Assembly: GCA_016927375.1 (NCBI GenBank) | Contig: JAFGMS010000021.1 | Coordinates: 1-32,941, forward strand | Reading direction: 5' to 3' | From: Anaerolineae bacterium | Lineage (GTDB): Bacteria > Chloroflexota > Anaerolineae > Aggregatilineales > UBA3940 | DNA length: 32,941 nucleotides | Part shown: piece after piece, positions 1 through 32,941 of the stretch | Layout of the letters: the number at the start of each line of letters is the position of its first letter | How positions within the stretch are numbered: the first letter of the stretch is position 1 | Position numbers and translations under genes: made by a program | Notes under the pieces: model-generated | The model's input: the letters and a program-made list of their open reading frames with translations, nothing else | What the model was told of the DNA's origin: nothing | The model's database searches: none

Positions 1-17
1 ACCGGCATACCCATGAC

Positions 18-45
18 AACGGCTCTTGTTCCCATGGGCCGTTTT
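18..45 (+). terminator. Probable intrinsic terminator of the gene upstream of the window
   Basis: AACGGCTC (18-25) pairs with GGGCCGTT (36-43) with one G-T wobble, followed by a short T run. Confidence 0.45.
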
Positions 46-186
46 CGCCAACCAGGTGTGTTGCAACTACAATCGAACAGTGTCCTTACAACTTATATCC
101 TGCAGTAGCCATAACGGGGTTTACTTCCCAGGAAAAACTGGTTTTCCTTTGCTCTTTCCGGGGCGGCGCGGTATGCTTGGCGAGCT

Positions 187-1443
187 ATGTTTCTGGACGA
201 AGCTAAGATCTATGTTAAGGGTGGTGATGGCGGCGCTGGTATCGTCGCTTTTCGGCGCGAGAAATATGTTCCTCTCGGCGGCCCTGCCGGTGGGGATGGC
301 GGCAAAGGCGGCGCTGTGGTGGTTGTTGCCAATCCGCGGTTGCATACACTGTCCTACTTTGAGCGCAAGAAGCATTTCAAAGCTGACCGTGGAAAGAACG
401 GCGGCAACTTCAACCGGACCGGGGCCTCGGCAGACGATCTGGTCATTGAAGTTCCGCCTGGCACTATCGTCAGAGATGCAGAAAGCGACTTGCCGCTGGC
501 CGATTTGACCCAGCCCGACCAGCGTGTTGTAGTTGCCTATGGCGGGCGAGGTGGGCGCGGCAATGCTCGCTTTAAATCCTCTACCAATCAGGCTCCTCGC
601 GTTGCAGAAAAAGGCGAGCCGGGAGAGGAGCGCTGGCTCAAGCTGGAACTGAAGCTGATCGCTGATGTCGGAATCATCGGCGTTCCCAATGCCGGGAAAT
701 CTACCCTTCTTTCAGTTGTCAGTGCAGCCAAGCCGAAGATCGCTGACTATCCATTTACTACTCTGACACCTAACCTGGGAGTGGCTGTTGTTGACGACCG
801 GGAAACCATCCTGGCAGACATCCCCGGTCTGGTAGAAGGTGCCCATGCCGGTGTTGGGCTGGGACACAGCTTCCTCCGGCATGTTCAACGAACACGCCTC
901 TTAATCCACCTGCTCGATGGGGGTGGCGAGGATCCCGTTGGTGATTTCGTCCAGATAAACAGCGAGCTGGCTCTATTTGATCCGGATTTGCAATCCAGAG
1001 CCCAGATCGTCGTGCTCAGCAAGATGGATCTTCCCCAGGCTCAGGAGCACTGGCAGACACTAGCCGCCAGGCTCCCGCAGAAAGATTATCCTGTCGTTGC
1101 TATCTCAGCCGCAACCCATCAAGGGGTTGATGAGTTGATGTATCTAGTACTCAATACACTGGATATATTACCTGCTCCTGCTCCGGTTACCGAGGTTCCT
1201 GTCTTCAGGCTGGATGAAGACGAGGAGACCTTTCAAATTGTGCGGGAGAATGAGGCCTTTCGTGTTGTTGGCAAGCGTATTGAGCGGGCTGCGGCGATGA
1301 CTTATTGGGAGTACGATGAAGCAATAGCGCGGTTTCATCGCATCCTAACGGCATTGGGGATTGCCGATGCCCTGCGCGAGGCGGGCGTTTCTGAGGGAGA
1401 TACCGTCTTGATCGGTGCGTATGAATTGGAATGGGTCGACTGA
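187..1443 (+). CDS. obg: GTPase Obg/CgtA
   Basis: N-terminal glycine-rich Obg fold (MFLDEAKIYVKGGDGGAGIVAFRREKYVPLGGPAGGDGGKGG), G1 GVPNAGKST, DIPGLVEGA, and a C-terminal OCT-like region. Confidence 0.97.
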   Translation: MFLDEAKIYVKGGDGGAGIVAFRREKYVPLGGPAGGDGGKGGAVVVVANPRLHTLSYFERKKHFKADRGKNGGNFNRTGASADDLVIEVPPGTIVRDAESDLPLADLTQPDQRVVVAYGGRGGRGNARFKSSTNQAPRVAEKGEPGEERWLKLELKLIADVGIIGVPNAGKSTLLSVVSAAKPKIADYPFTTLTPNLGVAVVDDRETILADIPGLVEGAHAGVGLGHSFLRHVQRTRLLIHLLDGGGEDPVGDFVQINSELALFDPDLQSRAQIVVLSKMDLPQAQEHWQTLAARLPQKDYPVVAISAATHQGVDELMYLVLNTLDILPAPAPVTEVPVFRLDEDEETFQIVRENEAFRVVGKRIERAAAMTYWEYDEAIARFHRILTALGIADALREAGVSEGDTVLIGAYELEWVD

Positions 1444-2048
1444 TGCGCCTGGGGGTTCTGGGCGGTACCTTCGATCCGCCGCACTATGCACATCTGATCA
1501 TGGGCGAGTATGCGCGTGAGCAGCTTGAATTGGATCGTGTTTTGTGGGTTGTGGCGGCCGATCCACCACATAAGCAGCACGAGATTGTGTCCCCCGTTGA
1601 GCATCGTTTGCACATGGTGGAGATGGTGCTGGCCGATAACCTGGCCTTTGAGCTTTCGCGGGTGGATGTCGAGCGCCCTGGCCCGCATTACACCGTCGAT
1701 ATGTTGTTCCTGCTCAGTGCTCAATATCCTGACAGTGAGCTGTTCTTTCTGCTGGGGGGCGACTCTCTATGTAAGCTGCCGGACTGGCATGAACCTGCCC
1801 GGTTGGTTCAGCAGGCCAGGCTGGTTGTTATGGAGAGACCTGGTGTTGTGTGTGATATGACGAAAATGGCCTCACAGATTCCGGGGCTAAGCGATCGCGT
1901 CATCGTCGAGGATGCCCCTCTGATCGATATCTCAGCCTCCGATATTCGGGCCAGGGTGGCAAACAGGCAAACGATTCGTTATTTACTCCCAGCCGATGTT
2001 GAAACGTATATCCACGAGCAAGGGCTCTACCGGACCCTATCAGGATGA
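1443..2048 (+). CDS. nadD: Nicotinate-nucleotide adenylyltransferase
   Basis: MRLGVLGGTFDPPHYAHL nucleotidyltransferase motif and C-terminal ISASDIRAR. The obg stop and this start overlap (TGATG). The ORF track starts at 1431. Confidence 0.94.
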   Translation: MRLGVLGGTFDPPHYAHLIMGEYAREQLELDRVLWVVAADPPHKQHEIVSPVEHRLHMVEMVLADNLAFELSRVDVERPGPHYTVDMLFLLSAQYPDSELFFLLGGDSLCKLPDWHEPARLVQQARLVVMERPGVVCDMTKMASQIPGLSDRVIVEDAPLIDISASDIRARVANRQTIRYLLPADVETYIHEQGLYRTLSG

Positions 2049-2052
2049 TCGT

Positions 2053-3786
2053 ATGTTGAGACGCACTTCGCTTATTTCATGCATGGTGGTCACCATACTG
2101 GCGGGCTTGCAGGTGGCATGTACGAGAGAACCGCAGGGCACACCGACGCCAACCATCGTTCCGACGCGCAGTGTGACCAGCGTGCCGGTCGTGCATGGAA
2201 ACCCTGACGAGACGCCCCTTCCGCAGCCGGTCGCTGCTTCAGCCCTGGAGGACATCCGGCAAGCGGGCGAGCTTCGGGTTGGGATACTTTATAACTATTC
2301 TCCCTTCTGCTTTCTGGCTGATAATGGTGAGGTTCATGGCTATGAGGTGGCGCTGGTACGCCGCATCGCTGAGGAGTGGGGCGTCGAGGTGACCTTTGTG
2401 CAGGTCACCCGGCAGACTCGGCTGCCGATGCTGTACAGCGGCGAAGTAGATATGCTGGCAGCCGCCATGCCGCACCGGTGGGAGTTGGAGCAGTTTGTCG
2501 AGTTCTCCAATACGATCTTTCGAAGCGGCTATGTTGTTTTGATCTCTGCTGGTAGTGATATCGAAAGTATTGCAGGTATCGGCGGTGGTGCTGTGGCTGC
2601 TGTTGGTCCTGAAGCGCAAAGTGTGCTGATGGATTATGCGGCCCAGATTGGCATAGTCCCCTCGGTCCGGATTTCAGATACGGTCAATGATGCTGTCTCG
2701 GCGTTCAAGAATGGTGAAGTCAGTGCTATTACGGGACGTCGGGAAGATCTGATGTTGGCTGCAACCTCCCTTTCCAATGTTGAGATACTTGATGAGTTTG
2801 TCGTTGTCGAGCCCTATGCCTTTGCTGTGAGACGCGGCGATACCCCCCTGCGCGATCTGATCAATTTGACCCTTTTGGCAATCGCCGGAGGGGGTGATAT
2901 CGGTACTATTTTCTCTTCCAGCTTTTATGGTTATTCGGCCGATCTATTCCCGGTTTATCCTGGCGAGCCGGCTTATACTTTCGAGACCTTCCCGACCGAC
3001 TTGCCGGCCACAGAGTCTGTGGTTGAGCGTATCAGACGAGGCGAGCCTTTGAGAGTGGCCGGTCTGGCACTGGAAGCCCAACCGGGGCGCTTCGATGCTC
3101 AACCGATTGTCGATGGGTACAACCGTGCCATCATCAACGAGATGGCTCGCCGTTGGAATGCACCTGTCAGTGAGCTTCCTCAAAGTGCAGGTCGGGCGGG
3201 CATCGATCTGGTAGAGAGTGGTCAGGCCGATCTGGTGGTAGGTGTGCAGCCCGATCTTTCCCTGATCGGCCAGGTTGCCTTGAGCCAGGCTTATTACCAG
3301 CGGAGCCTGCGGCTGATCCACATGCAGAATGTAACGGTATTGGGCATTTACGATCTGGAGGCCAAAGAGTCGGTCGTCGTCGAGCCGCTGGCGCTGAGCG
3401 AGGATCTGATCAGAGATAATAACGATTTTCCCCGGGTGACACAGGCTGCTTCAGTTGAGGAGGCATTCAAGGCTCTGACTGCCGGCAGTGTCTATGCGGT
3501 AGTCGGTGATGAATTCAGCATGATGCTCATGATACAGACGGATGATCGTATCGAGGTGATCGGGGAGCGCTATCGACCCACCGACTATGCAATGGCTATG
3601 CCTTCCTATGATACCGAGTTGCAAGCGTTGGTGGACTTCACTCTACAAAACATGAAGCTGGATGGCACGCTGGATCGTCTACGTGAGCAGTACTTCAATC
3701 CGTATATGCCTGCCGATGATCCGCTTGAGCCTCTTGAGTTCGAAATCTGGCCGGGAGATGGGAGCTATCTTGGAGTAGGGGGGTAA
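2053..3786 (+). CDS. Lipoprotein with two tandem family-3 periplasmic solute-binding domains
   Basis: Signal peptide with lipobox (AGLQVAC). SBP_bac_3-like sequence appears twice (LEDIRQAGELRVGILYNYSPF... and VERIRRGEPLRVAGL...). Start refined from 1996. Confidence 0.8.
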   Translation: MLRRTSLISCMVVTILAGLQVACTREPQGTPTPTIVPTRSVTSVPVVHGNPDETPLPQPVAASALEDIRQAGELRVGILYNYSPFCFLADNGEVHGYEVALVRRIAEEWGVEVTFVQVTRQTRLPMLYSGEVDMLAAAMPHRWELEQFVEFSNTIFRSGYVVLISAGSDIESIAGIGGGAVAAVGPEAQSVLMDYAAQIGIVPSVRISDTVNDAVSAFKNGEVSAITGRREDLMLAATSLSNVEILDEFVVVEPYAFAVRRGDTPLRDLINLTLLAIAGGGDIGTIFSSSFYGYSADLFPVYPGEPAYTFETFPTDLPATESVVERIRRGEPLRVAGLALEAQPGRFDAQPIVDGYNRAIINEMARRWNAPVSELPQSAGRAGIDLVESGQADLVVGVQPDLSLIGQVALSQAYYQRSLRLIHMQNVTVLGIYDLEAKESVVVEPLALSEDLIRDNNDFPRVTQAASVEEAFKALTAGSVYAVVGDEFSMMLMIQTDDRIEVIGERYRPTDYAMAMPSYDTELQALVDFTLQNMKLDGTLDRLREQYFNPYMPADDPLEPLEFEIWPGDGSYLGVGG

Positions 3787-3797
3787 GATGCGCTAAA

Positions 3798-3872
3798 GCT
3801 GGACCTCCTCGTGATGCAGCTGGACCTTGTCGTGACGCAGCTGGACCTTGCCGTGACACGGCTGGACCTGAG
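3798..3872. repeat. 21-bp tandem repeat, about 3.6 copies
   Basis: Units at 3798-3818, 3819-3839 and 3840-3860, and partial 3861-3872, all beginning GCTGGACCT. Confidence 0.9.
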
Positions 3873-3951
3873 TGGGGGTGATGTCGATTGCTCAAGTTTT
3901 CAATTGGCGGCTATTGGAGGATAGAGCCTGCTGCCTGGATATCACGTTGCA

Positions 3952-6501
3952 TCAGGCAGTTGTGAAATAGAGCGTCACAATCTCGGCCGGCTTTACCTGA
4001 AGGCGAAACTGCCCATGCGCATCCGGTTTGATCCTCTTTCCGATTGGCGTTTCATCAAGCCGTGTGCGATGTGCCTGGGTGGCCTGGATGCCCAGATTCA
4101 GTGAGACCTTCTCGACTTTGTTGCTGATGCTGTACCCTCTTACCACCAACCCTTCTCCTGTCAACGCAACTTTGACCGTTGTCAATACAAAAGCAGGGTT
4201 GTCCACCGTCACCAGGCTGTGTTCCGGCGGCAGAACACCGGGATGTCTGGTTGTGAGCAGCGCTCTCAGAGGTGTCTGAAAGGCCCAGGCCTGCTGCCAG
4301 GCGGGCAGGGCGTCCTGCCCATGGGGGATGAGGCTGTAGCTGAAATGATAGTTGCCTCGGCATTGAGCATCGGGGGTCTGGGTGGCAGGTGAGTTGTCGA
4401 GTTGCAGCCAGCCTACGCTGCGCAGCAGCGTCAGCGCAATCTCCACACCTTCATCCGTTATCAAGGCGGCGGCTTCAGCCAGCCCCTGGTTGGCGATAGT
4501 GAGCCCCGTGTCTGTGCCCAAAACGGTTACAAAAGCACGTTGTGGGTAGTCGCCAGGGACAGGACGGCTCACGATCTCATAGTGCCCATCAAACAGTACC
4601 TCTGAAGTTCTGATACCGGTTGGGAAGTGCACTCTAAGGCGATGATCCAGAGCGTTGTTGGAAATATGAACTTCCACATCTAAGCGAGGCACGCCAGGGA
4701 CTACCCTCAGAGTAGTTGTTATCGGGATAGGAACAAACTGGGCTGCTAAAGGCAGCCGGGCATCGCGCTGCGGGGTGAGCATCTGCGGCAGCCGGTATAT
4801 CTGAAGGTAGCTCATCTCCTGCTGCGTATTGCTGATGCGCCGCTCAACGTAAATAGGCGTATTGGTGGCAATATCGATCAGCGTGTCTCTCCGTGGCGGG
4901 CAATAGGCAGCTGCGTCACCACAATCTCCCCCATCGACGTAGCGGTTTAGTCCGGAGAATGTCCTACCTGTCAGCTTATCAAAGATGGTAAACGTCCCGT
5001 CTGAGGGTTCTACTGAGACACTCAGGTACTCATTCTTGATGGCTGGTATATCGTCAATCCGCATTTCTTCGGGAGACCCGGCAGCTGGTTGAAGACTGTA
5101 AGTTCGAAAACCGTATGCCGGGACATCCCGGACGAGGAATCTGGCATGATGGAATTGCGAGGTCTGGATTTCCTCGGCGCAGTCAATGTACTCGGTGGGC
5201 TGAGGGGTTCCTGTGCTGTCGACAATCTGGAAACGCCCATCTGCCAGGCTGGTAGGGATTTCAAACGTGGCAATACCGGTATGGGATTGTCCGGTTCCGT
5301 TAAAGACAATGACAAGGTGTTCGCTGTCTTCTACCGGAATACTGCTGGTGTCGATTTGGCTTGTCAGATACTGCAAGTTCTGTCCGGCGATCTCCGCTCC
5401 AACCTGTTCGGCTTGCTCAAAGCGAACCTGCATCTCGCGGTGAACCTGATCGATAGCATGACCCGAGATGGATAGATAGGCATGGTTGGGGAGGAGAAGC
5501 CGCCAGGCGTGTGTGACCAGCTCGTTGGGCTTCTGGAGCCATCTGTTATCCTGCATTGTATCTGCGTGGCCAATCAGGCTGGCCCAGGCACTGAAAGGCT
5601 CAGCCCAGTGCTCCAGGAGGTTTTCGATAGCATGATTGTGTTGTTTGATCCATATCCGCGTGCTGAATGTGCCTGCAGAAAACGACGCCGGGAGTATCTC
5701 ACCCTCGATGACCGGGAGATCGTTTGAGAGCTTCGAGATTGCTGCCAGGTAGCCAGGTAAATCGCCATGAACGACCTCGGCGCCACGTATCTGTCCTTGG
5801 ATGCTGACTATCAGCTCGGCTATATGCTCCGGAGCTTCTTGATATCTGCTGTCGGATAATATAGCCAATACCTGTGCCGCATTGCGCTTTTTGAGCCGGT
5901 TCTTGGCTCTCGTGAGGATTTTTGAGAATGCTTTGCTGTCTCCAGACAGCGATAGCAGATCAGATTCTTCAAGTAGGCATACCAGCAGAACCTTGTTGCC
6001 GTTCGGGGCAAACCACCACTGCTTAAGAGGGGTATCCGACTGAGTATCATCAATGACAGATGCGATCTCCAGACCAAAGCCGGCCAGGATCTGGGGCATT
6101 TGCCCGATGTGGGCCGTTATGTTCGACACGTGTCCAATGTCAATCTGCCCACCCAGATGTCTGGTTGTTTCTGAGCCCAAGAGAAGGTTGCGTATGAGAG
6201 CCTCTGGACTGCTCAGAAACTCGTTGGGCAGAATATACCAGGGACCGATGTGGAGCCGTCCCCCCTGGATGAGTTCGGCAATCATATCCCGGTATTCAGG
6301 CCGGACTTCCAGATAATCTTCGACGAGAATGCTCTGGCCGTCTAAGACGAAACTATCGAACGCGTTCTGAGTAGCAAGAGCGGATAGGACGCAGTCCAGA
6401 AACTGCACCAGGCCCAGACGCAACTCCTGGAACGTGCGTAATCCCTCTCTGTGCCACAGTGTATGTGAAATAACATGGAGCCTGAGACTCGATTTTCCCA
6501 T
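3952..6501 (-). CDS. Glycoside hydrolase family 38-like protein, catalytic residues apparently lost
   Basis: Family-type stretches: FVLDGQSILVEDYLEVRPEYRDMIAELIQGGRLHIGPWYILPNEFL, GQMPQILAGFG, STRIWIKQHNHAIENLLEHWAEPFSA, IDQVHREM. Confidence 0.82.
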   Translation of the reverse strand: MGKSSLRLHVISHTLWHREGLRTFQELRLGLVQFLDCVLSALATQNAFDSFVLDGQSILVEDYLEVRPEYRDMIAELIQGGRLHIGPWYILPNEFLSSPEALIRNLLLGSETTRHLGGQIDIGHVSNITAHIGQMPQILAGFGLEIASVIDDTQSDTPLKQWWFAPNGNKVLLVCLLEESDLLSLSGDSKAFSKILTRAKNRLKKRNAAQVLAILSDSRYQEAPEHIAELIVSIQGQIRGAEVVHGDLPGYLAAISKLSNDLPVIEGEILPASFSAGTFSTRIWIKQHNHAIENLLEHWAEPFSAWASLIGHADTMQDNRWLQKPNELVTHAWRLLLPNHAYLSISGHAIDQVHREMQVRFEQAEQVGAEIAGQNLQYLTSQIDTSSIPVEDSEHLVIVFNGTGQSHTGIATFEIPTSLADGRFQIVDSTGTPQPTEYIDCAEEIQTSQFHHARFLVRDVPAYGFRTYSLQPAAGSPEEMRIDDIPAIKNEYLSVSVEPSDGTFTIFDKLTGRTFSGLNRYVDGGDCGDAAAYCPPRRDTLIDIATNTPIYVERRISNTQQEMSYLQIYRLPQMLTPQRDARLPLAAQFVPIPITTTLRVVPGVPRLDVEVHISNNALDHRLRVHFPTGIRTSEVLFDGHYEIVSRPVPGDYPQRAFVTVLGTDTGLTIANQGLAEAAALITDEGVEIALTLLRSVGWLQLDNSPATQTPDAQCRGNYHFSYSLIPHGQDALPAWQQAWAFQTPLRALLTTRHPGVLPPEHSLVTVDNPAFVLTTVKVALTGEGLVVRGYSISNKVEKVSLNLGIQATQAHRTRLDETPIGKRIKPDAHGQFRLQVKPAEIVTLYFTTA

Positions 6502-6512
6502 CGGCCAGTATT

Positions 6513-6752
6513 TTATGCCTCTTGGTCTGGGGGTGTAGATTCTGTTTTCGACTCAGGCTCAGCCGGTTCTGTTGCAGCGCGTGGAAGCGCTTGTTTGAGT
6601 TGTTTGCGAGTGACCTTGTTGATACGCCTGCACTTTGGACATTCAATGGCGTAGTAGTTTTCGTCAGGGGCTAGCGAATCGAGGGCGGCCTTGACATCTT
6701 TCGACCCCAGCGACCAACTCCAGTGACACTTGAAACAGGTGATCTTTACCAT
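6513..6752 (-). CDS. Small zinc-ribbon protein
   Basis: CFKC...CPKC cysteine pairs in a 79-aa ORF immediately upstream of the GH38-like gene on the same strand. Confidence 0.6.
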   Translation of the reverse strand: MVKITCFKCHWSWSLGSKDVKAALDSLAPDENYYAIECPKCRRINKVTRKQLKQALPRAATEPAEPESKTESTPPDQEA

Positions 6753-6806
6753 GTTTTTTGACCTCTTGTTGAGATTATGTGATGTAGATTTTTCCAGAAG
6801 CCTGGG

Positions 6807-7706
6807 TCATTGTCTGTTTACTTGTTGTTCAGCTAATGATGCTGACGCGATTCCTGCTAAGGTGAATGCTCCTCCCAGAATCTGAAGAGGAGAACCGGGT
6901 AACTCTTCCAGCAATAGAGCAGCGAGTATTGTTGAGCCAATTGGCTCGCCCAGAATAGTGATGCTCACAAGTGTTGCTGAAAGGTAGCGAACTGCGTAGT
7001 TGGCGGAGCCATGCCCGATGAGTTGTGGCACTATTCCAAGGGTGAGCATACAGATTGTGGCTGCTAACGAGTAACCTGCCAGTGGCAGACGGTTAACTAC
7101 TACCCACACTAGCAACAACAAGGCTGCTGTGCCATAGACCAGCCACAAGTATGAAATCAGCCGTACACTGGTACGCAGTCTCCGGCCAACGATAAGGTAT
7201 CCAGATCCGAACATAGCCCCCAACAGTGCCAGACCGTTACCTTCGAGAGTCTGTATCTGTGTGCTTTTCAAACCTGATAGTCCTATGATGCTTGCCCCGA
7301 TCATGGCAACGACGAGGCTGAGCCACATCAGTCTGGGAATACGCTCGCCCAGGAAAAGTGGTGAGGCTAGACCGATCCACAGGGGCGTTGTTGTTACCAG
7401 GACGACTGAATTCATGACTGATGTATAGGTCAAAGACGTGATCCAGGCTGCAAAGTGAAGTCCCAGCAGCACACCACTCATCAGGATCAGGACAATAGTC
7501 TGCCTATCCAGTTTAGCATACTCTCGCCAACCACGCTGCTGGATCATGGAAAAGCTTAAAATGCCTGTGGCTGTTGCAAGTCGATACGCTGCGATGACCA
7601 ACGACGGGACTCCTTCATTTTGGGCCCAACGAACGAGAATGGAGGCGGAGGACATTGCCAGTACTCCACTGGTCAAGATCAGGCTAAGTTTGATATGTTG
7701 GTTCAC
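6807..7706 (-). CDS. EamA/DMT-superfamily transporter
   Basis: About 10 hydrophobic segments, duplicated EamA pattern, C-terminal LGEPIGSTILAALLLEE. Confidence 0.85.
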   Translation of the reverse strand: MNQHIKLSLILTSGVLAMSSASILVRWAQNEGVPSLVIAAYRLATATGILSFSMIQQRGWREYAKLDRQTIVLILMSGVLLGLHFAAWITSLTYTSVMNSVVLVTTTPLWIGLASPLFLGERIPRLMWLSLVVAMIGASIIGLSGLKSTQIQTLEGNGLALLGAMFGSGYLIVGRRLRTSVRLISYLWLVYGTAALLLLVWVVVNRLPLAGYSLAATICMLTLGIVPQLIGHGSANYAVRYLSATLVSITILGEPIGSTILAALLLEELPGSPLQILGGAFTLAGIASASLAEQQVNRQ

Positions 7707-7751
7707 CGGATCCTGTCTTTTTAGTCACTTAGTCATGAAGTGAGAGATCAT

Positions 7752-7780
7752 TTGACTTGGTCTGTCGGCATAGCTACAAT
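7752..7780 (+). promoter_or_regulatory. Sigma70-type promoter for the superoxide dismutase gene
   Basis: TTGACT (7752-7757), 17-bp spacer, TACAAT (7775-7780). Confidence 0.6.
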
Positions 7781-7890
7781 CACTTTACCCCGTCACAATG
7801 TGAAAACCATCTTAGCACCGCCGGGACTGGCGGTCAAAGTTGCCTGCCAGACTTTATCATAGCTCAATAGTCACCAGGAGGGATTTCGAG

Positions 7891-8508
7891 ATGGGAAAAC
7901 ATGAATTACCACCCCTACCTTATGCTTATGATGCGCTGGAACCACACATTGATGAGCAGACTATGCGTATTCATCATGATAAGCACCATCAGGGGTATGT
8001 CAATAACCTGAATGTTGCTTTGGAAAGCCACCCTGATTTGCAGGCCAAGAGTGTGGAAGACCTGCTAAAGGATCTGGCTAGCGTTCCTGATGCAGTGCGT
8101 ACCGCGGTGAGGAATCACGGTGGTGGGCATCTCAATCATATGATTTTCTGGAAAAACATGGGGCCAGGTGGTCCGGGCGAGCCCAAGGGCAAGCTTAGCG
8201 AGGCCGTCGATACCGCGTTCGGATCGTTCAACAACTTCAAAGAGGAGTTCTCGAAGGCTGCGAAGGGGCATTTCGGGAGTGGCTGGGCCTGGCTATGTCT
8301 TGACAGCGTAGGAAAGCTGGTAGTGCGCAGCACAGCCAATCAGGATACCCCGCTCTCGGAGGGTATGGTGCCGCTTTTAGCACTCGATGTGTGGGAGCAT
8401 GCCTACTATTTGAAGTACCAAAATCGACGCGCTGACTTCGTTGATGCCTGGTGGAATGTCGTCAATTGGGATGATGTAGCATCCCGCTTCGAGGCTGCTG
8501 CAAAGTAG
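7891..8508 (+). CDS. sodA: Fe/Mn superoxide dismutase
   Basis: [62 protein letters not shown] lies upstream of ATG 7891. The ORF track starts at 7840. Confidence 0.95.
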
Positions 8509-8542
8509 AGGTCCCCGCTAACCTTTTTGGGAGGGTTTTACA

Positions 8543-8893
8543 ATGCCTCACGTAATTACGAGTCTGTGTCTTCGCGATGGTGCCTGTGTGGAGGTCTGCC
8601 CTGTTGATTGCATTGTGGGTGGACAGCCGGAGTCGGAATGGCCCTGGTTCTATATCGATCCTGATACGTGCATCGACTGCGGTGCCTGTGTTCCTGAATG
8701 TCCCTATGATGCTATCTTCGTCGACAACGAAGTACCCTCTAGCTACACTATGCAGGCTGGCCAGGCCAGGGTCGATCATGAGACAAAGAAGCGTGTGACT
8801 GCGCAGGGAGGTGAGGTTGTTGATCTGACGCAGGATGTTCCATACAATGCCAGTTTCTTTCAGGATGGGCCTGGTTATTCTGCCAGGGGGTAG
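8543..8893 (+). CDS. Ferredoxin with two cluster-binding motifs
   Basis: CLRDGACVEVCPVDC and CIDCGACVPECP cysteine motifs; GGGAGG upstream. Confidence 0.9.
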   Translation: MPHVITSLCLRDGACVEVCPVDCIVGGQPESEWPWFYIDPDTCIDCGACVPECPYDAIFVDNEVPSSYTMQAGQARVDHETKKRVTAQGGEVVDLTQDVPYNASFFQDGPGYSARG

Positions 8894-8919
8894 AGGATCA
8901 CCTTGCGCGTAAGGTTATT

Positions 8920-8948
8920 GGAGCAGCCTGTATCGGGCTGCTCCTTTT
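8920..8948 (+). terminator. Intrinsic terminator downstream of ferredoxin
   Basis: GGAGCAGCC (8920-8928) and GGCTGCTCC (8936-8944), a perfect 9-bp stem, followed by TTTT. Confidence 0.85.
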
Positions 8949-8996
8949 GATCCCAATAAGCGTCCTGGCCAGACGTCTTGCCAATCAGGATTAAAT

Positions 8997-9403
8997 ATGG
9001 CGAAGAAAGAATCGAGGCTGTCATCTTATCATTTTGCTCTAGTCGTCGAGCTTGTGTGTTCCGGTATGCCTCTGGAAGTGTGCGGTTTCCCGGGTGGGGT
9101 AGGGGGAACAGTCACAGAGGTGCTTCCGGTGCCGAATGTTACATCTGATCCCACCATCACGTTTTTGATGGAGCCACAAGTTTAGTGGAATGCCATACGC
9201 ATCCTAAATGAGAATGGTAAGGAGATCGTAGCAATCTATCATTCTCATCTGCCAGATGCCTGTGGGGAGTTGTCGCCTGTGGATGTAGCCGATTGTACTA
9301 TCCAAGGGTGCTTAACATGGAGGGCATTTCCGGGAAGTTTGGTGAAATTGCTGTTTTCGAGCCTTTTATGTTGACGGGGGGCGGGTATCTGAGGTATCAA
9401 TAG
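8997..9403 (+). pseudogene. Decayed JAMM/MPN (JAB, Mov34/PAD-1-like) metalloprotease
   Basis: Frame 8997: EVCGFPGG...VTEVLPVPNVTSDPTITFLMEPQV-TAG-WNAIRILNENGKEIVAIYHSHLPDACGELSPVDVAD...TWRAF. After a frame change it continues as GKFGEIAVFEPFMLTGGGYLRYQ to TAG 9401-9403. Confidence 0.72.
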
Positions 9404-9444
9404 TCGTTGAATCACAAAATCTAGGTGATAAGAGGGGGATCGTA

Positions 9445-10077
9445 GTGCTCAATTACGTTATTGCTGTGATAGGTGCTTATTTGCTGGGGGCAACCCCGGT
9501 AGGTCTGGTTGTAGTCTGGTTCATCAGCCGGAAGGATATTCGCACGTTTGGCAGTGGGCGTACCGGAGGCACCAATGCCATGCGTGCTGCCGGGCCTGCT
9601 GCCGGTGTACTGACTGGTGTAGGAGATGCCGTTAAAGGGCTGCTGGCAGTGACTATAGCTCGTCTTCTTGTACCCGATGATAGTGTTATGGAAGCGCTTT
9701 GTGCTGTTATGGCTGTTGTGGGGCACAACTGGTCCATCTATCTTGGTTTCAGGGGTGGAGCAGGCACTGGCCCGAATATCGGGGCAGCTGTCGCACTGTG
9801 GCCTATCTCCGGAGTGGTGTTGGTGCCGCTTGTCCCGCTTGGCTTGGTTGTGACAGGATATGCGTCAGTTACATCAACCCTGATATCGCTTGCGATTCTC
9901 GTGATCTTCGTTCTGCGAGCGATATTTGCGCACCAGCCCCTGACATATGTTGGCTATGCGACTGCGACTCTCATTCTTGTGGCGATCTCTTTGATACCAA
10001 ATTATCGACGTTTGATTGCCGGCACTGAGCGGATGGTGGGACCTCGCGCCAGGATGTCTCAGCAAGCAAGCAAGTGA
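9445..10077 (+). CDS. plsY: Glycerol-3-phosphate acyltransferase PlsY
   Basis: YLLGATPVGLVV, GSGRTGGTNAMRAAG, GHNWSIYLGFRGGAGTGPNIGA motifs. Confidence 0.9.
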   Translation: MLNYVIAVIGAYLLGATPVGLVVVWFISRKDIRTFGSGRTGGTNAMRAAGPAAGVLTGVGDAVKGLLAVTIARLLVPDDSVMEALCAVMAVVGHNWSIYLGFRGGAGTGPNIGAAVALWPISGVVLVPLVPLGLVVTGYASVTSTLISLAILVIFVLRAIFAHQPLTYVGYATATLILVAISLIPNYRRLIAGTERMVGPRARMSQQASK

Positions 10078-10186
10078 GTGTTTTATCTTGGAATCGCCGA
10101 GATTGGGGTAAGGAAGCAGGAAACCGATACTGGCCCTCACTTGCTGTCTGGCCGGTGGCCAGAAATTCGATATAGAGGTCGAGTCG

Positions 10187-11392
10187 TTATGGGATATACA
10201 CAACCACCCATTTGGACATCTGCACCTGGCTGACCGCCAGGCTTGCTGCACCACAGTTTCCCCAGGTAGTACATGTCAACTCGCCGGTTAGGCCTGGGTA
10301 CCCTGCAATATCATAAATTGCCTCCTGAAGCACTCGACGACCAATAAGTAGATTCCCCTGTCTATCAACTGAGGCCACTTTGTCAAGGGCTGCAATCAAG
10401 ATGCTGGTAGCGTCGTAGGCATAGGCGTAGACTGCACTGGGAGGTGCTTCTCCATATCGGTTCTTATAGGCAGTGGTGGCTTCTTTGTAGGCCGCAGATG
10501 TGAAATGCGGTCCTATGGTATATACACCCCCAGCCTTGTCTTGTGCAGACTCTATGAACCAATCACCCCAATAGTGCCTTCCGCCCAGTACGGGAATATA
10601 GGCCAGATTTGAAAAATCCCTTTTCCGGATCACAAAGTTCGCTGCTTCTGCTGCCATGAGCGGCGCGTAGATCAACTCAATATCGGCTGCGTTAATCCTC
10701 TCTAGGGCTGATAGGATATCTGGCTCTTCTGGCAGGATTGTTACATGGGTTCCAATCCTGCCACCCATGCTTGCGAATTGGGTGGTAAAGGCTGCTGCCA
10801 CATCTGTGGTATCCAGACTGCCATCATCAATGACAGCGACGCGTCTTGCTCCCAGTACCTCGTAAGCATATTGGGCAGCAAGATATCCTTCGGCGGTATC
10901 GGGGGGGATAGTGCGTAGGAAGGCCCCATGGTGTAAGACAGAATCACTCAGGTCGCTGGCCCCACATCCCGGTGAGATGGCTGTATAGTGTGCTTCATCA
11001 AAGATTGGCACGGCTCCTTGACAGGCACTTGAACAATCCGGCCCGATCACGGCAGCGATTTTGGTATCACTGATCAACTCTGTGGCGGCAGCCTCTCCCC
11101 CGCTTGCTGAACATTCAGTATCTGTCTTGACGGTTTCGAATGAGAAACCCGCCACATCCTGATGCTGCTGGATGGCAAGCTCGATGCCGCGTGCCATCTC
11201 CAGGCCTTCAGCCGCATCAATACTGGATAGGGCTACACCTATACTTATCTTCTTACCCGGGTTGATCACAAGCACACCCCAGGGATCATCTGTATTGGAG
11301 CTGCCTGTGGTTCGATTCCTCCCACAGCCTACAATGAGCAATGCTGTGATGACGAACAGTAACAGGAGTTTATTCCACCTATTCATATTCAC
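10187..11392 (-). CDS. Branched-chain amino acid-type (LivK/Peripla_BP_6) substrate-binding lipoprotein
   Basis: Lipobox LLIVGCG; ISIGVALSS...GLEMARGIELAIQQHQDVAGF; AVIGPDCSSACQGAVPIFDEA; TAIS. Confidence 0.87.
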   Translation of the reverse strand: MNMNRWNKLLLLFVITALLIVGCGRNRTTGSSNTDDPWGVLVINPGKKISIGVALSSIDAAEGLEMARGIELAIQQHQDVAGFSFETVKTDTECSASGGEAAATELISDTKIAAVIGPDCSSACQGAVPIFDEAHYTAISPGCGASDLSDSVLHHGAFLRTIPPDTAEGYLAAQYAYEVLGARRVAVIDDGSLDTTDVAAAFTTQFASMGGRIGTHVTILPEEPDILSALERINAADIELIYAPLMAAEAANFVIRKRDFSNLAYIPVLGGRHYWGDWFIESAQDKAGGVYTIGPHFTSAAYKEATTAYKNRYGEAPPSAVYAYAYDATSILIAALDKVASVDRQGNLLIGRRVLQEAIYDIAGYPGLTGELTCTTWGNCGAASLAVSQVQMSKWVVVYIP

Positions 11393-11435
11393 TCAACCCT
11401 CCAGGGGGTAAGGATACCACACCCTTTTGCTTGGA

Positions 11436-11464
11436 AGTGTAGCATGGTCGCTATAGCGAGGCAA
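11436..11464 (-). promoter_or_regulatory. Sigma70-type promoter for the LivK-type gene
   Basis: Minus strand TTGCCT (11464-11459), 17-bp spacer, TACACT (11441-11436). The spacer/-35 region contains the palindrome TCGCTATAGCGA (11448-11459). Confidence 0.5.
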
Positions 11465-11480
11465 CATTCCTGGCGGTATG

Positions 11481-11489
11481 TGCTATAAT
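11481..11489 (+). promoter_or_regulatory. Extended -10 element for the prepilin peptidase gene
   Basis: TGCTATAAT at 11481-11489 (TGN plus consensus -10); no strong -35. Confidence 0.5.
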
Positions 11490-11533
11490 GCATCTCAGCT
11501 TAGGATATCTATCCCATAGAACAGGATCGAAAC

Positions 11534-12373
11534 ATGGTACTTGGATATGTGTTGACGATTGTTGGGGGGATTGTTTTTGGTGGTATTGTCAACTGGCTGG
11601 CCGATCAGCTGCCGTTTCTGGGCGGCTTAGATGATGATGAAGAGCAGGAAACTGCTGGCCATGCAGCCACTGCAAAGCCGCAAGGGCTAACTGTTCCAAG
11701 GTGCCTCAAGTGTGGCGCACGCCGGCATATACTGAGCTTCCTGGGACTCACGGCATGGTGTCTTGGCAAACGTCGCTGTGAAAATTGCGAAAGCCGGCTG
11801 CCATTTCGCCACCTTGCTGTCGAGGTTGTTCTGGCGGCTGCCTACTGCTTGCTATGGATGCGTGAGGGAATGATACCTCTGTTTTGGATCTTGTCCTTTT
11901 ACCTGACCCTTTTCGTACTCATTGCTGTGATAGATATCGAGCATCGATTGGTGCTCAACATTGTGGTGTTTCCGGCCTTTGTTATTGTTTTGATCGAGGT
12001 TATGTTGAGTGGTCGGATAGGAATGAATGTCGCATTGATGGGGTATGCGGTAGGGCAAATCGTTGTCTTGGGCTTCTTCCTGCTGGGGGGGGTATACCTG
12101 TGGATTGTCAACACAGCGCGCCAGCAGCCCGTGACTGAGGTTGCTTTTGGTTTTGGGGATGTCACTCTGGCAACCTTGTGCGGTTTGATTGTCGGTTTTC
12201 CTGATGTCTTTCAGATGCTGGTGTTGATGATTCTTTTTGGTGGGCTGATTGCGTTCTTATACATTCTCTATCGTGTGATCATCGCTCGAGATTATCACCC
12301 TCATATTCCGATAGCCTATGGGCCGGCCATCCTGCTGAGCGCCGCGGTTATGCTGCTCTGGGGAGGCCTATAG
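11534..12373 (+). CDS. A24 prepilin leader peptidase
   Basis: CLKC...CENC zinc motifs, AVIDIEHRLVLN, FGFGDVTLA (GxGD aspartyl protease motif), multiple TM segments. Confidence 0.88.
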   Translation: MVLGYVLTIVGGIVFGGIVNWLADQLPFLGGLDDDEEQETAGHAATAKPQGLTVPRCLKCGARRHILSFLGLTAWCLGKRRCENCESRLPFRHLAVEVVLAAAYCLLWMREGMIPLFWILSFYLTLFVLIAVIDIEHRLVLNIVVFPAFVIVLIEVMLSGRIGMNVALMGYAVGQIVVLGFFLLGGVYLWIVNTARQQPVTEVAFGFGDVTLATLCGLIVGFPDVFQMLVLMILFGGLIAFLYILYRVIIARDYHPHIPIAYGPAILLSAAVMLLWGGL

Positions 12374-12401
12374 GTTCCTGGTAGAGTGTGCTGAGCCGCT
12401 G

Positions 12402-13490
12402 TCAGGATATCAGAGTTATAGTCCCGCATCCCAGCACGCGGTCATCCTCATAGAGTACAGCCCCCTGCCCGGGTGCGATGTCGGGCAGGGCTTCGTCGAG
12501 TACGATATCGACCGTATCAGCAGTGCCTGTTGGTGTCACCTGGGCTCTTACAAAGGGGGCGGTATATCTGGTTTTTACATCAACGTGGATTTGCCTGGCA
12601 GGTGCCTGACCACTGACCCAGTTCATGTTGGTGGCCTGGAAGCGGGTGTTGCCTAGTTCTGTTTGCGTGCCGACAACGAGCGTGTTTCTAGCCGTATCCT
12701 TCTTAATCACATAAAGTGGCTCTGAATAGCTGATCCCTACGCCTTTTCGCTGGCCAATCGTATAGTTTGGCAGTCCGGTGTGCTGGCCAAGTATCACTCT
12801 TGATCTTGTTACGATAGGGCCAGGCTCGAATGACTGTGCCGCATGATCGTGTAAGAAGCGACGGTAGTCTCCGTCAGCAACAAAACATAGATCCTGGCTG
12901 TCTTCTTTACCGGCAACTGGTAGCCCATATTGCTGGGCGAGCTGCCTGACCTCCAATTTGGTAAGATGTCCGATGGGGAGCAGCACCCGGCTGAGATGCT
13001 CTTGTCCCAAGACGCTCAATACATAGCTTTGATCCTTAGAGGAATCTGCTCCTTTGCGCAGCTCGAAAGTGCCATTGGCTGCCTGGGTGATGCATGCATA
13101 GTGTCCGGTTGCCAGATAGGTTGCGCCTCGCTTCGTTGCTTCGTCCAAAAGGTAGTCGAAGCGAAAGTATCTGTTGCAGGTCAGGCAGGGGTTAGGCGTA
13201 ATCCCATGACTGTAACCCTCGATGAAGCTGTCTACGACCTGTTGTTTGAAGGCCTCTCGTGCATCGACGACCTGAAAGGGAATCCTGAGCTTGCGAGCCA
13301 CAAAATGCGCATCGAGCATCTGATCTCGGGTGCAGCAACGATTGTCGCGCTTGGCTGCCTGTCCTGGCTCAGCCCACAGACGCAGCATGATGCCGAGGAC
13401 TTCATAGCCTTGTTCTACCAGCAGAGCAGCGCTGACAGAGCTGTCTACACCTCCACTCATTGCGACAATGACACACTTGTCTTTTGACAT
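12402..13490 (-). CDS. mnmA: tRNA-specific 2-thiouridylase MnmA
   Basis: VAMSGGVDSSVSAALL, NPCLTCNRYFRF, ATGHYA, GKEDSQDLCFV, TIGQRKGVGI. Confidence 0.96.
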   Translation of the reverse strand: MSKDKCVIVAMSGGVDSSVSAALLVEQGYEVLGIMLRLWAEPGQAAKRDNRCCTRDQMLDAHFVARKLRIPFQVVDAREAFKQQVVDSFIEGYSHGITPNPCLTCNRYFRFDYLLDEATKRGATYLATGHYACITQAANGTFELRKGADSSKDQSYVLSVLGQEHLSRVLLPIGHLTKLEVRQLAQQYGLPVAGKEDSQDLCFVADGDYRRFLHDHAAQSFEPGPIVTRSRVILGQHTGLPNYTIGQRKGVGISYSEPLYVIKKDTARNTLVVGTQTELGNTRFQATNMNWVSGQAPARQIHVDVKTRYTAPFVRAQVTPTGTADTVDIVLDEALPDIAPGQGAVLYEDDRVLGCGTITLIS

Positions 13491-13643
13491 ACTCTAAAGT
13501 CTCGCTATCCCGGCGAAATACTATACCAACCCGATCATATTTGTGACGGGATTCTAACTTGTCGGCAAAGGGTGTGTCAACGACCTGATTGAGGTATATA
13601 ACTGCTTCACGGATGAGATCGACTGCAATGTCTACGAAAATGA

Positions 13644-15020
<1,377 letters not shown>

Positions 15021-15113
15021 GAATAACGAGGGGGTCACCAGTATTCTGTGTCTCCCTCTATCATGTTCTTCTGTCACCCAAGCGGAGTGGCAAGGCCTAC
15101 CTACAGGTGATAG

Positions 15114-15202
15114 AAAAAAGATCGAGATCTTTTCTCAAAAACTTCTCGATCTTTTTCCGAAAACATCTCGATGTCTTGTCAAAAACATCGAGATGTTTTT
15201 TC
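15114..15202. repeat. Four-unit palindromic repeat array downstream of eno; the last hairpin is terminator-like
   Basis: Perfect inverted repeats 15115-15127/15144-15156 (13 bp) and 15160-15174/15185-15199 (15 bp), the second ending in a T-rich tract. Confidence 0.85.
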
Positions 15203-15336
15203 AATCCTTTGCCCAAGAATACAGAGTGAAATGTGCTGGGGCCTGAAGACAAGAGCAGGGCAAAAGCTGTCCTGCTCCTGGAACGCGCATCATTTCACCC
15301 TGTGCTGAGACTGGGCCAAGCAGTCACCGGTTTTGA

Positions 15337-15903
15337 CTATATTTCATCATCCTCTGCAGAATCTGACTGATAGGTGCTTGAATAACCCATAGCTGCAGCA
15401 GAACGTCGGCTTTGTTGGGATTGTTCAACTTGAGGAGTCTCGCAATATGGGCAGATGGTCCATGGCAAGTCCAGGAGCTTGCCGCAGCTTGGACAGTTCT
15501 TCTTGAGCTTTGTATGGCAGTAGGGGCACAATCGCCAATCATCTTTTGTGGGATGGCCACAGCCGGCACAGACCTGTTTATTCTCTATTTCTTGTAAGAG
15601 TGCTTCTTCTTCAAGTGCCCTCTCATATTGTTCGGCCAGGGTCTCTTGAGGGCGTAGAATCAGGTATACGAGAAGCCCGGGCACGCTAAGGACGGCCACA
15701 AGCAATGCAACCATGGCCTGGGCAAAGGTGTCTCTGGAACGGGATCTCATATCGCGGTATGCCCAAATGATCATGGAGATCCACAAAGTGGTGAGAATCG
15801 CCGCCAGAATGGCGACCACTGTAACGATGACCCCGCTAAGCTGTTGAAAATCAACATTCAAGTTGAAAGGTAGCAAGCTGGACCTCCCTCTGATTTGCTG
15901 CAT
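15337..15903 (-). CDS. Membrane protein with C-terminal double zinc ribbon
   Basis: N-terminal hydrophobic segments; CAGCGHPTKDDWRLCPYCHTKL and CPSCGKLLDLPWTICPYCE. Confidence 0.78.
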   Translation of the reverse strand: MQQIRGRSSLLPFNLNVDFQQLSGVIVTVVAILAAILTTLWISMIIWAYRDMRSRSRDTFAQAMVALLVAVLSVPGLLVYLILRPQETLAEQYERALEEEALLQEIENKQVCAGCGHPTKDDWRLCPYCHTKLKKNCPSCGKLLDLPWTICPYCETPQVEQSQQSRRSAAAMGYSSTYQSDSAEDDEI

Positions 15904-15927
15904 ATGATATTCGAGTTGGCGGAGGGG

Positions 15928-15956
15928 ATTATACAGTGGGCCTTGACACTGAGCAA
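15928..15956 (-). promoter_or_regulatory. Sigma70-type promoter for the zinc-ribbon membrane protein
   Basis: Minus strand TTGCTC (15956-15951), 17-bp spacer, TATAAT (15933-15928). Confidence 0.5.
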
Positions 15957-16030
15957 CCGGTCGACTTGGAGTCTAGGTATAGATGTGCTATAACCGAAGT
16001 GATGTTGTAGAGAGTATTGGAGAGTATCGA

Positions 16031-18043
16031 ATGGATGAGACGGACGCGCTTATTGGTTCTTCTCTTGGCAAGTACCATGTCGTTGAGATGTTGGGCAAGG
16101 GAGGGATGGCAACGGTTTACAAAGCTACTCACGTGGCCATCAACCGTACTGTTGCGATCAAGGTACTTCCGAGAGCGATGCTGCATGATGACACCTTTAT
16201 GCAGCGTTTCCAGCGTGAAGCTGAAGTCATTGCGAAGTTAGAGCATTTCCATATATTGCCCATCTATGATTATGGGGAATATGATGGGATGCCCTATATC
16301 GTGATGCGCTTTCTTGAGGGAGGCTCACTCCAAGAGCTCATCCGGGAGGGACCACTTTCGTGGGGGCAAATCGTAGGTGTTGTCTCGCAGGTGGCCGGTG
16401 CACTGGATTATGCTCACTCTCGGAGTGTGATTCATCGTGATATCAAGCCCAGCAATGTCATGCTGGATGATCAGGGCAATGCCTATCTGACCGATTTTGG
16501 GATCGCTAAGATGACTGAAGGCACCTCTCAGTTGACAGGTAGCGGCATTGTCGGCACGCCCGCCTATATGGCTCCCGAGCAATCGAACCCCGGACCGTCG
16601 ACCCCGGCTGTGGACATCTATGCCTTGGGCGTGACTGTTTTCGAGATGATCACCGGGCAGGTGCCCTTTGTTGCCGATACACCGATCGCCCAGATACTGA
16701 TGCATATTCAGAATCCTGTGCCGTCACTGCGTGATTATAATCCCGATATTCCCGACGAAGTAGACGAAGTTCTTCATCATGCTATGGAGAAGAAGCCGGA
16801 GGATCGCTATCACACAGCCGGAGAGCTGGCACAAGGGCTCGAGGCTGCCGTCAAGGCTGCCGGTGGCTGGAGCTGGTCATCCAAGACGGTAGTCCATTCT
16901 GTCCAGACCTTGCAGGCGGCAGTGTCGCCGAGAGCTGATGCGGCTACGGGCGAGGTGTCAGCCGGTGTAGGTGTGGCTTCTGTGAAACCGGCGCGCTCCA
17001 AATCCTTTCTCTCGAATCGGGCCTTGCTGTGGGCTGGGGTGGGGGGGGTTGGAATAGTGCTTGTAGTGGCAGCCATCGTGGTAGTGAGCCTTTTGGGAAG
17101 AGGTCTTGGTGGTCCTGACGTAGTGGCAGATCAAACAGCGACGGCTGACCAGGTCGCAATAGCTGACATTCCGGAGACTCTACCTGCCGCTGCGGCCACC
17201 GACATGGTGGAACCTACCTCTGATGTGATTGCTGTGACCGATAGTCAGGTGACAACGCCTCCGGAGCTCCCTACAACGACTCTTGTCCCAACTGATTTCC
17301 CGACTACGACGACATTACGCGGGGTTCCCATGATGTTGATCCCTGCCGGTTCGTCTATCATGGGCAGCGATACCGGCTACCCGCGTGAGCGTCCTGCTCA
17401 TGAAATCTATCTGGATGCTTATTACATCGATACAACAGAGGTCACCAATCTGTACTATATCGCCTGTGTTGATGAGGGTGCTTGTAAAGAGCCGCTGGAC
17501 GATAATTCGGTCAGCATTTACCGTTACTATGGAACGGAGCCCTATCACGACTATCCGGTTATCAACATTTCCTGGTATCAGGCTTATGATTACTGTCAGT
17601 GGCGGGGAGGCCATCTGCCCACTGAAGCTCAGTGGGAGAAAGCGGCTGGTTGGGACGAGGCCAATAACAAGCACCGGCTGTTTCCCTGGGACTCGGAATT
17701 GAAGAATAGCAGTTACCTGAATTTCGGCAGCGAGATAGGTGATCCTGTTGCAGTAGGTACCTACACAAAGGGGATGAGTGCCTACGGGTTGTATGAGATG
17801 GCAGGCAATGTGGCAGAGTGGGTTAATGACTGGTATCAAGATAATTTTTACGAGCTGTCTCCCAGGGAGAACCCGGTTGGCCCTGCTGAGGGGCAGTATA
17901 AAATCACACGGGGTGGCAGTTACGATGATCCTGGGGCACAGTTGACGACTACCTTCCGGCAGGCCGTTGGCCCGGCTACTACTGCTGATACGATAGGCTT
18001 CCGCTGTGCGTGGACACCAGCGGGAGATCCGACTGCTGAATAA
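16031..18043 (+). CDS. Ser/Thr protein kinase with TM segment and extracytoplasmic SUMF1/FGE-like domain
   Basis: Kinase motifs GKGGMATVY, VAIK, HRDIKPSN, TDFGIAK, APE; TM LLWAGVGGVGIVLVVAAIVVVSLL; SUMF1-like MMLIPAGSSIMGSD...GGHLPTEAQWEKAA...MAGNVAEWVNDWY...RGGSY...GFRCA. Confidence 0.93.
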   Translation: MDETDALIGSSLGKYHVVEMLGKGGMATVYKATHVAINRTVAIKVLPRAMLHDDTFMQRFQREAEVIAKLEHFHILPIYDYGEYDGMPYIVMRFLEGGSLQELIREGPLSWGQIVGVVSQVAGALDYAHSRSVIHRDIKPSNVMLDDQGNAYLTDFGIAKMTEGTSQLTGSGIVGTPAYMAPEQSNPGPSTPAVDIYALGVTVFEMITGQVPFVADTPIAQILMHIQNPVPSLRDYNPDIPDEVDEVLHHAMEKKPEDRYHTAGELAQGLEAAVKAAGGWSWSSKTVVHSVQTLQAAVSPRADAATGEVSAGVGVASVKPARSKSFLSNRALLWAGVGGVGIVLVVAAIVVVSLLGRGLGGPDVVADQTATADQVAIADIPETLPAAAATDMVEPTSDVIAVTDSQVTTPPELPTTTLVPTDFPTTTTLRGVPMMLIPAGSSIMGSDTGYPRERPAHEIYLDAYYIDTTEVTNLYYIACVDEGACKEPLDDNSVSIYRYYGTEPYHDYPVINISWYQAYDYCQWRGGHLPTEAQWEKAAGWDEANNKHRLFPWDSELKNSSYLNFGSEIGDPVAVGTYTKGMSAYGLYEMAGNVAEWVNDWYQDNFYELSPRENPVGPAEGQYKITRGGSYDDPGAQLTTTFRQAVGPATTADTIGFRCAWTPAGDPTAE

Positions 18044-18084
18044 GCGAGTAAACTCTTATCTTGTAGGCCAGCGGAGAGAGCGCA

Positions 18085-19740
18085 ATGCTTCGAAACTCGA
18101 ACTATCATATCCTGTTACTACCGCGTCAGAATTATTGGGCGTGGGTTGATGCTGTGCGCGAGTATGTGGCGCATTTTGGCGCTTCAGTTACGCCCTCTCC
18201 GGAGAATGCTCTCCAATTTCACAATCCCGAGCAAGTGATCAGTGTAATTGTTGCTGTGGGTGGTTATCCTCAATATGGCAATGTGATCCATTGGCTAAAA
18301 GGCCAGTCGCCTGATGTGGTGTTGGATGTGTTGAGAGTCGACGGTCCCGATCATCTTCAGGGGATCATGGCTGAGCGGATTGCAAGTGGGCTTCAATTTG
18401 GTGAGACTCTGACTGAACAGCAACCCAATTCTGCTTTTTGCCTTTTGTGGCCTACGGACTATCGGACTGTAACCCAGGGATTTGGTGAGAATCCTGGCCT
18501 CTACCGGCGCTGGAATTTACCGGGGCATGAGGGAGTAGATTTTAGAGCTCCCACCAACAGCAATGTATATGCCTGTGCGGATGGCGAGGTGTATCTCGTT
18601 CATGATGGAAGTGAGAATCATCCTTATGGGATTCATGTTCGTATTCTGCATCAGGGCGGTTATCGGACTGTCTATGCACACCTCAATCAGGCCCTTGTGC
18701 ACACGGGCCAGGTTGTCGATGCGGGTGAGCTGATCGGTCTGGCAGATAGCACGGGTAATTCGGTGGGGCATCATCTCCATCTGACACTGAAAAAGGATGG
18801 TGCAACCGCTGCCGGTCTGACTCCTTATCCTTATGATATCATCGACCCCACGCCGTTCCTTCTTCCGGTTACCAGCTCTTACCCGTTAGAGACTTTACCA
18901 GACATGTGGGACTATCCAAACTGTCTGGTAGGTCTTATGGGACGTATGGGCGGCCCGATGGAGGGGCCTGACTGGGAAGTAGTTCGAACGGCTCGTATCG
19001 AAGCACTCGCACTGACAACCTCGGCTGTGCCGGCCGATGTGGAGCAAGCATATGTCATAGAGCCATCTATGTTCATCATGATGTATCTTACATCCGATTT
19101 TCAAAGCCGAGTGTTGAGACCAGCAGATTTCGTCCACTCGGTTGCTCATGGCGCGAAGTGTATGTATGAGTGTGGTGTTCGCTACTTCGAAATTCATAAC
19201 GAGCCCAATCTGATGCCTGAAGGCTATGGCGTGAACTGGCAAGATGGACATGAGTTTGGAGAGTGGTTTTTGCAGGTCGTTGGAATGCTGCAGGCAGAAC
19301 TCCCGGATGCCAGGTTCGGATGGCCTGGCCTTTCGCCAGGGCCCACAGTTGAAGGGATGCGGCTGGATCATCGCATATTCATGGATAGCGCTCAAGATGC
19401 GATAAGACAAGCTGACTGGATTGGCTGTCACTGTCATTGGCAGGATGAGGCAGGGATGCTGTCAGAGTCTGGCGGATTGGGATACAAGACTTATCGCAAA
19501 ATGTGGCCGGATAAGTTGTTGTTGATCACTGAGTGCGGCAACACTGTCAGAGATGTTGATGGAGAAACTAAGGGGAACCAATATCTCAAGTACTATTCAC
19601 ATCTGCGGACGCAGTCCGGGGTTGGTGCGGCTTTTGCTGCTGTAGCATCAGCTTCTGCAAATTATCCGCATGAAGTCTGGCGCTCTGAGGATGGGCGTCT
19701 CTTACCTATCGCGAGCATTGTCGGCGCAAGATCATTTTAG
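18085..19740 (+). CDS. M23 metallopeptidase fused to a clan GH-A (cellulase-like) glycosidase-type domain
   Basis: M23 motifs HEGVDF and HHLHL; C-terminal FEIHNEPN and LLITECGN, matching the acid/base and nucleophile motifs of clan GH-A barrels. Confidence 0.78.
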   Translation: MLRNSNYHILLLPRQNYWAWVDAVREYVAHFGASVTPSPENALQFHNPEQVISVIVAVGGYPQYGNVIHWLKGQSPDVVLDVLRVDGPDHLQGIMAERIASGLQFGETLTEQQPNSAFCLLWPTDYRTVTQGFGENPGLYRRWNLPGHEGVDFRAPTNSNVYACADGEVYLVHDGSENHPYGIHVRILHQGGYRTVYAHLNQALVHTGQVVDAGELIGLADSTGNSVGHHLHLTLKKDGATAAGLTPYPYDIIDPTPFLLPVTSSYPLETLPDMWDYPNCLVGLMGRMGGPMEGPDWEVVRTARIEALALTTSAVPADVEQAYVIEPSMFIMMYLTSDFQSRVLRPADFVHSVAHGAKCMYECGVRYFEIHNEPNLMPEGYGVNWQDGHEFGEWFLQVVGMLQAELPDARFGWPGLSPGPTVEGMRLDHRIFMDSAQDAIRQADWIGCHCHWQDEAGMLSESGGLGYKTYRKMWPDKLLLITECGNTVRDVDGETKGNQYLKYYSHLRTQSGVGAAFAAVASASANYPHEVWRSEDGRLLPIASIVGARSF

Positions 19741-19870
19741 TGCAGTTGAGTGTGAATAGGCTGACAGGAAGGATGCCTATTGAAACTCAGCGGCTTAGGT
19801 GTTTCGCAGTGTAGTAACAAATATGAGCCATTTGCGCTGCGAACCACAGGCGATTCCCTGGGTGGTTACT

Positions 19871-21106
19871 ATGACAAATCTACTTGAAAATCCAAGCTTT
19901 GAGGGAGAATATCAGCCTTGGCAAGGCCAAACGGATGTAATGGTGGCAGCAGGATGGCTGCCTTTTTGGATCCCACAAAATGCGGGTGATGAAGCCTGGA
20001 GGAACAGGCAGCCTGTCTATTGGGCAGGCCTGGGGATAGCGAATCCTCGCTTTGTGCGTGCCGGGCAAACAGCTCAAGTTTGCTCCAGCCCCTGGGGAAC
20101 GCATATCGCCGGGCTCATGCAGACGGTTTCCGTCAAGCCGGGCCAGCGTTTGCGATTCAAGGTCTATGGGTATGCCTGGAGTACGGATGCTGACACGCTG
20201 GGTACCAGTACCGATCCCGGAAATGTTCGTATGAAGGTAGGGATTGATCCTGCGGGCGGCAAAACGCCGTTTGGATCTACTGTTGTATGGTCGGTTGAAC
20301 GTGCTGTTTATGATTATTATGATGTTGGGTTTACAGTTGAGGCAACAGCTAAACACCCGAGTGTGACCGTCTTCTTATTGAGCGCTCCGGAATGGCCAAG
20401 GAAGCACAATGATGTGTATTGGGATGATGCTTCGCTGGAGGTTCTTCAGGGAGCAGCCGAGCTGGTCGACGAGATGGAAGGTGATGGGGCTGTGCTGCTG
20501 CTTGCCAGTGACACGCATCGGGTTGGGGTGCCCGTTGTGGTTCGTGTGAAGTGCCCACACATGCTGCAGGATATTCATCTCCAGGTGAGTGGTCCTGCGG
20601 GTGGAGTTAGCCTACGTCAATGCGGTGTTTCTTCGACTGAGCGCGAACATGTTTGGCGATGGGAATTCGATCCTGTTGTCGAAGGTCCATATACTGCTAC
20701 AGTGAATTCAGACGAGATGGAAGCAATCACAGCGACTATTTTGATCGAGGGTGATATTGCTGCTGAGATGTTGGTTTCCCAGGGTATCCCAAGCGTGCGC
20801 GGAAAGCCACGGGCTCAGTATGAACGCATCTATATCCTGATGCCTCCAGGGGCCAGCAGAGAGTGGCTGGACGCCATCTTCGACAGCGGCGTGCTTTCTG
20901 ATAAGGGATGGACTCTGGGGTTCAATCGGGACGATGCAGGGATTGGCGATCTGGACAAACGCACGGTGATTGTCATCAATCCGTCGGCCTGGCCGGAGCC
21001 CATTGAGGCGTGGTTTGCTCTTTGGTACCCGGGGGTGAGCGTTCAGCCTGTGTCGGCAGTTTCGCCTGATGATCTTCGGGTTGCCTTGCGCGCATATGCA
21101 ACCTGA
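19871..21106 (+). CDS. Protein with N-terminal carbohydrate-binding-like beta-sandwich domain, rest unknown
   Basis: MTNLLENPSFEGEYQPWQGQTDVMVAAGWLPFW...GLMQTVSVKPGQRLRFKVYGYAW...YWDDASLEVL pattern. Start refined from 19799. Confidence 0.55.
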   Translation: MTNLLENPSFEGEYQPWQGQTDVMVAAGWLPFWIPQNAGDEAWRNRQPVYWAGLGIANPRFVRAGQTAQVCSSPWGTHIAGLMQTVSVKPGQRLRFKVYGYAWSTDADTLGTSTDPGNVRMKVGIDPAGGKTPFGSTVVWSVERAVYDYYDVGFTVEATAKHPSVTVFLLSAPEWPRKHNDVYWDDASLEVLQGAAELVDEMEGDGAVLLLASDTHRVGVPVVVRVKCPHMLQDIHLQVSGPAGGVSLRQCGVSSTEREHVWRWEFDPVVEGPYTATVNSDEMEAITATILIEGDIAAEMLVSQGIPSVRGKPRAQYERIYILMPPGASREWLDAIFDSGVLSDKGWTLGFNRDDAGIGDLDKRTVIVINPSAWPEPIEAWFALWYPGVSVQPVSAVSPDDLRVALRAYAT

Positions 21107-21134
21107 AACGGTTGTTAGATGCTCGAAGCTTTTG

Positions 21135-22418
21135 TCATTTCATGGCTGCTTCATCTGGTGGGGGAGTGGACTGTATCCCTAGAAGGTTGATCTCAGATAC
21201 ATAGACTTTATAGGCATGCCCTGATGCGTAGAAATACACTTCGTTGATGCGGAAAGGCTGCTGATCGGCGGGTAGTAGGGTTCTCAGATTCTCGGAATAG
21301 GTGTACCAGCTCTTCAAAGCGATCCGCTCATGTTCCTGGCGGCAGGAGTTGCAGAGGAGAGGATAACCTTGGTCGTTGTCGTGGCGGGCGTAGAACCCGT
21401 GAAAGAACCGCTGCTCTGTACCGTTGATGTCGGTGTAAGAGATACGAATCATAAGAGCACATTCACTGCCTTCTACTCCGCATACCCCCAGGGATTGCTC
21501 ATCTACATAGAAGGTTGCACGCAACTCTAGGGAATCGAATGGATTAACATTGGCATCCATCTTCTGGAGCAAACCGGTTTCTCCGTGTCCGAGTTCCAGA
21601 TCTGGCCAATTGCTCTGCGAGCGATCCAATGCCACCGCGGGGCGACTATCGAAGGTGACGTTGCGTATAAAGGCAGTCGGTTCCCCATCGCTTTGAAAGA
21701 TCCAATCCTGCTTATAGCTCCGCTTGAACGTGCTGTTGGTCACCAACGGCTGTTCGTCAGGTAAGGTCTCAATCTCATGATTGGCCGAGTTGACTACGAC
21801 ACGGTTATCATCTGATAATGTCAATTCCTCCTCTGTGCCTTTTTTGATGACAGTAGCTTGTCCTGAGCGTACCATCAGGCGTGTATGTTGGTTGGTGGTC
21901 TCAATGGTATACAGCCCGCTCTCAGATGTGCACATGATAGCATGTGGGGAGTTTGCTTCGATCTGGACTGCTCTCTGGTTGTCTCGCAGGATCGATACCT
22001 CATTTCGTCCGGGATTGCTGGTGAACCGGATGCGGTAGGGCGCGGCGTTCAGACCGAAGCGCGGGGCTGAGGCCCGGGTCAGTATGATCTCACTGTCTCG
22101 GAATATGACTATGGAGGCTACGGGCTGCCCACTGCGGGGATCGCTAAGTGTGAGGATGGCCTGCGATTTCTCATCAGTCTGGATGATGGTTCCTTTTTCG
22201 AGATTGGGCCGCTCATTGGTAACAGCAATGGCTTCGTGTGTGTTTGGCAGGATGATCCTAACTGTCCCTCGTGCTACTTTCAGGTTGGCTCCCATTTTGA
22301 TGGTGGATTGGAAGACATACCACTGTACGAGATAAATGCTGCTGCCACATAGTAGCAGAAACACTATAAAGAAACTCACTAGAATACGCCAGGCTCGGCG
22401 TTCGGCATCAACTTGCAT
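21135..22418 (-). CDS. FecR-like domain membrane-anchored protein
   Basis: N-terminal TM anchor followed by a FecR-like stretch (VARGTVRI...GTIIQTDEKSQAILTLSD). Confidence 0.55.
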   Translation of the reverse strand: MQVDAERRAWRILVSFFIVFLLLCGSSIYLVQWYVFQSTIKMGANLKVARGTVRIILPNTHEAIAVTNERPNLEKGTIIQTDEKSQAILTLSDPRSGQPVASIVIFRDSEIILTRASAPRFGLNAAPYRIRFTSNPGRNEVSILRDNQRAVQIEANSPHAIMCTSESGLYTIETTNQHTRLMVRSGQATVIKKGTEEELTLSDDNRVVVNSANHEIETLPDEQPLVTNSTFKRSYKQDWIFQSDGEPTAFIRNVTFDSRPAVALDRSQSNWPDLELGHGETGLLQKMDANVNPFDSLELRATFYVDEQSLGVCGVEGSECALMIRISYTDINGTEQRFFHGFYARHDNDQGYPLLCNSCRQEHERIALKSWYTYSENLRTLLPADQQPFRINEVYFYASGHAYKVYVSEINLLGIQSTPPPDEAAMK

Positions 22419-22436
22419 GATTATCTGGTATTGCGC

Positions 22437-22742
22437 TCAGGATAAAAAGTACCGTACTTGAAAATCTTCAAACTTACCGGTTGCCTCTTCCCAAGTTACA
22501 TCGACATGGGTAACAGAGGCTGATGGAGAGCCAATGTGCAAGAAGTCCAAGAACTCTTTCAAAGCATTTTCGTCGCCTTCTGCAACGGCCTCAACTGTCC
22601 CGCTGAAAGTGTTTCGAACCCATCCTTTTAGGCTAAGGGAAAACGCTTTTTCAAGGGTATAAGCTCTGAAATTAACGCCCTGCACCCTGCCATGGACAAC
22701 AGTATGCAGACGCCGTAATGGAGGGCTTTTTGCTTCTGTCAT
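22437..22742 (-). CDS. acyP: Acylphosphatase
   Basis: VVHGRVQGVNFRAYTLEKA, LKGWVRNTFSGTVEAVAEG. ATGA overlap with the upstream gene. Confidence 0.93.
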   Translation of the reverse strand: MTEAKSPPLRRLHTVVHGRVQGVNFRAYTLEKAFSLSLKGWVRNTFSGTVEAVAEGDENALKEFLDFLHIGSPSASVTHVDVTWEEATGKFEDFQVRYFLS

Positions 22743-24061
22743 GGTCGGTTCTCATCCATTCCTGTTCCCGATGACCGATCAGGTAGGGATGATAGAGCTA
22801 CATCTGTGTCGAAAGGCGATTTCTCTCCAACTTGTTGTGGCTGTGGTGAAACAAAAAGGAACGCCAGAATAAGGCTAATGGCCCATGCCAAGACCCAGGG
22901 GGCCAGTGATGTCTCCTGGTAAGTGGTACTGATTGCGCTGCCTAAGTCGGCATGCCATTGTGTCTCCAAAGTTGTGAGCGAGATTCCCAACGCGCGTTCG
23001 ACTGCGCCACTGCAAGAAAGACCATCTGCATAAGCAGTCATCAAGGCCTGGATCTGTGAAGCGCCGTATCGCTTTGCTATGTACTGGACTACACTTTCAC
23101 TCTGGGCATATGCAAGGGTGATGTCGTGGGGCGGGAGATGGCTGAAACTGCTAACACATAATGTCTCCAATGATAGCAAAACGCCTTCATGCACTGCCTC
23201 ACTCAGAACATCCCGGAATGTGGGATCGATCTCTGGCGCGCTTGACAGAGCCAGCCCTTCACTAAACCAACCAGGCACGTTGGATGCGGCTTCACCAGCA
23301 ATATCGTTGATGACCAGGTGCGTGATCTCGTGTGGAAGATCACGCTGCATGTTTGGTAGCATCTCTGCTCCTGGTGAGGCTGCAATCAAGATAATGTGCT
23401 GATCAGGTATCACATAGGCAGCTACCCAGTCTTGTACACGCTGTTGGTGCAGTCTTAAGCTGGCGGCCAGCTGGGCCAACTCTGGATAGATGTATATGGA
23501 TATGTCGTTTTGGCTCGTTAGCCCCAAGGCCTGGCTCTGCTGGGCCAGTGCATTGGAGGCAATTCTAAGAGCAGCGATGGCCACGACTTCGTCACGGCCA
23601 TCGGTATTGATGGTGATGCGGCCCTCACTGACGCGTTTCCATTTCCAGGGAACACGAGTGTCTTCATAAAGTGTCATCTGTTCATCAGAGCGGTACTGGT
23701 TGCCGTTCTCGTCCTGAAAGTTCCAAAAGGAGACTACCTGGGCGAATGGTGGTAGCTGGAGTTCATCGACTGTCACTGTGTGTGAAGCCAGGACTGTTGT
23801 GCCAGGGAAGAGCGACACAGCCTCGATATAGACATCGTCTCGATTTGCTACATGCACGGTCAGGTAGGCATTTTCGAGTGTTGCGGGAACTGTAACTTGT
23901 ACCTCAAAAGTGAGGCTATCACCATAGACCACACTTGTGGACTGTTCTGCTTGAATGCTGATGGATGTCTGGACGAGCACGCGCTCCGGTGCAGGTCTTG
24001 CGAGTAAAACCAAAAGCAAGATCGGCCAGAGATGTTTGACGTTACCACTTATTGCAATCAT
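22739..24061 (-). CDS. Peptidase MA-like (gluzincin) metalloprotease
   Basis: LPHEITHLVINDIAG...VPGWFSEGLA (HExxH plus downstream E); N-terminal signal and C-terminal TM. Confidence 0.75.
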   Translation of the reverse strand: MIAISGNVKHLWPILLLVLLARPAPERVLVQTSISIQAEQSTSVVYGDSLTFEVQVTVPATLENAYLTVHVANRDDVYIEAVSLFPGTTVLASHTVTVDELQLPPFAQVVSFWNFQDENGNQYRSDEQMTLYEDTRVPWKWKRVSEGRITINTDGRDEVVAIAALRIASNALAQQSQALGLTSQNDISIYIYPELAQLAASLRLHQQRVQDWVAAYVIPDQHIILIAASPGAEMLPNMQRDLPHEITHLVINDIAGEAASNVPGWFSEGLALSSAPEIDPTFRDVLSEAVHEGVLLSLETLCVSSFSHLPPHDITLAYAQSESVVQYIAKRYGASQIQALMTAYADGLSCSGAVERALGISLTTLETQWHADLGSAISTTYQETSLAPWVLAWAISLILAFLFVSPQPQQVGEKSPFDTDVALSSLPDRSSGTGMDENRP

Positions 24062-24134
24062 GTGGATGTGATATCTCCACTTCCCTAGACAGGGAACCTG
24101 CTGGCGAAGTCTTGCATCGTCCTATGATAACCTA

Positions 24135-25139
24135 TTATGTGGTATCTTGCTCGGTGTAGAAATCCTCGAGCTCCTCGAATTCGTGTTCTGCCTCGCTATC
24201 TAAGGGTACAACCAGCCCAAAGTTTCCCAATGAGAGTGCGGTCATATTTATTGCGTCTTCTATGGCTTCGGCCAGATATTCGTCGGTTTCGCTGTCGGCC
24301 AGGTCAAACAGTGCGCTCTGAGCATCATCTCCACCGATCTCACCCAGCGACCATATAGCAATCTCCTTGATCTCGCGATCTTGGGAGTGCGCAAAGCGGA
24401 TAAGCTGGGGGATGGCCTCTCTGAGACCGACTTCGCCAGCCGCACGGGCGGCTTCAAAGCGGAGTTCTGGTTCTTCGCTGCTCAGTGCATCGCGTATATG
24501 AGAGATCCATTGAGAATCACTGTTACGACCCATTGCAAACAGAGCGCTGGCCTGCATTTTGATGTCGGTATGCTCGGCTGCGGACTCAATGAGAGGCATG
24601 ACTTCCTTTCGGCTTGAATAAGAGATACTTTCAATCGCCCGACGTCGCACCTCTAGTTCTTCATTCTCCCGGTGACATATCTGCAGCAGTGCTTCTTCTG
24701 CCTCTTTGGCAACAGCTTGCTCCAATTCTTCGAGCTCACCAAGGAGGACAAAACGTCCCAGTGCCGTGGCTGCGGATGCTCTTACCTTGACGTCTGGGTC
24801 GCTCTGGAGTAGGGCGGTGAACCTTCGCATGACACCGGGATGGTCATTTTCCCAGAGTGCTTCTATAGCATGCCGGCGCACCTGAGCGTCATCATCTGTC
24901 AGAGCAAAAAGTGCGACCTCCGAGAAGTCTACATCGAAGTTGGTCTCACTGGTCTCTACAAGCCGCGACATAAGGAGCCGCTTTCTTGCGATTGGTACTG
25001 TCGGCCAGACGGCCCGGAACGCGTCTAGCTCAGCAGGCGCAGGCTCCGACAGCCAGTAGATCAAGGCAGCTCTTAGGGGAGCTTCGGTATCCAGGAGACT
25101 GACCAGGAGCGGCTCAAATGAATCATCGCAGCTGGTCAT
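24135..25139 (-). CDS. HEAT-repeat protein
   Basis: Repeated DDDAQVRRHAIEALWE / DPDVKVRASAATALGRF / EPELRFEAARAAGEVG / DREIKEIAIWSLGEIG units. Confidence 0.85.
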   Translation of the reverse strand: MTSCDDSFEPLLVSLLDTEAPLRAALIYWLSEPAPAELDAFRAVWPTVPIARKRLLMSRLVETSETNFDVDFSEVALFALTDDDAQVRRHAIEALWENDHPGVMRRFTALLQSDPDVKVRASAATALGRFVLLGELEELEQAVAKEAEEALLQICHRENEELEVRRRAIESISYSSRKEVMPLIESAAEHTDIKMQASALFAMGRNSDSQWISHIRDALSSEEPELRFEAARAAGEVGLREAIPQLIRFAHSQDREIKEIAIWSLGEIGGDDAQSALFDLADSETDEYLAEAIEDAINMTALSLGNFGLVVPLDSEAEHEFEELEDFYTEQDTT

Positions 25140-26212
25140 GGAAGTATTAACGGATCAACTATATCTAGATACACAAGAACGAGCATGGCGACCAAAAGAA
25201 CTGCGAAACCAATAAAATGGACGATTGTCTCGCGTTGAGGATCAACACGGCGTCCCCGGATGCCTTCGAATAGCACAAACGCGATGCGCCCCCCGTCGAC
25301 TGCCGGGAGCGGCAGTAAGTTGGTGAAGGCAAGCGCTATGCTGATGTTGGCGGCTAACTCAAGGATTGGCCACGCAGCATGTTGGTCGATGGAGCTATCG
25401 AGTGCCTGACCGCCAATCTGGCTGATTCCGACGACGCTGACAGGGCGCAGTAATCGTGGTGATATCAACCCTTCTCTTACCCAGTTGATGGCTCTGGGAA
25501 TCATCAAGAAAAAGTTGACAAACTCTTCACCGGATCGCCGGACAGCTTCAAAGAAGCCGTAACGCTTAATTTCTAAACCAACCGGCTCAACCACTATGCC
25601 GGTTGGTCCCTGGTTTTCAGGCCAAGTTGTCCGTGGCGTGATCTCCAGCTCGAAAATGGACGAACCTCGTTCCACGGTTAAAGTGATCGGTTGCCCTATG
25701 TGGCTTGTGATATAACTGCTTAGATCTGGGTATTGCCGTATTTTTCGACCATCTGTTTGGAGGATGATGTCTCCGTCTTCCAGGCCGGCGCTCTCAGCAG
25801 GTGTGTCTGGCTCGACTTTTACTATACGTGCTCCGGGCATGATCTCCTGGGTACCGGTCATGAACATGATCATGAGCAGGATAAACGCGACAATGATATT
25901 TGCTCCAGGACCTGCGGCGAGAACGGCGAAGCGTACTCGTTTCGATGCGGCAGCCAAGCCTCCTTGAACCGATGGATCGTTCTCGCCGGCTGGGCGGTTG
26001 AATCCTCCCAGCGGCAGCCAGTTCAGGGTGAACTTGGTTCCTCCTTGCTCGAAGAGCGTAATTGCACGAGGGGGCAGCCCAATCCCGAATTCTTCAACTG
26101 TGACGCCTCCCCAGCGTGCTGCCAGGAAGTGCCCCAGCTCGTGAAAGAAGATCAGGGGGCCAAGGACAACAAAAAATGCTGCTATCGCTAAACCGGTATT
26201 CATGGAGATCAT
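25136..26212 (-). CDS. rseP: M50 site-2 (RseP-type) metalloprotease with PDZ domain
   Basis: FFHELGHFLAARW, PDZ region VEPDTPAESAGLEDGDIILQTDGRKI, LLPLPAVDGGRIAF. Confidence 0.92.
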   Translation of the reverse strand: MISMNTGLAIAAFFVVLGPLIFFHELGHFLAARWGGVTVEEFGIGLPPRAITLFEQGGTKFTLNWLPLGGFNRPAGENDPSVQGGLAAASKRVRFAVLAAGPGANIIVAFILLMIMFMTGTQEIMPGARIVKVEPDTPAESAGLEDGDIILQTDGRKIRQYPDLSSYITSHIGQPITLTVERGSSIFELEITPRTTWPENQGPTGIVVEPVGLEIKRYGFFEAVRRSGEEFVNFFLMIPRAINWVREGLISPRLLRPVSVVGISQIGGQALDSSIDQHAAWPILELAANISIALAFTNLLPLPAVDGGRIAFVLFEGIRGRRVDPQRETIVHFIGFAVLLVAMLVLVYLDIVDPLILP

Positions 26213-26268
26213 CGATTCTTATTACCTGATACCTTTGTAACTTTCGTGGATCATTCATTGACGTCGTG

Positions 26269-26298
26269 ATTATACCTGCGTATTGGTACTGTGATCAA
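26269..26298 (-). promoter_or_regulatory. Sigma70-type promoter for the M50 gene run
   Basis: Minus strand TTGATC (26298-26293), 18-bp spacer, TATAAT (26274-26269). Confidence 0.55.
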
Positions 26299-26304
26299 AA
26301 TACG

Positions 26305-27297
26305 CTATGGGATGAGATGCTCATTGATAATCTGTGCAGGCCCTCCAACCGTGGTCGGCAGGATATCTTGTATACCTTCCAGCTCATTGAGCAACCCGAC
26401 TAGCTTGTCCTTCCAGCCGGTTGTGCTGATCACATGAACATTAGGACCGGCATCGATGGTGAATGCTGCGGGTATGCCGCCGGCGCGCCAGCTCTGGACA
26501 GCTTGCATGACGCGGATAGTAGCGGGCAGCCAGTAGAGCAGGGGAGGACTGGACGTCATTAGGATGGAATGCATCATCAGCGTGTCTTCCTCGATGATAG
26601 CGGCCAGGGGCTCGAAATCCTTCTGAAGAATGGCCGCGCGGCACAGGTCCAAGCGGCGAGGCGTATCGGCTATACGTGCAGCCTGGAGGGGCGAGGTATC
26701 GGCCAGTTGGTGCCCATCGGTTGAGCCGACGGCTTTGTGCTCTTTGTTCACGATGGTGACCAGATCGATCAGATCCCAGTGGCCGGCCGGTGCGATACTG
26801 GCTGCATATGAAGTTTGATGGTCAACCCCGGCATACCATTCCGTGTAGCCACCGGGCACCGAGCGGCAAGCCGAGCCGGAACCGAGGCGGGCCAATGCAG
26901 ACAGGCCGGCTTCGTCCGGATGGACATCGAGGGCGCTGCATGCCGCCGCCGTGAGCGCGGCAAAGGCTGATGCCGAAGAAGCAATGCCTGTGCCGGTGGG
27001 GAAATTGTTTTGTGAGATGACCAGGGCTCGTAGATCGACGTTTGCCAGATGGCGGACGTGATCGAGGTGGCGGCTGACGCGCCTGGTTTGCTCAACCGTT
27101 TGCTGTTCTCCATTTAGCATTAAGCGATCTTCAAGTATCTCGTCACCAAACATCACCGTCGTGATGGTTTCCAGCCCGGCCAGATTCATCGAGATAGAGC
27201 CGTTGACCGGCAGTCGCAGGTCGTTGTTTTTGTTTCCCCAATACTTGATGAAGGCAATATTCGGGTGAGCGCGAGCTGTCGCTTTCTTAGTCAACAT
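26305..27297 (-). CDS. Diphosphomevalonate/phosphomevalonate decarboxylase family (GHMP)
   Basis: ARAHPNIAFIKYWGNKNNDLRLPVNGSISMNL, NFPTGTGIASSASAFAALTAA, GSGSACRSVPGGYTEWYAG. The ORF track starts at 27345. Confidence 0.9.
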   Translation of the reverse strand: MLTKKATARAHPNIAFIKYWGNKNNDLRLPVNGSISMNLAGLETITTVMFGDEILEDRLMLNGEQQTVEQTRRVSRHLDHVRHLANVDLRALVISQNNFPTGTGIASSASAFAALTAAACSALDVHPDEAGLSALARLGSGSACRSVPGGYTEWYAGVDHQTSYAASIAPAGHWDLIDLVTIVNKEHKAVGSTDGHQLADTSPLQAARIADTPRRLDLCRAAILQKDFEPLAAIIEEDTLMMHSILMTSSPPLLYWLPATIRVMQAVQSWRAGGIPAAFTIDAGPNVHVISTTGWKDKLVGLLNELEGIQDILPTTVGGPAQIINEHLIP

Positions 27298-27343
27298 TTG
27301 ATAGAGCAATCGTATCTTCTCAATAATCCAGGGGATGTCCGCC

Positions 27344-27409
27344 AAACCTCCCGGAGGTTAGCAGACTGGCGCCTCAGAGAGAGTGACCACACTGAAACCT
27401 CCCGGAGGG
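27344..27409. repeat. Two copies of AAACCTCCCGGAGG, 51 bp apart
   Basis: AAACCTCCCGGAGGTT at 27344-27359 and AAACCTCCCGGAGGG at 27395-27409; each is itself palindromic (AACCTCC-C-GGAGGTT in the first). Confidence 0.85.
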
Positions 27410-27519
27410 TGATGCTCGGGCTCTCCTCATTTTTGAGAAGATATGAGCAATCCCTTTTGCAACTAATTTTAGCGGTTTCGACCATGCCGTGCGCAGTCTT
27501 TTTCTCTAACCTCAATTCG

Positions 27520-28308
27520 TCAGGCCGAAAGACGAGTCCCAAAAGGGATGTTCTCCTCTGTCAGGGCCCGGAACACGTTGCCCGGCTGCCGGCCGGAGAA
27601 AATATGTACTTTGAGGCCGCGGATTGTCTCACAGAGCGATAGCATCGAAGAGACTTTGGATGCCATACCACCGGTGACGTCGACCTGGTCCGAGCCACAC
27701 AAGGTATTCTGGAGATCAGCGAGGGTAGGGGGGGTAATTGATGGGATTACCTGTTTGTTGGCGTCGAGCACGCCCTCATAGTCTCCAGCAATCAGGATAC
27801 GGTCCGGTGTGAGTTTTTCGGCCAGGTAGGCGAAGATCTCCTCGGTGCTGATGATCGTTCCGCCCAGGGCATCGTCGATGGCTACATCACCATAGACAAT
27901 CGGAACCAAACCGGCCGTCAGCGTGTGCTGGAGAGGAATGAGCGACATTTGGGTGATTTGACTTTTGTGACAGATGGCAGACGCCGAGGGCTGGATGCGC
28001 AGTACCGGTACGCCTGCTTCGTGTAGGCTCTCAACGAGCAGGTGATTGAGCCGCGAAGCAACGTAGGCTACTCGGGCAAATCCTTGCCAGGCCTCTTTGC
28101 CCTGAACACCTGTCCTCGTTCCGTATTGTCTGGCAGCCGTGTGACCAAAGCTCCCGCTCCCATGCCCAACGATGAGAGAGAGGTCGCGGCTTATCTGCAA
28201 GGCTGAGGCAATCTCGGCAGACAGCCGGGTGATCTCGTCGGTGCGGGCCTTCTCTACTCCTGACTTGTCGGTAATGAGCGAGCCGCCTAATTTCAAAAAG
28301 GTCAGCAT
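27520..28308 (-). CDS. Isopentenyl phosphate kinase
   Basis: FLKLGGSLITDKS, LIVGHGSGSFGHTAARQYGT, PIVYGDVAID, ILIAGDYEGV, DVTGGMASKV: amino-acid-kinase fold, IPK subfamily. Confidence 0.9.
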   Translation of the reverse strand: MLTFLKLGGSLITDKSGVEKARTDEITRLSAEIASALQISRDLSLIVGHGSGSFGHTAARQYGTRTGVQGKEAWQGFARVAYVASRLNHLLVESLHEAGVPVLRIQPSASAICHKSQITQMSLIPLQHTLTAGLVPIVYGDVAIDDALGGTIISTEEIFAYLAEKLTPDRILIAGDYEGVLDANKQVIPSITPPTLADLQNTLCGSDQVDVTGGMASKVSSMLSLCETIRGLKVHIFSGRQPGNVFRALTEENIPFGTRLSA

Positions 28309-28320
28309 ATGTTTTTCGCC

Positions 28321-29250
28321 TTATTGGACGATGGTGTGGATGGTTCGGATGGCGCCGGTTTGCTTTAGGGCTTTTTCGATTGGCCCGGCGGACTCTGGAG
28401 CTACCAGTGCGATCATGTTGCCGCCAAGTCCGCCGCCGGACAGTTTGGCGCCTTGTGCCCCCGCCTTCTCTGCTGCATCGATGAGCCTTTCCAGCGCGTT
28501 GCACGAGACACCGATCTGCCCCAGCAGCGATTGGTTGCGAGTCATGAGAGGCCCGAGCCGGCCTAAATTCCCCTCTTCAATGGCTTGCCGTGCCTGCTCG
28601 GCAATCTGCCCGATCTCGGCAAACAGAGCATCGTACTTCTCTCGATCCCTCTCCCAACGCTCTCTCACGCCGCCCACGGCGACGTGGGTTGGGCTGGTGA
28701 CACCTGTGTCAGCGATGATCATGTGAAAAGCTCGCCCAACCCGGAGGGGTTCAGGAGGCGTGCCGCGCACGAAATAAACGGGCCGGCCGTAGCAGACAAC
28801 CGTATTATCTATGCCGCTGGGAGTGCCGTGGTGCAGCTTCTCGATCTCGTATACCAGGGTGGATAGCTCAGCTTGATTGAGTGGGCTGCCCAGGTAGCCT
28901 GAGAGCGCCCTGGCCAGGGCGGCGGAAACAGCCGCTCCACTGCCTAATCCTGCCGCAATGGGGATGGTCGATTGGATGGTGATGAGCGCGTCGGGTTCTG
29001 GCTTCTGGAGCTTTTCCAAAACCAGTCGGGCGGTCACTGCCAGCGCGTGAGTGGCTGCCTCAGCTATTGAAAGTCGCAGGTTAAGGTTGCTGGCCTCGAT
29101 GACCAGGCCGCTTCCAGATGCGCTATCGGCTACCGATGCTTTTGCCTGAACTTTGTGAACAGGTGCTGCCAATGCCGGCTGGCCATATACAACAGCGTGT
29201 TCGCCAAAAAGGATAATCTTGCCGGGCGCTGAGGCTGTGTGAGAGGTCAT
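28321..29250 (-). CDS. mvk: Mevalonate kinase
   Basis: SAPGKIILFGEHAVVYGQPALA, IPIAAGLGSGAAVSAA, HGTPSGIDNTV, KLSGGGLGGNMIAL. The ORF track starts at 29295. Confidence 0.93.
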   Translation of the reverse strand: MTSHTASAPGKIILFGEHAVVYGQPALAAPVHKVQAKASVADSASGSGLVIEASNLNLRLSIAEAATHALAVTARLVLEKLQKPEPDALITIQSTIPIAAGLGSGAAVSAALARALSGYLGSPLNQAELSTLVYEIEKLHHGTPSGIDNTVVCYGRPVYFVRGTPPEPLRVGRAFHMIIADTGVTSPTHVAVGGVRERWERDREKYDALFAEIGQIAEQARQAIEEGNLGRLGPLMTRNQSLLGQIGVSCNALERLIDAAEKAGAQGAKLSGGGLGGNMIALVAPESAGPIEKALKQTGAIRTIHTIVQ

Positions 29251-29467
29251 TTTGCAGCTAATCAGCCTATCTAAAACACTGGGCGAAGCGAGCAAGCCTG
29301 CAAGTCGGCAAGTTTGCAGGTGAGCAGGAAGTCAAGTGGATGGATTTGTGGCGGTCGATGATCGTCCGGCGGCCCTGCAATGGCTATGAATTGATCACTG
29401 AGCACTGAGAGAGGAGAACCCATATCATCACTATTCGGTAATTCAGCCAAATGCCAGAGTGGCACTA

Positions 29468-30346
29468 TCATTTCAAGACGTACAGGATGATGACAACAGC
29501 GATTCCCCACAGGCCCACCGCTGCCTGGAGAGGATGGTCGCGGAGGATGACCTCGTCAGGTGCACCACCTTCGCCTTTAACGTGGATCAAATAGAGATAG
29601 CGGAAGATGCCGTAGAGAACGAAGGGGATGGTGAGCATCATTGTATGATTGAGCGGTAGTCCTTCTGCGCTGAACGTGTATAGAGAGTAGGTCAGGATGG
29701 TTGTGGCGCTTACGATCACGATCATCTCGTCCAGCAGGACTATGCTGTATTGGTCGAGGATGGCTCGGTGATTGTTGGCGCCGCCTTGCAGTAGTACCAG
29801 CTCGTGGCGCCGCTTGCCGAAGCCCAGGAAGAGCGCCAGCGTTGTGGTGAAGATATACAGCCAGGGCGAGAAGCGCACGACGTCGACCAGCACAACGCCA
29901 CAGGCGACTCGCAGAACGTAGCCCGCCGCAACGACCATGACATCTATGATGACTAGGTGCTTGAGGTAGAATGAGTAACCCAGATTAAGTAACAGATAAC
30001 CAACGAGAACAAATCCATACAAAGGCTTTAGCAGAAAAGCCAGTGGAATCGTGAGCAGAGATAGCGCAACGGTTGCAATGATGGCTGTTGACCTGGAAAG
30101 CTGCCCGGAGGGTAGGGGGCGTAACCGCTTGGTGGGATGTGCCTTGTCGGCCTCGATGTCGGCAATGTCGTTGATCAGGTAAACGATGCTGCTTGCCAGG
30201 CACAACAGCCCGAACCCGGCCAGTGTGGCAAGCAGGTAAGGGATATCGTCCAATTTGCGGTCGAAGATCAGCGGAACAAAAACAAAACCGTTCTTGGTCC
30301 ACTGCTTGAGGCGCATGGTGCGCGCCAAGCCAAGTAGTTGTGACAT
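29468..30346 (-). CDS. UbiA-family prenyltransferase (decaprenyl-phosphate phosphoribosyltransferase-like)
   Basis: RLKQWTKNGFVFVPLIF, YLINDIADIEADKAHPTKRLRPLPSG, multiple TM segments. Start refined to ATG 30346 (track 30367 is TTG). Confidence 0.88.
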   Translation of the reverse strand: MSQLLGLARTMRLKQWTKNGFVFVPLIFDRKLDDIPYLLATLAGFGLLCLASSIVYLINDIADIEADKAHPTKRLRPLPSGQLSRSTAIIATVALSLLTIPLAFLLKPLYGFVLVGYLLLNLGYSFYLKHLVIIDVMVVAAGYVLRVACGVVLVDVVRFSPWLYIFTTTLALFLGFGKRRHELVLLQGGANNHRAILDQYSIVLLDEMIVIVSATTILTYSLYTFSAEGLPLNHTMMLTIPFVLYGIFRYLYLIHVKGEGGAPDEVILRDHPLQAAVGLWGIAVVIILYVLK

Positions 30347-30360
30347 GAGATGTTTTCCTG

Positions 30361-30376
30361 TGGTCAAATTTGACCA
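30361..30376. promoter_or_regulatory. 16-bp perfect palindrome adjoining the -10 of the UbiA-mevalonate gene run
   Basis: TGGTCAAATTTGACCA is self-complementary. A minus-strand TATAAT lies at 30384-30379, two bases away. Confidence 0.6.
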
Positions 30377-30499
30377 TTATTATAGCCCTTGCCGGTTGAT
30401 TTGACACAAGCAGATAGTATATTGATAAGCCATTGAAACAAGTATGGGAGGAATGGCAGCTATCATGGTGGCTGGCTCTGGACATGGTGGAGAGCTGTG

Positions 30500-30527
30500 T
30501 TGGTGGTATTGAACACTGCGTTATAAT
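30500..30527 (+). promoter_or_regulatory. Possible promoter for the TlyA-type gene
   Basis: TATAAT at 30522-30527 with weak TTGGTG at 30500-30505. Confidence 0.35.
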
Positions 30528-30611
30528 CGAAACCGGGGTTTGCGAGGCTGAATACCGGAGCTGGCTGTGATGGGGTGAGGTGTATCCGGGGGCTCCAGAA
30601 AGCAGAGCGGG

Positions 30612-31409
30612 ATGAAACACAAAAAGGTGCGTCTGGATGTCCTGTTGTTTGATCGTGGTCTCGTCGAATCTCGCGAGCTGGGCCGCCGGTTGATCATGGC
30701 CGGTGAGGTGCTGGTTGATGATCATCCAATGACCAAACCGGGTGTGAGTGTCCGCTCAGACGTCGCTATTCGAGTAAAGCAGAAGCCGCGCTTTGTCAGC
30801 CGAGGTGGGGACAAGCTGGTGGCTGCTTTGGAGCAGTTCGAAATCACGCTTGTGGGTTGGGTGTGTGCCGATGTTGGCGCCTCCACAGGCGGCTTCACCG
30901 ACTGCCTGCTTCAGGCAGGGGCCGACAGGGTCTACGCTATCGATGTTGGTTATGGACAGCTCGCCTGGACGCTCCGCGGAGATGCGCGAGTGGTGGTGAT
31001 GGAACGCACCAATGCTCGCTATCTCGAAAGCCTGCCTGAGCAGGTTGACTTTGCGTGCATCGATGCCTCGTTTATATCGCTTGGGCTCCTGCTGCCGGTT
31101 GTCCGGAACTGGCTTACTCCACATGGGCAGGTTGTGGCGCTGGTCAAGCCCCAATTCGAGGCCGGCAGGGATAAGGTCGGCAAAGGCGGCGTGGTGCGTG
31201 ACCCTGCTATCCATAGCGAGGTTCTATTGAACATCGCCGAAACTGCCCGGCAGCAAGATTTCGTCGTGTTGGGGGTTATACATTCGCCTCTGCGCGGGCC
31301 GTCGGGCAATATCGAGTTCCTGATGTGGCTAGGTGTTTCATCATCTGCGCCCAGCAAGACCGAACTGTGGATAGAGGAGGCGGTTCGCACTGCTCATGAA
31401 GAGCCGTAA
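30612..31409 (+). CDS. tlyA: TlyA-family rRNA 2'-O-methyltransferase / hemolysin-like protein
   Basis: S4 domain (VRLDVLLFDRGLVESRELGRRLIMAGEVLVDD), KPRFVSRGGDKL, DVGASTGGFTDCLLQAGA, LVKPQFEAGRDKVGKGGVVRDP. Confidence 0.94.
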   Translation: MKHKKVRLDVLLFDRGLVESRELGRRLIMAGEVLVDDHPMTKPGVSVRSDVAIRVKQKPRFVSRGGDKLVAALEQFEITLVGWVCADVGASTGGFTDCLLQAGADRVYAIDVGYGQLAWTLRGDARVVVMERTNARYLESLPEQVDFACIDASFISLGLLLPVVRNWLTPHGQVVALVKPQFEAGRDKVGKGGVVRDPAIHSEVLLNIAETARQQDFVVLGVIHSPLRGPSGNIEFLMWLGVSSSAPSKTELWIEEAVRTAHEEP

Positions 31410-31435
31410 CCGGTGACACCGACGGGATCTGTCAA

Positions 31436-32218
31436 TCATTGGGCTGAGTATATCGAGAGCCACGTGAAAAGGACCGACATGGGTTCTCCTGTGGTCTCTG
31501 CATAAGGGCCAAAATCCCCTGCTGGCGAACTGCTCACGTCGACCCTGGCGATCTGCTTTTTGTCGACATACAGGGTCAGCTTATTGTTGATTGCACGGAC
31601 GCTCAGGGTATGTTCTCCTGAAGATGGTGTGATCTCTTCCTGCAGTGTACCTTCCGCCAGCATTGTCACCGATAATGGGCCGACGCGCTCCAGCAGGGAG
31701 TACCGGCCGCTGCACCAGATTACGAAGAAGCGAAATGATGTGTCACTTTTGTAGTGAAAGACCATGCCGTAGGCGCCACTTCCTTCCGGGCACTGAATAG
31801 GATTGGCCGTGACCTCGGCAAAGAAGTCAGACTGCCGGGCGCGCGTGGTGTAGGCGTAGAGAGCCCATGGCTGGCTGATATCGATCTGGTAACCGTCCGA
31901 CTTTGGTGTCCCGGAAGCCTTGTCTCCTTCCATGGCCACCCAGCCCTGCCGGAAGCGTGTTTCGTAAAGCAGCGCACCGTGGCTTGGGGGCTGCTCTACG
32001 GTGGCTTCCTCAAGTGGCGCGGCGGTCGTTGGCGGGGGTGAGGGTATCGCGGTGTGAGTGGCTGTTGGGTGCTCGGTGGATGTCTCTGTTTCTGGGTGTG
32101 TTGGTGGTGGGACGGTCGTGGGAGGGGAGGTTGCCGTCTCAGCCGTCTTTGCGGCTGGCATATTGCAGGCCAATGTGAGCAACACCAGGGCGATCAAGAT
32201 ACTGGTATGATATTTCAT
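31436..32218 (-). CDS. Lipoprotein with low-complexity linker and possible lectin/LamG-like domain
   Basis: Lipobox LLTLAC; Pro/Thr-rich linker; GALLYETRFRQGWVA...YGMVFHYKSDTSFRFFVIWCSGRYSLLE. Confidence 0.6.
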   Translation of the reverse strand: MKYHTSILIALVLLTLACNMPAAKTAETATSPPTTVPPPTHPETETSTEHPTATHTAIPSPPPTTAAPLEEATVEQPPSHGALLYETRFRQGWVAMEGDKASGTPKSDGYQIDISQPWALYAYTTRARQSDFFAEVTANPIQCPEGSGAYGMVFHYKSDTSFRFFVIWCSGRYSLLERVGPLSVTMLAEGTLQEEITPSSGEHTLSVRAINNKLTLYVDKKQIARVDVSSSPAGDFGPYAETTGEPMSVLFTWLSIYSAQ

Positions 32219-32264
32219 GGGTGGCTCCCCGGCAGATCAAAGTAGCAAGTTGTGCATACAGTCA

Positions 32265-32433
32265 ATGATATACAGTAACTGCTCAGCTCTCAGTTATTGG
32301 CTTTTAGCTGTTAGCTTTTGACTGTGAACTGTAAACTAAAACTCATCACCCAAGTGATTTGATGTTTAATCGCCCAGCACTCACAACTGTCAGCACATCA
32401 CGCCACGCAGCTGAGTAGTTATGATATACAGTA
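32265..32433. repeat. 13-bp direct repeat ATGATATACAGTA
   Basis: Exact copies at 32265-32277 and 32421-32433. Confidence 0.75.
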
Positions 32434-32697
32434 CTGATCGCTGCGATGTTTGTCAACCGGCTGGGGAATAGGCGCTTACAGCACCAACATCGACAAAATG
32501 TTGTTGATCTCTGACAACATCTGATATGAACTGCTCCGCAGGAGCCCCATCTTCTGGGCTCAGTCCCGGACGATGCGTAGTACCTTACAAGTGAAATTCT
32601 AGCTTTTTCGGCAAGAATTTTGGATTTCCTATTTGGTTCCGGCTTGTCTGGGTTAGGAATTGCCTTTTGCGAATAACAGTCGCTTGTGCACGAGTGC

Positions 32698-32717
32698 ATT
32701 CCCGCCTTCGCGGGAAT
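32698..32717. repeat. REP-like palindrome ATTCCCGC-CTTC-GCGGGAAT
   Basis: Perfect 8-bp stem and 4-nt loop, followed by GAC; resembles common dispersed intergenic repeats. Confidence 0.75.
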
Positions 32718-32941
32718 GACAGGCAGCCCGGCAGCGTGGAACAAGATAGGTGACGATTGGATAATTGCCTGGTCGTTGCAACAATCTGTTTTTCAATCGT
32801 CAATCATCAGACGACCTTTGGTCGTACAACCAATCATCAATAACTCGAAATGCACCCCATACAAACTCTGACGATGTGCTATCCGGGGAGGCGTCTAAGC
32901 GTCGTCCAAGCATCCTCCTTCCATCTTCCTTCCATCCTCCT

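Follow-up and report, generated by a model that had tools for sequence, protein, structure and literature searches.

Bacterial pseudoenzymes, and large multidomain glycosidases among them in particular, have to our knowledge been scantly documented. In the literature searched, no report of a GH38 pseudoenzyme was found, which does not prove that none exists. The active site of the canonical family can be described from SpGH38, an alpha-mannosidase of Streptococcus pyogenes, in which H13, D15, D125, and H351 are the metal ligands, D125 is also the equivalent of the nucleophile and D232 that of the acid/base, and W18, F127, Y192, D352, and Y574 are further residues of the pocket; W18, F127, D352, and Y574 are those described around swainsonine (PMC2815779). 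In another glycosidase family, Klotho is a non-enzymatic scaffold (PMC10628560).

The window considered here, a stretch of 32,941 nucleotides from a member of the Anaerolineae (Chloroflexota), encodes a protein, termed GH38L below, that belongs to the GH38 family by sequence and that, by the catalytic features defining the family, appears to be no GH38 enzyme. The reading favored, with a probability of roughly 55% as a whole, is that GH38L is a pseudoglycosidase: already in an ancestor of the GH38L lineage the barrel would have given up metal binding and catalysis, and the C-terminal beta-sandwich would have become the seat of a role in binding or as a scaffold.

Domain organization of GH38L

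The gene and its principal domains are as follows.

3952 to 6501, minus strand: GH38L, a putative pseudo-GH38 protein of 849 aa
5731 to 6480, minus strand: GH38N barrel (Pfam and active-site mapping), its catalytic machinery apparently gone
4408 to 5040, minus strand: GH38C beta-sandwich, the most constrained domain (dN/dS about 0.04; 45-79% identity to family members) and proposed seat of the present function
3970 to 4191, minus strand: GH38C2 sandwich (Pfam), retained even in forms of about 400 aa, with K777, R788, and E817 invariant

The frame is open across all 849 codons, and Pfam places four GH38 domains in the expected order, all above their gathering scores (E-values of 1.5e-10 for 38N, 1.3e-9 for mid, 1e-6 for 38C, and 1.6e-13 for 38C2). 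In a search of the PDB, 3lvt matches almost end to end at 2e-92 and SpGH38 (2wyh) matches at 3e-83, again with homology over the full length. By fold homology, that is, by the four ordered domains and the full-length structural match, GH38L is a member of the GH38 sequence family, as had been proposed in a sequence-only reading of this DNA. The NCBIfam model for mannosylglycerate hydrolase (PRK09819) matches at 1e-86 with 291 bits, and the cut-off of that model, 1138, is far higher. An AF2 prediction made from two sequences, GH38L and the ortholog from its congener (L066), gave a pLDDT of 32, too low for a usable model. No signal peptide was seen by eye in GH38L.

Loss of the active site

GH38L was mapped onto SpGH38 (the 2wyh chain) by HMMER alignment, which is least certain at Y192, D232, and Y574; R149 of SpGH38 falls in an alignment gap and was left out. 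The sites concerned are the following, the first two placed by alignment and translation and the others by alignment, that of R219 to the 2wyh chain.

6442 to 6465, minus strand: HTLWHREG, with L15 and H17 in place of the ligands His and Asp and G20 in place of the stacking Trp
6091 to 6126, minus strand: SNITAHIGQMPQ, with N127 (codon 6121-6123) in place of the Asp that is both nucleophile and ligand, and T129 in place of Phe
5845 to 5847, minus strand: R219 in place of the acid/base Asp
5458 to 5487, minus strand: NHAYLSISGH, with Y342 in place of the ligand His and L343 in place of Asp

All 10 of the mapped active-site residues are replaced. The four ligands H, D, D, and H become L15 (for H13), H17 (D15), N127 (D125), and Y342 (H351), the substitution at D125 removing the Asp nucleophile as well; D232 becomes R219, at one of the less certain positions of the alignment, so that no Asp stands at the acid/base site; and W18, F127, Y192, D352, and Y574 become G20, T129, S180, L343, and A531, respectively. 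The sequence-only reading had quoted the three motifs with the changes at the metal ligands and the nucleophile, all of which hold up on translation and alignment, and had understated the extent of the loss, having missed the acid/base and four extra pocket residues.

Among 32 canonical relatives, nine of the 10 pocket columns show no variation in the rows that cover them, and the tenth holds either Y or W; the rows read H,D,W,D,F,Y,D,H,D,Y, with W at the last position in five of them. No intermediate active site occurs in the set compared; each row either is canonical throughout or has degraded residues at most of the sites. In the six family sequences complete enough to cover the site, active-site invariants are kept at 5 of 53 positions as against 299 of 375 for other canonical invariants (Fisher p = 6e-24), so the loss of the active site is not due to chance. 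By its aligned residues, GH38L lacks the catalytic residues of its homologous glycosidase family, one of the marks by which a pseudoglycosidase is recognized.

Orthologs and the age of the loss

Three neighboring genes define the setting in which GH38L is found.

1996 to 3786, plus strand: two-module SBP_bac_3 protein (SBP3; Pfam, synteny), convergent with GH38L and marking, with obg-nadD, the conserved locus
6513 to 6752, minus strand: ZnR, a zinc-ribbon-like protein of 79 aa with two CxxC motifs, a recurrent neighbor, 11 bp upstream of GH38L
6807 to 7706, minus strand: EamA/DMT transporter, possibly of the same operon, 54 bp upstream of ZnR on the same strand

The GH38L gene is present in eight of nine genomes of the window family, spanning seven genera; two of these eight sequences are partial, at contig ends. 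Gene order is conserved as obg-nadD-SBP3, convergent with GH38L-ZnR-EamA-SOD. SBP3 adjoins GH38L in all eight genomes carrying it, obg-nadD lying beyond SBP3 wherever that side can be seen, and the other flank of GH38L holds ZnR and/or EamA (then SOD and Fer4) where the contig reaches. The SBP3 protein itself, a single chain of 596 aa, combines two binding modules, and its position next to nadD is conserved throughout the family. In the window, the interval separating the convergent genes for SBP3 and GH38L contains, at 3797-3869, a 21-bp unit (AGCTGGACCTTGTCGTGACGC) repeated in tandem 3.5 times, no exact copy of which occurs in any compared locus outside the window genome.

Five family orthologs besides GH38L reach the active site. 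All five are degraded, and the replacements differ from one to the next: the four ligand positions hold, for example, L/D/S/I in the congener, R/D/E/A in G003, and H/P/H/A in G002. Orthologs sharing the substitutions of GH38L, for which the sequence-only reading had proposed a search, were thus not what the search returned. Nor were close orthologs with intact motifs, which by that reading would imply a recent lesion: intact GH38 relatives were found only outside the window family, the nearest match there (L137, in G331) being an intact enzyme at 39% identity. No internal stop occurs in the GH38L frames of any clade member. The degraded state of GH38L is ancient and has been inherited vertically in a fixed locus; neither a recent lesion nor decay accounts for it. 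Sequencing error and chimerism were also considered as sources of the substitutions and are ruled out by the independent orthologs.

No second GH38 that might act as an active paralogous partner was found in the window genome, which is 87% complete. Among the family genomes a canonical-looking GH38 is seen only in G007, and extra matches in G002 and G006 appear GH57-like by eye. As the SBP3 marker likewise has no good match in G007, loss of GH38L and a missing region are indistinguishable there. Many of the genomes compared are incomplete MAGs, so that absences are soft, and gene starts at the related loci were taken from a simple ORF caller.

Selection and the location of constraint

Relative to the congener, dN/dS of GH38L is 0.114 (Nei-Gojobori), like that of nine neighboring genes (0.058-0.18; dS of ZnR is saturated); with dS of 1.2-3.0, near saturation, these values are comparable between genes and rough in absolute terms. 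As the frames are open in all orthologs and dN/dS is this low, GH38L is an intact gene under purifying selection, a further mark of a pseudoglycosidase. The proposal that selection maintains a non-hydrolytic role, made earlier from the sequence, is supported by these values together with the syntenic orthologs in eight genomes, all degraded wherever the site is present. Slow decay of a dispensable gene would find some encouragement in the eroded barrels of G004 and G005 and in the disappearance of GH38C from relatives in families f7 and f2 of the order; it is hardly credible for a clade with stop-free frames, a dN/dS of 0.11, and family-specific invariants gained.

Within the family, pairwise identity is 0.147 in the pocket, 0.442 in the background (P = 0.0006), and 0.714 at the other canonical invariants. 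Judged from these alignments, the pocket appears to have been released from constraint, to rank now among the most variable parts of the protein, and not to have been rebuilt. Such variability is evidence against a rebuilt metal site, a conserved sugar sensor, and altered chemistry. That the barrel houses a new, metal-independent active site, which would be altered chemistry of the kind allowed for in the sequence-only reading, now looks highly improbable: no set of replacements in the old pocket is common to any two genera, and the congener has D and S at the positions of H17 and N127, while the conserved polar residues gained in GH38C could be catalytic, though in another domain. A sensor or lectin for glycans or small molecules that uses the old -1 subsite without hydrolysis, like the chitinase-like proteins, would accord with the glycan binding that known pseudoglycosidases often retain (PMC7828330) and with the framework residues kept around the cleft (P87, E100, Q137, E301, and W333). 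It is nevertheless quite unlikely, given that the pocket residues lost, with differing replacements between genera, include the equivalents of W18, F127, D352, and Y574 and that the barrel shows no new invariants.

Constraint has shifted toward GH38C. By domain, dN/dS of GH38L is 0.039 for GH38C, 0.116 for the helical domain, and 0.141 for the barrel. The barrel is more conserved than GH38C in 450 of 465 pairs of canonical enzymes (mean difference +0.09) and in none of 15 family pairs (mean difference -0.22), the two ranges of differences being disjoint. Residues invariant in the family and rare (<15%) in canonical enzymes occupy 14 of 283 columns in 488-770 as compared with none of 325 barrel and helical-domain columns (Fisher p = 2e-5); two more, G409 and D483, lie in the linker. 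The partial sequences add rows only in the C-terminal half, where invariance is therefore harder to reach, so this bias runs against the enrichment in 488-770. The principal groups are these.

4729 to 4965, minus strand: R513, R538, T540, N547, R554, I568, and Q588-F589-x-P591, with a conserved 3-aa insertion in LPLAAQFVP
4276 to 4299, minus strand: W735, W739, and Q742 (comparison of family with canonical columns)

According to the pseudoglycosidase reading, the barrel of GH38L would be dead and would now serve mainly as structural framework, with purifying selection acting on the remainder, GH38C above all, and on its gained Arg/Asn/Gln/Trp-rich invariant set. The shift of constraint points to a candidate site in GH38C through which GH38L would most likely work by binding, be it to a ligand (charged or glycan) or to another protein; a set rich in Arg, Asn, Gln, and Trp would suit such a ligand as well as it would a protein interface and so does not choose between them. 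GH38L may act as a scaffold or adaptor, presumably in the cytosol.

The zinc-ribbon neighbor

The short intervals separating EamA, ZnR, and GH38L fit one transcript, and the three genes are probably cotranscribed. The adjacency of a small zinc-ribbon gene, remarked on in the sequence-only reading, reflects a real, recurrent association that is not obligate. Among the 13 genomes of the order that carry ZnR, 10 have it directly upstream of a degraded GH38, and in f7 the ZnR-GH38L pair has varied flanks (ferrochelatase, Ser/Thr kinase, histidine kinase, EamA-SOD, and TIR-NACHT), so that the association exceeds the synteny of a single block. ZnR is missing from G020, G030, G039, G066, and G097, all of which have GH38L, and f5, f6, and much of the class carry ZnR without GH38L, the ZnR gene often adjoining nadD/obg there. 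Outside the order, in G157, ZnR stands directly upstream of a fully intact GH38 (L117), which suggests that the ZnR-GH38 neighborhood may predate the catalytic loss. A functional, non-obligate link between ZnR and GH38L is plausible.

These patterns bear on a further explanation, in which the barrel remnant is a docking platform for the adjacent ZnR, possibly with EamA or a regulator. The frequent upstream position, the varied flanks, and the adjacency to an intact GH38 in another order all speak for it, as does the observation that G004 and G005, without ZnR, show the most eroded barrels. The occurrence of each gene without the other, and a barrel less conserved than GH38C within the family, leave it unlikely, with a modest chance of being correct.

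Pfam assigns no family above cut-off to the window ZnR, giving only weak and conflicting zinc-ribbon matches. The ZnR family (CxxC...CPKCRR; the window gene and L118-L136) is matched in 117 of the 396 genomes sampled from the class, and nadD/obg or EamA is often adjacent. A TIR-NACHT-HEAT protein, possibly a defense gene (L071:9189-11660), lies near the ZnR-GH38L pair in G152. Elsewhere in the window, at 15983-18043, a Ser/Thr protein kinase is fused to a formylglycine-generating-enzyme (sulfatase-modifying factor) domain.

Shortened relatives and a second degraded group

Shorter relatives, of 393-585 aa, occur in f7 and in two f2 genomes, G066 and G097; they retain the barrel and the last sandwich, and GH38C is mostly or wholly missing from them. 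The shortest forms, predicted pseudo-GH38s of about 400-460 aa with a barrel remnant, the last beta-sandwich, and GH38C deleted, and the second group are as follows.

L040:8924-10270, L041:2897-4228, L043:8829-10082, L044:9020-10300, L070:7766-9151, L072:7736-9073, and L112:3768-4949: shrunken pseudo-GH38s
L039, L097-L102, and L104-L107: clade B, GH38 homologs with degraded sites in family f2 of the order

In a tree of GH38 homologs built without the ten active-site positions, the window family, f7, and two f2 rows form clade A (17 rows, SH-aLRT 94), and 11 degraded f2 rows form clade B (support 100). The AU test does not reject a topology uniting every degraded row in one clade (p = 0.48), and clade B possibly represents an independent loss of catalysis. 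Shortened relatives L072, L112, and the partial L109 are still at a window-type locus, and L108 is beside SOD-EamA; this shared locus supports orthology beyond the tree. Clade B members are not at the obg-nadD locus within the stretches seen. A PspA/IM30 gene neighbors the shrunken protein in L041.

A function in GH38C cannot hold for the whole clade, as the f7 and f2 relatives have lost that domain altogether. Tentatively, and with some doubt, one dead fold may have given rise to two non-enzymatic proteins at one locus, the window family having moved function to the sandwich, with a new ligand or partner site, and its sisters having dropped the sandwich and retained a zinc-ribbon partner alongside the barrel and terminal domain.

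Comparison with known systems

Together these proteins form a phylogenetic series, from an intact enzyme beside ZnR in another order to a full-length, apparently dead protein in one family and a domain-stripped one in another, which makes testable how a glycosidase gets reused and which domain bears the new function. They also carry a warning for annotation: as Pfam places GH38L above the GH38 cut-off, genome tools would score an alpha-mannosidase in carbohydrate-degradation profiles.

SpGH38 (2wyh) and 3lvt have the domain order of GH38L and are homologous to it over the full length; compared with SpGH38, GH38L has every mapped metal, nucleophile, acid/base, and -1 subsite residue replaced. 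Mannosylglycerate hydrolase (PRK09819) is its best curated family match, from which it differs in falling below the cut-off and apparently lacking the catalytic residues. The intact GH38s of other Anaerolineae lineages, L117 and L137, have fully canonical active sites, unlike GH38L, and L117 shares with it a ZnR gene directly upstream. The nearest parallels in outcome are Klotho (GH1), YKL-39 (GH18), and CyRPA (GH33), in which, as proposed for GH38L, catalytic residues are lost and the fold is kept for binding or scaffolding; these proteins belong to other glycosidase families, none of them GH38, and come from animals and a protozoan (PMC7828330).
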